54,638 bases of DNA from Clostridia bacterium (GTDB taxonomy: Bacteria > Bacillota > Clostridia > Oscillospirales > CAG-272). This document shows, piece after piece, positions 1 to 54,638 of the stretch. A program made the position numbers and the translations under genes. A model generated the notes under the pieces. It was not told the DNA's origin, made no database searches, and worked only from the letters and a program-made list of their open reading frames with translations. Numbering within the stretch: position 1 is the first letter of the stretch; every line of letters begins with the position of its first letter. The stretch spans positions 1-54,638 of the forward strand of contig JAGBCA010000038.1 of NCBI GenBank assembly GCA_017938205.1, in the 5' to 3' direction.

Positions 1-2
1 AA

Positions 3-1244
3 AATCTGCGGATGAAGCTCTTCGTATACCGTAGAATTGCCGACAATATAAGAACCAAATACCCGAATGCCAAGCTCCTGCTCGCCAGCTGGGACGTTTG
101 GATCAAATACACGCCCGAGGAGGCAAGGGCTCTGCTTGCGGAGCTGGATCCGAATCAAACCGTTTTCTTCGATTATACCTCCGAATCGGAAAGTGGAAAC
201 GACTTCACGAAATGGGACGTTTTGGGAAAATTTCCCTGGATCTTCGGCATTTTTGGCGGAATCGAAAAGCAAAACGATATCCGCGGAAACTTGCCGCTGA
301 TGAACGAAAGGCTTTCGCTCGCAAAGAACGACGCAATGTGCCGCGGTATGGTTTTCTGGCCCGAATTCTCACACGGAAATCCTCTCAACCTATATTATCT
401 TGCCGCAAACGCCTGGGAGGCGGAAGTTATTCCCTTGGATACGCTTCTTGAGAGCTTCTGCGAGGCAAGATATGAAAAGAAAAACGCAGGCGCAATGCTC
501 GCGATCTGGAAAAAAATGCTCCCGATCGCAAGGCTGATGACCTGGGCGGGCCCGGCCGACGAGTCGATGATCGGGGACGATCTCTACGAAGATATCCGTG
601 AACGCGCCCCCTTCAAAGCGGAGGAGGGCAAGAAATACGAGATCATTCTTGCACCCTTTATGGAAACGAAGGCTGCCGCTATACAGATCCTTTCGATGCT
701 GACAGAAATCCCGCTCGACGATGAGAAGACGAGAAGGGATGCCTTCGACGTTGTGAGAACCGTGATCGGCCGCTTTATCAACGCAGCCATTCTGCGCGCC
801 GAAATAAGCTTTGCAAAAAAGGATGCCGAGGGGGTTGAAAAAGCTTCGCAAATCGCCGTTTCCCTCATTCAGGCGCTGGGCCTGCTTCTCGGCGGACACG
901 AGGATTATTCTCTTCTTGCATCGCTTGAACGGCTGAGGACGGAAACGGAGGTCAATCCCAATTTCGAAAGAACGCTCAAGAACAACGCAGAGCATGAATA
1001 CAATCGTGCGCACATTTATGAAAACGCAGTTTATCTCTATCTGCCCGAAGCAAAGCTTTGGCTGGGGGCGGCAACAGAAGCCGCAAAAGCGGGTGTGCCG
1101 CTTGACAAGAACGTGCTGAAGGCAGAGATGGAAAGGATCCGCGCCGTTTATTTCGATACGCCGCTGAAGGAAATGAAGAGAGAGCATAAGCCCCTCTCCG
1201 AGGTGGCAATGCAGGCCAAAGATATTATAGAGCAGCTGAAATAA
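3..1244 (+). CDS. GH89-like alpha-N-acetylglucosaminidase, C-terminal part (5' end outside window)
   Basis: The reading frame is open to the window edge, so the N-terminus is missing; the first internal ATG is at 12. About 410 residues are visible. The stretch FPWIFGIFGGIE followed by RGNL resembles the GH89 (NAGLU) segment with a conserved FGG. Further on, GMVFWPEFSHGNP followed by an AW pair resembles the GH89 region carrying a catalytic glutamate in a PE motif (about residue 118 from the ATG at 12). The C-terminal half is helical, as in this family. Family members remove terminal alpha-linked GlcNAc from host glycans. The GH20 gene that follows 113 bases later fits a shared role in N-acetylhexosamine release. 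Other TIM-barrel hydrolases with helical C-termini remain possible. Confidence 0.55.
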   Translation, partial: NLRMKLFVYRRIADNIRTKYPNAKLLLASWDVWIKYTPEEARALLAELDPNQTVFFDYTSESESGNDFTKWDVLGKFPWIFGIFGGIEKQNDIRGNLPLMNERLSLAKNDAMCRGMVFWPEFSHGNPLNLYYLAANAWEAEVIPLDTLLESFCEARYEKKNAGAMLAIWKKMLPIARLMTWAGPADESMIGDDLYEDIRERAPFKAEEGKKYEIILAPFMETKAAAIQILSMLTEIPLDDEKTRRDAFDVVRTVIGRFINAAILRAEISFAKKDAEGVEKASQIAVSLIQALGLLLGGHEDYSLLASLERLRTETEVNPNFERTLKNNAEHEYNRAHIYENAVYLYLPEAKLWLGAATEAAKAGVPLDKNVLKAEMERIRAVYFDTPLKEMKREHKPLSEVAMQAKDIIEQLK

Positions 1245-1313
1245 ACCGCCGAAAATAGAGAAAAATACTCCTTTTGTAAATAATATTCTGTTTTTATTTG
1301 CAGAAAAAAACCG

Positions 1314-1319
1314 TATAAT
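1314..1319 (+). promoter_or_regulatory. Candidate -10 box for the GH20 gene
   Basis: TATAAT lies in the AT-rich gap between the GH89-like and GH20 genes, 39 bases before the GH20 ATG. No convincing -35 box is present at 17 bases, so this is a moderate call. Confidence 0.4.
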
Positions 1320-1357
1320 ATGGATAGATCCGCGCTTGCGGAAAAGGAGGAGCAACG

Positions 1358-3004
1358 ATGATACTTCCAAGAGTGAAGCAATACGAGGCGATAGAGGGAT
1401 GCTTTGCGGACGAGCTACAGTTTGCGCCCACCGCCGATGGCCAATGGGCGAGCCGCATTCTCGGGGCATTTTGCCCATTGGCGCGCATCGGGATCGGCGA
1501 GGACGCCACGGTGCATTTAGAAAACAAGGATATGAACGCGGGCGCATATACGCTTTCTGTGAAGGAAGACGGCATTTTCATCGGATACGGTGACAGAGAG
1601 GGGCTTCGGAATGCGATCGCCTCGCTCTCCTTCCTTATAAAAGAAGACCGGATCGGCTGCGCCGAGATCACGGATGCGCCCGACCATCCCTTCCGCGCCT
1701 GCCTTTTGGACCTGGCGCGCGGCTACGTGGATATAGATGCCCTGAAGGAGCATGTCACGCGCATGGCGAAGCTGAAATACAGCGTTTTGCATCTTCATCT
1801 GATGGACAGACAAACCTATTGCCTTGCATCGGACGTTGTGCCAAACCCGGATGGGCACAAGCTTTACACGAAAGAGCAGATGCGAGAGCTGATCACGCTT
1901 GCCGAGGATCTTGGGATGGAAGTTATTCCCGAGATCGAATTTCCCTGCCACGCCGTCAACCAGCTGAAGGCTCTGCCGCAGCTTGGATGCGATATCATCG
2001 ACAAGCGCGCCGCCATTGAAAAGGTGCGCGCCGCCACGGGAGATCGAAAGATGCAATTCGTGGATGCGGACAGATGTGTAAGCCAATGGGCGGTCTGCAT
2101 AGGAAAAGAATCAACCTATGAGATCTACGGCCGGATCATCGACGAGATCTGCACGCTTTTCTCCGGAAAGATCCTGCATATCGGCGGCGACGAATTTGAT
2201 TTTCCGAGCCTTGCCGCACATCCGCATTGGGACAACTGCCATGCCTGCCGCGAAAGAATGAAAAAGGAGGGGCTTTCCTCCACGAGAGAGCTCTATTATT
2301 ACGGATTGCGCCGCCTTTACGAGATTGCTCGTGCACACGGAAAACGCATGGCTCTCTGGAACGATCAGCTTGACGTATTTCATCCCATTGATATTCCGAA
2401 GGATTGCCTCATCTACTTCTGGCGCGGCGATATCATCACGCAGGAAAAGGGCGTTTTTCAGGCGTTGCTCGATCAAGGATTCGAGGTGGTCAACGCGCAC
2501 TACAGATACACCTACTTTGACCATGATGGGGAGATGCAGGAAAGCAATATCCGTACCTGGACGGCAAGGACGGAATTTCTCGGAGAAAGAGATCTCGAAG
2601 GAAAGATCTGCGGCGGTATGCTCTCCTGCTGGGATTTTGCCATTCCCGAATACGCGCACAACCATTACGTTCTTCCGCCCGCCATGGTGCTTTTCGCCGA
2701 CAGAGTCTGGAACGATGCCCCTTGCGAATACGGCGAATGCTACAGAAAGGCAATGTTTGCAGCCATTTCGGGAGATAACGAAGCCGATATTGATATATTC
2801 CGCTTCTTCCGCGAGATTCTGCCCCCAAGATGCAGGCACGTGCGCCATTTTCTTGAGGACATAGATCTCGATTCCATTGATATTTCCGCGCTCCGGGAAA
2901 CGATTGATCGGATCGATGCATCACAGCAATCCGTGCATTACGGACCGCTTTCCGTCAAGGAGCTGAAGCGGCTTCTCGTTGGCATCTACGGCGCGATCCA
3001 ATAA
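1358..3004 (+). CDS. GH20 beta-N-acetylhexosaminidase
   Basis: A 548-aa GH20 hydrolase. An N-terminal GH20b-like domain of roughly 110 residues is followed by the TIM barrel. The barrel shows HLHLMD (about 145-150), VIPEIEFPCHA, and the signature HIGGDE with His274, Asp278 and Glu279. In this family the Asp-Glu pair gives substrate-assisted catalysis on terminal beta-GlcNAc or beta-GalNAc. A tryptophan-rich stretch near the C-terminal end of the barrel (SCWDF) also fits. No signal peptide is seen, so it probably acts in the cytoplasm on imported oligosaccharides. The start is set by AAAAGGAGG ten bases before the ATG. It ends in a strong hairpin shared with the convergent SDR gene. Confidence 0.85.
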   Translation: MILPRVKQYEAIEGCFADELQFAPTADGQWASRILGAFCPLARIGIGEDATVHLENKDMNAGAYTLSVKEDGIFIGYGDREGLRNAIASLSFLIKEDRIGCAEITDAPDHPFRACLLDLARGYVDIDALKEHVTRMAKLKYSVLHLHLMDRQTYCLASDVVPNPDGHKLYTKEQMRELITLAEDLGMEVIPEIEFPCHAVNQLKALPQLGCDIIDKRAAIEKVRAATGDRKMQFVDADRCVSQWAVCIGKESTYEIYGRIIDEICTLFSGKILHIGGDEFDFPSLAAHPHWDNCHACRERMKKEGLSSTRELYYYGLRRLYEIARAHGKRMALWNDQLDVFHPIDIPKDCLIYFWRGDIITQEKGVFQALLDQGFEVVNAHYRYTYFDHDGEMQESNIRTWTARTEFLGERDLEGKICGGMLSCWDFAIPEYAHNHYVLPPAMVLFADRVWNDAPCEYGECYRKAMFAAISGDNEADIDIFRFFREILPPRCRHVRHFLEDIDLDSIDISALRETIDRIDASQQSVHYGPLSVKELKRLLVGIYGAIQ

Positions 3005-3063
3005 AAAATCCCCCCTTTGTACGACAACCGAAGGACTTCGGATGCGTATAGAGGGGGATTTTT
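3003..3063. terminator. Bidirectional terminator
   Basis: AAAAAATCCCCC pairs with GGGGGATTTTT about 40 bases on, with an inner CCGAAG/CTTCGG hairpin. It lies between the convergent GH20 and SDR genes and has T-runs on both strands. Confidence 0.85.
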
Positions 3064-3081
3064 ATAACATTTTATTGTTCC

Positions 3082-3912
3082 TTACTTTTTCTTCTTGAAA
3101 AGCTTCATGCCGTTGGTGCTGCCTCCGTCACAAAGCACGTCCACACCTGCAAGATAGCCGTTCCGCTCATCTGCCACGGTTGCAAGGGCGAAGCCAAGCT
3201 CCTCGGGCTTTCCCATACGCTCCTCTGCGGAGAAGGGGATCAGCATTCCGCCATCCTCTTTTTCAAGATTTCCCATATCGGTAGCGATCAGACCGGGGCT
3301 GAGGGATACCACGCGAATGCCCTTCTTGCCGTATTCAAAGGCGCACTTCTGCGCATACCAAACGACGAAGTTCTTGGAAAGCGAATAGGCAAAGCCCTTG
3401 CGCTGATACTCACCCTTGGCAAGATTGCTTTTTTTGACAAGCTTTTTGAGGAAAAGCGCCTCGTCCGTTTCGGCAAGCGCATACACCTTTTTATTGATAA
3501 TGAAAGCGGGAAGAATATACGCCGAATTGGAGGAAACGTCCACGATCACGCTGCCCGCCTCCATCACCTTGGAAAACTCCTGGTTGATATACACCGTCCC
3601 AAGCGCATTGATACGGAGAATGCCCTCCTGCGTTCCCTTCATTGCGGGCGAAACACCTGCCGAGTTGATCACGTTCTTCACCGTGCCAAGCGAGCAAGCA
3701 AAGGAAACAAGCTCCTTTACGCTCTCGCGGTCCGAGGTATCGCAGGTCTTGGCATATGCCTCATATCCGAGAGCCTTCAATTCTTCGACCGCCCCCTCCA
3801 GCTTCTTCAAGGTTCTGCCCGAGATCACGATGATCTTATCCTTGGGCATAAATTTTGCGGCCTCAAGTCCCATACCGCTGCCGCCACCGGTAATTACACA
3901 TACATTTGCCAT
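3082..3912 (-). CDS. SDR-family oxidoreductase
   Basis: A 276-aa classical short-chain dehydrogenase. The cofactor motif TGGGSGMG is at residues 8-15, NSAG at 83-86, serines at 127-130 and the catalytic YSLSK at 176-180, all on a Rossmann fold. The C-terminal VDVLCDGGSTNG is typical of the family. A possible upstream start exists (3972), but AAAGGAG sits eight bases before the ATG at 3912 and sets the start. A consensus promoter lies 65 bases upstream. An extra helical insert before the YxxxK tyrosine (about 141-172) is longer than usual. The substrate cannot be named. It stands alone, convergent with GH20 and divergent from ppdK. Confidence 0.85.
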   Translation of the reverse strand: MANVCVITGGGSGMGLEAAKFMPKDKIIVISGRTLKKLEGAVEELKALGYEAYAKTCDTSDRESVKELVSFACSLGTVKNVINSAGVSPAMKGTQEGILRINALGTVYINQEFSKVMEAGSVIVDVSSNSAYILPAFIINKKVYALAETDEALFLKKLVKKSNLAKGEYQRKGFAYSLSKNFVVWYAQKCAFEYGKKGIRVVSLSPGLIATDMGNLEKEDGGMLIPFSAEERMGKPEELGFALATVADERNGYLAGVDVLCDGGSTNGMKLFKKKK

Positions 3913-3976
3913 TTGTTTTCTCCTTTTGTTTTTCCGCCCAATACGCTCGCGCACAGACGGGGTGATCTGCATTCTA

Positions 3977-4005
3977 ATTATAGCTTAACCGATTCAAAAT
4001 GTCAA
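3977..4005 (-). promoter_or_regulatory. Consensus promoter of the SDR gene
   Basis: On the minus strand TTGACA (4005-4000) and TATAAT (3982-3977) are separated by exactly 17 bases, a perfect sigma-A match. Confidence 0.8.
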
Positions 4006-4150
4006 TTCATTTTTTCGGATGCGTTTTTCTCTCTTCATGCAACAATCACAATTTCCTTGCAAGAAAAAATTATTTTTTATTCAACACCGTGCAAAGAATT
4101 TGAACAAAATGTAAAGATTGACAAGTTTTGGATTTTTTTTGCAAAAGAAA

Positions 4151-4179
4151 TGGAATTTTTCCTTCAAATATGTTATAAT
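4151..4179 (+). promoter_or_regulatory. Extended -10 promoter of ppdK
   Basis: TGTTATAAT (4171-4179) is an extended -10 with a perfect TATAAT; the -35 at 4151 (TGGAAT) is weak. The leader to the ATG is about 100 bases and has no recognisable riboswitch. Confidence 0.65.
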
Positions 4180-4283
4180 ATGTGGAGCGAAATGCGCGAA
4201 TGAGTTATTTTTTTAATTTTTGCTTGCGTTTTTCGTTATTAAGGATGAAAACAAAAAAATTTTATATTGGAGGAAACTCAAAA

Positions 4284-6905
4284 ATGGCAAAGAAGTATTG
4301 TTATCTCTTTACCGAGGGTAATGCAAACATGCGTGAGCTCCTCGGCGGTAAGGGCGCAAACCTCGCCGAAATGACCAATATCGGTCTCCCTGTTCCCCAG
4401 GGCTTCACTATCTCGACGGAAGCATGCACGCAGTATTACGAGGACGGCAGACAGATCAACGCTGATATCATGGCTGAGATCAACGAATACATCGTTAAGA
4501 TGGAAGAGGTTACCGGTAAGAAGTTCGGCGACCTTAAGAACCCCCTGCTCGTATCGGTTCGTTCCGGTGCGCGTGCATCCATGCCCGGCATGATGGACAC
4601 TATCCTGAACCTCGGTATCAACGAGGACGTTGTTGAGTACATGGCAAAGGCCAGCGGCAACGAGAGATGGGCTTACGACTGCTACAGAAGATTTATCCAG
4701 ATGTACTCCGACGTTGTTATGGAGGTTGGTAAGAAGTACTTCGAGGAGCTCATCGATAAGATGAAGGAAGAGAAGGGCGTTACTCAGGATATCGAGCTGT
4801 CCGCTGCAGACCTCAAGGAGCTGGCGAACCAGTTCAAGGCTGAGTACAAGGCAAAGATCGGCTCTGACTTCCCCTCCGATCCCAAGGAGCAGCTCATCGG
4901 CGCCGTTAAGGCCGTATTCCGTTCTTGGGACAACCCCCGTGCAAACGTTTACCGCCGCGATAACGACATTCCCTACTCTTGGGGTACTGCCGTTAACGTG
5001 CAGGCAATGGCATTCGGTAACATGGGTGACGATTGCGGCACCGGCGTTGCCTTCACCCGCGATCCCGCTACCGGCGAGAAGAAGCTGATGGGTGAGTTCC
5101 TTACCAACGCACAGGGCGAGGACGTTGTTGCAGGTGTTCGTACTCCCATGCCCATCGCACAGATGGCTGAGAAGTTCCCCGAGGCATTTGCTCAGTTCAC
5201 CGAGGTTTGCAAGATCCTCGAGAACCACTATCACGACATGCAGGATATGGAGTTCACCGTTGAGCACGGCAAGCTCTATATGCTTCAGACCAGAAACGGT
5301 AAGAGAACCGCACAGGCTGCTCTGCAGATCGCTGTTGACCTCGTTGCCGAGGGCCACAAGACCGAGCAGGAGGCCGTTCTCATGATCGACCCCAGAAACC
5401 TTGACACCCTTCTGCATCCCCAGTTCGATGCAAAGGCTCTGAAGGCTGCACAGGCTATCGGCCGCGGCCTTGGTGCTTCCCCCGGCGCTGCTTGCGGACA
5501 GATCGTATTCTCTGCAGAGGATGCTGAGGCTTGGAAGAACGCAGGCAAGAAGGTCGTTCTCGTTCGTCTTGAGACCTCTCCCGAGGATATCACCGGTATG
5601 AAGGCCGCTCAGGGTATCCTGACCGTTCGCGGCGGTATGACCTCTCACGCAGCCGTTGTTGCTCGCGGTATGGGTAAGTGCTGCGTTTCCGGTTGCGGCG
5701 AGATCAACATGGACGAGGAGAACAAGAAGTTCACGCTTGCAGGCAAGACCTACACCGAGGGTGACTTCATCTCCATCGACGGTTCCACCGGTAAGATCTA
5801 CGACGGTATCGTTCCCACCGTTGACGCTGTTATCTCCGGCAACTTCGGTACCATCATGGGCTGGGCTGACAAGTACAGAAAGCTCAAGGTCAGAACCAAC
5901 GCTGATACGCCCGCAGATGCTAAGAAGGCACGCGAGCTTGGCGCTGAGGGTATCGGCCTTTGCCGTACCGAGCATATGTTCTTCGAGGCAGACAGAATCG
6001 CTGCATTCCGCGAGATGATCTGCTCCGATACCGCTGAGGAAAGAGAAATTGCTCTTGCAAAGATCCTTCCCTACCAGCAGGGCGACTTCGAGAAGCTTTA
6101 CGAGGCTCTCGAGGGCAATCCCGTTTGCATCCGTTTCCTGGATCCCCCGCTCCACGAGTTCGTTCCTACCACCGAGGAGGACATCGCTGCTCTTGCTAAG
6201 GCACAGGGCAAGACCGTTGAGCAGATCAAGGCTATCATCTCTTCTCTGCACGAGTTCAACCCCATGATGGGTCACAGAGGCTGCCGCCTTGCCGTTACCT
6301 ATCCCGAGATCGCAAAGATGCAGACCAGCGCTGTTATCCGCGCCGCTATCAACGTTCAGAAGGCACACGCTGATTGGACCGTTAAGCCCGAGATCATGAT
6401 CCCCTTGGTTGGCGACGTGAAGGAGCTTAAGTACGTTAAGAACGTTGTCGTTGCTACCGCTGATGCCGAGATCGCCGCTGCCGGCGTGAAGCTCGACTAC
6501 GAGGTTGGTACGATGATCGAAATCCCCAGAGCTTGCCTCACCGCTGATGAGATCGCTCAGAACGCAGACTTCTTCTGCTTCGGTACGAACGACCTTACGC
6601 AGATGACCTACGGCTTCTCCCGTGACGATGCCGGCAAGTTCCTCGATGCTTACTATGACAGAAAGATCTTCGAAAACGATCCCTTCGCTAAGCTCGACCA
6701 GACCGGCGTTGGTAAGCTGATGGGCATGGCTTGCAAGGACGGCCGCGCTAACAATGCTAACCTTCACATCGGTATCTGCGGTGAGCACGGCGGCGACCCG
6801 ACATCCGTTGAGTTCTGCCACACCCTTGGCCTTGACTACGTTTCCTGCTCGCCCTTCAGAGTGCCGATCGCACGTCTGGCAGCAGCACAGGCAGCATTGA
6901 AATAA
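4284..6905 (+). CDS. ppdK: Pyruvate, phosphate dikinase
   Basis: An 873-aa enzyme, full family length, that interconverts pyruvate + ATP + Pi with PEP + AMP + PPi. It is used by many anaerobes in glycolysis. The N-terminal ATP-grasp part includes LLGGKGANLAEM and RSGARASMPGMMDT. The swivelling domain carries GGMTSHAAVVARG with the phosphorylated His455 and Thr453, the usual regulatory site. The C-terminal PEP barrel has GICGEHGGDP with catalytic Cys832 and ends in SPFRVPIARLAAAQ. Start at 4284: TTGGAGG lies ten bases upstream; the longer open frame from 4182 has no ribosome site. Codon use (GTT, GCT, AAG, GAG) is more biased than in neighbours, suggesting high expression. A strong terminator follows. 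Confidence 0.97.
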   Translation: MAKKYCYLFTEGNANMRELLGGKGANLAEMTNIGLPVPQGFTISTEACTQYYEDGRQINADIMAEINEYIVKMEEVTGKKFGDLKNPLLVSVRSGARASMPGMMDTILNLGINEDVVEYMAKASGNERWAYDCYRRFIQMYSDVVMEVGKKYFEELIDKMKEEKGVTQDIELSAADLKELANQFKAEYKAKIGSDFPSDPKEQLIGAVKAVFRSWDNPRANVYRRDNDIPYSWGTAVNVQAMAFGNMGDDCGTGVAFTRDPATGEKKLMGEFLTNAQGEDVVAGVRTPMPIAQMAEKFPEAFAQFTEVCKILENHYHDMQDMEFTVEHGKLYMLQTRNGKRTAQAALQIAVDLVAEGHKTEQEAVLMIDPRNLDTLLHPQFDAKALKAAQAIGRGLGASPGAACGQIVFSAEDAEAWKNAGKKVVLVRLETSPEDITGMKAAQGILTVRGGMTSHAAVVARGMGKCCVSGCGEINMDEENKKFTLAGKTYTEGDFISIDGSTGKIYDGIVPTVDAVISGNFGTIMGWADKYRKLKVRTNADTPADAKKARELGAEGIGLCRTEHMFFEADRIAAFREMICSDTAEEREIALAKILPYQQGDFEKLYEALEGNPVCIRFLDPPLHEFVPTTEEDIAALAKAQGKTVEQIKAIISSLHEFNPMMGHRGCRLAVTYPEIAKMQTSAVIRAAINVQKAHADWTVKPEIMIPLVGDVKELKYVKNVVVATADAEIAAAGVKLDYEVGTMIEIPRACLTADEIAQNADFFCFGTNDLTQMTYGFSRDDAGKFLDAYYDRKIFENDPFAKLDQTGVGKLMGMACKDGRANNANLHIGICGEHGGDPTSVEFCHTLGLDYVSCSPFRVPIARLAAAQAALK

Positions 6906-6921
6906 TTTAGCACAAATTTCA

Positions 6922-6956
6922 GAGCCTTGGAGCCAAACGCTCCAAGGCTCTTGTTT
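6922..6956 (+). terminator. ppdK terminator (hairpin copy 1)
   Basis: GAGCCTTGGAG pairs perfectly with CTCCAAGGCTC around a CCAAACG loop, followed by TTGTTT. A near copy recurs at 7547. Confidence 0.85.
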
Positions 6957-7021
6957 AATAAAATGATTTCATCGGTATCTGTGATAAGCACTATTTTTCA
7001 AAATTAAAATAAAAATATGTA

Positions 7022-7059
7022 TTGACAAGTGTTTTTACATATGTTATAATTATGTAAAA
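7022..7059 (+). promoter_or_regulatory. Consensus promoter with palindromic operator over the -10
   Basis: TTGACA (7022-7027), 17 bases, TATAAT (7045-7050), with an extended TG at 7042. The inverted repeat TTTTACATA (7033-7041) / TATGTAAAA (7051-7059) brackets the -10 box exactly. A dimeric repressor bound there would block the promoter. Confidence 0.75.
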
Positions 7060-7087
7060 CATAAAAAATACAATGTGAGGTGATGTA

Positions 7088-7450
7088 ATGGATTATGCAA
7101 AAACAATTTTGGAAATGCTTGAAAGAATTAAAACTCTGGAGGAAAAAGTAACCATGCTTGAAAACAAAGATTTAACCCAAAATACGAACGATACCAAAAA
7201 GTCAAACTATACCAATCTTACTCAAAAAGCCAGAGAATACATCACAATGTCAAAAATGAAAGCCAAGGAGAGCGGTGAGAAGGAACTAATACTATTATGT
7301 AATGACATTCAGAAAGCACTTAAAGTTACACAACGACCGGCTTCTATTTGTACCGCGATGTACGATTCAATGAGCATTAACGATGAAGTTGTTTTTGCTC
7401 CTCCAAAAGGAAAATCAACTACGCTTAAAATAAAATACTATCTTGATTAA
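7088..7450 (+). CDS. Small unrecognised coiled-coil protein
   Basis: A 120-aa protein I do not recognise. Residues 1-30 have a heptad pattern of leucines and isoleucines typical of a short coiled coil. A Lys/Thr/Asn-rich linker follows (about 31-50), then a basic helical part, and a C-terminal segment with FAPPKGKSTTLKIKYYL that may be a small beta unit. There is no signal peptide, Cys or membrane segment. The GAGGTGAT ribosome site fits the ATG. The gene is much more AT-rich than its neighbours, has its own consensus promoter with a palindrome over the -10, and sits between two near-identical terminator hairpins. This suggests a small acquired cassette. A DNA-binding or regulatory role would be a guess. 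Confidence 0.7.
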   Translation: MDYAKTILEMLERIKTLEEKVTMLENKDLTQNTNDTKKSNYTNLTQKAREYITMSKMKAKESGEKELILLCNDIQKALKVTQRPASICTAMYDSMSINDEVVFAPPKGKSTTLKIKYYLD

Positions 7451-7546
7451 CAAGGATTCGCTGATCAATTTGCTAATCTTATAGATAATGAGGATAATTG
7501 ATTTTGTTTCAATAAGGACAAAGGGAATTGTTCAAGAGCATTATAA

Positions 7547-7577
7547 AGCCTTGGAGTCAAACGTTCCAAGGCTTTTT
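7547..7577 (+). terminator. Terminator (hairpin copy 2)
   Basis: AAGCCTTGGAG and TTCCAAGGCTT around a TCAAACG loop, then a run of T. It differs from the ppdK terminator at only a few bases. The 96 bases between the small gene and this hairpin hold nothing recognisable. Confidence 0.8.
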
Positions 7578-7587
7578 TTGTATAACG

Positions 7588-7627
7588 AAAACAACGGCTA
7601 CCGCTTTTTGGGTAGCCGTTGTTTTTT
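7588..7627. terminator. Terminator for the GltS-type gene
   Basis: AACAACGGCTACC pairs with GGTAGCCGTTGTT across a short loop, with A and T runs outside. It works for the minus-strand gene ending at 7627 and could also back up the plus-strand terminator at 7547. Confidence 0.8.
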
Positions 7628-9060
7628 TATTCACCATCCGTCCAGACGAATTGCGGCTGATCCTGATACCGCTTTTTAAAAATTCTTCGGCGGAAGAGGA
7701 AAGCCGTATATACGATCCAAAGGGTGAAAAAGACCGCGCAAGCGATGATGGCATTCGTCAGCGAGCTGCCCGCAAAATTCAAAAGAAGAAGCAGAGGCGC
7801 GATCATCACCATCGCCGGGAAATTTGAAAGAATATAGAGGCTGGAGGTGGGGGTTTGCAAACCGGGATCGATCTCCTTCATCAGGATCATACCGTTGGAG
7901 GCCGTGCCCGTCATCGTACCGAAGCTCATCAGAAAGAACTCGTGCTCAAAGCCCTTAAAGCACTCCTTTGCGACCAGGCGGATATACGCATAGGTGATCA
8001 CGGTTCCAATCAGGCTGAGGATCACGATCGGCAGAATGTATCTTCTGATATCGTTGATCTCGATGGCCGCAACGCCCGCCACGATCATCAGATCGAAGGC
8101 AAAGCCCGAGATACGGTCCATCTGATAATTGTTGATATATTCACGATGCATCAGCTGCTTCTTACGCAGACGCTTGACCACAAAGCGGATCAGCATAGCC
8201 GCCAGCGATGCCCAAAGGAAGTTAAAGCCCCAGGCGATGCTGTTTGTGAAAGCGGAGAGGCGACCGAGCAGATACATAAAGCCAAAGGAGAGCGCGTAAG
8301 CCAAGGCCACGAAGCCCGCCTGAAGAGAAAATTTATCCACGGACTCATTGTCCGGGATCTCCGTTCCCGTGGGGTTGGTTTGATCTACAAACTCCTTTTC
8401 GGGGCGGGCGCGGCGAATGTATAGGCCACTATGTTTTTTGTGAATATTGATATACAAAACGCCAAACACGGAGGCAACCACGAAGCCGATCGAGGCCAGA
8501 GAGAGACCGAAGCTTCCATTTCCCGCAAACTGCGTTGCAGGCGTATTGGTAAAGTTGATATCCCAGCTCAGAGCGTTGCCCGGTCCTTGACCGAAGGCCA
8601 GCGGCAAAATCAAGCCGCAGATATAAGAGATCACGTTATCGCCGTACTGCGTGAAAAGAAATAAAAGCAGCGTGATCCCGAGGCCAACGAAGGCCTGCAG
8701 CATATACGTTCCGCCCTGCAGAGCACCAAATTCAACGACCTGTGCGCGATTCGTCTTATGCGTGCTCTTCTCCGTTTTCAGTGACATAGCGGCAAAGCCG
8801 ATGGCAAGGCAATGATAGGTGATGACCTGCATCATGCGATTGTCTACCAAAACGAAGCCGCACTGCTTGCAGATAAAATTCACGAGCAGAAGCACACCGC
8901 CGCCAAGCAGAGCGGACGGGATAAGACAGTTTCGGAAAAGGGGGATCTTGCGTCTGAGAATATTGCCAAGCATCAAAAACAGAAGCAACAGGCCAAGCTG
9001 CGCGGGAAACGCCCAGACGGCACCGTAGTTCGCCATTGTAAAATCCCAACTCTTATTCAT
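7627..9060 (-). CDS. GltS-type sodium/glutamate symporter
   Basis: A 477-aa integral membrane protein with about eleven hydrophobic segments. Two inverted-repeat signature loops characteristic of the GltS family are visible: FGQGPGNALSWD in the first half and GTMTGTASNGMILM in the second. Known members import glutamate with sodium; this longer, divergent version could carry another organic acid. A hydrophilic loop (about residues 205-245) separates the halves. AAAGGAG lies ten bases before the ATG. The gene stands alone, with a palindrome-containing leader upstream and a terminator overlapping its end. Confidence 0.8.
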   Translation of the reverse strand: MNKSWDFTMANYGAVWAFPAQLGLLLLFLMLGNILRRKIPLFRNCLIPSALLGGGVLLLVNFICKQCGFVLVDNRMMQVITYHCLAIGFAAMSLKTEKSTHKTNRAQVVEFGALQGGTYMLQAFVGLGITLLLFLFTQYGDNVISYICGLILPLAFGQGPGNALSWDINFTNTPATQFAGNGSFGLSLASIGFVVASVFGVLYINIHKKHSGLYIRRARPEKEFVDQTNPTGTEIPDNESVDKFSLQAGFVALAYALSFGFMYLLGRLSAFTNSIAWGFNFLWASLAAMLIRFVVKRLRKKQLMHREYINNYQMDRISGFAFDLMIVAGVAAIEINDIRRYILPIVILSLIGTVITYAYIRLVAKECFKGFEHEFFLMSFGTMTGTASNGMILMKEIDPGLQTPTSSLYILSNFPAMVMIAPLLLLLNFAGSSLTNAIIACAVFFTLWIVYTAFLFRRRIFKKRYQDQPQFVWTDGE

Positions 9061-9105
9061 AATAATCTACTCCTTTTCTCAAGGATTCGTCTACATGATC
9101 TTTAT

Positions 9106-9133
9106 TCGATGCATAATCGATGCATCTATTATA
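9106..9133 (-). promoter_or_regulatory. -10 box and candidate operator of the GltS-type gene
   Basis: TATAAT reads on the minus strand at 9133-9128. Immediately downstream, over the expected start of transcription, TCGATGCAT occurs twice (9106-9114 and 9117-9125), 11 bases apart. The two copies also form the inverted pair GATGCAT/ATGCATC with a five-base spacer. No good -35 is visible. Confidence 0.5.
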
Positions 9134-9208
9134 CTATATTTTTTCCAAATTTTCTATTTTCAAAATGTAAACAAAACAGAAAAAAGCCAAGAAACGGCTA
9201 AGGAAAAC

Positions 9209-10096
9209 TCATTTTTCAAGGGGCTTCTTGCGGTATTGCTCGGGACTTATGCCAAAGCGTTGCTTGAAGGCGCGGCTAAAGGTATATATTGAGCTATAGC
9301 GCAACAGCTCCGCGATCCGCGTGATGGAAAGCGTGTTTTCCGCGATGTGCAGACGCGCCGTTTCAAGGCGGCGCGCGCGGTAATAATCGGAGAGGCTCTC
9401 CGATGTAACGCGGCGGAAAAGTGCGGAAAGATAGCTATAATTATATCCCGTGAGAGCGGAAAGCTCTTCGAGGCTTTCCATCGAATAGATATGCGTATCT
9501 ATATAGTGCATCAAGCGTTGGCAAAGTGCTTCGGGGCGTTCGGTGGCTTTATGCGGATCCTCACGAAAAAATCCGCGTGCAATACGGATCACGATCTCTA
9601 AAAACAAGGCCGCAAGCAAGCGCTCCGAATGCCGCTTTTGTGCATCCAGCTCGGCGATCGCGGTGCTGACGAGGGAGGCTATATGCTCATCCCTGACGGT
9701 GCGCGCATCGGCGGCGGCATTTTGATCCATGATCATGGATAGATCGGCCATCAGGCTTTCATCCGTGGTGGAAAATGAAAAGAAATCGTATTTTAACGGA
9801 TCCTCCCGATCCGAAACGATGGCGTGATGATCACAAGGAAAAGAAAGATAAATATCTCCGCGCGTGATCGGAACACCGATGCCATTGGTATAGACGGTTC
9901 CCTTCCCGCCCGTAGCAACCGTGATCTCAAACCAATCGATATGCGCGTGCTCCTCGATCACCGTTTCGCCCGTACAGTAAAGGCGGCCAAGCTGATAGAG
10001 GCGAAAATCCCCAAAAGGGCGGGGATCTGCTATAAAGGGCTTATTCAGATGATAAGATTTTTTCATACGGCGTCCCGCCGCACGGGTATCGGACAT
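9209..10096 (-). CDS. AraC-family transcriptional regulator
   Basis: A 295-aa regulator with an N-terminal cupin-like sensor (residues about 25-115, including EEHAHIDWFEI) and a C-terminal pair of helix-turn-helix units. These show LEELSALTGYNYSYLSALFRR and ITRIAELLRYSSIYTFSRAFK, ending in FGISPEQYRK, the usual AraC/XylS signature. The start at 10096 is chosen because AAGGAGGGG precedes it; the frame opens further upstream without a ribosome site. It is divergent from the Gfo/Idh operon starting at 10327, its likely target, and tandem with the symporter gene. Confidence 0.9.
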   Translation of the reverse strand: MSDTRAAGRRMKKSYHLNKPFIADPRPFGDFRLYQLGRLYCTGETVIEEHAHIDWFEITVATGGKGTVYTNGIGVPITRGDIYLSFPCDHHAIVSDREDPLKYDFFSFSTTDESLMADLSMIMDQNAAADARTVRDEHIASLVSTAIAELDAQKRHSERLLAALFLEIVIRIARGFFREDPHKATERPEALCQRLMHYIDTHIYSMESLEELSALTGYNYSYLSALFRRVTSESLSDYYRARRLETARLHIAENTLSITRIAELLRYSSIYTFSRAFKQRFGISPEQYRKKPLEK

Positions 10097-10210
10097 ACGT
10101 ATTCCCCTCCTTTTTTCTTTCATTATATCATCAAGATGAGCCGCCGTCAAGAAAAAAATATCAAAAAAAGTTAAGTAAAAACAGAGGTTTTTAACAGAAA
10201 TACAAAAAAA

Positions 10211-10265
10211 TGCTAAACGTTTCTAAAAAAGGGCTATTTACAGAAGGAAAAATATGCGTTATACT
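10211..10265 (+). promoter_or_regulatory. Promoter and operator-like palindrome of the Gfo/Idh operon
   Basis: TTTACA (10237-10242), 17 bases, TATACT (10260-10265). Upstream of the -35 is TGCTAAACGTTTCTAA (10211-10226), with the perfect palindrome AAACGTTT and a central CG typical of LacI/GalR-family or CcpA sites. The palindrome is seen; the regulator is inferred. Confidence 0.6.
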
Positions 10266-10326
10266 ATAAGCAATGACGTTTCTTCTCATCCAAAAAAAAA
10301 TCGGCTCGAACAAAAAGGAGAATTTT

Positions 10327-11388
10327 ATGAAAACAACGATTGCTATCATCGGCTGCGGCCGCATTGCGCAGAACGCGCATCTGCCCGTCCTCACAAAAAT
10401 GGAGGACGTACGCATCAAATACGCCTGCGATATCCTTCCCGAAAAGGCGGAGGCCGTCAAGAAAAAATATCCTGCCGTTGAGCAGGCGATCACAGACTAT
10501 AAGATGGCGCTTGCAGATCCCGAGGTGGATGCCGTTTTCGTTCTGACACCGAACTTTGCACATTACACGATCACGATGGATGCGCTCAAGGCGGGCAAGC
10601 ACGTGATGTGCGAAAAGCCCATCACCGTGAGCTACGCGCTCTCCGCAGAGATGGCTGAGGAGGCAAAGAAGCAGGGCAAGCTGCTGAACATCGGCGTTTG
10701 TAACCGCTATCACAGATCCGTGGAGCTGATCGAGGAAATGAACCGCAAGGGCGAGCTTGGCAACATCTATCACGTGTACTGCTCCTTCCGCGCCTGCCGC
10801 TCCATTCCCGGCCTCGGCGGTGACTTTACCAACAAAAAGCAGAGCGGCGGCGGTGTTCTGATCGACTGGGGCATTCACTTCCTTGACCTTGTTCTCTATG
10901 TTCTCGGCGGCGCGCACCTCAAGACCGCGACCTGCGATGCCTACTGCGAGATGGCGAAGGACATGAAGAGCTACCGCTATAAGAGCATGTGGGCGGAGGA
11001 TACGAAGAACCTCGAAAGCGGCATAAACGACGTGGACGACTGCATTTCCGGCTACGTGCGCACCGACAAGGCAAGCATCTCCTTCAACGGCGCCTGGGCG
11101 GAAAACATTGACGAGCCGGACCAGATGTACATCGATTTCCTTGGTGACAAAAAGGGCATTCGCCTGACCTATTGCGGTCAGTTTGCGCTCCTTGACGGTG
11201 AAACGCTGGAAAGAACCGTGACCGAGCACGAGATCCCCAATATGTACGCCGCGGAGGACCGCGCCTTCCTGGATGCAACCAAAACCGGTGAGAAAAACCG
11301 CAACTACATTGACAACATTCTTGAGAGCATGAAGCTGCTTGACACGCTCTATGCCTCCTCCAAGGCAAAGAAGGAGATCGCACTATGA
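10327..11388 (+). CDS. Gfo/Idh/MocA-family oxidoreductase
   Basis: A 353-aa NAD(P)-dependent sugar oxidoreductase. The Rossmann motif GCGRIA is at the N-terminus (residues 9-14) and the family hallmark CEKP near residue 97. A catalytic WGIHFLD stretch follows in the C-terminal alpha/beta domain. AAAAAGGAG precedes the ATG at 10327; an upstream in-frame start lacks a site. It is the first gene of a three-gene operon and overlaps the next by ATGA. Family members oxidise a hydroxyl of a sugar, cyclitol or glycoside, often to a 3-keto intermediate; the substrate here is unknown. Confidence 0.88.
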   Translation: MKTTIAIIGCGRIAQNAHLPVLTKMEDVRIKYACDILPEKAEAVKKKYPAVEQAITDYKMALADPEVDAVFVLTPNFAHYTITMDALKAGKHVMCEKPITVSYALSAEMAEEAKKQGKLLNIGVCNRYHRSVELIEEMNRKGELGNIYHVYCSFRACRSIPGLGGDFTNKKQSGGGVLIDWGIHFLDLVLYVLGGAHLKTATCDAYCEMAKDMKSYRYKSMWAEDTKNLESGINDVDDCISGYVRTDKASISFNGAWAENIDEPDQMYIDFLGDKKGIRLTYCGQFALLDGETLERTVTEHEIPNMYAAEDRAFLDATKTGEKNRNYIDNILESMKLLDTLYASSKAKKEIAL

Positions 11389-12248
11389 TGAAAACGAAAA
11401 AGATCGGCTTTGTGGATCTCTATCTCAGCGAATGGCACGCAAACAACTATCCTGCATGGATCGAGGTGGCAGCAAAGAAGCTCGGCCTTTCCTACGAGCT
11501 TGCATACGCCTACGGCGAGCAGGAGATATCCCCCTTTGACGGCAGAAGCGGAGCGGATTGGTGCCATACCTTCGGCGCAGAAAAATGCAAGAGCATTGAC
11601 GAGCTTTGCGAAAAAAGCGATGTGATCATCGTGCTTGCGCCTTCCAATCCCGAGGTGCATCTTCGCTATGCAGAGGCGGTTTTAAAGCACAAAAAGCCAA
11701 CTTATATTGACAAAACCTTCGCTCCCGACTACAAAACCGCAAGAGAGATCTGCGCGATCGGCAAAAAGCACGGCACGCCGTTTTTCTCCTCCTCCGCACT
11801 TCGTTATGCGACGGAGACCGAGAAGGCGCTCGGCGCGCAGGACATATTTCTCACGGGCGGCGGAAGCAATTTCCCCGAATATTCGATCCATATGATCGAG
11901 ATGCTCGTGAAAACGATCGGCCTCGGCGCCGAGAGTGTGCGCGCCGAAAAGGTCGGCACGCAGACGCACGTTTTCGTTTCCTATGCAGACGAAAGAAAGG
12001 CTTCCATGACCTATGCACCCGCCCTGCCCTTTACGCTCTATGCGGCAAAGGCAGACGGCTCGTCTATATACGAGCCGATCAGCTCCGATTTCTTCCCTTC
12101 CCTGATCGAGGATATGCTCCGCTTCTTTGAAAGCGGCGTGCTACCCTTCCCGAAGGAAGAGACCTTAGAGGCCATGAAGGTGCGCGAGGGCGCGCTCCTT
12201 GCGGCCGAGAATCCCGGCAAAACGCTTATGCTTGCCGATCTGAAATAA
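11385..12248 (+). CDS. Gfo/Idh/MocA-like protein, divergent
   Basis: A 287-aa protein translationally coupled to the preceding oxidoreductase (ATGA overlap). It shows a Rossmann-like order: a start strand (KIGFVDLYLSEWH), VIIVLAPSNPEVH and YIDKTFAPD in the place where the family has EKP. The nucleotide-binding glycine motif at the N-terminus is degenerate, reading GFVDLY instead of GxGxxG. It may therefore bind cofactor weakly, or be a partner subunit for the first enzyme. It lies between an oxidoreductase and a TIM-barrel isomerase, so a role in the same sugar conversion is inferred. Confidence 0.72.
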   Translation: MMKTKKIGFVDLYLSEWHANNYPAWIEVAAKKLGLSYELAYAYGEQEISPFDGRSGADWCHTFGAEKCKSIDELCEKSDVIIVLAPSNPEVHLRYAEAVLKHKKPTYIDKTFAPDYKTAREICAIGKKHGTPFFSSSALRYATETEKALGAQDIFLTGGGSNFPEYSIHMIEMLVKTIGLGAESVRAEKVGTQTHVFVSYADERKASMTYAPALPFTLYAAKADGSSIYEPISSDFFPSLIEDMLRFFESGVLPFPKEETLEAMKVREGALLAAENPGKTLMLADLK

Positions 12249-12261
12249 GAGAGGTGGAAAT

Positions 12262-13116
12262 ATGAAGCTTGGTGTGATCAGCGATTGCTTTGGGCGCCCG
12301 ATGGCAGAGAGCATTGCGCTTGCGGGTGCTCTTGGCCTTGACGGCATTCAGATGTACGCCGTGGGCGGTGACATCTGTCCCGAAACGCTTCTCGGAAACG
12401 AGGAAAAGCTTTCAGAATACAAGGCGCTTCTAAAGAAGCACGGTCTTACCGTGAGTGCACTTTGCGGCGACCTTGGCGGTCACGGCTTTGAAAGAGAAAA
12501 CGAAAATGCGGCGCGCATTGAGAAGACCTGCCGCATCGTGGATCTTGCGGTCGCTTTCGAAACGAAGGTTGTGACTACACATATCGGCGTGATCCCCGAG
12601 GATGAAAATAGCGAGAAATACAAGACGATGCTGAAGGCTCTGCGGGAATGCGGCGCGTATGCGGCAAGCAAGGGTGTGACGCTTGCGATCGAGACCGGCC
12701 CCGAGACCGCACCGATCCTGAACCGCTTTGTGCTTGCGGCGGGGGAGGGCGTTGGCGTTAACCTTGATCCTGCCAATTTCGTCATGGTGACGGGTCAGGA
12801 TCCCGCCGAGGCGGTGCGCCTGATCGGCAAAAAAATCGTGCATACGCACTTAAAGGACGGAAAAATGCTCAAAAGATCCGATCCTTTAGAGATCTACAAT
12901 CATTTTGCCGAGGGCGGCATTGAGGCGCTCAACGTAGCAGACTACTTTATTGAAACCCCCGTTGGCGAGGGTGACGTGGATTTCGCGGCCTATATTTCGG
13001 CGCTGAAAGAGATCGGCTACGACGGCTTTCTCACCATTGAGCGAGAAACGGGCGCGGATCCTTCGGCTGACATCCGAAAGGCGGCGGAATATGCGAGAGC
13101 GAATTTTGCTCTTTAA
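12262..13116 (+). CDS. Sugar phosphate isomerase/epimerase (xylose isomerase-like TIM barrel)
   Basis: A 284-aa AP-endonuclease-2 type TIM barrel. Metal-ligand stretches are recognisable: VTTHIGVIP, LAIETGPET (Glu), VNLDPANF (Asp), IVHTHLKDG (His) and FLTIERE (Glu). GAGAGGTGG precedes the ATG. It is the third gene of the operon, 13 bases after the second Gfo/Idh-like gene, and ends at a terminator. In characterised operons this fold supplies epimerase, isomerase or beta-elimination steps on keto-sugars formed by Gfo/Idh/MocA enzymes. The exact reaction is not predictable from sequence. Confidence 0.87.
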   Translation: MKLGVISDCFGRPMAESIALAGALGLDGIQMYAVGGDICPETLLGNEEKLSEYKALLKKHGLTVSALCGDLGGHGFERENENAARIEKTCRIVDLAVAFETKVVTTHIGVIPEDENSEKYKTMLKALRECGAYAASKGVTLAIETGPETAPILNRFVLAAGEGVGVNLDPANFVMVTGQDPAEAVRLIGKKIVHTHLKDGKMLKRSDPLEIYNHFAEGGIEALNVADYFIETPVGEGDVDFAAYISALKEIGYDGFLTIERETGADPSADIRKAAEYARANFAL

Positions 13117-13124
13117 TGATTTTA

Positions 13125-13162
13125 TAAAAAAACGGGAAAGGAAAACCTCTCCCGTTTTTTTA
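13125..13162. terminator. Bidirectional terminator
   Basis: AAAAAACGGGA pairs with TCCCGTTTTTT across a loop. It lies between the isomerase gene and the convergent AraC gene. Confidence 0.85.
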
Positions 13163-14041
13163 TTCGGTTATGCCTGAATGCGACCGCTCCTCACCGAAAT
13201 ATTCTCTTGGCGAACTTCCCGTGATCTTTTTGAAATTTCTGTATAGAGTGGAAAAATCGTTATAGCCGCAAAGGCCGTATATTCCCGTGATCTTATAGCC
13301 CTTTTCCATATATCGGATCGCGGCGCGAATGCGGCAGGTGTTCAGATATTTATGAAAGCTCATTCCCGTGTGCGCGGCAAAGGATTTACAGAAAAAGCTT
13401 TTTGACATCGCGCAGGCCTTTGCCATTTGCACAAGCTCGATCTGATCCGAAAAATTGCTTTCAATATATTCCACGCAGTGCGCAATGCGCGCCGCTGTTT
13501 CGTCCCCACGCGGTACGGCGGGAATGCTTTCGGTCAGATTTCTCGCAAATATCATGATCAGCGCTAAAGCATACGCGCGGATGACCTCTCCTGCGCCGAT
13601 CCGCTTTTCGGAAAATTCAAGGTGAATCTTCTCAAGCAGATCCTTTACAACCAAAGACTCCGCCGAGGAAACGGCAGCCTTGGTACAGGGATCGAATGCA
13701 CGTGGAGCGTTTTTTAAAAAATTCACGGCGAGCCGATTGGTCTCATTGGCCTCGCCCAATATATCGGGCATAAACGAAAAGGTGAAAAGCTCCATGCTTT
13801 CCGTCTGCTTGATATGATGTATCTCGCCGGGCGCAAGCAAAAACATATCCCCTGCCGACAGAGCGGCCTCGCCGTATGCCGTGGAATGCAAAAGACTGCC
13901 GCCAAGAACATAATAGAGCTGAAAATAATCGTGGCTATGCGGCTTTTTGGCCTCCTCCGAATGTCGGATGCGCTGAATATGCACGCCTTGCATCGCATTT
14001 TTATAATAACTTAAAACGAATTTTTTATAATCCACCGTCAT
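13160..14041 (-). CDS. AraC-family transcriptional regulator
   Basis: A regulator of about 293 aa. An N-terminal cupin sensor contains KPHSHDYFQLYYVLGG and SAGDMFLLAPGEIHHI; the C-terminal double helix-turn-helix ends with ITGIYGLCGYNDFSTLYRNFKK and SPREYF. GAGGTGAT abuts the ATG at 14041, closer than usual, so the GTG at 14035 (spacing about four to six bases) may be the true start. It is divergent from the acetyl esterase gene, its probable target, and convergent with the Gfo/Idh operon. Confidence 0.88.
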   Translation of the reverse strand: MTVDYKKFVLSYYKNAMQGVHIQRIRHSEEAKKPHSHDYFQLYYVLGGSLLHSTAYGEAALSAGDMFLLAPGEIHHIKQTESMELFTFSFMPDILGEANETNRLAVNFLKNAPRAFDPCTKAAVSSAESLVVKDLLEKIHLEFSEKRIGAGEVIRAYALALIMIFARNLTESIPAVPRGDETAARIAHCVEYIESNFSDQIELVQMAKACAMSKSFFCKSFAAHTGMSFHKYLNTCRIRAAIRYMEKGYKITGIYGLCGYNDFSTLYRNFKKITGSSPREYFGEERSHSGITE

Positions 14042-14102
14042 CACCTCGCGATCAGTATATCACATCTACATCATTTTTGCAATATAAAAAATATTTTTTG
14101 CA

Positions 14103-14131
14103 ATGTACCTGTGTAAAAGATATGATATAAT
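14103..14131 (+). promoter_or_regulatory. Extended -10 promoter of the acetyl esterase gene
   Basis: TGATATAAT at 14123-14131 is an extended -10 with perfect TATAAT. The -35 position at 14103 is poor. Confidence 0.55.
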
Positions 14132-14168
14132 AAGATCACAAAGCATCCCAAAGGAGAAAAACGCGGTT

Positions 14169-15110
14169 ATGAATTACGTCATGCAAAAAGAAGAAGAGCT
14201 GAAGCAGCAAATTTTTCCCCAAACGATGAAGGAGGACTTTGCCGACTTTTGGAAAAGCGCCGTCGAGGATCTGAGAAAAAAGCCTCTCACAGTAAAAAAA
14301 GAGAAGCTTTCGCTTCCCTACGATAAGAGCTTTTCGACCTATGAGATCACCTATAACACGCACGACGATACCGAGATCCACGCCTACTTCTCTTGTCCAA
14401 AAAAAGAGGCCGGCGAAAAACTTCCCTGCGTTGCTTTTTTCCACGGAGGATCGGGCTATAAACATATCTGGCACGATATTCTTGCCACCGGCGTTTGTTG
14501 CTTCGCGATTGACGTGCGCTCCCAAGGTGGAACGAGCGTTGACAAAGCAATTTACACCTCCGGAGACCGCATGGGCGGACTCATGACCTGCGGCGTACTG
14601 GACAAAAATGAGTTTTATATGAAAAACATTTATCTGGATGCCGTTCGCGCGATCGACGTGATCGAAACGCTTGACGAGGTGGATGCTTCGCGCATCGTTA
14701 CCTTCGGCGGCAGCCAGGGCGGTGCACTTTCCATCGTTGCCTCCGCGCTCAGCGGAAAGGTGAAAAAATGCTACTCCTGCATTACGAGCTATTGCTGTCT
14801 GAAGCAGAGAAGCGAGAGCGGCAGCGGCGTATTTGAATCCACGCACGCCTTTCTGCGCGTATATCCCGCGCATACAGACACAGTGATGGATACGCTTTCG
14901 TATTTTGATATCGTCAATATGGTTTCGCTTTTAAAAGTGCCCGTATCCTTCTGCCTCGCGCTTGCAGATCCGATCTGCCTGCCACCCTACGTGTATTCCG
15001 CTTATCACCACGTGAAGGGCGAAAAGAGCATCGAGATGTATCCCTTCGTTCACCACGAAGTTCCAAACGATTATTTCCTTTTGGCGCACAAGGAATTTTC
15101 CGAGCTGTAA
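14169..15110 (+). CDS. Acetyl xylan esterase / cephalosporin-C deacetylase family (CE7)
   Basis: A 313-aa alpha/beta hydrolase close in length to CE7 enzymes (about 320 aa). It shows the oxyanion-side FFHGGSGYK, AIDVRSQGGTS, and the nucleophile elbow GGSQGG with Ser182. ALADPICLPP supplies the acid and HHEVPN the histidine. CE7 members deacetylate short xylo-oligosaccharides and are usually cytoplasmic; no signal peptide is seen. AAAGGAG lies about 12 bases before the ATG, a long spacing. Divergent from an AraC gene and followed by a terminator. RSQGG and the GSQGG elbow make CE7 more likely than other esterases. Confidence 0.85.
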   Translation: MNYVMQKEEELKQQIFPQTMKEDFADFWKSAVEDLRKKPLTVKKEKLSLPYDKSFSTYEITYNTHDDTEIHAYFSCPKKEAGEKLPCVAFFHGGSGYKHIWHDILATGVCCFAIDVRSQGGTSVDKAIYTSGDRMGGLMTCGVLDKNEFYMKNIYLDAVRAIDVIETLDEVDASRIVTFGGSQGGALSIVASALSGKVKKCYSCITSYCCLKQRSESGSGVFESTHAFLRVYPAHTDTVMDTLSYFDIVNMVSLLKVPVSFCLALADPICLPPYVYSAYHHVKGEKSIEMYPFVHHEVPNDYFLLAHKEFSEL

Positions 15111-15111
15111 G

Positions 15112-15144
15112 AAAAAAACGACAGAGAAATCTGTCGTTTTTTTC
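15112..15144. terminator. Bidirectional terminator
   Basis: AACGACAGA pairs with TCTGTCGTT around a GAAA loop, flanked by A and T runs. It separates the convergent esterase and mutarotase genes. Confidence 0.85.
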
Positions 15145-15164
15145 TTATATAAAAAGCATTTCAC

Positions 15165-15482
15165 TCACTCGAGATAAAATACCTCTTCCAGATGCGGCTG
15201 CGCGCCGGTTTCGGGATCGAGCGGCATATCCATTACGTCCTTCATATACTCGTTCCACTTGTCAACGATGGGGCTCTCGGCCTGCACGCGCGTGGCGTAC
15301 TCGATGCCCTTCTCGCACTCATAGTAGCCAAAGAGATCGTTTCCTACGTTCCAGATCGAATAGTTTGAGATGCCTGCGGCCTTCAAGAGTGCTTTCAGCT
15401 CCGGCCAGATCTCATTGTGGCGGCGGATGTACTCTTCTTTTTTGCCCTCCAGAAGGACGGCTTTCCATGCATAGCGTTCCAT
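15165..15482 (-). CDS. rhaM: L-rhamnose mutarotase
   Basis: A 105-aa protein matching the RhaM family along its length. Hallmarks are RRHNEIWPEL near residue 20, SNYSIW, a short YYECE strand, KWNEYMKDVMD and the terminal LEEVFYL. RhaM interconverts alpha- and beta-L-rhamnopyranose so that L-rhamnose isomerase can use it. The start at 15482 is set by AAGGAG; an upstream ATG lacks a site. It is the last gene of a minus-strand unit with a GH42-like hydrolase 37 bases upstream, which suggests the hydrolase releases rhamnose or a similar deoxy sugar. No rhamnose isomerase, kinase or aldolase is in the window. Confidence 0.88.
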   Translation of the reverse strand: MERYAWKAVLLEGKKEEYIRRHNEIWPELKALLKAAGISNYSIWNVGNDLFGYYECEKGIEYATRVQAESPIVDKWNEYMKDVMDMPLDPETGAQPHLEEVFYLE

Positions 15483-15519
15483 TTTTATCTCCTTTTTGTA
15501 AATAATTGTTTTCAAATAA

Positions 15520-17592
15520 TCATTTTTCTATTGATTCGATATGAAGCAGGCGCATATCGCCCTTCTCCATTTTCATATCGATAAAGCGATCGTTGACGGT
15601 GACGCTCTCGCCCGTCAGAAAATCGGTGGCACGCATATCACGCTCGGGCAGGCAGATGCGGCGATAGCCGTTCTCCTTTGCCCAAAGGCCCACGTATTCA
15701 CCGCCTGCAAACACGGCATCCCCTGTGCGGTTATAGAGATGCACGCCCGCAAGCAATGCGATATGCGAAAGCAGCGCCCTCGGCATCGCAAGAGGCAGAG
15801 AGAGCACGCAATGATAATCCTTGCATTTTTTCCAAAGCACCGCCGCGCTTCCGTCCTCAAAGCGAGAAAGCACGTAGCCCTCCTCGCGCGGAAGCGTAGG
15901 CGTGGGAAGCGTATTTTCTGGATAGACAAGGCCGTTAAAGGTCGCTTTCTGCTCCTTAGGTGCAGGATCGATGCGGAGCGAAAACTCACAAAGAGATTCA
16001 CTGTACGCACCGCTATTTCCAAGGAAGAGGAGCGTTTTTCCACCCTTTTTCAGCTTTTCCGTGATGGCGGCAAGCTCCCTCTCTGAGGGGTTGACTGCGG
16101 CAAGGAAGATGATCAGACGGTATTTTTCTGCCGGGAATGCAGGATCGCATACATCCGAGAGAAGATAGTTATCGTAGGGGAAGCCCGCAAGCTCCATCTG
16201 ATCCAAAAGCTCCCAGGTGGCAAGCGGCGTGCGCCGATCGTCAAGAGAGGAGTATTTATGCCCCTTTTCGTCCACGATAAAAGCGACCTCGCTTGGAAAG
16301 AGATCCTTTTTCTGCTCGGCAAGCAGGGGGATGCTCCTTCCGATGACGGATAGCATTTCGGGATCGGAGAACCAACCGCCGAACATATCAAACCACCAGA
16401 TGCCCGTGTGGCTCGTTGCAATGCGGGCAAGTGCCTGCGTGAGCTTTGCAACGCTTCCCTTCACGTCCGAAGGGCCGTGCCATACGGCGCTGTCGTAATA
16501 ATCGTTATCCGGCATGGCGTGCGCAAGGTTTTTGCCCATACCCGTGGTGAGGCAGGTGCGGATATCCCCCTCGCACATCCAAAGCTTGCCGTGCAGCTTT
16601 GCGCTCTCAACGGCAGAGGAAAACTGCCAGTGCTTTGCACAGTTGGTTGTGGAAAGAAAATCCACGTCAGGCGATGAAAGCACCTTACCGAGCGCGTGCA
16701 GGCCCTTGAAATTCTGCGGCATGGCAAACACGTAGCCGTAGAACACGCCTGCAAGGCGCGTACCGTCCGTGTATTCCTTCACGGCGCGGCAGAAATACAG
16801 AATGGCATCCGCAACGCTCTCGTTGTGATAGTCGTAATAATCCAGAACTGCGCGCTCTGCTTCGGGATCGCGAAGATACCCGTTATTGCAATATCTGCGC
16901 TCCACGGGATGCGGAAACTCTATCGAATCAAGCGTGGGATATTCTCTTCCATGCGCCTCGGCAATGGCAGAAAGGCTTCCGTAGCGATCCATAAGAAACT
17001 TGTGGTAAGCGCGCAGATTGACCTCGCTGTAATCGTAATACTGCGGATTGTATCGGCACTGATACGCCCACTCCTCCGTGCCGCCTGCGGCGATATGATA
17101 GCCGATGATGCGCTCCGACCACTTGGAGGCGGAGATATGGTCGATCAGGGCATAGAGCGCAACGGTCATCTCCTCAAGCCAGAGCTTCGATGCAAAGCAT
17201 TCCCTCTGTGCTTCACCGCGGCTGTCTCTTGCAACCTCCTCGGGGTGCATTTTTTGCCACCAGATAGGAGGCTCCAGGCAAACGCGCGGAATGACGAATA
17301 CGTCCTCCTTGCCCGTGGGAGCAAGATCCATAAGAACCTTATCCACCATCGAGAAATCATACTGCCCGTAGCCCTTGAAAAAATTTTCGCAAAGGGGTCG
17401 AAGGCCGCTTTCCATATTGATGCCCTCATCCCCGGCATAGATCGGAAACATAAAGAGCTTGACGCCGTGTGCGCGCATTTCAGCAAAGTTTTCTTTCAAA
17501 GGTGCGTAACTCATATAAGCGATCGGAATCAGCTCTCTGCCGTCAATATCTATAACGCATTGCTTCTCCGACCATTTTGTTTTACAAACCAT
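15520..17592 (-). CDS. GH42-like (clan GH-A) glycoside hydrolase
   Basis: A 690-aa protein laid out like GH42 beta-galactosidases. A TIM barrel (residues about 20-400) carries AAGGTEEW, a fit for the acid/base Glu, and WMCEGDIRT, a fit for the nucleophile Glu. A trimerisation-like Rossmann domain follows (about 425-560; AFIVDEKG, LIIFLAAVNPS, GGKTLLFLGNSG), then a C-terminal beta domain. GH42 proteins usually cleave beta-galactosides, but identity looks low and the next gene is rhamnose mutarotase, so the natural substrate is uncertain. No signal peptide. AAAGGAG precedes the ATG; the kinase/regulator gene ends 12 bases upstream. Confidence 0.72.
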   Translation of the reverse strand: MVCKTKWSEKQCVIDIDGRELIPIAYMSYAPLKENFAEMRAHGVKLFMFPIYAGDEGINMESGLRPLCENFFKGYGQYDFSMVDKVLMDLAPTGKEDVFVIPRVCLEPPIWWQKMHPEEVARDSRGEAQRECFASKLWLEEMTVALYALIDHISASKWSERIIGYHIAAGGTEEWAYQCRYNPQYYDYSEVNLRAYHKFLMDRYGSLSAIAEAHGREYPTLDSIEFPHPVERRYCNNGYLRDPEAERAVLDYYDYHNESVADAILYFCRAVKEYTDGTRLAGVFYGYVFAMPQNFKGLHALGKVLSSPDVDFLSTTNCAKHWQFSSAVESAKLHGKLWMCEGDIRTCLTTGMGKNLAHAMPDNDYYDSAVWHGPSDVKGSVAKLTQALARIATSHTGIWWFDMFGGWFSDPEMLSVIGRSIPLLAEQKKDLFPSEVAFIVDEKGHKYSSLDDRRTPLATWELLDQMELAGFPYDNYLLSDVCDPAFPAEKYRLIIFLAAVNPSERELAAITEKLKKGGKTLLFLGNSGAYSESLCEFSLRIDPAPKEQKATFNGLVYPENTLPTPTLPREEGYVLSRFEDGSAAVLWKKCKDYHCVLSLPLAMPRALLSHIALLAGVHLYNRTGDAVFAGGEYVGLWAKENGYRRICLPERDMRATDFLTGESVTVNDRFIDMKMEKGDMRLLHIESIEK

Positions 17593-17604
17593 TGCTTTCT
17601 CCTT

Positions 17605-18780
17605 TTATGAAAACGAGGAATTGCTCGCCTTGATCCGCTTATAATCCTCGATATACCGCTCCTCGGGCAGGGGCGTGCCGTCACCAAAATGCTCCTGTGC
17701 CAAGCGGCAGGCGCCAAAGATCTGCGGCAGGCGCGGAAGAATGACCTTTGGCTCATACGGCAGGCGCGAGAGCAGGATCGGCATCCAAAGCTCCGATGCG
17801 TGCAAAAGTCCGCCGCTGAAGATCAGAATATCGCCCGTATCGCAGAGGCTATGCGCCAGGGCAATGCGATCCGCAAGCTGGAAAAAGCTTGCTTCCACGA
17901 TCCGTTTTGCTACACGGTCACCCGCGCGCATGGCGGAAAAGACGAGCGGAGCAAGAGCGGCGATCGAACGCGGCGCATCCGCATACAGCTCCATAAAATG
18001 CGACATAAAATGCGAGCCGATGTGCTCGTTGATCATGGCGGTGAGAGCTGTTTTTTCGCCATAGCCCTGGTGCGCCTGCATGGCGGCACGCAATGCCTCT
18101 CTGCCAAGATCAAAGCCGGAGCCACCCTCCTCCAACAGGTAACCGCCACCGCCAAAGCTGCGCATTTCACTTTCCGTCTTTGCAACCACGGTCGAGCTCG
18201 TTCCAACGGTGGCAACGATGCCGCGCTCCACGCCAACGCAGGAGGCAAAGACGTTTTTCACATCGCCGCCAATACCAAACGGGATCCCCGGATAAGTCGA
18301 TGCAAGAAAGCGCTCCAGCTGCTGCCGCTGATCCTCTCTTGGAATACCGGCAAGACCGATATATATACCGCGCACGCCGTTTTTTGAAAGGGGGAGAAGT
18401 GCATCAATCCCCTCCTTCATGACCGCACAGGTGCGCTCCATACCAACCGTATTCGGATTCGATGCGGAAAGAACGATGCGCGAGAGCACCTCGCCGTGCG
18501 AGGTGAAGAGCACAAGCTCCGTTTTTCCGCCGCCGCCATCCACGCCTATGAAAGCCGATGCACCATCCTCGGCCGCCGTGCTGATCAGGGCATCCACCGT
18601 AACACCGAAGAGGCGCGAAAGCGCATACACGGTTTGCAGCTCAGGGGCTGCAAGGCCGCGCTCCCATTTGGAAACCGCCTGCACGGAGACCTTCATATGC
18701 AAGGAAAGCTCCTTTTGCGAAAGCCCAAGGCGGGTGCGATGGTATCGGATATTACCGGCTAAGATCTTTTCGAGGTACAT
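17605..18780 (-). CDS. XRE-type HTH fused to BadF/BadG/BcrA-type sugar (GlcNAc-like) kinase
   Basis: A 391-aa two-part protein. Residues about 5-62 form an XRE helix-turn-helix (LGLSQKELSLHMKVSVQAVS, KWERG). Residues from 77 on are an ASKHA kinase of the BadF/BcrA/N-acetylglucosamine-kinase type. DGGGGKT at 81-87 is the phosphate-1 loop, ASNPNTVG is typical, GTSST is phosphate-2, GGYLLEEGGSGFDLGREAL is the family hallmark, and FSGGLLHA is the adenosine loop. GGAGG lies five bases before the ATG at 18780. The architecture mirrors ROK repressor/kinases built from different parts. First gene of the unit with the GH42-like hydrolase and rhaM. Confidence 0.85.
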   Translation of the reverse strand: MYLEKILAGNIRYHRTRLGLSQKELSLHMKVSVQAVSKWERGLAAPELQTVYALSRLFGVTVDALISTAAEDGASAFIGVDGGGGKTELVLFTSHGEVLSRIVLSASNPNTVGMERTCAVMKEGIDALLPLSKNGVRGIYIGLAGIPREDQRQQLERFLASTYPGIPFGIGGDVKNVFASCVGVERGIVATVGTSSTVVAKTESEMRSFGGGGYLLEEGGSGFDLGREALRAAMQAHQGYGEKTALTAMINEHIGSHFMSHFMELYADAPRSIAALAPLVFSAMRAGDRVAKRIVEASFFQLADRIALAHSLCDTGDILIFSGGLLHASELWMPILLSRLPYEPKVILPRLPQIFGACRLAQEHFGDGTPLPEERYIEDYKRIKASNSSFS

Positions 18781-18809
18781 ACGCGCCTCCAATCGTTTTT
18801 ATTATTTTT

Positions 18810-18838
18810 ATTTTACTACACCTTTTGCAGTATGTCAA
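18810..18838 (-). promoter_or_regulatory. Promoter of the HTH-kinase / GH42-like / rhaM unit
   Basis: On the minus strand TTGACA (18838-18833), 17 bases, TAAAAT (18815-18810). Confidence 0.7.
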
Positions 18839-18940
18839 GAAACGCGCACGGATTTCTGAAATATTTTCATGTAAAGCCGCATTTTTCGGGCACGGAAGAA
18901 AAAATGAGAAAATAAGACTGAAAGGCAAGAAAAAAGTGCC

Positions 18941-18969
18941 TTGACGAACCTATAAAAATATGCTACAAT
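18941..18969 (+). promoter_or_regulatory. Promoter of the uridine kinase gene
   Basis: TTGACG (18941-18946), 17 bases, TACAAT (18964-18969) with an extended TG. Confidence 0.7.
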
Positions 18970-18989
18970 GAAAAAAACGGAGGGATGAT

Positions 18990-19613
18990 ATGACAAAGAA
19001 TGACATTCTGTTCATCGGCGTTGCCGGTGGCACGGGCAGCGGCAAAACAACGCTGGCCGAGCATATACAAAAAGCCTTTTCAGACGACATCACGATCATC
19101 GCGCACGACAGCTACTATCTCGATCAGTCCGACAAGACCTACGAGGAGCGATGCCTACAGAATTACGATCATCCCGATGCCTTCGAGACGGAGCTTCTCT
19201 GCCGCCATCTCGATACGCTGGCCGAGGGTGGGGAGATCGATGTGCCGATCTATGACTATACGGTGCACAACCGCGCGAAAAGAACGATGCATGTTTTCCC
19301 AAAGCGCGTGATCGTGCTTGAGGGGATCCTGATCCTTTCCGACAAAAGGCTCAGAGACCGCCTCGACCTCAAGATCTTCGTTGACACCGATGCGGACGAG
19401 CGCATTCTCCGCCGCATCAAGAGAGATACGGAGGAGCGCGCGAGGTCTCTTTCCTCCGTGATCGATCAGTATCTCACCACCGTCAAGCCCATGCACGAGG
19501 CCTTCGTCGAGCCAAACAAAAAGCACGCCGATATTATCGTTCCCGGCGGCGGATCAAACCCCGTTGCGCTGGAGATGATCTTCTCTCATATTCGCCGCCA
19601 TTTGGCAAAATAA
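18990..19613 (+). CDS. udk: Uridine kinase
   Basis: A 207-aa P-loop kinase of normal family length that phosphorylates uridine and cytidine in pyrimidine salvage. The Walker A motif GGTGSGKTT is at residues 13-21. The uridine-kinase-specific NYDHPDAFE, PIYDYTVHNR, a VLEGILIL strand and RRIKRDTEERARS lid follow in order. GGAGGG with normal spacing selects the ATG at 18990; an ATG five bases earlier runs straight into a stop. YitT-type and acyltransferase-type genes follow on the same strand. Confidence 0.93.
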   Translation: MTKNDILFIGVAGGTGSGKTTLAEHIQKAFSDDITIIAHDSYYLDQSDKTYEERCLQNYDHPDAFETELLCRHLDTLAEGGEIDVPIYDYTVHNRAKRTMHVFPKRVIVLEGILILSDKRLRDRLDLKIFVDTDADERILRRIKRDTEERARSLSSVIDQYLTTVKPMHEAFVEPNKKHADIIVPGGGSNPVALEMIFSHIRRHLAK

Positions 19614-19660
19614 GCAAATAATACTTTACATATTTGGCATTTAGCTAAAAAAGGAGCACC

Positions 19661-20584
19661 ATGGAAACCAATCAAAACCAAGCGTTGCCGCTTTCAAAAA
19701 GAAGCGAAACGGCAAAGGGAATTTTCTTCGATGCCATGACTGCGATCATAGCAGGCGCGATCGTCGGCTTTGCGTACTTCTTCTTCCAGAACTCCAACGG
19801 CTTTGCACCCGGCGGCGTTGGCGGCCTTGCGACGATGACCTATCATTTTCTCGGAATGAGCGGTATAGAGTTTCCCTGGGCGGTGCTGATGCTGGCCTTT
19901 AATATACCGATCTTCATTCTCGTTTCCATATTCGTTAACAAGAGGCTCGGTCTTATTCTGATCCTCTATATGTCCGTGCAGTCCTTCAGCGCGGAGCTTC
20001 TGGAGTTCCTCGGTGCACAGCCGTACTGCCTTGCCAACAACGGCCCGGACTTTGAGATCGTTTTCGCTTGCCTTGCAACGGGCATCATTTCCGGCATTGG
20101 CTTTTCCTTGATGCTGCGCCGCTTTGGCGCAAGCGGCGGCACGTACGCAATTTCCGCCTTGATCAAGCGCGCGCGCCCCGCTACGAACATTGCATACGTT
20201 TCCTTCCTTCTTGACGGAAGCGTTGTGTTCGTTTCCTTCTTTGTTTACGGAATGCGTATCACCCCCGTGATCTGCACGCTTCTCAACCTCTTCGTTGCCA
20301 ACGTGGTGGTGGATTACGTGCTTGCAGGCGTGAAAAACGGCTACCGTTTCGAAATCGTTACCAACTCGCCCGAGCCGCTTGCCGCAGAGCTCCTTGAAAA
20401 GCTGCACCACGGCGTTACCCGTATGCAGGTGGTGGGTATGTATTCTCACAGCGAAAAATATATGCTGATCTGCATCATCCGCAAAAAGCAGCTCGGTGAA
20501 ATGATGAAAATCCTGAAGGGCTACCCCGGCTCGTTTGCAAGCTTTGAAAAGGTAAACGAGGTGTTCGGCCGCTTCAGAAAATAA
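19661..20584 (+). CDS. YitT-family membrane protein
   Basis: A 307-aa protein. A hydrophilic N-terminus is followed by about five or six membrane segments (residues about 22-215). Family signatures are APGGVGGLA and RRFGASGGTYAIS. A soluble C-terminal DUF2179-like domain (about 230-305) contains HHGVTRMQVVGMYS, YMLICIIRKKQ and FEKVNEVFG. Function in this family is not settled. AAAAAAGGAG precedes the ATG. It is 47 bases after udk with no terminator, so co-transcription is possible. Confidence 0.88.
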   Translation: METNQNQALPLSKRSETAKGIFFDAMTAIIAGAIVGFAYFFFQNSNGFAPGGVGGLATMTYHFLGMSGIEFPWAVLMLAFNIPIFILVSIFVNKRLGLILILYMSVQSFSAELLEFLGAQPYCLANNGPDFEIVFACLATGIISGIGFSLMLRRFGASGGTYAISALIKRARPATNIAYVSFLLDGSVVFVSFFVYGMRITPVICTLLNLFVANVVVDYVLAGVKNGYRFEIVTNSPEPLAAELLEKLHHGVTRMQVVGMYSHSEKYMLICIIRKKQLGEMMKILKGYPGSFASFEKVNEVFGRFRK

Positions 20585-20598
20585 AGAGAGGAAATAAA

Positions 20599-21768
20599 AT
20601 GAAGGATTTTCTTTTAAAATTTGCGCTTCCCACCGAGGAAAGCGACATTCTTCTTCCCTACTTCGAGAATGCCAAAAAGCGCCTTGAAGCAGAGAAAGCG
20701 GAGATTTTTAATTTTGAAAAATACGACTGCTATACCTATATGAAGGAGGATCTTGCGAGGGTGCGCGATGCGCTTCTCCTCGACAAGGACAATCTCCTTT
20801 ACGCATACTTTCTGCACGAGATCCTTAAAACGAGAGACCGCGAGCTCTTAATGCGCACATCAGCACCGAGAGCCGAGGATAAAAACGAGCTTTACGACAC
20901 TCTTCCTCTGTTTGCACTTCTCGCAGAGATCCCTGCAATGCGGGAGGAGCAGAAAAAGCACGGTATTCCCGAGGACGTTCAGCGCGACACGGCGAATATG
21001 TTTGAAAACCAGGTGCAGGACTTCATTAATCTGAATGGCCACCTCGGCATCAAGGGATATTTCTTCTGGATGCTGCGTTTTCTCGACCTTCATATCCTCC
21101 GCATTGGCCGTTTCAACCTCGAATACAAGACCTTTGGCGAAAGCTACGATGTTTTTGAAACCAAGGACGGACTTCTCATGATGCCCACCGAGGGGCGCTT
21201 CCACCGCTCCGGACAAGTGCTCGGCAGTGCCGGATGCGAGGACGAGGACGGCGCGTTTGATGCAGTACTCACCGAGACCGAGGATGCTTATATCGGCTAT
21301 CCCGTGGTAAACGGTGTTTGCAAAAACAAAACGATCATGCTCCAAAAGAGCGAATGCCAAAAGCTTCTCTCTAAAGGGGACGCGGTAATCAGCGTGCACA
21401 TTCCTTCGGGCTGCCCAATGACGGACGAGATCACAGAGCGCGATCTTGCGCGTGGTGGACAGATCGTTGAAAAATGCATCGGCGAGGCGAAGGCCTTCAT
21501 CTGCGCAAGCTGGCTGCTCGACGTGCAGATCCCGAAGCTTCTCGGCAAGGAAACGAATCTCACGCGCTTTGGCGCGCGCTACGAGAGAGCCCCCATCAAG
21601 AGTCAAGGCGATAGCGTTTACGAATACGTATTCCTCTGCCCGAAGAGCACACCCGTGGAGGCACTGCCCGAAAAGTCCTCCTTTGCCAAGGCGGTAAAGG
21701 CACATATGCTGGCGGGCGGCTACCTTTACGGAGCCGTTGGCGTATTCAAAAAGAGCGATCTTTACTAA
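20599..21768 (+). CDS. Acyltransferase-domain protein (NAT_N/GNAT_C, DUF5596-like)
   Basis: A 389-aa protein recalled as the Bacillota NAT_N plus GNAT_C family. The N-terminal part is helical. The C-terminal half has VISVHIPSGCPMTDE, SWLLDVQIPKLLGKETNLTRF and a central GRF/GQV strand pair typical of GNAT_C. The family name implies acyl transfer, but no substrate is known. It is 14 bases behind the YitT gene, so the two are probably coexpressed. A strong terminator follows. Confidence 0.7.
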   Translation: MKDFLLKFALPTEESDILLPYFENAKKRLEAEKAEIFNFEKYDCYTYMKEDLARVRDALLLDKDNLLYAYFLHEILKTRDRELLMRTSAPRAEDKNELYDTLPLFALLAEIPAMREEQKKHGIPEDVQRDTANMFENQVQDFINLNGHLGIKGYFFWMLRFLDLHILRIGRFNLEYKTFGESYDVFETKDGLLMMPTEGRFHRSGQVLGSAGCEDEDGAFDAVLTETEDAYIGYPVVNGVCKNKTIMLQKSECQKLLSKGDAVISVHIPSGCPMTDEITERDLARGGQIVEKCIGEAKAFICASWLLDVQIPKLLGKETNLTRFGARYERAPIKSQGDSVYEYVFLCPKSTPVEALPEKSSFAKAVKAHMLAGGYLYGAVGVFKKSDLY

Positions 21769-21828
21769 ATCTTCTCTTTTTCGACTTCCATCACGGTACA
21801 AATTCTTTATTTTTTACCATTTTAATAC

Positions 21829-21878
21829 AAGATCCTCTGTCACATTCCGTTTTTGGATGACAGAGGATCTTCGTTTTT
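21829..21878. terminator. Bidirectional terminator
   Basis: A perfect 14-base stem, AAGATCCTCTGTCA with TGACAGAGGATCTT, followed by CGTTTTTA. It lies between the acyltransferase gene and the convergent dehydroquinase-like gene. Confidence 0.85.
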
Positions 21879-22662
21879 ATACGGAGGGAATATCCGGCAG
21901 ATAATCAAAATGATCGCGCACGGCTCTTGCGGCTGCAACGGTCGGCTGCGTGGGAACGGCATTCTCATCGTGCTCGTAAACCGCAAAGCAGGCAAAGCAG
22001 CCGAGCATCGGTCCGATCATGCGCAGGATCTTTGCGTGCGTACCTGCGGCGAGAAAAATAAAGGGAACGGAAAGCTCCTTTTTCAGCATCTGCGTGATGC
22101 GCAGATTTTCCATCTCCTCCTCTTCGCTGTTTGCACCTACAACGATCTTTACGATATCTGCACCGCGGCGCACCTGCTCTTTGGCTATTTCAAGCACCTT
22201 TTCGGCAGGGAGAAAGCGTAATACGTGCGAGGACATGAGGACCTCCTTGCCCATGCTGTGCAAACGATCGATCAAGGCCATCTGCTTTTCAATGGCTTCC
22301 TTATTGTCGGTCATCTGATATTCCTTATCCTCGCAGAAGAAGTCTCCGGGCACGTCGGCAAGCGTGCCGCCTGCCTCCATAGCCATCAAAAGCTCCTCGG
22401 CACATTCCTCATAGGTGCGGTCGATATTCAGATTCCAACGGTAATCCGTTACGTAGATGGGACGGCCGGCCGCGGCGGCAAAGACGCGGGAAAGCTCTTC
22501 CTTCGTCTTATACTGTTTTTCCATCTTGCAAAGCTGAACGGCAATGGCATCCGCACCCGCATAGATGCAGTTTTTGATATTGCTGATCGCCTCGCGCGGT
22601 GTGCGCTTCAAGGTCATGCCCATGACGAATGGCTGTGATGCATTCAAAAAAGAAGGTTTCAT
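21877..22662 (-). CDS. Type I 3-dehydroquinate dehydratase-like protein
   Basis: A 261-aa TIM-barrel protein resembling class I dehydroquinases. Ser144-Ser145-His146 matches the family SSH, and Lys172 in ADIVKIVV matches the Schiff-base lysine. The His-Lys spacing is 26, close to the 27 in AroD. The N-terminal part is weaker: TDYRW stands where AroD has a conserved arginine segment, and EAGGTLADV replaces the usual acidic stretch. It may therefore act on a different 3-dehydro acid. AAAGGAG precedes the ATG. It follows an SDR gene by 14 bases, a pairing that suggests catabolism of a cyclitol or keto-acid rather than the shikimate pathway. Confidence 0.75.
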   Translation of the reverse strand: MKPSFLNASQPFVMGMTLKRTPREAISNIKNCIYAGADAIAVQLCKMEKQYKTKEELSRVFAAAAGRPIYVTDYRWNLNIDRTYEECAEELLMAMEAGGTLADVPGDFFCEDKEYQMTDNKEAIEKQMALIDRLHSMGKEVLMSSHVLRFLPAEKVLEIAKEQVRRGADIVKIVVGANSEEEEMENLRITQMLKKELSVPFIFLAAGTHAKILRMIGPMLGCFACFAVYEHDENAVPTQPTVAAARAVRDHFDYLPDIPSV

Positions 22663-22676
22663 TTATTTCTCTCCTT

Positions 22677-23426
22677 TCAACCCGGAACCATAGCAATACG
22701 GCCGCAGTCGATGAAATGATTTGATCCCGTGATCGATCTTGCCTTATCCGAGCAAAGGTACATGATGAAGTCCACGACCTCCTGCGTTTCGGCGGCTCTG
22801 CCCTGCCCCGTTTTCATATTTGCCATGGCGGGGCGCGTCATGACCGGACCGGGGGAAACGCAAACACAGCGGATGTTATGCGCAAAGCCAAACTGCGCAA
22901 TGGATTTCGTCAATCCCGTCATGATTCCCGCCTTCGCCGAGGGGTAAGCCATGCCCGCGGGCGAGCCCTCCTCGCCCGTGACCGAGCCGAGGTTGATGAT
23001 CACGCCGCTATGCTGCTTGACCATCTGGGGACAAACGGCGTGCGCAAAATAGAACGGGCCCTTGAGGTTGACGTCAATGCCCCAATCGAACACCTCGATG
23101 GGGGTTTCCGGAAAGGGCTTATCACAGTTACACATACGAAGTTCAAAGCCGCCCGCGAAATTAAGGAGAATATCGATCGAGCCGAAGGTTTCCACGGCAA
23201 GATCCGCCGTTTTCTTTACCTCGGGATAGTGGCGCACGTCGCAGACGGAATAGATCGCCTTGCCCTGCCCCTTCTCGTTGATGGCCGCGCAAAGAGGGAT
23301 CAGCGCCTCCTCATTGATATCCGCGAGAACAACGTTTGCGCCCTCGGCGGCAAAGCATTCGGCAGAGAGCCTGCCCATGCCCGATGCACCGCCCGTGATA
23401 ATGACAGTCTTATTCTGAAAGCTCAT
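22677..23426 (-). CDS. SDR-family oxidoreductase
   Basis: A 249-aa classical SDR of standard length. TGGASGMG at 11-18 binds the cofactor, CDVRH follows, NFAG replaces the common NNAG, and the catalytic set is Ser148, Tyr161 and Lys165 (YPSAK). SPGPVMTRPA is the usual post-catalytic segment. The C-terminus FIDCGRIAMVPG differs from the more common DGG ending. First gene of a two-gene unit with the dehydroquinase-like gene and divergent from an AraC regulator, so oxidation followed by dehydration of a sugar-like substrate is a reasonable inference. Confidence 0.85.
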   Translation of the reverse strand: MSFQNKTVIITGGASGMGRLSAECFAAEGANVVLADINEEALIPLCAAINEKGQGKAIYSVCDVRHYPEVKKTADLAVETFGSIDILLNFAGGFELRMCNCDKPFPETPIEVFDWGIDVNLKGPFYFAHAVCPQMVKQHSGVIINLGSVTGEEGSPAGMAYPSAKAGIMTGLTKSIAQFGFAHNIRCVCVSPGPVMTRPAMANMKTGQGRAAETQEVVDFIMYLCSDKARSITGSNHFIDCGRIAMVPG

Positions 23427-23462
23427 AAAAGATCCTCACTTAGAAAAATTACTTACACGCCT

Positions 23463-23502
23463 ATTGTAGCATCTTGACATCTCTCTGACAATAGATTATA
23501 AT
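23463..23502. promoter_or_regulatory. Overlapping divergent promoters (SDR unit and AraC)
   Basis: Plus strand: TTGACA (23474-23479), 17 bases, TATAAT (23497-23502). Minus strand: TTGTCA (23491-23486), 17 bases, TACAAT (23468-23463). The two promoters overlap by about 18 bases, so occupancy of one should exclude the other. Confidence 0.75.
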
Positions 23503-23548
23503 ATAAAAAAAGAGAACGATTCTATAATCCAAAAATGGAGGGAATACG

Positions 23549-24355
23549 GTGCAGATCGAGAATTTCACGCATCTTTCGCTTTTTCGAATTTTCAAATACT
23601 CCGCAGATAAGGGAGCGAGCTTTGATTTTCTGAAAGCGCCGCGCCCCTGCTACTTTCTTGCGGCAATGCTTGAGGGAGAGGCCGTATTTGAAAGCGATCT
23701 CGGAGAAAAGCATCATATCAAAAAAGGCGATCTCCTTTTTATCCCGCAGGGCACAAAATACCGTTCTACATGGGGCAATTCCTGCAAAAATGTATATATT
23801 AGTTTACGTTTCGACTTTGAACCGATGACGGGATTTCAAAATCCCGAAACCTTGCTGCTGCAAAAAATCTGCGCAGAAAATTCAAAAAAGCTTGTTGACG
23901 ATCTGCTTTTGGCCCATTGCCTTTATGAAAAAAGCACCAAGGATCAGCTTCGTGCGCTTTCGATTTTTTATGCCGCTTTAGCATCGATCCTTCCGCATCT
24001 TAAGCGTGCCCCCTTGCCCGCAAACGACCGCCGCCTTTCCCCCGCGATCGACTATATCCGCGCGCATCTTTCCGAGGATACACCCGCGCCCTATCTTGCA
24101 AGGCTTTGCAATATGAGCGAACCGAATCTCTATCTTCTCTTCCGAAGGCAGATGAAAGAAACGCCCGTGGAATACAAAAACCGTCTGCGCATTGAGCGCG
24201 CCATGCAGCTCTTACAGTCACGCAAGGATATGCCGATCGAGCAGATCGCCGATGCCGTGGGCTTTGAATCGGCCGCGTATTTTCGCCGCCGTTTTAAGGA
24301 CTATACAGGGCAAAGTCCCAGAGATTTCAGGAAAAGAAGCACGGAAAAGCTATAA
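23549..24355 (+). CDS. AraC-family transcriptional regulator (GTG start)
   Basis: A 268-aa regulator. A cupin sensor (residues about 30-95, with IKKGDLLFIPQGTKY) precedes the double helix-turn-helix (ARLCNMSEPNLYLLFRRQMK, IEQIADAVGFESAAYFRRRF, SPRDFRK). Translation most likely starts at GTG 23549, which has TGGAGGG six bases upstream. It is divergent from the SDR/dehydroquinase pair and probably controls it. The 3' end is followed by three hairpins and a convergent hydrolase gene. Confidence 0.88.
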   Translation: MQIENFTHLSLFRIFKYSADKGASFDFLKAPRPCYFLAAMLEGEAVFESDLGEKHHIKKGDLLFIPQGTKYRSTWGNSCKNVYISLRFDFEPMTGFQNPETLLLQKICAENSKKLVDDLLLAHCLYEKSTKDQLRALSIFYAALASILPHLKRAPLPANDRRLSPAIDYIRAHLSEDTPAPYLARLCNMSEPNLYLLFRRQMKETPVEYKNRLRIERAMQLLQSRKDMPIEQIADAVGFESAAYFRRRFKDYTGQSPRDFRKRSTEKL

Positions 24356-24367
24356 TGACGATCGGAA

Positions 24368-24418
24368 GTCGAAATAGTGCTACCCTGCACTATTTCGACG
24401 CCAAATCTCTGATTTGGC
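24368..24418. repeat. Two perfect hairpins of unknown role
   Basis: GTCGAAATAGTGC (24368-24380) pairs perfectly with GCACTATTTCGAC (24387-24399) around TACCCT. GCCAAATC (24400-24407) pairs with GATTTGGC (24411-24418) immediately after. Neither is followed by a T-run. Confidence 0.7.
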
Positions 24419-24450
24419 AACAAATTTTCGCATATAATCATTATAAAAGT

Positions 24451-24488
24451 GCCGCCTGCGGAGCTTCAAGCCGCAGGCGGCGTTTTTT
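24451..24488. terminator. Terminator
   Basis: GCCGCCTGCGG pairs perfectly with CCGCAGGCGGC around a nine-base loop, followed by GTTTTTTAT. It is between the AraC gene and the convergent large hydrolase gene. Confidence 0.85.
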
Positions 24489-24494
24489 ATATGA

Positions 24495-27182
24495 TCAGTT
24501 CTTTTTTGGAAGAATAAAGCCGTATTCATCGGGCACGGCGTTGAATTTTCCGAGTGTTTGCACGGGATCCTCCGACTCGATCCACTTTTTGCCGCCGATG
24601 GTGATACGGAGCTTGATCGCAGTCTTTCGGTTCCATTTTTCTCTTGGAACGGCGGTGAATACGCGATACAGCACCGATCCGTCCTCGCGCACCTCACGTT
24701 CAAGGCGATGCTTTGCAAGCTCCTCGTTCACCTTTTCGCCAAAGAGCGACTGATGCGATGTGGCGTTGGAATCAAGACCAAGCCCGGGCGCATAACAGAG
24801 CAAGGACTCGCCGTGTGTCGGCATCGGGCGCTCACTGACAACAACACCGCATTCCGGCATAAAGAGATCAAACTCATAATGCAGAGTTACGTTCTCGCCG
24901 AGCGGACAACGAACGGTTGCGAGAACGCCCTCTTCCGTCTGATCTACACGGAAGGCGCGTTTTTCATCCAGAGCGATCTCGCCGTCACCGAGGCGATAGG
25001 CGTTTTCTCCCTCGGCGTAGTAATAGCCGATCGGTGCCTTTCCTTCGGCAATGCGGGCTTCAACGGCAGGAAATTCCGTGGCAAGGAGCGTTTCCAGCCA
25101 TTTTACGCGATCGAGCAGTTTTTCGGGGAAAAACTTGAAGCCCTCGGCCTCCGAATGGTAGCCAAGGCGGCTGTCCTTCTCGCAAATTGCGACCATGTTT
25201 TGGGAATTCTCCATCTCGGCGCGCACGATCTTCTTCATTTCGGCAAGGATCTCGCTTGCATTTCCCTCTCCCTTGCCAAGTGCGGCACGCAGGCGGTAGA
25301 ACTTCAAAATGTTCAGACCGGAGGAGAAGAGAATGCCGAGTGCTCCCGCAAGCGTGGAAAGCTCGTTATCCTCGGGAAGCGGAAGAAACGAAAGCCCCTT
25401 TTGGAAGTTTGCCGAAATGCGTGTGGCTAAGGTGATCGCTTCATCCAAGGTATGACCGCGGAAGAGGCATTCGCCGATACGGTCACCGTCCGGGACGTCG
25501 GGCAGGAGCCAGGTGCGCGAGAGCGGATTGTTTTTCGGCAAAAGCTGCAGCTTCCATACCACACCGTCGTGCATCGGGCCGTAGTAGTTGAACATCACGT
25601 TCGTGGGATAATTTTTATAGCCCGCCTCAAAGGCGTTCCATGCGGCAACCACCCCTGCGGCGCAGCTTTCGCCATAAAGGCGAGCGGCGTATTCCAGAAG
25701 GAATTTTTCCTTGCTTTCAAACGTGTCGAGAAAGGAGAGCGCGCCCGAGGCGCGGCTCATCAAGGAAGGATAGTTTCCGAAGTACCAGCACTCCATAATG
25801 CCCGTGGTGCCAAGCTCGCGCGCGATCTTATATTTATCGTAGAGGATGCCCGGAGCGGGGATATAGGGCACGGTGGCAAGCTCGTGCGAATTGCAGACCT
25901 GCATCTTTGCCCACATCTCACAGCCGCGCTTCTTCGCTTCCTCGGCGGTGGCGATATAGGTATCGCAGGGGCCAACGTAGGAGAGCCAATAATCCCAGGC
26001 AACGCGCGGCTTTCCAAGCTGCATATTGATGCCGCCGTCCTCGAAGTTTTGCATCATCACCACGTCAAGGGGGCATTTCTGTGCGTATTCGCGCACGTCA
26101 CGTTCTTCCCAATAGCGGTGGCTATAAGTCCAGCTGATGAATGCCGCACCCGTGCCCGCGCGGCGGATGCCCTCCTTGATGGTATCCACGCAATAGGCAA
26201 GGTTTTCGCCGCGGCTGAATTTTTGACAGCGCGGACAGTGCACGTAGCTGGCAACCGAGGGGCAGGTGGTGGTTCGCTCCCCCGCCGTGATGCTGATATA
26301 ACCGCCGAGATCGGGAACGGTGCGAAAGAGCTTTTCCACCGCGCCGATCACATATTCGCGCGATGCCTCCTGCCTCAGGCAGATCGGATGCCTGCCGTTG
26401 GATCTTTTGCCGCCGAGAAGCTCCGGATGCGTGGCGGCCTCCTCGTCCGTGATGCCGTGCGGCTCAATGGCAAAGATAAAGACCTTCACGCCGTAGCGCT
26501 TACAGCGTTCTACCACGCGCGAAAGCTTTGCGATGCGGCGCGCGACCTCTTCCTTATTCTGCGAGAAGATCGGCATATCGATCAGGGCGCGGAAGCTTGT
26601 ATAGATCCAAAGACCGTTGGTGCCGTTATGTGCAAGACGGTTCAGATACGCCTCGGGATAATAATCCACCTCGTCAAGAAGCTCGTCTCCGAATTTCGGG
26701 GCGCGATTGGTGGGGCTGAAGAAGCCGCGCGTCATACGCGTTTTGATATAGGGACGCCTTTCCACCGTTCCGAGCGGAAGGAACGGCCCTTCATTTTTCG
26801 TCATTTCCTCTTCAAGATAGACGAGCGCACGGCGCACGCCCTCGGTCTCCTCTGCGGTTACCGTTACGCCGCTCTCTGAAACTCGGATGCGAAAGCTTTC
26901 GCTAACGCCCTTCACGTGTCCCTTTTCGATTACAATGGGAAAGCGGTCGCCGCCGACCTTCGTGACCGAAAGAAAGGCCGCGAGATCCTCGTAGGCAGAG
27001 GAAAGAATCGTTTCCCCCTCGGGAAATTTTTGTTTTATATAGAGCCCTTTTACAGAGATCTCGCCCTCGCGCGGGGTCACTCGTTTGCCAAAACCAAGTG
27101 GCGCACGCGCGTGCACGGGACTCGAAAGATCGGCAATAAAGCCCGGGCTTGGCTGGCGGTCAAAAAACGGATCGATACGCAT
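24495..27182 (-). CDS. Large putative glycoside hydrolase (GH20b-like N-domain plus TIM barrel)
   Basis: An 895-aa protein. Residues about 60-130 resemble the small alpha/beta domain that precedes the barrel in GH20, GH67 and GH84 enzymes (SEESG-type strands, GVRRALVYLEEE). The barrel (about 145-500) includes YLNRLAHNGTNGLWIYT, VKVFIFAIEPH and ISITAGERTTTCPS. A cysteine pair, HCPRCQ, follows, as also seen in DUF4838-type proteins. A helical region and a C-terminal beta domain complete it. ERT or the EPH glutamate could be catalytic, but no family motif is certain. No signal peptide. AAGGAG precedes the ATG. I do not assign a substrate. Confidence 0.65.
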   Translation of the reverse strand: MRIDPFFDRQPSPGFIADLSSPVHARAPLGFGKRVTPREGEISVKGLYIKQKFPEGETILSSAYEDLAAFLSVTKVGGDRFPIVIEKGHVKGVSESFRIRVSESGVTVTAEETEGVRRALVYLEEEMTKNEGPFLPLGTVERRPYIKTRMTRGFFSPTNRAPKFGDELLDEVDYYPEAYLNRLAHNGTNGLWIYTSFRALIDMPIFSQNKEEVARRIAKLSRVVERCKRYGVKVFIFAIEPHGITDEEAATHPELLGGKRSNGRHPICLRQEASREYVIGAVEKLFRTVPDLGGYISITAGERTTTCPSVASYVHCPRCQKFSRGENLAYCVDTIKEGIRRAGTGAAFISWTYSHRYWEERDVREYAQKCPLDVVMMQNFEDGGINMQLGKPRVAWDYWLSYVGPCDTYIATAEEAKKRGCEMWAKMQVCNSHELATVPYIPAPGILYDKYKIARELGTTGIMECWYFGNYPSLMSRASGALSFLDTFESKEKFLLEYAARLYGESCAAGVVAAWNAFEAGYKNYPTNVMFNYYGPMHDGVVWKLQLLPKNNPLSRTWLLPDVPDGDRIGECLFRGHTLDEAITLATRISANFQKGLSFLPLPEDNELSTLAGALGILFSSGLNILKFYRLRAALGKGEGNASEILAEMKKIVRAEMENSQNMVAICEKDSRLGYHSEAEGFKFFPEKLLDRVKWLETLLATEFPAVEARIAEGKAPIGYYYAEGENAYRLGDGEIALDEKRAFRVDQTEEGVLATVRCPLGENVTLHYEFDLFMPECGVVVSERPMPTHGESLLCYAPGLGLDSNATSHQSLFGEKVNEELAKHRLEREVREDGSVLYRVFTAVPREKWNRKTAIKLRITIGGKKWIESEDPVQTLGKFNAVPDEYGFILPKKN

Positions 27183-27308
27183 AGCAAAAAGCTCCTTTTT
27201 CTTACATATAGTCCTATCATATCACAAACGATAGACGGCGTATTTAGAAAATCGTTTTACTTTTTTGAAAAATCGTAAATATATTTTTTATAATACAATG
27301 CGTTCCGA

Positions 27309-28127
27309 TCATCCTTTTGTATCATTCTCCCCATCCTTTTTGCGCTCACGGATATAAGCCGCGGGGGATTTTCCCATCATTTTTTTGAACACCTTGGAAA
27401 AATAACAAGCGTTTGCAAAGCCGCAGGCCGTGGAAAGCTCCTCGATCGATCGGACGCCCTCGCTGATCAGACGCAGAGCGTAGCGGATGCGCAGATCGTT
27501 CAGATAATCGGTGAATTTCGTACCGGTCTTTCCGCGGAAAAGATAAGAAAAATATTTTTCGCTATAAAAGAAAATGCTCGCCACAAGACCAACGCTCATT
27601 TCGGGGTTTTGCAGATTCTCCTGAATATAAGATTTGATCGCGGCAAGGCTGCGGTCCTCTGCGCCGCTCTCCTCGCAAACAAGATAGGAAAGCGTGTGCA
27701 TAAATACGGATTCCGTAATATAAAGCGCATTCTTTTCCTGCACGCGGCGGATCGATTTCATCCAATGATCCAGCAGATGCTCCTGAGAAGGATAAACTGT
27801 GACGGGCGCTTCCGCGCCGATCTGCGAAAGGATCGAGGGTATCCCCTCTCCGATCATGGATATATATAAATAGGTAAGCTCGTGCTTGGTTTCCACGATC
27901 TCATGCATCTGCCAGGGGTGCACGAGCACAAGTGTTCCCGGCTTGACGGAGTAGCTCTTTCCCTCATGGCGCAGCTCGCCCTCGCCGCAAACGAAGAGAT
28001 ACAAATAATAATGAGAATAAAAGAAGGGCTGTCGCAGCTTGTGCAGCTCCATCTCATATACGAAATGATTGTAACTTATCCTGCTGATCGGGGAGGCATT
28101 GGCAACGGTGATACAAACGTCGCGCAT
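27309..28127 (-). CDS. AraC-family transcriptional regulator
   Basis: A 272-aa regulator with an N-terminal cupin (YYLYLFVCGEGELRHEG, VKPGTLVLVHPWQMHEI) and a C-terminal double helix-turn-helix (VASIFFYSEKYFSYLFRGK, IEELSTACGFANACYFSKVF, SPAAYIRE). AAAGGAG sits seven bases before the ATG at 28127; a longer open frame upstream has no site. It is divergent from the DMT transporter gene and 126 bases upstream of the large hydrolase gene on the same strand, so either could be its target. The gap 27183-27308 shows no clear terminator. Confidence 0.88.
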   Translation of the reverse strand: MRDVCITVANASPISRISYNHFVYEMELHKLRQPFFYSHYYLYLFVCGEGELRHEGKSYSVKPGTLVLVHPWQMHEIVETKHELTYLYISMIGEGIPSILSQIGAEAPVTVYPSQEHLLDHWMKSIRRVQEKNALYITESVFMHTLSYLVCEESGAEDRSLAAIKSYIQENLQNPEMSVGLVASIFFYSEKYFSYLFRGKTGTKFTDYLNDLRIRYALRLISEGVRSIEELSTACGFANACYFSKVFKKMMGKSPAAYIRERKKDGENDTKG

Positions 28128-28233
28128 AAAAATTCTCCTTTGCATATTCCATTCTATATCCATATCATAGCATTCATTTTGCCAAAACGCAATAGAATAT
28201 GGAATTTTTTCATATTTTTCGGGATTTTTTATC

Positions 28234-28262
28234 TTTTCAAAGCGATGCGAGTGTGCTACAAT
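28234..28262 (+). promoter_or_regulatory. Promoter of the DMT transporter gene
   Basis: TTTTCA (28234-28239), 17 bases, TACAAT (28257-28262) with an extended TG. Confidence 0.55.
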
Positions 28263-28291
28263 AGTAACAAAAAAATCTATGGAGTTTGGGC

Positions 28292-29152
28292 ATGGGTTAT
28301 CTTCTGATCGTTGTATTTACACTTCTGAACCTCGGTGAGAGCATTGCTGTTCGCACCTATGCAAAGCGGCACGGCAGCGGCGGTATGCTGATGAACGCGA
28401 TCGTTGCGCTCTTTGCCGCGCTCTTCTTTCTCGTAACGGATACGGGCGGCTTTTACGCGCCGATCGAGATGCTCCCTCTTGCACTGATCAACGCTTGCCT
28501 TTTCGGCGCGGGCTTTTACTTCACCTTCATTTCCTACCGCATCGGCCCCTTTGGGCTTACGCGCTTGCTCTCCGGCTTTTCCCTGCTTTTCTCGATCTTT
28601 TACGGCATTTTCTCTCTCGGCGAAAAGCCGAGCGTGCTGACCTATATCGGAATTGTCGCTATCTTTGCCTCTATGGTGCTGATCAATTACAAGAAGAAGG
28701 GCGACGATGATGAGAAGGGCGTATCTCTGAAATGGTTTATCTGCATTATGACCTCGGTGATCGCGAACGGCTTTATCTCGATCCTAACGAGAATGCAGCA
28801 GATCCGCTTCAACGATGCCTGCTCCAACGAATTTCAGTTTATTTCCATCGGCGGCTCGTTTCTGATCCTTGCCGTTCTCGGCATCATCCTTGACCGCGAC
28901 AAGCTCCCTTACATTTTAAAGCACGGCTCGCTTTACGGCCTTATCGGCGGTGTTTTCAACGGTGCGAAAAATTTCCTCACCCTCATCATCTATACGCTCC
29001 TGCCCCTCTCCATTCTCTCTCCGATGAAAACGGGACTGAATATGATCGCAACCTTCGCAATGGCGCTCCTGTATTATAAGGAAAGATATACCAAGCGTCA
29101 GATGATCGGCGTTACCTTAGGCGTTGCCGCCGTTCTCCTGCTCGCGATTTAA
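28292..29152 (+). CDS. DMT-superfamily (EamA-like) transporter
   Basis: A 286-aa membrane protein with about ten predicted hydrophobic helices in two halves, the usual DMT size and layout. The halves are split by a charged loop (KKKGDDDEKG, near residue 133). IISYRIGPFGLTRLL-type and PLSILSPMKTGLNMIATF helices resemble the ends of EamA repeats. GGAG lies seven bases before ATG 28292. It is followed 48 bases later by the DUF4838 gene on the same strand. Import or export of a carbohydrate-related solute is inferred from context. Confidence 0.8.
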   Translation: MGYLLIVVFTLLNLGESIAVRTYAKRHGSGGMLMNAIVALFAALFFLVTDTGGFYAPIEMLPLALINACLFGAGFYFTFISYRIGPFGLTRLLSGFSLLFSIFYGIFSLGEKPSVLTYIGIVAIFASMVLINYKKKGDDDEKGVSLKWFICIMTSVIANGFISILTRMQQIRFNDACSNEFQFISIGGSFLILAVLGIILDRDKLPYILKHGSLYGLIGGVFNGAKNFLTLIIYTLLPLSILSPMKTGLNMIATFAMALLYYKERYTKRQMIGVTLGVAAVLLLAI

Positions 29153-29200
29153 CATAAATCGGCAAATAACAAAACAATTATTTACATAATGGAGAGTTTT

Positions 29201-31219
29201 ATGTTTAAAATCTATACGCTCGATACAAACGAAACCGTCACCTTTGCGGCGCACGAGCTGCGCAAGTATCTTCGCATGATGATGCCCGAATGCGGCGCTG
29301 TCACGATCGAATACAAGCCCGATGCGAGCAGCGGCTTTCGCCTTGGCTTGATGCAGCAGCTTGGGCTTGACGTATCCGACGTGCAGGATGCGGAGCTTGA
29401 CGATATTCTCTATATCGACACGGACTGCGAGGGCGGCGTTATCGCGGGCGACAATCCGCGCTCGGTGCTGCTTGCCGTTTACGAATTCTTTCGCCAAAAC
29501 GGCTGCCGCTGGCTGATGCCGGGACCGGACGGCGAATACGTTCCGCTGGAAAACATCAAGCCCGTAAAATACCGTTTTGCCCCCTCCTGCCGCTACCGCG
29601 GCTGGGGAACGGCCACCGCACACGAGCAGGGACAAATGATGGAATACGTAAATTTCTGTCCCAAGGTTGGTATGAACCTTGCGCTGATTGAGTTCGTAAT
29701 TCCTCATCAATACTGGAACGACTATTACCGCCACAACAAGAACGAAGAAAACCGCCCGCCCGAGAACGTAACGGCAGACAACGTTTTGCAATGGAAGAGA
29801 CAGCTGGAGGCAGAGATCCAACTGCGCGGCCTGCAATTCCACGACGTTGGGCACGGCTTTATCCTCGATGCCTTTGGCGTTCCCAAGGACGATGCCCCTG
29901 CCGGCTCGGAAAGAGTTCGGGATATGATGATTCCGCCCGAAAACTACAAATACACTGCGCAGCTCGCTGAGATGGGCGGAAAACGCGGCATTTGCCGCGG
30001 ATCGGGCTGGTACACGCAGTTCTGTATGTCTGATCCCGAGGCAAGAACGCTTTTTGCCGACAGCGTGATCCGCTATGCAAGAAAGCATCAAAACGTGGAT
30101 TTCCTACACGTTTGGCTGGCGGACGGATCGTTTAACCATTGCGAATGCGAAGAATGCCAAAAGAAAAAGCCCGCCGATTGGTACATTATGGCGATGAACG
30201 AGATTGACGAGCGGCTGACCGCAGAGGGACTTGCCACCCGTATCGTTTTCATCGCTTATACGGACACGATGTGGGCACCCGAAACGGAAACGATCAAGAA
30301 TCCAGAGCGCTTCTCGCTCTGCTTTGCTCCCATCACACGCACCTACTCGCGCACGCTGCGCCCCGATTATATGCCGAAGGCGACCACCGTTCCCTACATT
30401 CGCAACAAGAACCAAGCGAACCGCCCGAAGGATATCGACGAGCATTTTGCATATCTTTCGGATTGGAAGCAGGTTTTCGGCGGCTCTATCATCGGCTTTG
30501 AATACCACTCCTGGTCTGCGCACGTTTACGATATCAGCGGTCTGCAATTGGCACGCCGCGTCAACGAGGACGTAAAGATCTATAAAGACTTTGCCGTGGA
30601 CGGCTTGATCCAGGACGGATCGCAAAGACACTTCTTCCCGCACGGCATGGTCGTTTACTCCTACGCAAGAACGATGTTTGATACCTCGACCGATTACGAT
30701 GCGATTGAGGAGGATTACTTTAAAACCGCTTACGGCAAATGCTATAAGGACGTAAAACGCATTTTGGATGCAATGGCAAAAGCCATCCCCTACGGCTATT
30801 CCTCGCGCACGGATGCGGGACGCCGCCCCAACTACTACTACGATCCGAGCATGCTCTCGCGCATCCGATCCGTGCAGGGGCTCGTTGCCGAAATGCGCAC
30901 GCTGATCAAGAAAAACTACACTTCGACAGTCAGAATACAAACCGTTTCAATCCGTTTGCTTGAGCTTTACATGGATCTCGTTGAAAGCATTGCAAAAGCT
31001 TTCGAGCACAAATGCATTGGCGAAGACGAGAAAGCACTTGAATGCTTCCAAGCCATCCGCATAGAGCTCGGAAAGAAAGAGGCCGGCCTTGTTCCCTACT
31101 ACGATCACTTCCATTTTATGACCACTCTTCACGCCTGCTTCTGGGAGGGAACGAAGACCACGGATGCGCAAAAGAATGCATCCACCAGCGAAATGATGTA
31201 TCTTGACGGAACCGTCTAA
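29201..31219 (+). CDS. DUF4838-type glycoside hydrolase-like protein
   Basis: A 672-aa protein. Residues about 1-120 form a GH20b-like domain (AAHELRKYLRMMMPE, GDNPRSVLLAVYEFFRQNGC) followed by WLMPGPDGEYVP. The large DUF4838-type region then shows VWLADGSFNHCECEECQKK, a Cys pair hallmark, and GFEYHSW and GLIQDGSQRHFFPHG stretches. The C-terminal third is helical. The family is uncharacterised but is frequent in polysaccharide-utilisation contexts. The start at 29201 uses GGAGAG; an ATG at 29189 overlaps that site. It is followed 29 bases later by a Gfo/Idh oxidoreductase gene. Confidence 0.72.
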   Translation: MFKIYTLDTNETVTFAAHELRKYLRMMMPECGAVTIEYKPDASSGFRLGLMQQLGLDVSDVQDAELDDILYIDTDCEGGVIAGDNPRSVLLAVYEFFRQNGCRWLMPGPDGEYVPLENIKPVKYRFAPSCRYRGWGTATAHEQGQMMEYVNFCPKVGMNLALIEFVIPHQYWNDYYRHNKNEENRPPENVTADNVLQWKRQLEAEIQLRGLQFHDVGHGFILDAFGVPKDDAPAGSERVRDMMIPPENYKYTAQLAEMGGKRGICRGSGWYTQFCMSDPEARTLFADSVIRYARKHQNVDFLHVWLADGSFNHCECEECQKKKPADWYIMAMNEIDERLTAEGLATRIVFIAYTDTMWAPETETIKNPERFSLCFAPITRTYSRTLRPDYMPKATTVPYIRNKNQANRPKDIDEHFAYLSDWKQVFGGSIIGFEYHSWSAHVYDISGLQLARRVNEDVKIYKDFAVDGLIQDGSQRHFFPHGMVVYSYARTMFDTSTDYDAIEEDYFKTAYGKCYKDVKRILDAMAKAIPYGYSSRTDAGRRPNYYYDPSMLSRIRSVQGLVAEMRTLIKKNYTSTVRIQTVSIRLLELYMDLVESIAKAFEHKCIGEDEKALECFQAIRIELGKKEAGLVPYYDHFHFMTTLHACFWEGTKTTDAQKNASTSEMMYLDGTV

Positions 31220-31248
31220 TTCGAGAATAAAAGGAGATTATATCAGTT

Positions 31249-32364
31249 ATGAGCAAAATCGAGAAAATTCGCCTTGGCGTTGTCGGCCTTGGGCGCGGAT
31301 TGCAATCCGTTTTGGATATTATTATTGACGATGACGTGGAGCTTGTGGCCATCTGCGACAAGAACCCCGAGATGATTGAAAAGGCAAAGGCAAAGCTAAA
31401 GGAGGAATTCGGCATTGAGGAGATTGCCTCCTATCTTGACTTTGAAGAGTTTCTCAAGGCAGACACCAACACCGTTGTGATCGCGACGGACGCCGTGATG
31501 CACGTGCCATTCGTGACGAAGGCGATGGATGCCGGCAAGAACGTGCTTTCCGAGATCCCCGCCGTGAATTCTCTTGAGGAAGCAAAGGCGCTGAAAAAGG
31601 CCGTTGCCTCCCATCCCGAGCTGAAATATATGTGCGGCGAAAACGATTGCTTCCTCGGTTATATCGAGGCCTGGAAGGCAATGTACGAGGAAGGAAAATT
31701 CGGCGATATCGTTTACGCCGAGGGCGAATACCTGCATACGAAGGATTACCGCTCCTACAAGGCAGAGGACTATAAGGACGGGCACTGGCGCACCTACAAT
31801 CCCGCGATCAAATATTGCACGCACGATCTCGGCCCCTTGCTTTATATCATGGACGACAAGCCCGTTTCCGTGACCTGCATGGTGCCCGACGTGCATTACA
31901 ATCCCTATAAAAAGGATTCTTACGTGGAAAACGCCGTGATGCTCGTGAAGACCGCGAAGGGCGCCGTGATCCGCATCTGGATCTGCTTCGGCGCATACGT
32001 TGGCTACACGCACAATTACGCGATGTACGGCACGCGCGGTATGATCGAGGTGGACAAGAGCAAGAGCCGAACCGAGGCGCACTGCAAGGCAAGATTTTCG
32101 GATACGCCCAACTCCTTCGACGGCGAGAAGATCGACGTGCCGATCACCGTTTTCTCCTTCCAGGACGGCAAGGGAAAATCCCATCTCGGCATCGACCGCA
32201 AGATGATGCGCGCCTTCTTCAACTCCATCAAGGAGGACACAAAGCCCCCCATCGACGTGGATCTCGGCATCCGCATGGCGCTTGCGGGCATCCTCGCGCA
32301 CGAATCCTATCTGCAAGGCGGCGCAGCCGTTGCGATCCCCGATCCCGAGGATTTTGAAATTTGA
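31249..32364 (+). CDS. Gfo/Idh/MocA-family oxidoreductase
   Basis: A 371-aa oxidoreductase. The N-terminal GVVGLGRG binds NAD(P). The family EKP motif is changed to SEIPA (about residue 105), so the usual lysine is absent. The catalytic region YCTHDLGPLLYIMDD retains a histidine. AAAGGAG is about 12 bases before the ATG. Its position directly behind the DUF4838 gene suggests it handles a sugar released or bound by that protein. A terminator follows. Confidence 0.85.
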   Translation: MSKIEKIRLGVVGLGRGLQSVLDIIIDDDVELVAICDKNPEMIEKAKAKLKEEFGIEEIASYLDFEEFLKADTNTVVIATDAVMHVPFVTKAMDAGKNVLSEIPAVNSLEEAKALKKAVASHPELKYMCGENDCFLGYIEAWKAMYEEGKFGDIVYAEGEYLHTKDYRSYKAEDYKDGHWRTYNPAIKYCTHDLGPLLYIMDDKPVSVTCMVPDVHYNPYKKDSYVENAVMLVKTAKGAVIRIWICFGAYVGYTHNYAMYGTRGMIEVDKSKSRTEAHCKARFSDTPNSFDGEKIDVPITVFSFQDGKGKSHLGIDRKMMRAFFNSIKEDTKPPIDVDLGIRMALAGILAHESYLQGGAAVAIPDPEDFEI

Positions 32365-32379
32365 ACAAAAAGGCCTTGA

Positions 32380-32416
32380 GCGGTTTTGCTTTTTTTGCAA
32401 AACCGCCCGTTTTTTT
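32380..32416 (+). terminator. Terminator
   Basis: GCGGTTTTGC pairs with GCAAAACCGC around a T-rich loop, followed by CCGTTTTTTT. It ends the DMT/DUF4838/Gfo-Idh unit. Confidence 0.85.
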
Positions 32417-32427
32417 CGAAATTGGGA

Positions 32428-32456
32428 TTGCATTTTTTTACGCTTTGTGCTATATT
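32428..32456 (+). promoter_or_regulatory. Promoter of the MATE / isomerase / PHP unit
   Basis: TTGCAT (32428-32433), 17 bases, TATATT (32451-32456) with an extended TG. Confidence 0.65.
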
Positions 32457-32494
32457 ATTTTTAAAGATTTAAAAGTGAGGAAGGAAACGGGGAT

Positions 32495-33868
32495 ATGAAG
32501 GGCAATAAGGATTTTCTCGGTACAGAGCCCGTAGGACGGCTGCTCTTCAAGCTCGCGATCCCAACGGTTCTTTCTCAGCTCGTGAATATGCTCTACAATA
32601 TCATAGACCGCATATATATCGGTCACATTGCGGGCATCGGCGATCTTGCGCTCACGGGCGTTGGCATCTGTATGCCGCTGATCATGCTGGTTTCGGCCTT
32701 TGCCTTTCTCGGCAGCGCAGGCGGCGCGCCCAGAGCATCTATCTTTCTTGGCGAGGGCAAGCGCGAGGAGGCGGAAAAGACGCTTGGCGGCTGTTTCTCC
32801 TTTCAGATCCTGCTCTCGGCCTTGCTGACGGCACTTCTGCTCCTCTTCTCCGAGGACCTTTTGCTGGCCTTCGGCGGCAGCGAGAATACGATCGGCTATG
32901 CGGTGGATTATATGCGGATCTATGCGATCGGCACGGTGTTCGTGCAGCTGACGCTCGGCATGAACGCCTACATCACCGCGCAGGGCTTTACGGGCTTCGG
33001 CATGGTTTCCGTGCTGATCGGCGCAGGGCTGAATATCCTCTTGGATCCGCTCTTCATTTTTGCTTGTGATATGGGTGTGCGCGGTGCGGCACTTGCAACC
33101 GTGATCTCGCAGGCGGCATCCTGCACTTTCGTTCTTTTCTTCCTTTTCAGCAAAAAAAGCACGCTTCGCATCCGTGCGAAGAATCTGCGCCCCGAGGCAA
33201 AGCTGCTTCTCCCCTGCATTGCGCTCGGCCTCTCCCCCTTCGTGATGCAAGCGAGTGAGAGCGCGGTAGCCGTTTGCTTTAACACCTCCCTGCAATCCTA
33301 CGGAGGTGATATTGCCGTGGGGGCCATGACGATCCTGACGAGCGTGATGCAGTTCGCCATGCTTCCCCTGCAAGGTCTTGCGCAGGGCGCACAGCCGATC
33401 ACAAGCTATAATTTCGGCGCAAAAAACGCCTCGCGCGTAAAAAAATCCTTCCGTCTGCTTCTCTTAGTAAGTCTTATCTATTCCTTCACGCTTTGGGGAT
33501 TGATCATGCTCTTTCCCCGTGCGTTCGCCGGTATGTTCACCACCGAGGCGGCACTTCTTGATTTTACGGCGAGAGCACTTCGGATCTACTGCGCGGTGCT
33601 TTGCATCTTCGGCCTGCAGACCGCCTGCCAGATGACCTTTCTTGCGCTTGGGCGCGCAAAAGAATCCATCCTTGTTGCCGTGGTGCGCAAGTTCGTTTTG
33701 CTTCTGCCGCTCATTTATATCGTCCCTCTCTTCACAGAGAGCAAGGTGATGGGGGTATATCTCGCAGAGCCGATCTGCGACTTTTTGGCCGTTACCTTCA
33801 CGGCATTCACCTTCCGCCATCATTTTAAAAAAGCGATGCAAAAAATAGAAGAAAGCAAAAAAGCATAA
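32495..33868 (+). CDS. MATE-family efflux transporter
   Basis: A 457-aa protein with about twelve hydrophobic helices in two homologous halves and full MATE length. The N-terminal LLFKLAIPTVLSQLVNMLYN and IDRIYIGHIAG, the ALTGVGICMP helix and GLAQGAQPITSYNFGA are classic MATE signatures. Such proteins export cationic or hydrophobic compounds using Na+ or H+ gradients. AGGAAGG precedes the ATG. It leads a unit with a TIM-barrel isomerase and a PHP hydrolase gene, which is unusual company for a drug pump. Confidence 0.92.
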   Translation: MKGNKDFLGTEPVGRLLFKLAIPTVLSQLVNMLYNIIDRIYIGHIAGIGDLALTGVGICMPLIMLVSAFAFLGSAGGAPRASIFLGEGKREEAEKTLGGCFSFQILLSALLTALLLLFSEDLLLAFGGSENTIGYAVDYMRIYAIGTVFVQLTLGMNAYITAQGFTGFGMVSVLIGAGLNILLDPLFIFACDMGVRGAALATVISQAASCTFVLFFLFSKKSTLRIRAKNLRPEAKLLLPCIALGLSPFVMQASESAVAVCFNTSLQSYGGDIAVGAMTILTSVMQFAMLPLQGLAQGAQPITSYNFGAKNASRVKKSFRLLLLVSLIYSFTLWGLIMLFPRAFAGMFTTEAALLDFTARALRIYCAVLCIFGLQTACQMTFLALGRAKESILVAVVRKFVLLLPLIYIVPLFTESKVMGVYLAEPICDFLAVTFTAFTFRHHFKKAMQKIEESKKA

Positions 33869-33889
33869 TTTTTGAAAGGATATACCGAT

Positions 33890-34702
33890 ATGAAAAACTA
33901 CCGTCTTCCTCTTTCCAAGAGCATTCCCTTCTGCAACGAAAAGTTTTACGAGCTGCTGAGTGAGGCAAAATCGCTCGGCTTCGAGGCGATCGATTTTGAC
34001 ATTGCGGGCGCTTGGAGCACACCCGACATTGAGGATGAATATTTCCTGCATCTTGAGGAGGGTATGGCGGCCGTGATCGAAAGCGGTCTGCCCGTCAACT
34101 GCATTCACATCCCCTTCGGCGACCGCTGGAATCCCTGCCTGCATGACGAGGATGCAAGACGCGCCGTTGTAGAGAAATTTCGTGCGATCATTGCACGCAC
34201 CGCGCCCCTGAAGCCCCTTGGCTACATCGTGCACGGCAGTTTTGAGCCAAATTTTGATGATGAGAGAGAGGCGAAGATCGCCCAGCTCGTAAAGTCCATG
34301 CGCGAGATGGCAGATGCAACGGACGCTTACCTTTGCATTGAGATCCTGCCCCGTACCTGCCTTATGAACACCGCAGCAGAGGCAAAGCGCATCATCGAAG
34401 AGATCGGCATTGACAACGTGCGCGTTTGCGTGGACGTGAACCATTTCCTTCAAGAAAAGAGCGAGGACGGCGTGCTTGCACTCGGCAATCTGATCGTGAC
34501 CACCCACATCTCCGACCATGATTACGAGAACGAGCGCCATTGGATGCCCGGCAAAGGAAAGATCAACTGGAACGCGCTGATCGGCGCTTTTGAGAAGATC
34601 GGCTACAAGGGCGTATTCAACTACGAGCTCGGCGCACCGCTTGCCGATATTAAGGAAAACTACAAGATTCTTTTTGATGCGTACAACGCAAGTAAGGATT
34701 AA
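33890..34702 (+). CDS. Sugar phosphate isomerase/epimerase (TIM barrel)
   Basis: A 270-aa AP-endonuclease-2 type barrel. Recognisable stretches are VNCIHIPFGDRW (His), YLCIEILPRT (Glu), VRVCVDVNHF (Asp/His), VTTHISDHDYENE (His) and VFNYELGAP (Glu), consistent with a divalent-metal site. The start at 33890 follows GAAAGGA; the frame opens 18 bases earlier with TTG. It follows the MATE gene by 21 bases and precedes the PHP gene by three. Substrate unknown. Confidence 0.85.
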   Translation: MKNYRLPLSKSIPFCNEKFYELLSEAKSLGFEAIDFDIAGAWSTPDIEDEYFLHLEEGMAAVIESGLPVNCIHIPFGDRWNPCLHDEDARRAVVEKFRAIIARTAPLKPLGYIVHGSFEPNFDDEREAKIAQLVKSMREMADATDAYLCIEILPRTCLMNTAAEAKRIIEEIGIDNVRVCVDVNHFLQEKSEDGVLALGNLIVTTHISDHDYENERHWMPGKGKINWNALIGAFEKIGYKGVFNYELGAPLADIKENYKILFDAYNASKD

Positions 34703-34705
34703 AAT

Positions 34706-35503
34706 ATGAAATTTACATACGACCATGATCTTCATATTCATTCAAAGATTTCCAGCTGCTCGGCAGATCCTAAGCAGACAAATGAAAAAATTCTCGCTTA
34801 CGCGAAGGAAAATGGGCTAAAAACGGTTTGCCTGACCGACCACTACTGGGACGAGCGCGTGGAAGGCCCGAGCGATTGGTACGCCGTGCAGAACACGGCG
34901 CACGTGAAGGCGGCTCTTCCCTTGCCACAGGCAGAGGGCATTCGCTTTCTTTTCGGTTGCGAGACCGATATGCGCGCGGATATGACGATCGGTATTTCGA
35001 AAGAGCGATTTGACGAATTTGATTTCGTTATCATACCGACCACCCATATGCATATGAAGGAATTCACCGTTCCCGCGGAATGTGCAGGTAAGCCCGATAA
35101 GCTGGCAACGCTCTGGGTGGAGAAGCTCGATGCGCTGCTTGCGATGGATCTGCCATTCCATAAGATCGGAATCGCGCACCTTTGCTGCTATTTGATCGGC
35201 GGCGGCAACGACACCCTATACGAAAAAACGCTCGCAGCCATCAAAAACGAGGATCTCAAGCGCATCTTTACAAGAGCGGCGGCACTCGGCGTTGGCATTG
35301 AGCTGAATCAAGGCGATTTTATGTTTGATCACGGCGCAAGGGAGGATATTCTTCGCATCTTCACAGCCGCAAAGAATTGCGGCTGCAAATTCTATCTCGG
35401 AAGCGATGCGCATCATCCCAAGAGCTTTGACAAAGCCCCCATTTTCTTTGAAAAAGCAATCGAGCTGCTTGGTTTAACCGAGGATGATAAGTTTATCATT
35501 TAA
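34706..35503 (+). CDS. PHP-domain phosphoesterase
   Basis: A 265-aa PHP protein of histidinol-phosphatase-like size. Metal-binding motifs appear in order: DLHIHSKISSCS (residues 8-19), LTDHYW, the GCETDM strand, PTTHMHM, GIAHLCC and GSDAHHP. The PHP fold uses three metals to hydrolyse phosphate esters, but some members have other roles. It starts three bases after the isomerase stop, so the two are translationally close and probably act on the same intermediate. A very strong terminator follows. Confidence 0.82.
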   Translation: MKFTYDHDLHIHSKISSCSADPKQTNEKILAYAKENGLKTVCLTDHYWDERVEGPSDWYAVQNTAHVKAALPLPQAEGIRFLFGCETDMRADMTIGISKERFDEFDFVIIPTTHMHMKEFTVPAECAGKPDKLATLWVEKLDALLAMDLPFHKIGIAHLCCYLIGGGNDTLYEKTLAAIKNEDLKRIFTRAAALGVGIELNQGDFMFDHGAREDILRIFTAAKNCGCKFYLGSDAHHPKSFDKAPIFFEKAIELLGLTEDDKFII

Positions 35504-35547
35504 AAAAACGGCGTATTGCAAACAGTTGTTTGCAATACGCCGTTTTT
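35504..35547. terminator. Bidirectional terminator
   Basis: ACGGCGTATTGCAAAC pairs perfectly with GTTTGCAATACGCCGT around AGTT, with A and T runs outside. It lies between the convergent PHP and CapA-like genes. Confidence 0.9.
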
Positions 35548-35565
35548 TCTTGTATTCTTCTTTCA

Positions 35566-36723
35566 TTAAAGCAGAGAGAGAAGGTAGTCCTTTACGCCAT
35601 CGAGCTTGCTTTCCTGCCATTTCCCGTCCTCCGCCCTCTCGGCAAGAGGGCATACGACATCAAAATTCATTACGCCATGCGGAAGATCATCTTCGGTTTG
35701 TTTCTTGAAATAAGCCTCCCACTCTTCCTTTTTGGCATTTTTGTATTTCTCGGGCTCCAGAAAGATCCTGCGGCGGCTCTCCTCCAGAACGAAGGCCTTG
35801 GCGGCAAGAGGAATGAGCGTTTCGTATTCCTTGGCGCTTACATTCGCGAAGATCGCGGGCAAGGGGGAAAGCGATATTCTCTGCTCGCCGCGCGTAAGCC
35901 GTGCGCCGATGGCTTCAAAGGAGAATTTTTCTTCTTCCAGCGAAAGTCTTAAAAGCAACCCGATGTCGGTATAGGCATGGGAACGCTGATAATCGGTATC
36001 AAAAATAAAATTGCCAAGAGAATAGAAGATCGCTTTTTTGCCTTCCTCTAAGATCTCGTAATTTTCGGGCACGTGGGGATGATGACCGACCACGATGTCC
36101 GCTCCGTATTCGACGTATTTGAGGTAGCGATCGCGCGTGTAGGGGTTCGGAAGCGCGGAAAACTCCTCGCCACCGTGCGAGATCACGATACACCAGCGAC
36201 ATTTTGCCTTGATCTCTCGGATGCGCTTTTCGATCCTCTCCATATAGTTCCAAAGGAAAACACCGGGCTTTTCCTCGGTTGCACCAATGCAATCGGGCGG
36301 ATAGCCAACGGCGATGATGCCGATGCCGCCCGCCTCGTCAAGGTACAGCGGCGCAGAGGCCTCCTCAATATCCAAGCCTGCACCTACGGTCATACAGCCC
36401 ATTTCGGCGGCGATCCTGTTGGTGCTTTCGATGCCTGCACGGCCTGCATCCATCGTGTGATTATTGGCAAGGCAGAAGATATCCGCTTGAATTTTTTTCA
36501 AAAAAACAGTGGCGGCAGGGTCCATCGCGTGGAAGAAAATGTCCTTGCTTCCGTCATCGGTTGCGTGGATCAATGCGCCCTCCACGTTGGCAACCACGTG
36601 ATCCGCGCTGTGAAAGAAATCCAAAATTTCGGGTGAGAGAAGGCTTTCATCCTCCCATTTTTTCTCCATATAGCGGTCAAAGCCGATGTCACCCGTAAAG
36701 ACGATCGAGGTAGCGGTCTTCAT
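35566..36723 (-). CDS. CapA-family metallophosphatase-like protein
   Basis: A 385-aa protein with CapA/PgsA-type motifs: FTGDIGFDRYM (residues 9-19), VVANVEGALI, CLANNHTMDAG, VISHGGEE, VVGHHPHVPEN and IFYSLGNFIFD. These are the metal-binding loops of the calcineurin-like CapA fold. Named members take part in poly-gamma-glutamate capsule synthesis, but many homologues have no known substrate. No signal peptide or membrane anchor is seen here, unlike classical CapA. AAGGAG precedes the ATG at 36723. It is a single gene divergent from uxuA. Confidence 0.82.
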   Translation of the reverse strand: MKTATSIVFTGDIGFDRYMEKKWEDESLLSPEILDFFHSADHVVANVEGALIHATDDGSKDIFFHAMDPAATVFLKKIQADIFCLANNHTMDAGRAGIESTNRIAAEMGCMTVGAGLDIEEASAPLYLDEAGGIGIIAVGYPPDCIGATEEKPGVFLWNYMERIEKRIREIKAKCRWCIVISHGGEEFSALPNPYTRDRYLKYVEYGADIVVGHHPHVPENYEILEEGKKAIFYSLGNFIFDTDYQRSHAYTDIGLLLRLSLEEEKFSFEAIGARLTRGEQRISLSPLPAIFANVSAKEYETLIPLAAKAFVLEESRRRIFLEPEKYKNAKKEEWEAYFKKQTEDDLPHGVMNFDVVCPLAERAEDGKWQESKLDGVKDYLLSLL

Positions 36724-36754
36724 TTGTATCTCCTTTGCTTTCTCTGATGAAAAC

Positions 36755-36783
36755 AGTATAACACAACGCAGAAGCTTTAGCAA
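36755..36783 (-). promoter_or_regulatory. Promoter of the CapA-like gene
   Basis: On the minus strand TTGCTA (36783-36778), 17 bases, TATACT (36760-36755). Confidence 0.6.
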
Positions 36784-36859
36784 TCACATCCGATAAAAAG
36801 CAGAAAAATATGCAAAAAACGAGTATTTTTGTACAATAAGAAAAAAAGATGCGTTCCTA

Positions 36860-36888
36860 TTGCTTTTAAGCGAAAAATATGTTAAAAT
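36860..36888 (+). promoter_or_regulatory. Promoter of uxuA
   Basis: TTGCTT (36860-36865), 17 bases, TAAAAT (36883-36888) with an extended TG. Confidence 0.6.
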
Positions 36889-36920
36889 ACACGTAGAATA
36901 TTTTTTGGAGGTTTTTTACC

Positions 36921-38009
36921 ATGCCAATGCAAATGACATTCCGCTGGTACGGCGAGGGCAACGACAAGATCAGCCTTGCCGATATCAAGCAGATCCCCGG
37001 CGTGACCGGTATCGTTTGGGCACTGCATCACAAGATGCCGGGCGAGATCTGGGAGATCGACGAGATCGCTGAGGTGAAAAAGCAGCTCGATGCCTACGGC
37101 TTCAACATGGATGTGGTTGAGTCCGTGAACGTGCACGACGATATTAAGATCGGTCTGCCCACGCGCGACCATTACATTGAAAACTACAAGCAGTGCATCC
37201 GCAATCTTTCAAAATTCGGCGTGAAGGTGATCTGCTACAACTTCATGCCCATCTTTGACTGGACGAGAAGCAACCTCTTCCACCCCGTGGGTGACGGCTC
37301 GACCGCTCTCTTCTACGAGAAGAACATGATCCAGGACGACTATAACGCAATGGCAAAGTACATTCTCGATTTTACCGAGAAGTACAATATGTCCTTCCCC
37401 GGCTGGGAGCCTGAGAGAATGGCGAAGCTCGACCAGCTTTTCAAGGCCTACGAGGGTGTGGATCACGAAAAATTGTGGGAGAATCTCAAGTATTTCCTTG
37501 AGGCCATCATGCCCACCTGCCGCGAGTGCAACGTGAAAATGGCGATCCATATGGACGATCCGCCGTGGGATATCTTTGGTCTGCCCCGCCTTCTCGTTGA
37601 CGAGGCGAGCATTGACCGCTTCCTTAAGATGGTGGACGATGAATACAATTGCCTGACGCTCTGCTCCGGCAGCCTTGGCGCAAATCCCGAAAACAACGTG
37701 GCGGACATCGTTCGCAAGCACTGCGACAGAATTGCCTTTGCGCACATCAGAAACGTGAAGCACTTTGAAAACGGCGACTTCTCCGAGGCCAGCCACCGCG
37801 ACTGTGACGGCGATACCGGCATTCTCGATATTCTGAAGGCTTACCACGACTGCGGCTTTGAGGGCTATATCCGCCCCGACCACGGCAGACACCTCTGGAA
37901 CGAGGGTCCCGGCAACGTGCGCCCCGGTTACGGTCTTTACGACCGTGCACTCGGCATTATGTATATGCTCGGCGTTTGGGATATGCTGGATAAGCTCGAC
38001 AAGAAATAA
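36921..38009 (+). CDS. uxuA: Mannonate dehydratase
   Basis: A 362-aa UxuA-family TIM barrel, normal length. It dehydrates D-mannonate to 2-keto-3-deoxy-gluconate in glucuronate catabolism. Family motifs are FRWYGEGND at the N-terminus, CYNFMPIFDWTR, MAIHMDDPPW, LCSGSLGAN, FAHIRNVKH and YIRPDHGRH near the C-terminus. TTGGAGG precedes the ATG. The next gene is a GH28 polygalacturonase 59 bases on, which suggests a uronate theme; galacturonate itself would need altronate dehydratase, which is absent. Codons are highly optimised, suggesting strong expression. Confidence 0.93.
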   Translation: MPMQMTFRWYGEGNDKISLADIKQIPGVTGIVWALHHKMPGEIWEIDEIAEVKKQLDAYGFNMDVVESVNVHDDIKIGLPTRDHYIENYKQCIRNLSKFGVKVICYNFMPIFDWTRSNLFHPVGDGSTALFYEKNMIQDDYNAMAKYILDFTEKYNMSFPGWEPERMAKLDQLFKAYEGVDHEKLWENLKYFLEAIMPTCRECNVKMAIHMDDPPWDIFGLPRLLVDEASIDRFLKMVDDEYNCLTLCSGSLGANPENNVADIVRKHCDRIAFAHIRNVKHFENGDFSEASHRDCDGDTGILDILKAYHDCGFEGYIRPDHGRHLWNEGPGNVRPGYGLYDRALGIMYMLGVWDMLDKLDKK

Positions 38010-38023
38010 TTCTTTATATTTTA

Positions 38024-38053
38024 TGAACGGCAGGCGAACACCTGCCGTTCTTT
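38024..38053 (+). terminator. Hairpin between uxuA and the GH28 gene
   Basis: GAACGGCAGG pairs with CCTGCCGTTC around CGAACA, followed by a short TTTC. The weak T-run suggests partial termination or RNA processing between the two genes. Confidence 0.6.
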
Positions 38054-38068
38054 CAGAAGGAGTTTTCC

Positions 38069-39343
38069 ATGTTTTTTAAGCCCTTTCCTCTCCCGATTCC
38101 TCCCACTTTTCCCGAAAAAGAGGTAAAGATCACGGATTTCGGTGCCAAAGAGGGTGCGTTATGTACCGAGGCGATCGCAAAAGCGATCGATGCAGTGCAC
38201 ACATTGGGTGGCGGCCGCGTGGTCATTCCCGAGGGCAACTGGCACACCGGTCCGATCCATATGAAAAGCAATATTGAGCTGCATATTGCGCGCGGTGCGA
38301 CCGTTTTTTTCACGGAGGATCGATCCGCATATTTGCCCGTGGTTCTGACAAACTACGAGGGCATTCGTTGCTACAACTTTTCCCCGATGATCTACGGCAA
38401 CGGCCTTACCGACGTAGCGATCACGGGCGAGGGAAGGCTTGAGGGCAGCGGCCCCGCTTTTTGGGAATGGTCGAAAGCGACGCTTCGCGGCAGAGACCGT
38501 CTTTACGCCATGATGCGAGATAAAACGCCCGTAGAGGAAAGAGTTTTCGGTACAGAGGAGGATGCGCTCCGATCTCCGTTTTTGCAGTTTCTCAACTGCA
38601 AAAACCTGCTTATTGAAAACATTTATTTACATAATTCTCCGTTTTGGTCCTTGCATATCGTTTGGAGCGAAAACGTGACCGTGCACGGCATCACGATTGA
38701 GAATCAGACCAATTCCCCAAACACGGACGGCGTGAATATCGATGCCTGCAATCGCGTTCTGGTGGAGGGCTGCAGGATGATAACGCTCGGAGACGATATG
38801 TATTGTCTCAAGTCAGGCAGGAACGAGGACGCATGGGAGGTCGGCAAAGCCTGCGAAAACGTAGTGATCCGCAATTGCCGCGGCATCGGAAAAAGTAACA
38901 GCGGCGGAATCGTGATCGGCAGCGAGATGAGCGGCGGCGTGCGCAACATTTTAGCCGAAAACTGCGAATTTGAGGACAACCTCAACTGCATTCGTATCAA
39001 ATCCAAGGACGGGCGCGGCGGCGTTGTTGAAAATATAGATTTCAAAAACATCCGCATGGGGCGCGGTCTGCGCGGCATCAACTACACCTTCCGCTATTCC
39101 TGCGAGGCCACCGATGCGCCGAGAGAGCCCGGCAAGCATCTGCCGATCCTGCGAAACATTTATGCGGAGGGCATCACCTGCGGCGAGGTGGAGCAAGGCA
39201 TTGCAATTGACGGCATTCCAAACGGCCGTATGGAAAATCTTTGCTTCAAGGACATTACGATACACGCAAAGAAATGCCTGACGGCAGACACCGTAAACGG
39301 TCTTTCGATGGAAAACGTGCGTCTTTTTGAAATTTCAAAATGA
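38069..39343 (+). CDS. GH28 polygalacturonase-family glycoside hydrolase
   Basis: A 424-aa right-handed beta-helix enzyme. The four GH28 signatures are visible in order: SPNTDGVNID (catalytic Asp), LGDDMYCLKSG (paired Asp), NSGGIVIGSEMSGG (in place of the usual GHG, as in exo-acting GH28), and CIRIKS (RIK). These enzymes cleave alpha-1,4-galacturonosyl or related bonds of pectin. No signal peptide, so it is probably an intracellular enzyme for pectic oligosaccharides. AGAAGGAG precedes the ATG. The uxuA gene upstream fits uronate catabolism. Confidence 0.9.
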   Translation: MFFKPFPLPIPPTFPEKEVKITDFGAKEGALCTEAIAKAIDAVHTLGGGRVVIPEGNWHTGPIHMKSNIELHIARGATVFFTEDRSAYLPVVLTNYEGIRCYNFSPMIYGNGLTDVAITGEGRLEGSGPAFWEWSKATLRGRDRLYAMMRDKTPVEERVFGTEEDALRSPFLQFLNCKNLLIENIYLHNSPFWSLHIVWSENVTVHGITIENQTNSPNTDGVNIDACNRVLVEGCRMITLGDDMYCLKSGRNEDAWEVGKACENVVIRNCRGIGKSNSGGIVIGSEMSGGVRNILAENCEFEDNLNCIRIKSKDGRGGVVENIDFKNIRMGRGLRGINYTFRYSCEATDAPREPGKHLPILRNIYAEGITCGEVEQGIAIDGIPNGRMENLCFKDITIHAKKCLTADTVNGLSMENVRLFEISK

Positions 39344-39367
39344 TCTCTTATACATGCCTTTTTTATA

Positions 39368-39396
39368 AGCGCCGAGCCATTTCTCGGCGCTTTTTA
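39368..39396 (+). terminator. Terminator after the GH28 gene
   Basis: AGCGCCGAG pairs with CTCGGCGCT around CCATTT, followed by TTTTAC. Confidence 0.8.
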
Positions 39397-39405
39397 CTTA
39401 CCCTG

Positions 39406-39434
39406 TTGCATTATTTTTAAATTTATGATATAAT
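39406..39434 (+). promoter_or_regulatory. Promoter of the acyltransferase operon
   Basis: TTGCAT (39406-39411), 17 bases, TATAAT (39429-39434) with an extended TG. Confidence 0.7.
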
Positions 39435-39509
39435 TAAAGCATCCGTATGCGCATAGGATCCGTTTTTTTCCTTCTGCGCAAGACGCTTTGACAAGATACG
39501 AGGTCTTAT

Positions 39510-40799
39510 ATGACAAAAAAAGAAAAGAGAGTGCTGCGCTGGGTACGGCTGGACAACGCCGCGAAAATATACCCTGCCGCAAGACGAAGAAACTGGAGCA
39601 ACGTGTTCCGCCAATCCGTAACACTTTCCGAGGACGTGGACACCGAGGCTTTAAGATCCGCCCTCAAAGTCACCGTGAAGCGCTTTCCCTCCATTGCCGC
39701 GAGACTCAGACGCGGGCTTTTTTGGTTTTACCTTCAACAGGTAGAAACGCCGCCAACGATCCGCAAGGAACAAAGCTATCCGCTTGTTTTTATGAGCAAC
39801 AAGGAGATGCGGAGATGTGCGCTTCGCGTGATCGTGTATCGCAACCGCATCGCCGTGGAATTTTTTCATTCTCTGACGGACGGTACCGGCGCGCTTATCT
39901 TTCTGAAAACGCTGACAGCGGAATACTTAGAGCAAAAATACGGAATATCTATCCCCTGCGAGAACGGGATCCTGGATCGGCGGCAGCACCCGTCCGCTGA
40001 GGAGCTGGAGGATAGCTTCTTAAAATACACCGCCCCCGTAGCGGCCAGCCGAAGATCAAACAACGCATGGCGGCTCGTTCAGGATCCCACCCCCGGCGGA
40101 TTTCTGAACCTTACCTGCTTTTCGCTCCCCGTAGAGGAGGCACTGACGGCGGCACGCAGCCGCGGCATCAGCCTGACGGTGCTTTTGAGCGCCGCGATGA
40201 TGCAGGCATTGCAAAATTGGCAAATGGAAAAGGTGCCCTCCGTGCGCAGGAGAAAGCACATCAAGGTTCTGATCCCCGTCGATCTGCGAAAGCTTTTTCC
40301 AAGCAAAACACTGAGAAATTTTGCAATGTACACCATTCCCGAGATCGATCCAAGACTCGGCGAATACAGCTTTGAGGAGATCTGCAAGATCATTCAGTGC
40401 AAGATGGGCGAAGAGATCACGGCAAAGCATATGAGCACCGTGATCACGAAAAACGTGCAGGACGAGCGCAATCCCCTTGTTCGCCTGATCCCCCTGCCGC
40501 TGAAGAATCTGGTGATGAAGCTGATCTTCGACAGCGTGGGAGAGAGAAAATCCTGCCTTTCCGTTTCCAATCTCGGTGCCGTCAAGCTCCCGGAATGTAT
40601 GATGCCCTACGTGCAGAGAATCGATTTTATTCTCGGCGTGCAGGCGGCCGCCCCCTACAATTGCGGCATACTTTCCTACGGCGACACTGTTTATATCAAT
40701 TTTATCCGAAATACGCGCAATCCCGATCTGGAGCGCCATTTTGCTGCCGCTTTGCAGGAAATAGGGCTGACCGTGACCGTGGAGAGCAATCAAAGCTGA
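39510..40799 (+). CDS. Condensation-domain / alcohol-acetyltransferase-like protein
   Basis: A 429-aa chloramphenicol-acetyltransferase-fold protein. The active-site motif HHxxxDG appears as FHSLTDGTGAL, where the second His is kept and the first is Phe. Other family signs are the helix KRFPSIAARLRRG, IKVLIPVDLRKLFPSKTLRNF, and SVSNLGAV near the end. Such enzymes esterify or acylate a lipid or polyketide alcohol; the substrate here is unknown. Upstream AGG spacing is modest. It overlaps nothing and is followed 11 bases later by a DUF6320-like gene, with which it commonly pairs in my recollection. Confidence 0.78.
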   Translation: MTKKEKRVLRWVRLDNAAKIYPAARRRNWSNVFRQSVTLSEDVDTEALRSALKVTVKRFPSIAARLRRGLFWFYLQQVETPPTIRKEQSYPLVFMSNKEMRRCALRVIVYRNRIAVEFFHSLTDGTGALIFLKTLTAEYLEQKYGISIPCENGILDRRQHPSAEELEDSFLKYTAPVAASRRSNNAWRLVQDPTPGGFLNLTCFSLPVEEALTAARSRGISLTVLLSAAMMQALQNWQMEKVPSVRRRKHIKVLIPVDLRKLFPSKTLRNFAMYTIPEIDPRLGEYSFEEICKIIQCKMGEEITAKHMSTVITKNVQDERNPLVRLIPLPLKNLVMKLIFDSVGERKSCLSVSNLGAVKLPECMMPYVQRIDFILGVQAAAPYNCGILSYGDTVYINFIRNTRNPDLERHFAAALQEIGLTVTVESNQS

Positions 40800-40810
40800 G
40801 AGGTTTTTAT

Positions 40811-41503
40811 ATGTTTTGTATCAAATGCGGCGTTAAGCTCGCCGACACCGAGAAAAAATGTCCGCTTTGCGGCACGGTAGTGTATCACCCGACGCTCAAG
40901 CAGGAGGACGTTCCCCCTCTGTATCCCAAAAACCGCAATCCAAAGCTGCAGGCCAACCCCAAGGCCTTCAACGGCATTATCATTTTTCTCTTCCTGATCC
41001 CGATGCTGATCTGCCTTTTATCCGATTTGAAGCGCAACGGCGAGCTCAACTGGTTTGATCTCGCGGCGGGCGGAATCCTGCTTGGCTACATTGTTGTGGC
41101 GCTTCCGCAATGGTTTCAAAAGCCGAACCCCGTGATCTTCGTTCCTTGCGACTTCTTTGCCGCTACCGTGTATCTTTGGTACATCGATTTTGCAACGAAG
41201 GGCGGCTGGTTCTGGAGCTTCGCTTTGCCGGTTACAGGGGGATTTTGCCTGATCGTCTGTGCCATGGTAACGCTGACGCATTATCTGCACAGAGGCAAGC
41301 TTTTTATCTTTGGCGGCGGCTTTATCGCGCTTGGCGCCTGGACGATCATGCTTGAGATTCTTTTGGACCTCACCTTCAACGTGGCATTTATCGGCTGGGC
41401 GATCTATCCGCTGATCGTTCTCGCGCTGATCGGTGGCGGACTTATCTATCTCGGCATCAGCGCCTCCGCACGTGAAACGCTGGAGCGCAAGCTCTTCTTT
41501 TAA
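40811..41503 (+). CDS. DUF6320-like zinc-ribbon membrane protein
   Basis: A 230-aa protein. The N-terminus carries a zinc-ribbon of form CIKCGxKL...CPLCG (Cys3, Cys6, Cys17, Cys20). A proline-rich segment follows, then about six membrane segments (residues about 56-215). The layout matches what I recall as DUF6320. Its function is unknown. GAGAGG lies before the ATG. It sits between the acyltransferase gene and, after the intervening tag gene, an HSL-type esterase, suggesting a membrane component of a lipid-modifying unit. Confidence 0.72.
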   Translation: MFCIKCGVKLADTEKKCPLCGTVVYHPTLKQEDVPPLYPKNRNPKLQANPKAFNGIIIFLFLIPMLICLLSDLKRNGELNWFDLAAGGILLGYIVVALPQWFQKPNPVIFVPCDFFAATVYLWYIDFATKGGWFWSFALPVTGGFCLIVCAMVTLTHYLHRGKLFIFGGGFIALGAWTIMLEILLDLTFNVAFIGWAIYPLIVLALIGGGLIYLGISASARETLERKLFF

Positions 41504-41508
41504 AGCGT

Positions 41509-42069
41509 ATGGAAGGTGAAAAAAGGCGTTGCCGCTGGGTAAACCCCCAAAATCCCCTCTACTTAAAATATCACGACGAGGAATGGGGCGTTCCCCTGCA
41601 TGACGATCAAGGGCTTTACGAGCTTCTGATCCTCGAATCCTTTCAGGCGGGGCTTTCCTGGGAATGCGTGCTCAATAAAAGAGAAAGCTTTCGCTCCGCG
41701 TTTGACGGCTTTGACATTGATAAGATCTGCGTATACGGCGAAGAAAAGATCGAAGCGCTGATGGGGGATCCCGCCATCATCCGCAACCGCCGTAAGATCA
41801 CAGCAGCCGTGAAAAACAGCGCCGTTTTCAAAAGGATCCAAGCGGAATACGGATCGTTTGCAAATTATATTTGGTCCTTTACCGACGGAAAAACCGTTTT
41901 TGAAGATTGTACGGTGCGAACAGCCTCGCCGCTCTCGGATGCCGTTTCGGCAGATCTCAAAAGACGCGGCATGACCTTCGTTGGCACGACGATCGTGTAT
42001 TCCTATTTGCAGGCCATCGGCGTGATCAACGGGCACGAAAAGAACTGTGCATGGCATCGAGGAGAATAA
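41509..42069 (+). CDS. tag: DNA-3-methyladenine glycosylase I
   Basis: A 186-aa Tag of full length that removes 3-methyladenine from alkylated DNA to start base-excision repair. The N-terminal RCRWVN and HDEEWG, the central ESFQAGLSWECVLNKRE and IIRNRRKI, and the C-terminal VINGHEKNCAWH are typical. The zinc snap ligands Cys8, His22, His176 and Cys180 are present. It follows the DUF6320-like gene by five bases and its end overlaps the longest possible start of the esterase gene, so it looks like part of the same transcript although functionally unrelated. Confidence 0.94.
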   Translation: MEGEKRRCRWVNPQNPLYLKYHDEEWGVPLHDDQGLYELLILESFQAGLSWECVLNKRESFRSAFDGFDIDKICVYGEEKIEALMGDPAIIRNRRKITAAVKNSAVFKRIQAEYGSFANYIWSFTDGKTVFEDCTVRTASPLSDAVSADLKRRGMTFVGTTIVYSYLQAIGVINGHEKNCAWHRGE

Positions 42070-42079
42070 CAATAAGACA

Positions 42080-43036
42080 ATGAAATATAAAATAAGTAAA
42101 GAATTTTTTCCATTTTCGCATTTCAAGCCTCCGATCATAAACGGAAAGCTGCTCTGCCGTGTTGGTGCGCTCATGCCACCGTCACGCAGTCTTTTTAGAG
42201 ACCCTGCTCTCTCGGTAACAAAAAGGCACATACAAAGCTATGACGGCAAGGAGATCGAGCTTCTGATCCTCTCTCCGAAGGAAGAAAAGACGGAAATGCC
42301 CTGCCTTGTGTATTATCACGGCGGCGGCTTTATCTTCAGCGCCTCCTTTCACCACTACGATATTGCAAGAATCTACGCTAAGGGAGCACAGTGCAAGCTG
42401 ATCTTCGTGCAGTACCGACTTGCGCCGAAGCATCCCCATCCAACCCCATCCGAGGACTGCTATGCCGCCCTGCGCTGGGTCTTTGAAAATGCCGAGGCGC
42501 TCGGTGTTGACGCGCAAAGGATCGCCGTTGGCGGTGACAGCGCGGGCGGTGCGCTCGCGGCAGCGGTCTGCCATATGGCGAGGGATCGCGGCACCCCGCT
42601 CCCTTGCTTTCAGCTTCTCGTGTATCCTGTCACCGACCGCAGAATGCAGACCGAGTCCAACCGCATTTTCACGGACACACCGATGTGGAGCTCCAAATAT
42701 TCCAAAAAAATGTGGCGCGCCTATACCCCGGATGACAATGCCGCAGATCTGGCCTATGCATCGCCGATGGAAGCAAGATCCTTTACGGGGCTTCCGCCCG
42801 CCTACGTGGAAACAGCGGACATTGACTGTCTGCGCGACGAAGGGCTTGCCTACGCCGATGCGCTGTGCGCGGCAGGCGTGGAGGTCGCGCGCTATAGCAC
42901 GGTTGGAACGATCCACGGGTTCGACATCGTAAAAAAATCCACCGTTACAAAAGCCGCAATCGAAAAACGGATCGCGTTTATGCGTGAGCGGTTTATGGCG
43001 GAGAGCCTTCATTCCCAAAACGGAGAAAAAATATGA
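42080..43036 (+). CDS. HSL-family alpha/beta hydrolase (esterase)
   Basis: A 318-aa hormone-sensitive-lipase-type esterase. The oxyanion motif YYHGGGF, the segment QYRLAPKHPHPTPSEDCYAA and the nucleophile elbow GGDSAGGALA are classic. The acid is in CLRDEG and the histidine in TIHGFD. An upstream start at 42047 inside tag is possible, but ATG 42080 is preferred; neither has a well-spaced ribosome site (GAGGAG is about 16 bases upstream). The gene end overlaps the rhodanese gene by ATGA. It probably hydrolyses a short acyl ester, perhaps the product of the upstream acyltransferase. Confidence 0.87.
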   Translation: MKYKISKEFFPFSHFKPPIINGKLLCRVGALMPPSRSLFRDPALSVTKRHIQSYDGKEIELLILSPKEEKTEMPCLVYYHGGGFIFSASFHHYDIARIYAKGAQCKLIFVQYRLAPKHPHPTPSEDCYAALRWVFENAEALGVDAQRIAVGGDSAGGALAAAVCHMARDRGTPLPCFQLLVYPVTDRRMQTESNRIFTDTPMWSSKYSKKMWRAYTPDDNAADLAYASPMEARSFTGLPPAYVETADIDCLRDEGLAYADALCAAGVEVARYSTVGTIHGFDIVKKSTVTKAAIEKRIAFMRERFMAESLHSQNGEKI

Positions 43037-43428
43037 AACGATTAAAAAAACTGATACCGTTTCTTCTCTCTTCCCTTCTGCTTTCGGCTTGTTCAGCCCC
43101 CGAAGCCACGCCTTCGGGCAGTTACCGACAAATCAGCATGGACGAAGCGGTGCGGATGATGGAAACGGAAACAAATTATATGATTCTTGACGTGCGCAGA
43201 CCGGACGAATTTGCCGAGGGGCATATTCCCGGTGCGATCAACGTTCCGAACGAAACGATCGGCACGGATGAGATCCCCGCGCTGCCGAACAAGAATCAGC
43301 TTATCATGGTTTACTGCCGTAGCGGCAGGCGCAGCAAGGAGGCGGCTGAAAAGCTCGTGAAGCTCGGATACACGAGCATCGTGGAGTTTGGCGGTATCCT
43401 TGACTGGAAGGGTGAGATCGTAAGCTGA
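43033..43428 (+). CDS. Rhodanese-like lipoprotein
   Basis: A 131-aa protein. A lipoprotein signal peptide (KRLKKLIPFLLSSLLLSAC) puts the lipidated cysteine at residue 20, so it should be anchored to the outer face of the membrane. The rhodanese domain (about 37-130) contains YMILDVRRPDEFAEGHIPGA and the active-site loop CRSGRRS. Rhodaneses transfer sulfane sulfur, but extracellular ones are rarely characterised. It is translationally coupled to the esterase gene upstream (ATGA). Confidence 0.88.
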   Translation: MKRLKKLIPFLLSSLLLSACSAPEATPSGSYRQISMDEAVRMMETETNYMILDVRRPDEFAEGHIPGAINVPNETIGTDEIPALPNKNQLIMVYCRSGRRSKEAAEKLVKLGYTSIVEFGGILDWKGEIVS

Positions 43429-43446
43429 ATTGAGGCTTCAAAAACT

Positions 43447-44031
43447 ATGAATATTTCAAATACGTTTTACGCACGCGACCGCGCAGAGTGGCGCGCTTGG
43501 CTTGCGGCACATTTCAAAACCGAGAAGGAAATCTGGTTTGTGTTCCCCACGGTCGCTTCGGGCGAGATCGGCGTTTCATACAACGATGCCGTGGAGGAAG
43601 CGCTCTGCTTCGGCTGGATCGACAGCACCGCGAAGTTTCTTGACGAGCAACACAGCGCGCGCAGATTTACGCCACGCAAGCCGGGCAGTCCTTATTCGCG
43701 GCCAAATATCGAACGGCTGATATGGCTGGATGCGCGCGGAATGCTAAGCGAGAGTGTGCGCGAATGCGTACTGCCTTTGATTCAGACGCCTTATGTATTT
43801 CCCGCAGACATTCTGGAAGAAATTCGGCGTGATCCGATGGCGTGGCAACGCTACCAAGCCTTCTCCGAGCCATACAAGCGCATTCGCATCGCTTATATCG
43901 ATGCGGCGCGGCATCGCCCCGAAGAATTTCAAAAGCGACTAAAAAGCTTTTTATCCAAAACCCGCGAAGGAAAGATCATCACCGGCTACGGCGGGATCGA
44001 TAAATATTACAAAAGCGAAGCACAGGAATAG
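43447..44031 (+). CDS. YdeI/OmpD-associated family protein
   Basis: A 194-aa protein matching the YdeI (bacteriocin-protection-like) family. It shows EWRAWLAAHFKTEKEIW, ISYNDAVEEALCFGWIDS and FTPRKPGSPYSRPN in the N-terminal half. The C-terminal helical half with IAYIDAARHRPEEFQKRL and ITGYGGIDKYYKS is typical. Function is not established. No clear ribosome site is seen close to the ATG. Same strand as the rhodanese gene, 18 bases away. Confidence 0.82.
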   Translation: MNISNTFYARDRAEWRAWLAAHFKTEKEIWFVFPTVASGEIGVSYNDAVEEALCFGWIDSTAKFLDEQHSARRFTPRKPGSPYSRPNIERLIWLDARGMLSESVRECVLPLIQTPYVFPADILEEIRRDPMAWQRYQAFSEPYKRIRIAYIDAARHRPEEFQKRLKSFLSKTREGKIITGYGGIDKYYKSEAQE

Positions 44032-44045
44032 CAACAGACAGTTGC

Positions 44046-44074
44046 TTGCGCGATGCATACGGCTGTGCTACAAT
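44046..44074 (+). promoter_or_regulatory. Promoter of the XRE/zinc-ribbon gene
   Basis: TTGCGC (44046-44051), 17 bases, TACAAT (44069-44074) with an extended TG. Confidence 0.5.
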
Positions 44075-44103
44075 AGGATCACAAGCATAAAGGCGGTGAT
44101 TAT

Positions 44104-44868
44104 ATGGAAACAAAGGATATTATTCTGGAGCTCAGAGTCAAAAAGGGACTTTCGCAGGAGGCGCTTGCCGAGAAGGTTTTTGTTACGCGGCAGGCGGTTT
44201 CCCGTTGGGAAAACGGAGATACGGTCCCAAATACCGAAACGCTGAAGCTGCTTTCCAAGGAATTTGACGTTTCGATCAACACGCTGCTTGGCTCACCGCG
44301 CAAGCTCGTCTGCCAATGCTGCGGTATGCCGCTGGAGGATGCAAGCATCAGCAAGGAGCCTGACGGCTTTTTCAACGAGGAATACTGCAAATGGTGTTAT
44401 GCGGACGGCAATTTTTGCTACACGAGCCTTGCGGAATTGACGGATTTTTTAGTCGATCATATGTCAAACGAAAATTTCCCGGAAGAGCAGGCGCGCGCCT
44501 ATTTTGAAGATTTTCTTCCGAAGCTGAACTACTGGAAAAGATACGAAGAGCTTGGCGGTGATGAAAAATTCGCCGAGTTTAAAAAGCAATTGATCCGGGA
44601 GTTCAACGCTCTGCATATAGAGGGAATGCCCGAGGTCACGACCCTAAACTACCTTGTGGGCGGATACATCAATATGGAATATACGCTGCCAAGCGGAGAG
44701 AGGGTGAAATTTCTCGATGACAACGCCACCTATCTTGGCTATCAGCTTGAGAGCGAGTACGGTGACGGACGGTGCTTCGGCATTGCCGCAAGCATGGATT
44801 TTCTTCTCGTCTGCACGTATGGAGAAGGCGGCGAAGATCCCGAACTGATCGTATATAAAAAAAGATAG
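44104..44868 (+). CDS. XRE-family regulator with C-terminal zinc-ribbon and unknown domain
   Basis: A 254-aa modular protein. Residues about 5-65 are an XRE helix-turn-helix (KGLSQEALAEKVFVTRQAVS, RWENGD). Residues about 70-150 form a zinc-ribbon domain (CQCCGMPLEDASISKEPDG, EEYCKWCYADGNF) of the PF12674 type. The last 70 residues (about 185-254) are beta-rich and unrecognised. The combination points to a transcriptional regulator sensing metal, redox or a ligand, but that is inference. GGCGGTGAT precedes the ATG. A terminator follows. Confidence 0.82.
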   Translation: METKDIILELRVKKGLSQEALAEKVFVTRQAVSRWENGDTVPNTETLKLLSKEFDVSINTLLGSPRKLVCQCCGMPLEDASISKEPDGFFNEEYCKWCYADGNFCYTSLAELTDFLVDHMSNENFPEEQARAYFEDFLPKLNYWKRYEELGGDEKFAEFKKQLIREFNALHIEGMPEVTTLNYLVGGYINMEYTLPSGERVKFLDDNATYLGYQLESEYGDGRCFGIAASMDFLLVCTYGEGGEDPELIVYKKR

Positions 44869-44869
44869 A

Positions 44870-44903
44870 AAAAATGCCGACGGATGATCCGTCGGCATTT
44901 TTC
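44870..44903. terminator. Bidirectional terminator
   Basis: AAATGCCGACGGA pairs with TCCGTCGGCATTT around a three-base loop, flanked by A and T runs. It serves the XRE gene and the convergent chromate transporter gene. Confidence 0.88.
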
Positions 44904-44905
44904 TG

Positions 44906-45478
44906 TCACGCACCGTACAGCAATACCCCCATTGCACCGGAAAGCAGGATCAACAGGATCGGGGAGACGGCTCTCTTTTTCCAGCGGAAATAAGCAAAGT
45001 GGATCACCGCCACAACCGCTAAAACGATCAGTACATTGGAGTCTAAGATCGGGGTGCTTTGTATATTTTTAATTCCAAAGCCAAGGCTCATAAGCATCGT
45101 AACCGCAGTACCGAGGATCAAAGCAATGATCACCGGGCGAATGCCGCCGAGAACCGCTTGAACGCCTCTGTATTTCAAAAGATGTGTGAGCACCGAGGCG
45201 ATCAAAAGAATAATGAAAAAGGACGGAAGCACCACGCCGAGCGTGGCAAGAAGCGCACCGAAAATACCGCCCTGCGATGCGCCGACAAAGGTTGCCATAT
45301 TGACGGCGATCGGCCCCGGCGTTGACTCCGCAACGGCAATGAAGTTCAATAGCTCCGCCTCCGTCAACCAACCGTTTGCAAGGCAATCGTCTCTTATCAG
45401 AGAGATCATGCCGTAACCGCCGCCAAAAGAGACCGCACCGATCTTCAGAAAGGTCAAGAAGAGTCTAAGATAGATCAT
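44906..45478 (-). CDS. Chromate transporter family protein, half-size subunit
   Basis: A 190-aa single-domain CHR protein with about five membrane segments. It has KIGAVSFGGGYGMISLI, ESTPGPIAVNMATFVG and a G-rich LLATLGVVLPSFF helix, the CHR hallmark. Single-domain members work as pairs of oppositely oriented subunits; family members export chromate or related anions. The gene overlaps its partner by ATGA (45475-45478) and is third in a minus-strand operon behind yjbR-like and the first CHR gene. Confidence 0.9.
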   Translation of the reverse strand: MIYLRLFLTFLKIGAVSFGGGYGMISLIRDDCLANGWLTEAELLNFIAVAESTPGPIAVNMATFVGASQGGIFGALLATLGVVLPSFFIILLIASVLTHLLKYRGVQAVLGGIRPVIIALILGTAVTMLMSLGFGIKNIQSTPILDSNVLIVLAVVAVIHFAYFRWKKRAVSPILLILLSGAMGVLLYGA

Positions 45479-46068
45479 TTTCTCTCCTCCTCGTCGCGTA
45501 CGCCTTTCTTCAGATCCCGCACGGCATAGATCACAAGCCCCAGGGCACCGAAAATCAGGATGTAAAAAATCGAGGAAAAGCTTACCGAAAACAGAGAAAA
45601 CAGTATCATAGCCACAAGCGTAGACAGCATAACCGCTACGTTAAACACCGTTTTCTTGATTTTCTTCAATATCTTCAGGCCTGCGGAAAGGATAAGGAAC
45701 AAAACGCATGCCTGAATGCCTCTGAATGCGGATGCCACCCACCGTATTTCGAGGAAGCTGTTAAAGAAAAGGGATATAAGATAGATGATGACAAATGACG
45801 GAATACACATTCCGAGCGTTGCAAAAAGCGCGCCAAAAAAACCGGCCTTTTTATATCCGATATAGGTAGAGCAGTTGATCGCGATCGGCCCCGGCGTTGA
45901 CTCTGCAATCACCACAAGGTCCATAAACTCATCGCTCTCGATCCATTTCTTTTTGGAAACGAACTCATTATCCAGCAGATGGATCATTGCATATCCGCCG
46001 CCAAAGGTGAAAAGACCGATTTTCAGCATCGATAAAAAAAGCTCGAGCACGGTTTTTATTTTTTTCAA
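45475..46068 (-). CDS. Chromate transporter family protein, half-size subunit
   Basis: A 197-aa CHR protein, partner of the downstream half. KIGLFTFGGGYAMIHLL, ESTPGPIAINCSTYIGYK and LFATLGMCIPSFVIIY are conserved. It shares the overall pattern of the other half but with a charged C-terminus (KKGVRDEEERK). Both ends overlap neighbouring genes by four bases, a tight translational coupling across the three-gene operon. Confidence 0.9.
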   Translation of the reverse strand: MKKIKTVLELFLSMLKIGLFTFGGGYAMIHLLDNEFVSKKKWIESDEFMDLVVIAESTPGPIAINCSTYIGYKKAGFFGALFATLGMCIPSFVIIYLISLFFNSFLEIRWVASAFRGIQACVLFLILSAGLKILKKIKKTVFNVAVMLSTLVAMILFSLFSVSFSSIFYILIFGALGLVIYAVRDLKKGVRDEEERK

Positions 46069-46451
46069 TGCTCCGCCCCTCTCTTTCGTTTGATTCTGTC
46101 TCGCGTCAGATCGTAGCTGGCGCCAAGCAGCCAGGCAACCGTATCGCTATCGCACTCCGCAAGCGCAACCGTCAGCCAATGTGTTTTGTTCATATGATAC
46201 GCGCGGTAAATGCCGGGCTCTACATCTGCAATTGATTCAATTACCTCCGGAGAACACTTTAAATTGACAACTTCTATTTGCATATCTCCGCATTTCCCAA
46301 GCTTTCTCTCGCTAATTCGCATAGCAAGCGCAAACCATTTACCGCTCGACTCGTGACGAAAGACGCCCGTGGTGAAATCCTCCTCAAAGGGATAATCGGC
46401 TCTTATATTGTAGGTATCCAAAACAAGGGATTCAAATTCTTCGCGCGTCAT
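46065..46451 (-). CDS. MmcQ/YjbR-family protein
   Basis: A 128-aa member of the MmcQ/YjbR (DUF419) family. Typical features are a cystatin-like fold, VFRHESSGKWFALAM, and near the C-terminus AYHMNKTHWLTVAL followed by LLGASYDLTR. Some members bind DNA, but function is unclear. TGGAG before the ATG at 46451 makes this the likely start; another ATG at 46463 overlaps that site. It leads the operon with the two CHR halves. Confidence 0.85.
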   Translation of the reverse strand: MTREEFESLVLDTYNIRADYPFEEDFTTGVFRHESSGKWFALAMRISERKLGKCGDMQIEVVNLKCSPEVIESIADVEPGIYRAYHMNKTHWLTVALAECDSDTVAWLLGASYDLTRDRIKRKRGAEH

Positions 46452-46531
46452 AACGATCTCCATTCACGGCTCTATGAAACCATTATATCATACAATGCAT
46501 TTTTCCGCCGCCGCACTAAGTGTTTTTATCC

Positions 46532-46560
46532 ATTATACAACACAGGGTAATCTTTGTCAA
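46532..46560 (-). promoter_or_regulatory. Consensus promoter of the yjbR-like/CHR operon
   Basis: On the minus strand TTGACA (46560-46555) and TATAAT (46537-46532) are separated by exactly 17 bases, a perfect match. Confidence 0.85.
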
Positions 46561-46621
46561 CGCGTATAACAAGTTTTCTTTAGCATCAGTTCGCACGAAA
46601 AAAGCGAAAAGCGACGAAGCA

Positions 46622-46656
46622 AAAAAGTCCTCGGAGGGGTCCGAGGACTTTTTTAT
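46622..46656. terminator. Terminator of the GH20-like gene
   Basis: AAAGTCCTCGGA pairs with TCCGAGGACTTT around GGGG. On the minus strand a T-run follows; it overlaps the end of the gene ending at 46656. Confidence 0.85.
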
Positions 46657-48062
46657 CACCACAGGGTATCCACCTGGATCTTGCTCCAGCCCGCTTTCGT
46701 GTAGTCACCACATATGGGCATTACCTTGCGCAACAGCGCGGCGGTGTAGGTGCGCAAAAGAGCCCCCATGCTTTCGTCAATGCTTTCAAAACCGCCGATC
46801 GCGGCAAGAGTGACATATGGCATACCGTTGGACAACGTATGCCATGTGGTGTGCAAAAAGCCCGAAAGTCCCTGCTCCTTGGCTGTGGAGATCACCGCAC
46901 GCATTTGCGAATCACCACGATCCCATGGGCACAAAAGGCAATCAAAGCCCGCCTTCGCAAAAACATCAGCGGTCTCCACGGGCGCATATTTTGCATCGTA
47001 TTGCCAATCCGCAATGATAAGCTCTCGGCTCAAGCGCGCCAGCATATACGCTTCCGCCTCCGAGGATTTCGCATTGCAGCAATAGACATTCTTCGGATCG
47101 TAACGGTCGTGGCGGTATAAAAACATATCTCCCCACACGATCACTCTCCGATTTTTCTCACGCATCTGTTCCGCGATCTCATTGAGATAATCACAGATAA
47201 AATCCATGTTTTCCTCCGTATATTCAAAGCCGTAGGCTTCGTCACAGCCGATATGAAAATAACCGCCTCCACCGCAAAGCTCACAAAGCTCATCGCGGAT
47301 CCTGCCAAGCAGCTCTTTCACCTTGAGCTTGCGGATATCCCAGCACCAGCCGTCCTCGCTGAAATAGGTCTGCAGCGCGGGATTTTGGTCAAGCACGACG
47401 TGCTTTCCGTGCATCACGCGTCCTGCCGATGCGTGCCCCCAATGGTTAAACATCGGGATGATCTCAAGCCCGAGATCGTTTGCTTCCCGAACGATAGGAG
47501 CGATCTGCTCCTTCGTAAAGGCGTTCTGCCACGAAAGCTCCTTCATGCAGTTGTACTTCAGCATACCCCAAAACTCCAGAACGATATGGGTGTATTTCAA
47601 TGCGCCGCAAAAGCGAACGAAGCGTTCCAATTCCCAAATCTCGGTTTCGGGGAAGATGCAGAAATGCACCATTCGGTTTTGAACCGCCGGCTTGTCCTTG
47701 ATGCGGCAGCACGAAAGCTCGATCGCGAGCGCTTCGCCGCGGTCGATCGCGTGAAAGCGGTCAAGCAACGTCATAAAGCCGCGAAGCAGATCCTTCTCGT
47801 TTTCGGCGAAAACGCAAATTCCGTCCGGCTCGACATTGATGCTGTAATCGCAGCCGTCAAGGGAAAGTGGCTTTGCATTTCCTATGGAGAAAATATATTC
47901 GCCACTCTCGCAGATGCTTAATGCAGAGCTTTTGAAGGTAAAGCCCTGCCAGAATTCCTTGATAATATCCTTGTTCAGGCAGCGATGCGCGGTTGCTGTG
48001 ACGTTGCCAAAGAAGGTAAAGCAGCCTTCGGTATAAACCATGTTCTGTGGATGAAAGATCAT
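46656..48062 (-). CDS. GH20-like glycoside hydrolase
   Basis: A 468-aa protein. An N-terminal GH20b-like domain (about 1-120) is followed by a TIM barrel with HIVLEFWGMLKYN, LEIIPMFNHWGHAS and the active-site HIGCDE, where the usual HIGGDE has Cys in place of the second Gly. The Asp-Glu pair is kept, so catalysis on a beta-N-acetylhexosaminide is plausible, though GH20-like barrels of this group can act on other sugars. No signal peptide. GGAGGG precedes the ATG. Divergent from an AraC regulator gene. Confidence 0.8.
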   Translation of the reverse strand: MIFHPQNMVYTEGCFTFFGNVTATAHRCLNKDIIKEFWQGFTFKSSALSICESGEYIFSIGNAKPLSLDGCDYSINVEPDGICVFAENEKDLLRGFMTLLDRFHAIDRGEALAIELSCCRIKDKPAVQNRMVHFCIFPETEIWELERFVRFCGALKYTHIVLEFWGMLKYNCMKELSWQNAFTKEQIAPIVREANDLGLEIIPMFNHWGHASAGRVMHGKHVVLDQNPALQTYFSEDGWCWDIRKLKVKELLGRIRDELCELCGGGGYFHIGCDEAYGFEYTEENMDFICDYLNEIAEQMREKNRRVIVWGDMFLYRHDRYDPKNVYCCNAKSSEAEAYMLARLSRELIIADWQYDAKYAPVETADVFAKAGFDCLLCPWDRGDSQMRAVISTAKEQGLSGFLHTTWHTLSNGMPYVTLAAIGGFESIDESMGALLRTYTAALLRKVMPICGDYTKAGWSKIQVDTLW

Positions 48063-48090
48063 AAGAGCCCTCCGCTTTTTATTTTCCTAA

Positions 48091-48099
48091 ATTATATCA
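48091..48099 (-). promoter_or_regulatory. Extended -10 of the GH20-like gene
   Basis: TGATATAAT reads on the minus strand at 48099-48091. The -35 is weak. Confidence 0.5.
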
Positions 48100-48160
48100 C
48101 GTATGTTTTCTCTCAAAAACTGTTTTTTTAATCAATGAGGTGGATTTTTCGGTCACGTTG

Positions 48161-48169
48161 TGCTATAAT
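48161..48169 (+). promoter_or_regulatory. Extended -10 of the AraC gene
   Basis: TGCTATAAT at 48161-48169, with TGGATT near the -35 position. Confidence 0.5.
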
Positions 48170-48207
48170 GATCATAACAACAAAAGAATAAAAAAGGTGA
48201 TGCATCC

Positions 48208-48954
48208 ATGATATATAATTGCGAAAATCTTTCGTTTCAAATATTAACGGTTGACCGTTATTATCATCGAGACGGCTGTTTTGATGTAAAAGCGCGTCCC
48301 TATGCAGCACTTTCCTATCGCGTTCGCGGGACGGGTGATTTTGAGATCGGAACGAAGCGTTTTTCTACAAAACCGGGAGATATCTTATTTTTGCCCGCCA
48401 ATACACCTTATAAGGTTGAATATTCGGTCAGCGAAAGCATCGTTGTCCATTTCGATGCGTGCAATTATACCGAGATCGAAAGCATCTGCGCCTTGAATGG
48501 CTCAAAAATCGATCTTTGCTTTGAGCATTTGCTTGAAGCATGGAAAGCGCGGCGATCGATCCATCAGGCCAAATCCATCGTTTATGATATTCTCGATAAA
48601 ATATCCATCGATCAACAACAGGCCATCAGCGATGCGGCAGTTGCAACATGCGTTCGTTATATGGAAGAGCATTATTTTGATCCGGAGCTGAACGTCGAAG
48701 CCTTGTGCGATATATCCTTCGTCAGTGTCTCAAGCCTGCAAAGAGCATTTCTAAAATGCCTTGCAACATCGCCAAAGCAATATCTGAACCGCCTTCGAAT
48801 GAATCGCGCCCTGGAGCTTTTGGCAAAAAATGAGCTCTCCGTCAAAGAAATATCTTCCGCTTGCGGCTTCAAGGACGAAAAATATTTTTCCAGAGCCTTC
48901 CGCAAAAGATACGGGCATCCGCCCGCTCAGCTGAAGGATTATATGTTCGTGTGA
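48208..48954 (+). CDS. AraC-family transcriptional regulator
   Basis: A 248-aa regulator. The N-terminal cupin (about 25-90) has YRVRGTGDFEIG and TKPGDILFLPANTPYKVE. The C-terminal double helix-turn-helix has LCDISFVSVSSLQRAFLKCL, VKEISSACGFKDEKYFSRAF and HPPAQLKDY. AAAAGGTGATG lies before the ATG. It is divergent from the GH20-like gene, the likely target. Confidence 0.88.
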   Translation: MIYNCENLSFQILTVDRYYHRDGCFDVKARPYAALSYRVRGTGDFEIGTKRFSTKPGDILFLPANTPYKVEYSVSESIVVHFDACNYTEIESICALNGSKIDLCFEHLLEAWKARRSIHQAKSIVYDILDKISIDQQQAISDAAVATCVRYMEEHYFDPELNVEALCDISFVSVSSLQRAFLKCLATSPKQYLNRLRMNRALELLAKNELSVKEISSACGFKDEKYFSRAFRKRYGHPPAQLKDYMFV

Positions 48955-48996
48955 GCGCGGATGAAATCTGTACATCAAGAAGAAAACGGCAAAAAA

Positions 48997-49035
48997 GGCT
49001 GAGTCATTCGTTTCGTGACGATCTTTTGACTCGGC
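48997..49035 (+). terminator. Hairpin after the AraC gene
   Basis: GGCTGAGTCA pairs with TGACTCGGCC (one wobble) across 19 bases, followed by TCGTTTG. It is a weak terminator candidate. Confidence 0.5.
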
Positions 49036-49229
49036 CTCGTTTGAAAACGCCTATTCAATATCATTTATGGTCCTAAAAAACTCGCGAAGGATAGAAATGC
49101 GAATTTTTTTGAAGTTTTACACCTCGTTGCCGCAAAAATCCACCCATTTTTTTGTTTCCGGATCTATGCATATTACCATTTTGCAGTTAAAAAACACTTT
49201 TGATATGTTGAAGCCTGCTCCGAGGCAAA

Positions 49230-49262
49230 AGAAAAAACACATCGAGGATGTGTTTTTCTTTT
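49230..49262. terminator. Terminator in the long intergenic gap
   Basis: AGAAAAAACACATC pairs with GATGTGTTTTTCT around GAG and is followed by TTTTTG. It lies in the gap 48955-49369, which otherwise shows no gene I can support, and marks the move into the AT-rich segment. Confidence 0.75.
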
Positions 49263-49369
49263 TGTGTTATACAGCCAATTTAGATGCCGCGGCGAAAAAA
49301 TCAATAAAATCAAGGGGTTGGGAGTTTTTGAGACGGTTTCATGTGCTTCCTTAATATATGCCAATAGAT

Positions 49370-49930
49370 TTATGACACTTCCCTTGAACTTCGCCGAGCT
49401 TTTCTCGTTCTCTTTTTCTCTGCTTTTTTGTATTGTTTGTACTTGCTTTTTACGTAAACAACATCACCACTGATCGGAAAAGCAAGCATAATAAGTCCGA
49501 TAATTACTATACAAATACGCGTTGCAACTATCTGCTTGTTTGTTAACTCGGTGTTGTTAATCACTATATCATCAACATAGATTTCTACTATCCAAGGCAG
49601 ATGATCCATTCGAAGATACCTTATCTCTTTTCCTATTAGCAGATTGCAAAGCTCGTCAAGGTCATAACCGATAGTCGCATATAATTCTTTTGCAAAATTT
49701 GGATAAACCAACTGAAATTGATCTCCGTTTGACATTTCAACAATTACTACTTTTTTGCCAGAAGCATAATAAACATCTGCAACCGTATCGCTTGCCATGG
49801 AAGTATTTTCTTCGCTTGGATAGGAATATTTAGCAAACATAAGGACACAAAATGTTATAATCAGGGCGATAGCTATCACAACTAATATTGAAGAGATTAT
49901 CATCCGCCATATATAGTCTTTTTTTGTCAT
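49370..49930 (-). CDS. Unrecognised two-helix membrane protein
   Basis: A 186-aa protein I do not recognise. It has a membrane helix at about 10-33, an extracytoplasmic domain of about 100 residues (with VVIVEMSNGDQFQLVYPNF, a short beta sheet), a second helix at about 132-150 and a very basic C-terminal tail (KKAEKKRTRKARRSSRE). AAGGTGG precedes the ATG. It follows another small gene by 27 bases and is AT-rich, like the rest of this end of the window. Confidence 0.65.
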   Translation of the reverse strand: MTKKDYIWRMIISSILVVIAIALIITFCVLMFAKYSYPSEENTSMASDTVADVYYASGKKVVIVEMSNGDQFQLVYPNFAKELYATIGYDLDELCNLLIGKEIRYLRMDHLPWIVEIYVDDIVINNTELTNKQIVATRICIVIIGLIMLAFPISGDVVYVKSKYKQYKKAEKKRTRKARRSSREVS

Positions 49931-49957
49931 ATAGCTACCACCTTTCTTTTGTTTTTG

Positions 49958-50179
49958 TTATTTTTGTACATCGATGAAATACCTATAGTAATCTTCGATC
50001 AGCTTGTTTCTCTTTTTATAATTAAGCATTTCAATCTTTTTCTCGTTAATCCAATACGCCTTTTGAATAATGTCATAGGCATATCTCTCGTCCTCGGTTT
50101 TCGGGGGATTGTTGAGAAAGTAGGTCTTGCATCTGAGCAATGTTAATTTTACTTGATAATATGGCTTTAGGTCTATCAT
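49958..50179 (-). CDS. Small helical unrecognised protein
   Basis: A 73-aa lysine/tyrosine-rich protein, mostly helical, with no known motif. It has a TATAAT promoter 30 bases upstream and lies 27 bases before the membrane-protein gene on the same strand. The ribosome site is weak (GAAAGAAG). Support is mainly the promoter and the tandem arrangement. Confidence 0.5.
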   Translation of the reverse strand: MIDLKPYYQVKLTLLRCKTYFLNNPPKTEDERYAYDIIQKAYWINEKKIEMLNYKKRNKLIEDYYRYFIDVQK

Positions 50180-50208
50180 TTCCGCGCTTCTTTCGGGTGG
50201 TAATACAC

Positions 50209-50237
50209 ATTATACCGAAAGAATGCGGGAAGTCCAG
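50209..50237 (-). promoter_or_regulatory. Promoter of the small-protein pair
   Basis: On the minus strand CTGGAC (50237-50232), 17 bases, TATAAT (50214-50209). Confidence 0.55.
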
Positions 50238-50251
50238 AGATTTTTGAAATT

Positions 50252-50609
50252 TTATTTGTTTTCTTGCGAAGATTTTGCGGTGTTGAGAGAAGCAATCAGC
50301 ATACGCTTGATTTCTTCGGCTAACGAAAGCAACTTATCAAAATCGTAAACAATTAAATTTGTGCGCTTCAACAAGGTGAGCCAATAAATACTTTCACCCG
50401 TTTCCTTGAGAGAAATATGTAATTTGGAGATAAAATCTGCTTTACTGTTTCCGTAAATCGCCTCATTTATATTCGCACCTACACTGGTAGCGGAACGCAA
50501 TAATTGTTTTGCAATCGTCGTATCCTTTTTGCTCTTTGAAAATTCCTCGTAGAAAAAGCACAATCTGCGTCGCAAAGTCCATAGACTTTTCAAGTAATGG
50601 GCTATTCAT
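50252..50609 (-). pseudogene. Four-helix-bundle (S23-type) protein gene, one-base frameshift
   Basis: The 113-aa open frame beginning at 50593 lacks the family's normal N-terminus. That N-terminus is encoded in another frame from ATG 50609 (GAGAGGTG upstream): MNSPLLEKSMDFATQIVLF. The frame then shifts into YEEFSKSKKDTTIAKQLLRS, followed by TSVGANINEA, the four-helix-bundle hallmark. The shift lies at a run of five T on the minus strand (50557-50553); four T would give one continuous protein of about 118 aa. The promoter TTGATT-17-TATAAT (50661-50633) is intact. It is either a recent mutation, a slippage site or a sequencing error. Homologues are found in rRNA intervening sequences and elsewhere; the role is unknown. 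Confidence 0.8.
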
Positions 50610-50632
50610 TGTCTTCACCTCTCTTTGAAATC

Positions 50633-50661
50633 ATTATATCACATTTTTAACTAAAAATCAA
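50633..50661 (-). promoter_or_regulatory. Promoter of the four-helix-bundle gene
   Basis: On the minus strand TTGATT (50661-50656), 17 bases, TATAAT (50638-50633), with an extended TG. Confidence 0.65.
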
Positions 50662-50785
50662 TGCTTTTCGACCCAAGGGAGAAAAGCTACCTTTTCTTTT
50701 TCTCTCTTCTCTCTTATCTCTTGTCCGGAAAAGTCGCGCGGGAGATTTAGAGAAAAGTGAAGAGTGAAAAGAGAATAGTGAAAAG

Positions 50786-50818
50786 TACAAAAAGAAAAAG
50801 CCGCTTGCGCGACTTTTC
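50786..50818 (-). terminator. Terminator of the restriction-modification operon
   Basis: Read on the minus strand, AGTCGC and GCGGCT pair around GCAA (one G-T wobble), followed by TTTTTCTTTTT. It is about 75 bases after the specificity gene stop. The rest of the gap 50662-50889 is pyrimidine/purine-biased sequence plus the inverted repeats. Confidence 0.7.
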
Positions 50819-50829
50819 TTTTTGTCAAA

Positions 50830-50845
50830 GGGCTATAAAAAAGAT
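50830..50845. repeat. Outer inverted repeat, left copy
   Basis: GGGCTATAAAAAAGAT is the exact reverse complement of 54257-54272. Confidence 0.75.
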
Positions 50846-50860
50846 GTTTTTGGCGGAGTG

Positions 50861-50880
50861 CTTACGGGATTTGAACTCTC
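50861..50880. repeat. Inner inverted repeat, left copy (tRNA 3'-end-like)
   Basis: CTTACGGGATTTGAACTCTC matches the reverse complement of 54153-54172 at 19 of 20 bases. With the preceding TGGCGGAGTG it resembles the 3' end of a serine-type tRNA gene on the minus strand (TGG, acceptor, GGGATTTGAAC), but the spacing is off by about two bases and no tRNA can be folded. Confidence 0.7.
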
Positions 50881-50889
50881 GCATTCGTT

Positions 50890-51408
50890 CTATGCTTGAT
50901 TATTGAAAGATACATACTCTTGGTATTTTCTTAATACAGCATTTCGCATATAGTTTTCGATCAATAACCAACATGGATTGCCGCTTTCGTCAACAGGAAG
51001 AAATATTTTTTCTCTCGAAATTCTGCTATCGTTAATTTCTCTGTTAAAGTTATATTTTTCTGACAATCTATTAAGCATTGCAGCTACAAACAAATACTGA
51101 TAAGCGCTCAATTTGTCGTTTTTCAAATGCGTAACGTGATCACTTGCCACAAACTCAAACGGCTCATAGAAGCAAGAGCCTACACTTCCACTATTTGCAA
51201 GGCTTAAACAATTATTAAATTTACGTACTCCATCGGCATTTTCGATAAAATTATCAACACCGTTATTAAGTGCAGAGGAAGAAACATAGGGTGTTTCCCC
51301 TGCAATTTGATGCTCTCTAATAAGTCGTTTCCCTCGCTGAACTTCTGAAAAAATATCCTTTACAAAGAACTCACGCCAAGTAACACTTTTAAGATTGGTT
51401 AGGGTTGT
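50890..51408 (-). CDS. Specificity subunit, second target-recognition domain (out of frame)
   Basis: This 172-codon open stretch has no start of its own. It begins TTLTNLKSVTWREFFVKDIF and contains GETPYVSSSALNNGVDNF, NSGSVGSCFYEPFEFVASDH and REKIFLPVDESGNPCW. It parallels the first domain almost motif for motif. At nine G in the tract at 51410-51418 it is cut off by TAA at 51399. One more G, or two fewer, joins it to the first domain and gives a protein of about 350 aa. A GTG at 51150 is in frame but has no plausible ribosome site. Each domain would read one half of a bipartite DNA target. Confidence 0.82.
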   Translation of the reverse strand, partial: TTLTNLKSVTWREFFVKDIFSEVQRGKRLIREHQIAGETPYVSSSALNNGVDNFIENADGVRKFNNCLSLANSGSVGSCFYEPFEFVASDHVTHLKNDKLSAYQYLFVAAMLNRLSEKYNFNREINDSRISREKIFLPVDESGNPCWLLIENYMRNAVLRKYQEYVSFNNQA

Positions 51409-51938
51409 ACCCCCCCCCGAATTTCCAAAATTTTCCTGTTTGCGTATTCGAGGTATTCTTTTCTCTTGATTTCTTCACGCTCTTTGATGAAGGTTTCCAT
51501 AAAGTCGTAGTCAGGTTGCCCGTCATTATCAATTGGAAGCATTATTCTTTGCCTTTTGAGACGTCCGGTACCCATTTTATAACCGTAATTATATTTGTCT
51601 TTTTGTTGAGTGATTTGATTTGTAATAAATAAAGCAACAAATTCGTTACTGTGCCTTTTAAGCTTTAACTTTCTGCAATCATTAGAATACAATGCTTTGT
51701 ACTTATGATAAAAAGAATAACCGACACTTCCATTACGATTAACAGATATAGCGTTTTCCTCAAGTGTTTCGTTAGTGTTTGAAACATAATACTTTATGCC
51801 GTTATTAGATGCTGTTGAAGTTATATATGGAATATCTCCTTCAACTCTCTCAGCATCATATATATCTCGCCCTGACTCAATTTCGCATATATCACATATA
51901 AAAAACGATTTCCATTCTCTATCACTTATCTGTAACAT
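51399..51938 (-). CDS. Specificity subunit, first target-recognition domain (as sequenced)
   Basis: As sequenced it encodes about 179 aa: one target-recognition domain (DREWKSFFICDICEIESG, DIPYITSTASNNGIKYYV, NRNGSVGYSFYHKYKALYS, GRLKRQRIMLPIDNDGQPDY) and one helical spacer (EREEIKRKEYLEYANRKI). It then runs into nine G and stops. Translation probably starts at ATG 51938 with GGAGG eight bases upstream; this overlaps the end of the nuclease-methylase gene by 17 bases, giving tight coupling. In two-subunit type IIB enzymes the B subunit chooses the target. A half subunit could dimerise to read a palindrome, as known for truncated HsdS proteins. Confidence 0.85.
   Translation of the reverse strand: MLQISDREWKSFFICDICEIESGRDIYDAERVEGDIPYITSTASNNGIKYYVSNTNETLEENAISVNRNGSVGYSFYHKYKALYSNDCRKLKLKRHSNEFVALFITNQITQQKDKYNYGYKMGTGRLKRQRIMLPIDNDGQPDYDFMETFIKEREEIKRKEYLEYANRKILEIRGGVQP
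51410..51418 (-). repeat. Poly-G tract of nine in the specificity gene
   Basis: Nine consecutive G on the coding strand, at the exact boundary between the first domain's helical spacer and the second domain. At nine the frame ends in TAA nine bases later; at eight it also stops soon after; at ten or seven it continues through the second domain. It is the longest homopolymer run I noticed inside a gene here. Confidence 0.9.
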
Positions 51939-53847
51939 CTTCATCACCTCCATCAAAGAGATATTTTCTGCCCTGCATAATCATTGAAAATTCAAAAGAA
52001 AGATAATCACCTATTGTTTTATCAAAATCTTCCTCCGTAGGCAACTCATCGTTAAAATAATAGAAGCTATGTAGCCACTCATCCGTGCTTTCAACAGTCG
52101 TTTCAACGCAGAATTTGGTTTCACTTTCTATTTTGTCAAACCAAACATCAAGCAAGTGTTGCTTTTTATCTTTGGCGGATTCCGTTTCAACAAGTCCTAT
52201 ATGGGGAGCAACCTTATAACCATCGTCCTCAAAATTGATAAATTTACATTTTTTGTCGGCGGGGTGCGGCTCTCCGGCGGTAAATATTGCTATACAAGGC
52301 ATTGTACCAACGCCGTAAAACGTGTCCTTGCTAAGCGTTATTACTCCCTCTAAGGTATGGTGCTTATAAATATTTTCCTTTATTGCCTGTTCCTCTTTGG
52401 TTTTTCCCGTCATTGATGACTGAGGAACGATAACAATACATCTTGCGCCCACCGATAACGAATTAAGCAGATGTTCCGTAAATGCCAACTCATACAAATC
52501 GGGATTTTGCTTAGAGCCTTGCGAATACGGCGGATTCATCATACCAACTGTTGATTGTTTTAACTGTAATTTGTTGGGATCTTGCTTTAGAAAATCATCG
52601 TTGATCAAATTGCTCTTGCCATCGCCACGCAAAATCATATTTGTCGTTGCTATGGTAAACATATTAGGGCGAAGCTCTATACCATGGAGTTGGTTGCGGC
52701 GAATACTCTTTTGCTGTGCAGGATCGTCTTTTGCTACGGCGAGCATATTGTGCATTGCCGCAATTAAAAAACCTGCCGTACCACAACAAGGATCAAATAC
52801 AACGTCAGTCTTTTTCAAATCGGCAAGGTCACAAAACAGCTGAGTAATATGCTTTGGCGTTAAAATAATACCAAGAGTTTGTCCATCTCCGCCAGAATAG
52901 CTCATAAACTCTCCGTAAAATCTACCAATGTAGTCCTCGGCAGACCTTGAATATCTGATTGAACGATAGATCGTTTTATTCAAAAATTCCGCAAAATGCT
53001 TTAGTGGTGTTTTGTTCAACTTGGCATCGATTTCATTTAACTTCACGGTGTCCTTAATGAAAGCAAATTGACCTAAAATTTTATCTTTCTTTACCGCAGG
53101 AGAAACATTGGCTCTTTGCAAGTTGCTATTGATCGCATCATAAATCTTTTGACCGTCGGTTTTAATCTGGTCGCCTGTCAAATCCTCAATAGAGAAATTC
53201 TTAAATTCCATTTCTCGAAGTGCAAGCATAATTCCCGATACAATCAGAGGTTTTTCTGTATCAAGCAAATTTCCGTAGTTTCTTAAATCCTCGTGAAGTG
53301 TCGCAGCGTCCTTCAATATTTCAGCGGTTTCTTTTTCGGCATCGGTACTTTCCTTCAATATTTCTCTGATATAATACTCATCTATATTATCTTCATTGAA
53401 GGAAATAAATGATTGCACCTCGGGTAATTCGCGGTAGTATTCTGTTTCATCTACATAAATTGGGCTGATTTTATGCTTTTTCTGATCCCCTGATACACCG
53501 AAGGCAATCACTTTTTTATAGCTTGTATTTTTCACAAGGTGCTTGGCGTAGAATAAAGCTCCGTTAACGGCGTAATCGGTAATATCACTTGTTTTCATAG
53601 AAACAAGCCCCTTGCCATCAAACTTTATATGATGCGACAAATCCGCTTTATCCTCAATAACGAGCAAATAATCCTTTACCACACCGACATACTCGGGGAA
53701 TCCTGCTTTTCCGGTACCTCTCTTCGATGCGGTCCTTAAGGCATCGTTGAGTTCTTTTATTGTACTACCTTGCGGGTCAAGGTGTATATCTGCTTCGTTT
53801 AGAAGCGTAAAAACCCACAAATCAGTTCTAACTTCTTTTTTAGCCAT
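51922..53847 (-). CDS. BcgI-like type IIB restriction-modification A subunit (nuclease + N6-adenine methylase)
   Basis: A 641-aa fusion. The N-terminal PD-(D/E)XK nuclease motif is Pro51-Glu52 ... Glu65-Asp66-Lys67 (FPEYVGVVKDYLLVIEDKAD). A helical linker follows (about 150-330). The N6-adenine methylase has motif I DPCCGTAGF (352-360) for AdoMet and motif IV NPPY (438-441) for catalysis. No separate HsdR gene or helicase motor is present. The size and fusion match BcgI subunit A, about 637 aa, which pairs with a two-domain B subunit of about 341 aa. A type IIB enzyme methylates its site and cuts on both sides. AAGGAG precedes the ATG, which overlaps the ribbon-helix-helix gene by eight bases. 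Confidence 0.85.
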   Translation of the reverse strand: MAKKEVRTDLWVFTLLNEADIHLDPQGSTIKELNDALRTASKRGTGKAGFPEYVGVVKDYLLVIEDKADLSHHIKFDGKGLVSMKTSDITDYAVNGALFYAKHLVKNTSYKKVIAFGVSGDQKKHKISPIYVDETEYYRELPEVQSFISFNEDNIDEYYIREILKESTDAEKETAEILKDAATLHEDLRNYGNLLDTEKPLIVSGIMLALREMEFKNFSIEDLTGDQIKTDGQKIYDAINSNLQRANVSPAVKKDKILGQFAFIKDTVKLNEIDAKLNKTPLKHFAEFLNKTIYRSIRYSRSAEDYIGRFYGEFMSYSGGDGQTLGIILTPKHITQLFCDLADLKKTDVVFDPCCGTAGFLIAAMHNMLAVAKDDPAQQKSIRRNQLHGIELRPNMFTIATTNMILRGDGKSNLINDDFLKQDPNKLQLKQSTVGMMNPPYSQGSKQNPDLYELAFTEHLLNSLSVGARCIVIVPQSSMTGKTKEEQAIKENIYKHHTLEGVITLSKDTFYGVGTMPCIAIFTAGEPHPADKKCKFINFEDDGYKVAPHIGLVETESAKDKKQHLLDVWFDKIESETKFCVETTVESTDEWLHSFYYFNDELPTEEDFDKTIGDYLSFEFSMIMQGRKYLFDGGDEDVTDK

Positions 53848-54022
53848 TGTTTTTCTCCTTCAAATCCTTTGCGAGTATTTCAGTCAAATACTGATTAACG
53901 CTATATCCGCGTTCTTCTTTTTTTCTTTCATGTATTAGTTCCATCATTTGCTCATAAAGCTCGGGCGGCAGTCGCAAAGGAATCGGAATTTTTTGCTTTG
54001 TCGGGGTTTTTGATTTATTCAC
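53840..54022 (-). CDS. Small ribbon-helix-helix DNA-binding protein (likely controller)
   Basis: A 60-aa Arc-type protein. IPIPLRLPPELYEQMMELI gives the beta strand and first helix; GYSVNQYLTEILAKDL gives the second. The gene starts with GTG at 54022, with GGAGG seven bases upstream, and overlaps the A-subunit gene by eight bases, so all three genes form one operon. Its promoter carries two TGATATCA palindromes. RHH proteins commonly autoregulate through such sites, so it is probably a control protein that times expression of the system; this is inferred. Confidence 0.75.
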   Translation of the reverse strand: MNKSKTPTKQKIPIPLRLPPELYEQMMELIHERKKEERGYSVNQYLTEILAKDLKEKNNG

Positions 54023-54038
54023 CTTCCTACCTCCATTT

Positions 54039-54090
54039 TGATATCATAATATCTTGATACTATGATATCATATAAGGAAGAAAATGTCAA
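54039..54090 (-). promoter_or_regulatory. Promoter and repeated palindromic operator of the RM operon
   Basis: On the minus strand TTGACA (54090-54085), 17 bases, TATCAT (54067-54062). TATGATATCATA (54061-54072) is a perfect palindrome covering the -10. A second TGATATCA lies at 54039-54046, 24 bases away, with TGATA-type half-sites between. These are good candidate sites for the RHH protein. Confidence 0.72.
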
Positions 54091-54152
54091 TAATTTTCAA
54101 CAAAAAAGTGCATAAGGATTTACTATGTACAGGTAAATAGTATTCAATTTCG

Positions 54153-54172
54153 GGGAGTTCAAATCCCGTAAG
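54153..54172. repeat. Inner inverted repeat, right copy
   Basis: GGGAGTTCAAATCCCGTAAG is the inverted partner of 50861-50880. It looks like a tRNA T-arm (GTTCAAATC) with no rest of a tRNA around it. Confidence 0.7.
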
Positions 54173-54183
54173 TGTTTAATATC

Positions 54184-54209
54184 TTTTTCTCGTGACTATG
54201 CGAGAAAAG
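54184..54209. repeat. Hairpin
   Basis: TTTTCTCG pairs with CGAGAAAA around TGACTATG. No role assigned. Confidence 0.5.
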
Positions 54210-54222
54210 GATAGAAAAACAA

Positions 54223-54247
54223 AAAAGCCTTGAAAATCAAGGCTTTT
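54223..54247. terminator. Terminator-like hairpin
   Basis: AAAAGCCTTGA pairs perfectly with TCAAGGCTTTT around AAA. There is no nearby gene on the plus strand, so it may close off read-through into the RM locus. Confidence 0.65.
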
Positions 54248-54256
54248 CGCGGCTAT

Positions 54257-54272
54257 ATCTTTTTTATAGCCC
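54257..54272. repeat. Outer inverted repeat, right copy
   Basis: ATCTTTTTTATAGCCC is the exact reverse complement of 50830-50845. It also folds with GGCTATA just upstream. Confidence 0.75.
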
Positions 54273-54278
54273 TTTTTT

Positions 54279-54301
54279 GGTTGCGGGGGCGGGATTTGAA
54301 A
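54279..54301 (-). other. tRNA 3'-end fragment (Met/Ile-like)
   Basis: TGGTTGCGGGGGCGGGATTTGAA begins at 54278, just before a change to unrelated sequence. Read on the minus strand it is a T-loop, T-stem, acceptor strand and CCA, as at the 3' end of a methionine-type tRNA. The rest of the tRNA is missing. Confidence 0.55.
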
Positions 54302-54638
54302 TAATGGTGAAGAATGCTAAGTGCGTACATATCCCAGTCCAGTCGCATAGTTGTTGCGCGTCGCTCGGTACACTCTCTCCTTCAACGCCTTGCTTTGTGG
54401 ACTTCCGTCGCTAAAAACAGTACTCAACTGTTTTTAGCTCGTCACCCAACGAGCACCGCTCGTCGTTCTCGTAACCCGAAGGTCATAGAGCACAGAGCCG
54501 CCACCGCGACCAAAAAGAAAGAACTCAGGACACCCGAATGGGTAACCTGAGTTCTTTTGTATGTGTGGAACTAAATCTCGTTTTTAGGGTATGTGTGTGC
54601 GACAAAAAGTACTTTTTGAAACCCCTAGAAAATAAAAA
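54302..54638. other. Structured non-coding stretch at the window end
   Basis: No gene that I can support. It contains a perfect 12-base hairpin (GCTAAAAACAGT 54410-54421 with ACTGTTTTTAGC 54427-54438), alternating GCTCGT/ACGAGC units at about 54439-54466, and a segment CTCGTAACCCGAAGGTC (54468-54484) that recalls a tRNA anticodon arm but does not fold. A terminator-like hairpin follows (54518-54558; AAAGAACTCAGG with CCTGAGTTCTTT). Confidence 0.5.

Follow-up and report, generated by a model that had tools for sequence, protein, structure and literature searches.

HpyUM032XIII, a BcgI-like restriction system of H. pylori UM032, comprises an RM protein together with two specificity pieces, S1 and S2, which are split by a tract of twelve G (PMC4450513). 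According to the parts of that report that describe the system, RM with S1 alone methylates the palindrome CYAN7TRG, an artificial S1-S2 fusion yields the asymmetric site CYAN7TTC and S2 alone is inactive, these specificities having been shown in E. coli (PMC4450513). HP1471/HP1472 and JHP1364/JHP1365 (Hpy99XXII), which are BcgI-like RM plus S pairs of H. pylori, resemble the locus analysed here in that their S contains a G repeat of 13 or 14 units, called prone to phase variation; in the passages concerned, however, the off phase is described as blocking full translation, and activity of a half S is not described there (PMC3936762). An S-gene G tract is also found in NgoAV of N. gonorrhoeae, where truncated and full S have different recognition sequences, but the account given is of a type I system with R, M and S as separate subunits and no RM fusion (PMC6789123). 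The type IIB system BsaXI follows an (RM)2S plan and has variants with only the first target-recognition domain (TRD1), which recognise the palindrome AC N5 GT; these variants are engineered, no tract is reported in the sections on them, and the RM of BsaXI, which includes a paddle domain, is longer (PMC9159934, PMC11997821). In Ca. Mycoplasma girerdii UC-B3, two-base repeats in or near HsdS are length-variable within one population; this HsdS is of type I, and the repeats are not placed at a TRD joint in the portion of the report that deals with them (PMC5476646).

The locus described here lies in a window of 54,638 nucleotides, that is, the whole stretch of clostridial DNA that was analysed. 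With HpyUM032XIII it shares an RM fusion and an S gene in which a G tract separates TRD1 from TRD2; it differs in its host (clostridial instead of H. pylori), in its tract (G9 instead of G12) and in being known from sequence alone, whereas the function of HpyUM032XIII was tested (PMC4450513). The genes and the tract are as follows.

51922..53847, minus strand: RM, a nuclease-N6-adenine methylase fusion of 641 aa (PADLOC REase_MTase_IIG, Pfam N6_Mtase and invariant residues)
51399..51938, minus strand: S as read, a half subunit with TRD1, 179 aa (Methylase_S and PADLOC Specificity_II)
51410..51418, minus strand: nine-G tract at the TRD1-TRD2 joint (from the sequence)
50890..51390, minus strand: TRD2, the second half of S, silent and open in a frame other than that of TRD1 (Methylase_S)

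An earlier note on this DNA had proposed a phase-variable system at this place, and its coordinates and counts all hold on re-reading of the sequence. The RM fusion overlapping S that it described is borne out, as the match to PADLOC REase_MTase_IIG (PDLC03602) covers almost the entire protein (E 4.5e-171), Pfam N6_Mtase matches with E 7.6e-33, and RM overlaps S by 17 nt. In an alignment of 95 relatives, N438-P-P-Y441 of the methylase is invariant (95/95), and so are P51, E65 and K67 of the nuclease part (94/94 residues each). The nuclease part, which we take to be of the PD-(D/E)XK type, is without a match to any Pfam nuclease model in the Pfam scan of RM. S starts with the ATG at 51938 (minus strand) and meets a stop at 51399-51401, after the nine-G tract, which gives the half subunit of about 179 aa that had been reported; it ends just past TRD1 and the conserved C-terminal stretch of TRD1. 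The second frame was likewise correctly described as open to 50890: it contains no stop before that position, stays open for 166 codons and extends back across the nine-G tract, and ATG, GTG and TTG are absent from it before 51150. Pfam Methylase_S matches both the TRD1 piece (E 8.7e-25) and the TRD2 piece (E 9.4e-16), PADLOC Specificity_II matches S as read (E 1.6e-41), and TRD1 and TRD2 are 28% identical to each other (E 1e-28).

Nuclease and N6-adenine methylase are joined here in one chain, as in BcgI-like (type IIB/IIG, RM plus S) systems, and a separate two-TRD S gene adjoins RM, though its TRDs lie in two frames as read. The repeat tract at the TRD1-TRD2 joint places TRD2 out of frame, as in phase-variable S genes of the HpyUM032XIII kind. 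By these features the locus belongs to the BcgI-like systems, with an intact RM and an S gene with a putatively slippable joint. The clostridial setting is supported by two genomes of the window's family, whose RM genes are identical over the first 1500 nt to those of the loci titled 'Oscillospiraceae bacterium SIG674' and 'Clostridia bacterium RGIG4652'.

RM and S form part of a cassette, whose remaining features are given below; the order of its elements is promoter-like site, 60-aa ORF, RM, S and terminator-like hairpin.

53840..54022, minus strand: 60-aa ORF, a possible Arc-like regulator with an 8-nt overlap with the RM start (conserved upstream of RM; weak PHROG matches)
54062..54090, minus strand: promoter-like site TTGACA-17-TATCAT (11/12 consensus bases, best of 11 sites)
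54039..54070, minus strand: palindrome TGATATCATA-N12-TATGATATCA, overlapping the -10 box, a possible operator (present in L185 as in the window; L079 has a near-identical copy)
50795..50818, minus strand: terminator-like hairpin behind S (7 such sites found versus 3.2 expected)
50827..50878, plus strand: left cassette end, with two inverted-repeat arms at 50827-50845 and 50861-50878 (100% complementary to 54257-54275 and 54155-54172)
54155..54275, minus strand: right cassette end, with the partner arms 54155-54172 and 54257-54275 (same repeat pair in L185)

The 60-aa ORF recurs with 95% identity upstream of the congener RM in L083 (an RM 63% identical to that of the window) and with 73% identity in L079/L107; its PHROG matches are weak (Arc-like repressor, E 0.032), and no Pfam match lies above the cut-off. 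Promoter-like sites are found 11 times versus 11.6 expected by chance, so there is no excess of them. The stretch 50816-50883 is 90% identical in L185, and GAGTTCAAATCCCGTAAG occurs only at the two cassette ends in the assembly (one mismatch allowed). The window cassette and the congener cassette end in the same inverted-repeat pair; outside the cassettes, the two genomes share short stretches only, those nearest to the ends being 86 nt (77% identical) and 34 nt (85% identical) long. The G+C content of the cassette is 37.7% versus 49.7% for the window. Mobility of the cassette is likely. No tRNA genes were found near it, and a search for the right flank in relatives returned mostly short, dispersed matches.

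Slippage in the G tract probably toggles S between a TRD1 half and a TRD1-TRD2 chain, with two specificities. DNA slippage would change the number of G and thereby shift TRD2 into or out of the frame of TRD1. At nine G, two half S would combine with two RM subunits to recognise a palindromic bipartite site; at ten or seven G, TRD1 and TRD2 would be held in one chain of about 350 aa, directing the system to an asymmetric bipartite site. Taking HpyUM032XIII as the precedent, we infer variation of tract length in the population, activity of both forms and two specificities, and the published half S subunits suggest that a half S may pair. With the nuclease and the methylase in a single chain served by the same S, altering S would affect both at once. 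As for the earlier suggestion that host protection and attack would stay in step, it is plausible for the steady state and unproven for the moment of switching, when the new sites would still be unmethylated.

The nine-G tract is the sole G/C run of at least 7 within the window, whereas the whole assembly contains six G or C runs of at least 8; GGGGGGGGG is found at two sites in the 2,355,949-base assembly, namely the S joint and an intergenic site on contig C3. Of 100 dinucleotide-shuffled versions of the window, 17 hold at least as many G8 matches as the real one, so the tract by itself is weak evidence. It is the recurrence of a tract at the same joint in relatives that carries the evidential weight. 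Against switching it counts that G9 is rather short for a contingency locus and that the locus is represented by one assembly with one tract length, near a contig end.

In order to assemble relatives, the best 80 of 91 confirmed RM relatives from a scan of species genomes were retained, and further loci were taken from the genus (69 genomes), family (395) and order (394) of the window genome. A Campylobacterales sample was drawn from the order of the genome of L018 (298 genomes), with only matches bearing locus ids taken in; L018 is titled Arcobacter, and L027, titled Campylobacterales, comes from a genome of the same group. Three relatives came from viral contigs, and 3 of 20 plasmid records entered the set. 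TRDs were located in 123 oriented loci by a profile made from half units of 53 uninterrupted S proteins, and RM plus S were scanned for tracts, defined as a G/C run of at least 7 or a dinucleotide of at least 6 units. Excluded before counting were the viral-contig relative L104 (partial RM), L113 and L114 (split RM), L120-L122 (no match), the phage stretches L171 and L172, and L115-L118, which are the same places as L013, L018, L039 and L027. Four exact duplicates were dropped from the 123 loci, leaving 119 distinct loci.

Among these 119 distinct loci, 21 of 23 tracts lie at a TRD-TRD joint (16 at the first joint, 5 at the second joint), joints making up 3.8% of the sequence scanned; the corresponding binomial figure of about 3e-28 treats loci as independent, which they partly are not. 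The two off-joint tracts are located in the RM of L031 and in a third-TRD remnant of L151. The share of runs at joints grows with run length, from 51 of 678 for G/C runs of at least 4, through 23 of 42 tracts when the threshold is six, to 21 of 23 at seven; A/T runs of at least 8 lie at joints in 6 of 70 cases. Enrichment at joints is specific to long runs. The proposal of a BcgI-like system with a slippable S is well supported by this comparison. Split homologues without a tract, which the earlier note had named as counting against it, do exist in part (L031, L036 and L072), and most relatives possess an uninterrupted two-TRD S.

A joint tract is present in 19 of the 119 distinct loci. Among distinct relatives with an RM at least 50% identical to that of the window, it is found in 13 of 98, which indicates that the tract is not a fixed feature; in the congener L083, S is uninterrupted and without a tract. 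The S genes of the phage and plasmid relatives L160, L161, L162, L171 and L172 (five of the 20 plasmid and 10 phage records matched) contain no G/C run of at least 6, and the full S of the viral-contig relatives L102 and L103 is free of runs of at least 7. Further, RM is fused to a single TRD in frame in 8 of 80 loci (best 80 of 91), namely L005, L025, L039, L043, L047, L066, L071 and L072, which suggests that a single TRD can be enough, although the fusion of L072 is followed by another TRD in a different frame. The joint tracts are distributed as follows.

First joint, G tracts, out of frame: window G9; L028 G9; L026 G7; L034 G15; L150 G11; L152 G9; L155 G8; L157 and L158 G13
First joint, dinucleotides, out of frame: L013 (AG)12; L063 (AG)7
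First joint, in frame: L002 G8, open; L021 G10, open; L156 G8, open; L147 and L159 G9
Second joint, out of frame: L054 (TA)12; L057 (AT)12
Second joint, in frame: L150 G10, open; L152 G11, open; L151 G8

Variable G counts at the same position in homologues, to which the earlier note had looked for evidence, are found: tract length and phase differ at the same joint among relatives, across species, as in the HpyUM032XIII kind, with G tracts of G7 to G15 and repeat units of G, AG and TA. Eight joint tracts are in frame and 13 out of frame. Six of the 8 in-frame joints are open across both TRDs, and the next TRD is open behind 11 of the 13 out-of-frame joints under table 11, with L063 as a twelfth under table 25. 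The RM of L063 contains 32 TGA codons, 28 of which align with glycines of the window protein. Read with table 25, RM and both the first and the second TRD of L063 are open; L063 belongs to a bacterium reading TGA as glycine. Damage is seen in three S genes with tracts, i.e. L034 (stop in TRD2), L159 (stop in TRD1) and L151 (several stops, third TRD). In the Campylobacterales sample, L150 (G11, G10) and L152 (G9, G11) each hold three TRDs, and both of the joints between these carry a G tract. We also considered a Gly-rich linker under selection in the protein and rejected it, since 13 of the 21 joints lie out of frame and AG tracts code for Arg-Glu. The record titles of joint-tract loci include Lachnospiraceae, Peptoniphilus, Tissierellia, Alphaproteobacteria, Anaerolineales and Campylobacterales.

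A quick tree of RM was built from 95 rows, 12 of them with the tract label; 28 of the 123 loci were left out (L063 because its TGA codons were read as stops). On this tree the label changes at least 9 times, gains and losses not being distinguished, and 8 of these changes are forced by well-supported branches. As few changes arise in 6 of 500 label shuffles, so the label is somewhat clustered; the smallest well-supported set around the window has a tract in 4 of its 9 rows. The joint carries more than one kind of repeat unit, which speaks for several origins. On balance, we lean towards the view that slippable TRD joints, built from G, AG or TA repeats, have evolved repeatedly and convergently as a device in the BcgI-like systems of several phyla, with the two-tract, three-TRD loci acting as a serial switch.

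Single-TRD forms occur naturally, as the RM-TRD fusions illustrate, S is split without a tract in L031, L036 and L072, and joint tracts also accompany the damaged S genes of L034, L151 and L159. These observations would suit an S that is merely frameshifted, the locus being a fixed half-S or dying system in which TRD2 is a relic and nothing switches. Such an outcome is nevertheless unlikely, given that TRD2 retains its 166 open codons, a clear Pfam match and a frame reaching back across the tract, that the next TRD is open at 12 of 13 out-of-frame joints, and that a random frameshift need not hit a G tract exactly at the joint. Gene decay would gather stops and selection for a Gly linker would hold the frame; the set as a whole agrees well with neither.

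The count of nine G might itself be a sequencing or assembly error, with S a fixed two-TRD protein of the form seen in most relatives. Other assemblies, however, are cut at like tracts, some of them two-base repeats, in which an error of a single base is less to be expected, and ten G, if correct, could still slip at the joint. We consider an error very unlikely, even though homopolymers are error-prone and the assembly is a draft (73 contigs, 84% completeness). Homopolymers can in principle also cause RNA polymerase or the ribosome to slip, in which case half and full S would both be made from one DNA sequence, and TRD2 is without a start codon of its own near its beginning. The chance of this is slight indeed: a look for downstream RNA structure that might favour frameshifting gave nothing notable at the joint (z -0.82), and the two-base joint repeats of L013, L063, L054 and L057 better fit DNA slippage. 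Slippage at the DNA level is the preferred reading for the clostridial locus.

Novelty cannot be claimed for the mechanism, as HpyUM032XIII has the same layout and two specificities in the part of its report concerned (PMC4450513). The mechanism is already known from the BcgI-like systems of H. pylori and from the type I system NgoAV, and what is new here is the clostridial case. No clostridial BcgI-like example was found in the restriction and phase-variation literature among the matches listed (REBASE and subscription papers being outside its scope), nor were wide recurrence, AG/TA joint tracts or two-joint arrays found in the same literature, again among the matches listed. HpyUM032XIII itself turned up by name in a single paper.

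If the tract slips, descendants of one gut bacterium would come to differ in their restriction targets and methylation marks, and phage defence, perhaps also gene expression, would be diversified. This raises the question of how a cell survives the switch while its new sites still lack methylation. The joint-tract loci, two of which possess two slippable joints and three TRDs, may serve as natural systems for studying such a switch. A serial switch, if true, would provide S chains of one, two or three TRDs and, with them, several restriction specificities per locus.

The cassette in the window, which comprises a small ORF, the BcgI-like nuclease-N6-adenine methylase fusion gene (RM) and its specificity gene (S), is flanked by two inverted-repeat pairs, and the small ORF lies upstream of RM, as follows.

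Window 50816-50883 and 54155-54297: cassette ends, two inverted-repeat pairs of 19 and 18 nt, both perfect
Window 53840-54022: small ORF, overlapping the start of RM by about 8 nt

The same ends also bound the related cassette of a congener (L185). Since these inverted-repeat ends are common to both cassettes, their arrangement suggests that the window cassette is a mobile unit, albeit one without a recognisable transposase. Immediately outside the left end, window 50252-50593 codes for a protein of the 23S rRNA-intervening-sequence type (PF05635, E 2.3e-21).

The small ORF was compared among the window and the related loci L083, L079, L105, L108 and L109. Between L083 and the window it is 95% identical, as against 63% for RM, while L105, L108 and L109 carry other small ORFs at the equivalent position. 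This ORF is a candidate controller, and a conserved palindrome overlies the promoter-like site ahead of it.

Long homopolymer runs are also found away from the joints between target-recognition domains (TRDs). A ten-G run close to the start of the RM gene in L031 (L031:4172), the only long G run inside any RM gene of the locus set scanned, is possibly an on/off tract. In fusions of RM with S, an A9 or A10 run occupies the RM/S seam (L032, L037, L040, L041, L042, L045, L046, L048, L068, L072, L073, L080 and L081), and may represent merely lysine codons or else a slippage site.

Another BcgI-like system, L063, belongs to a genome using TGA for glycine (table 25); 28 of the 32 TGA codons in its RM gene align with glycine, and its methylase motif is NPSY, not NPPY.

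Several loci harbour arrays of three TRDs. The second joint holds a TA repeat in L054 and L057 (12 units, out of frame) as well as in L055 (5 units, in frame). In L150 and L152, RM is followed by three TRDs with a G tract at each joint (G11/G10 and G9/G11, respectively); such two-tract arrays may constitute a serial specificity switch.
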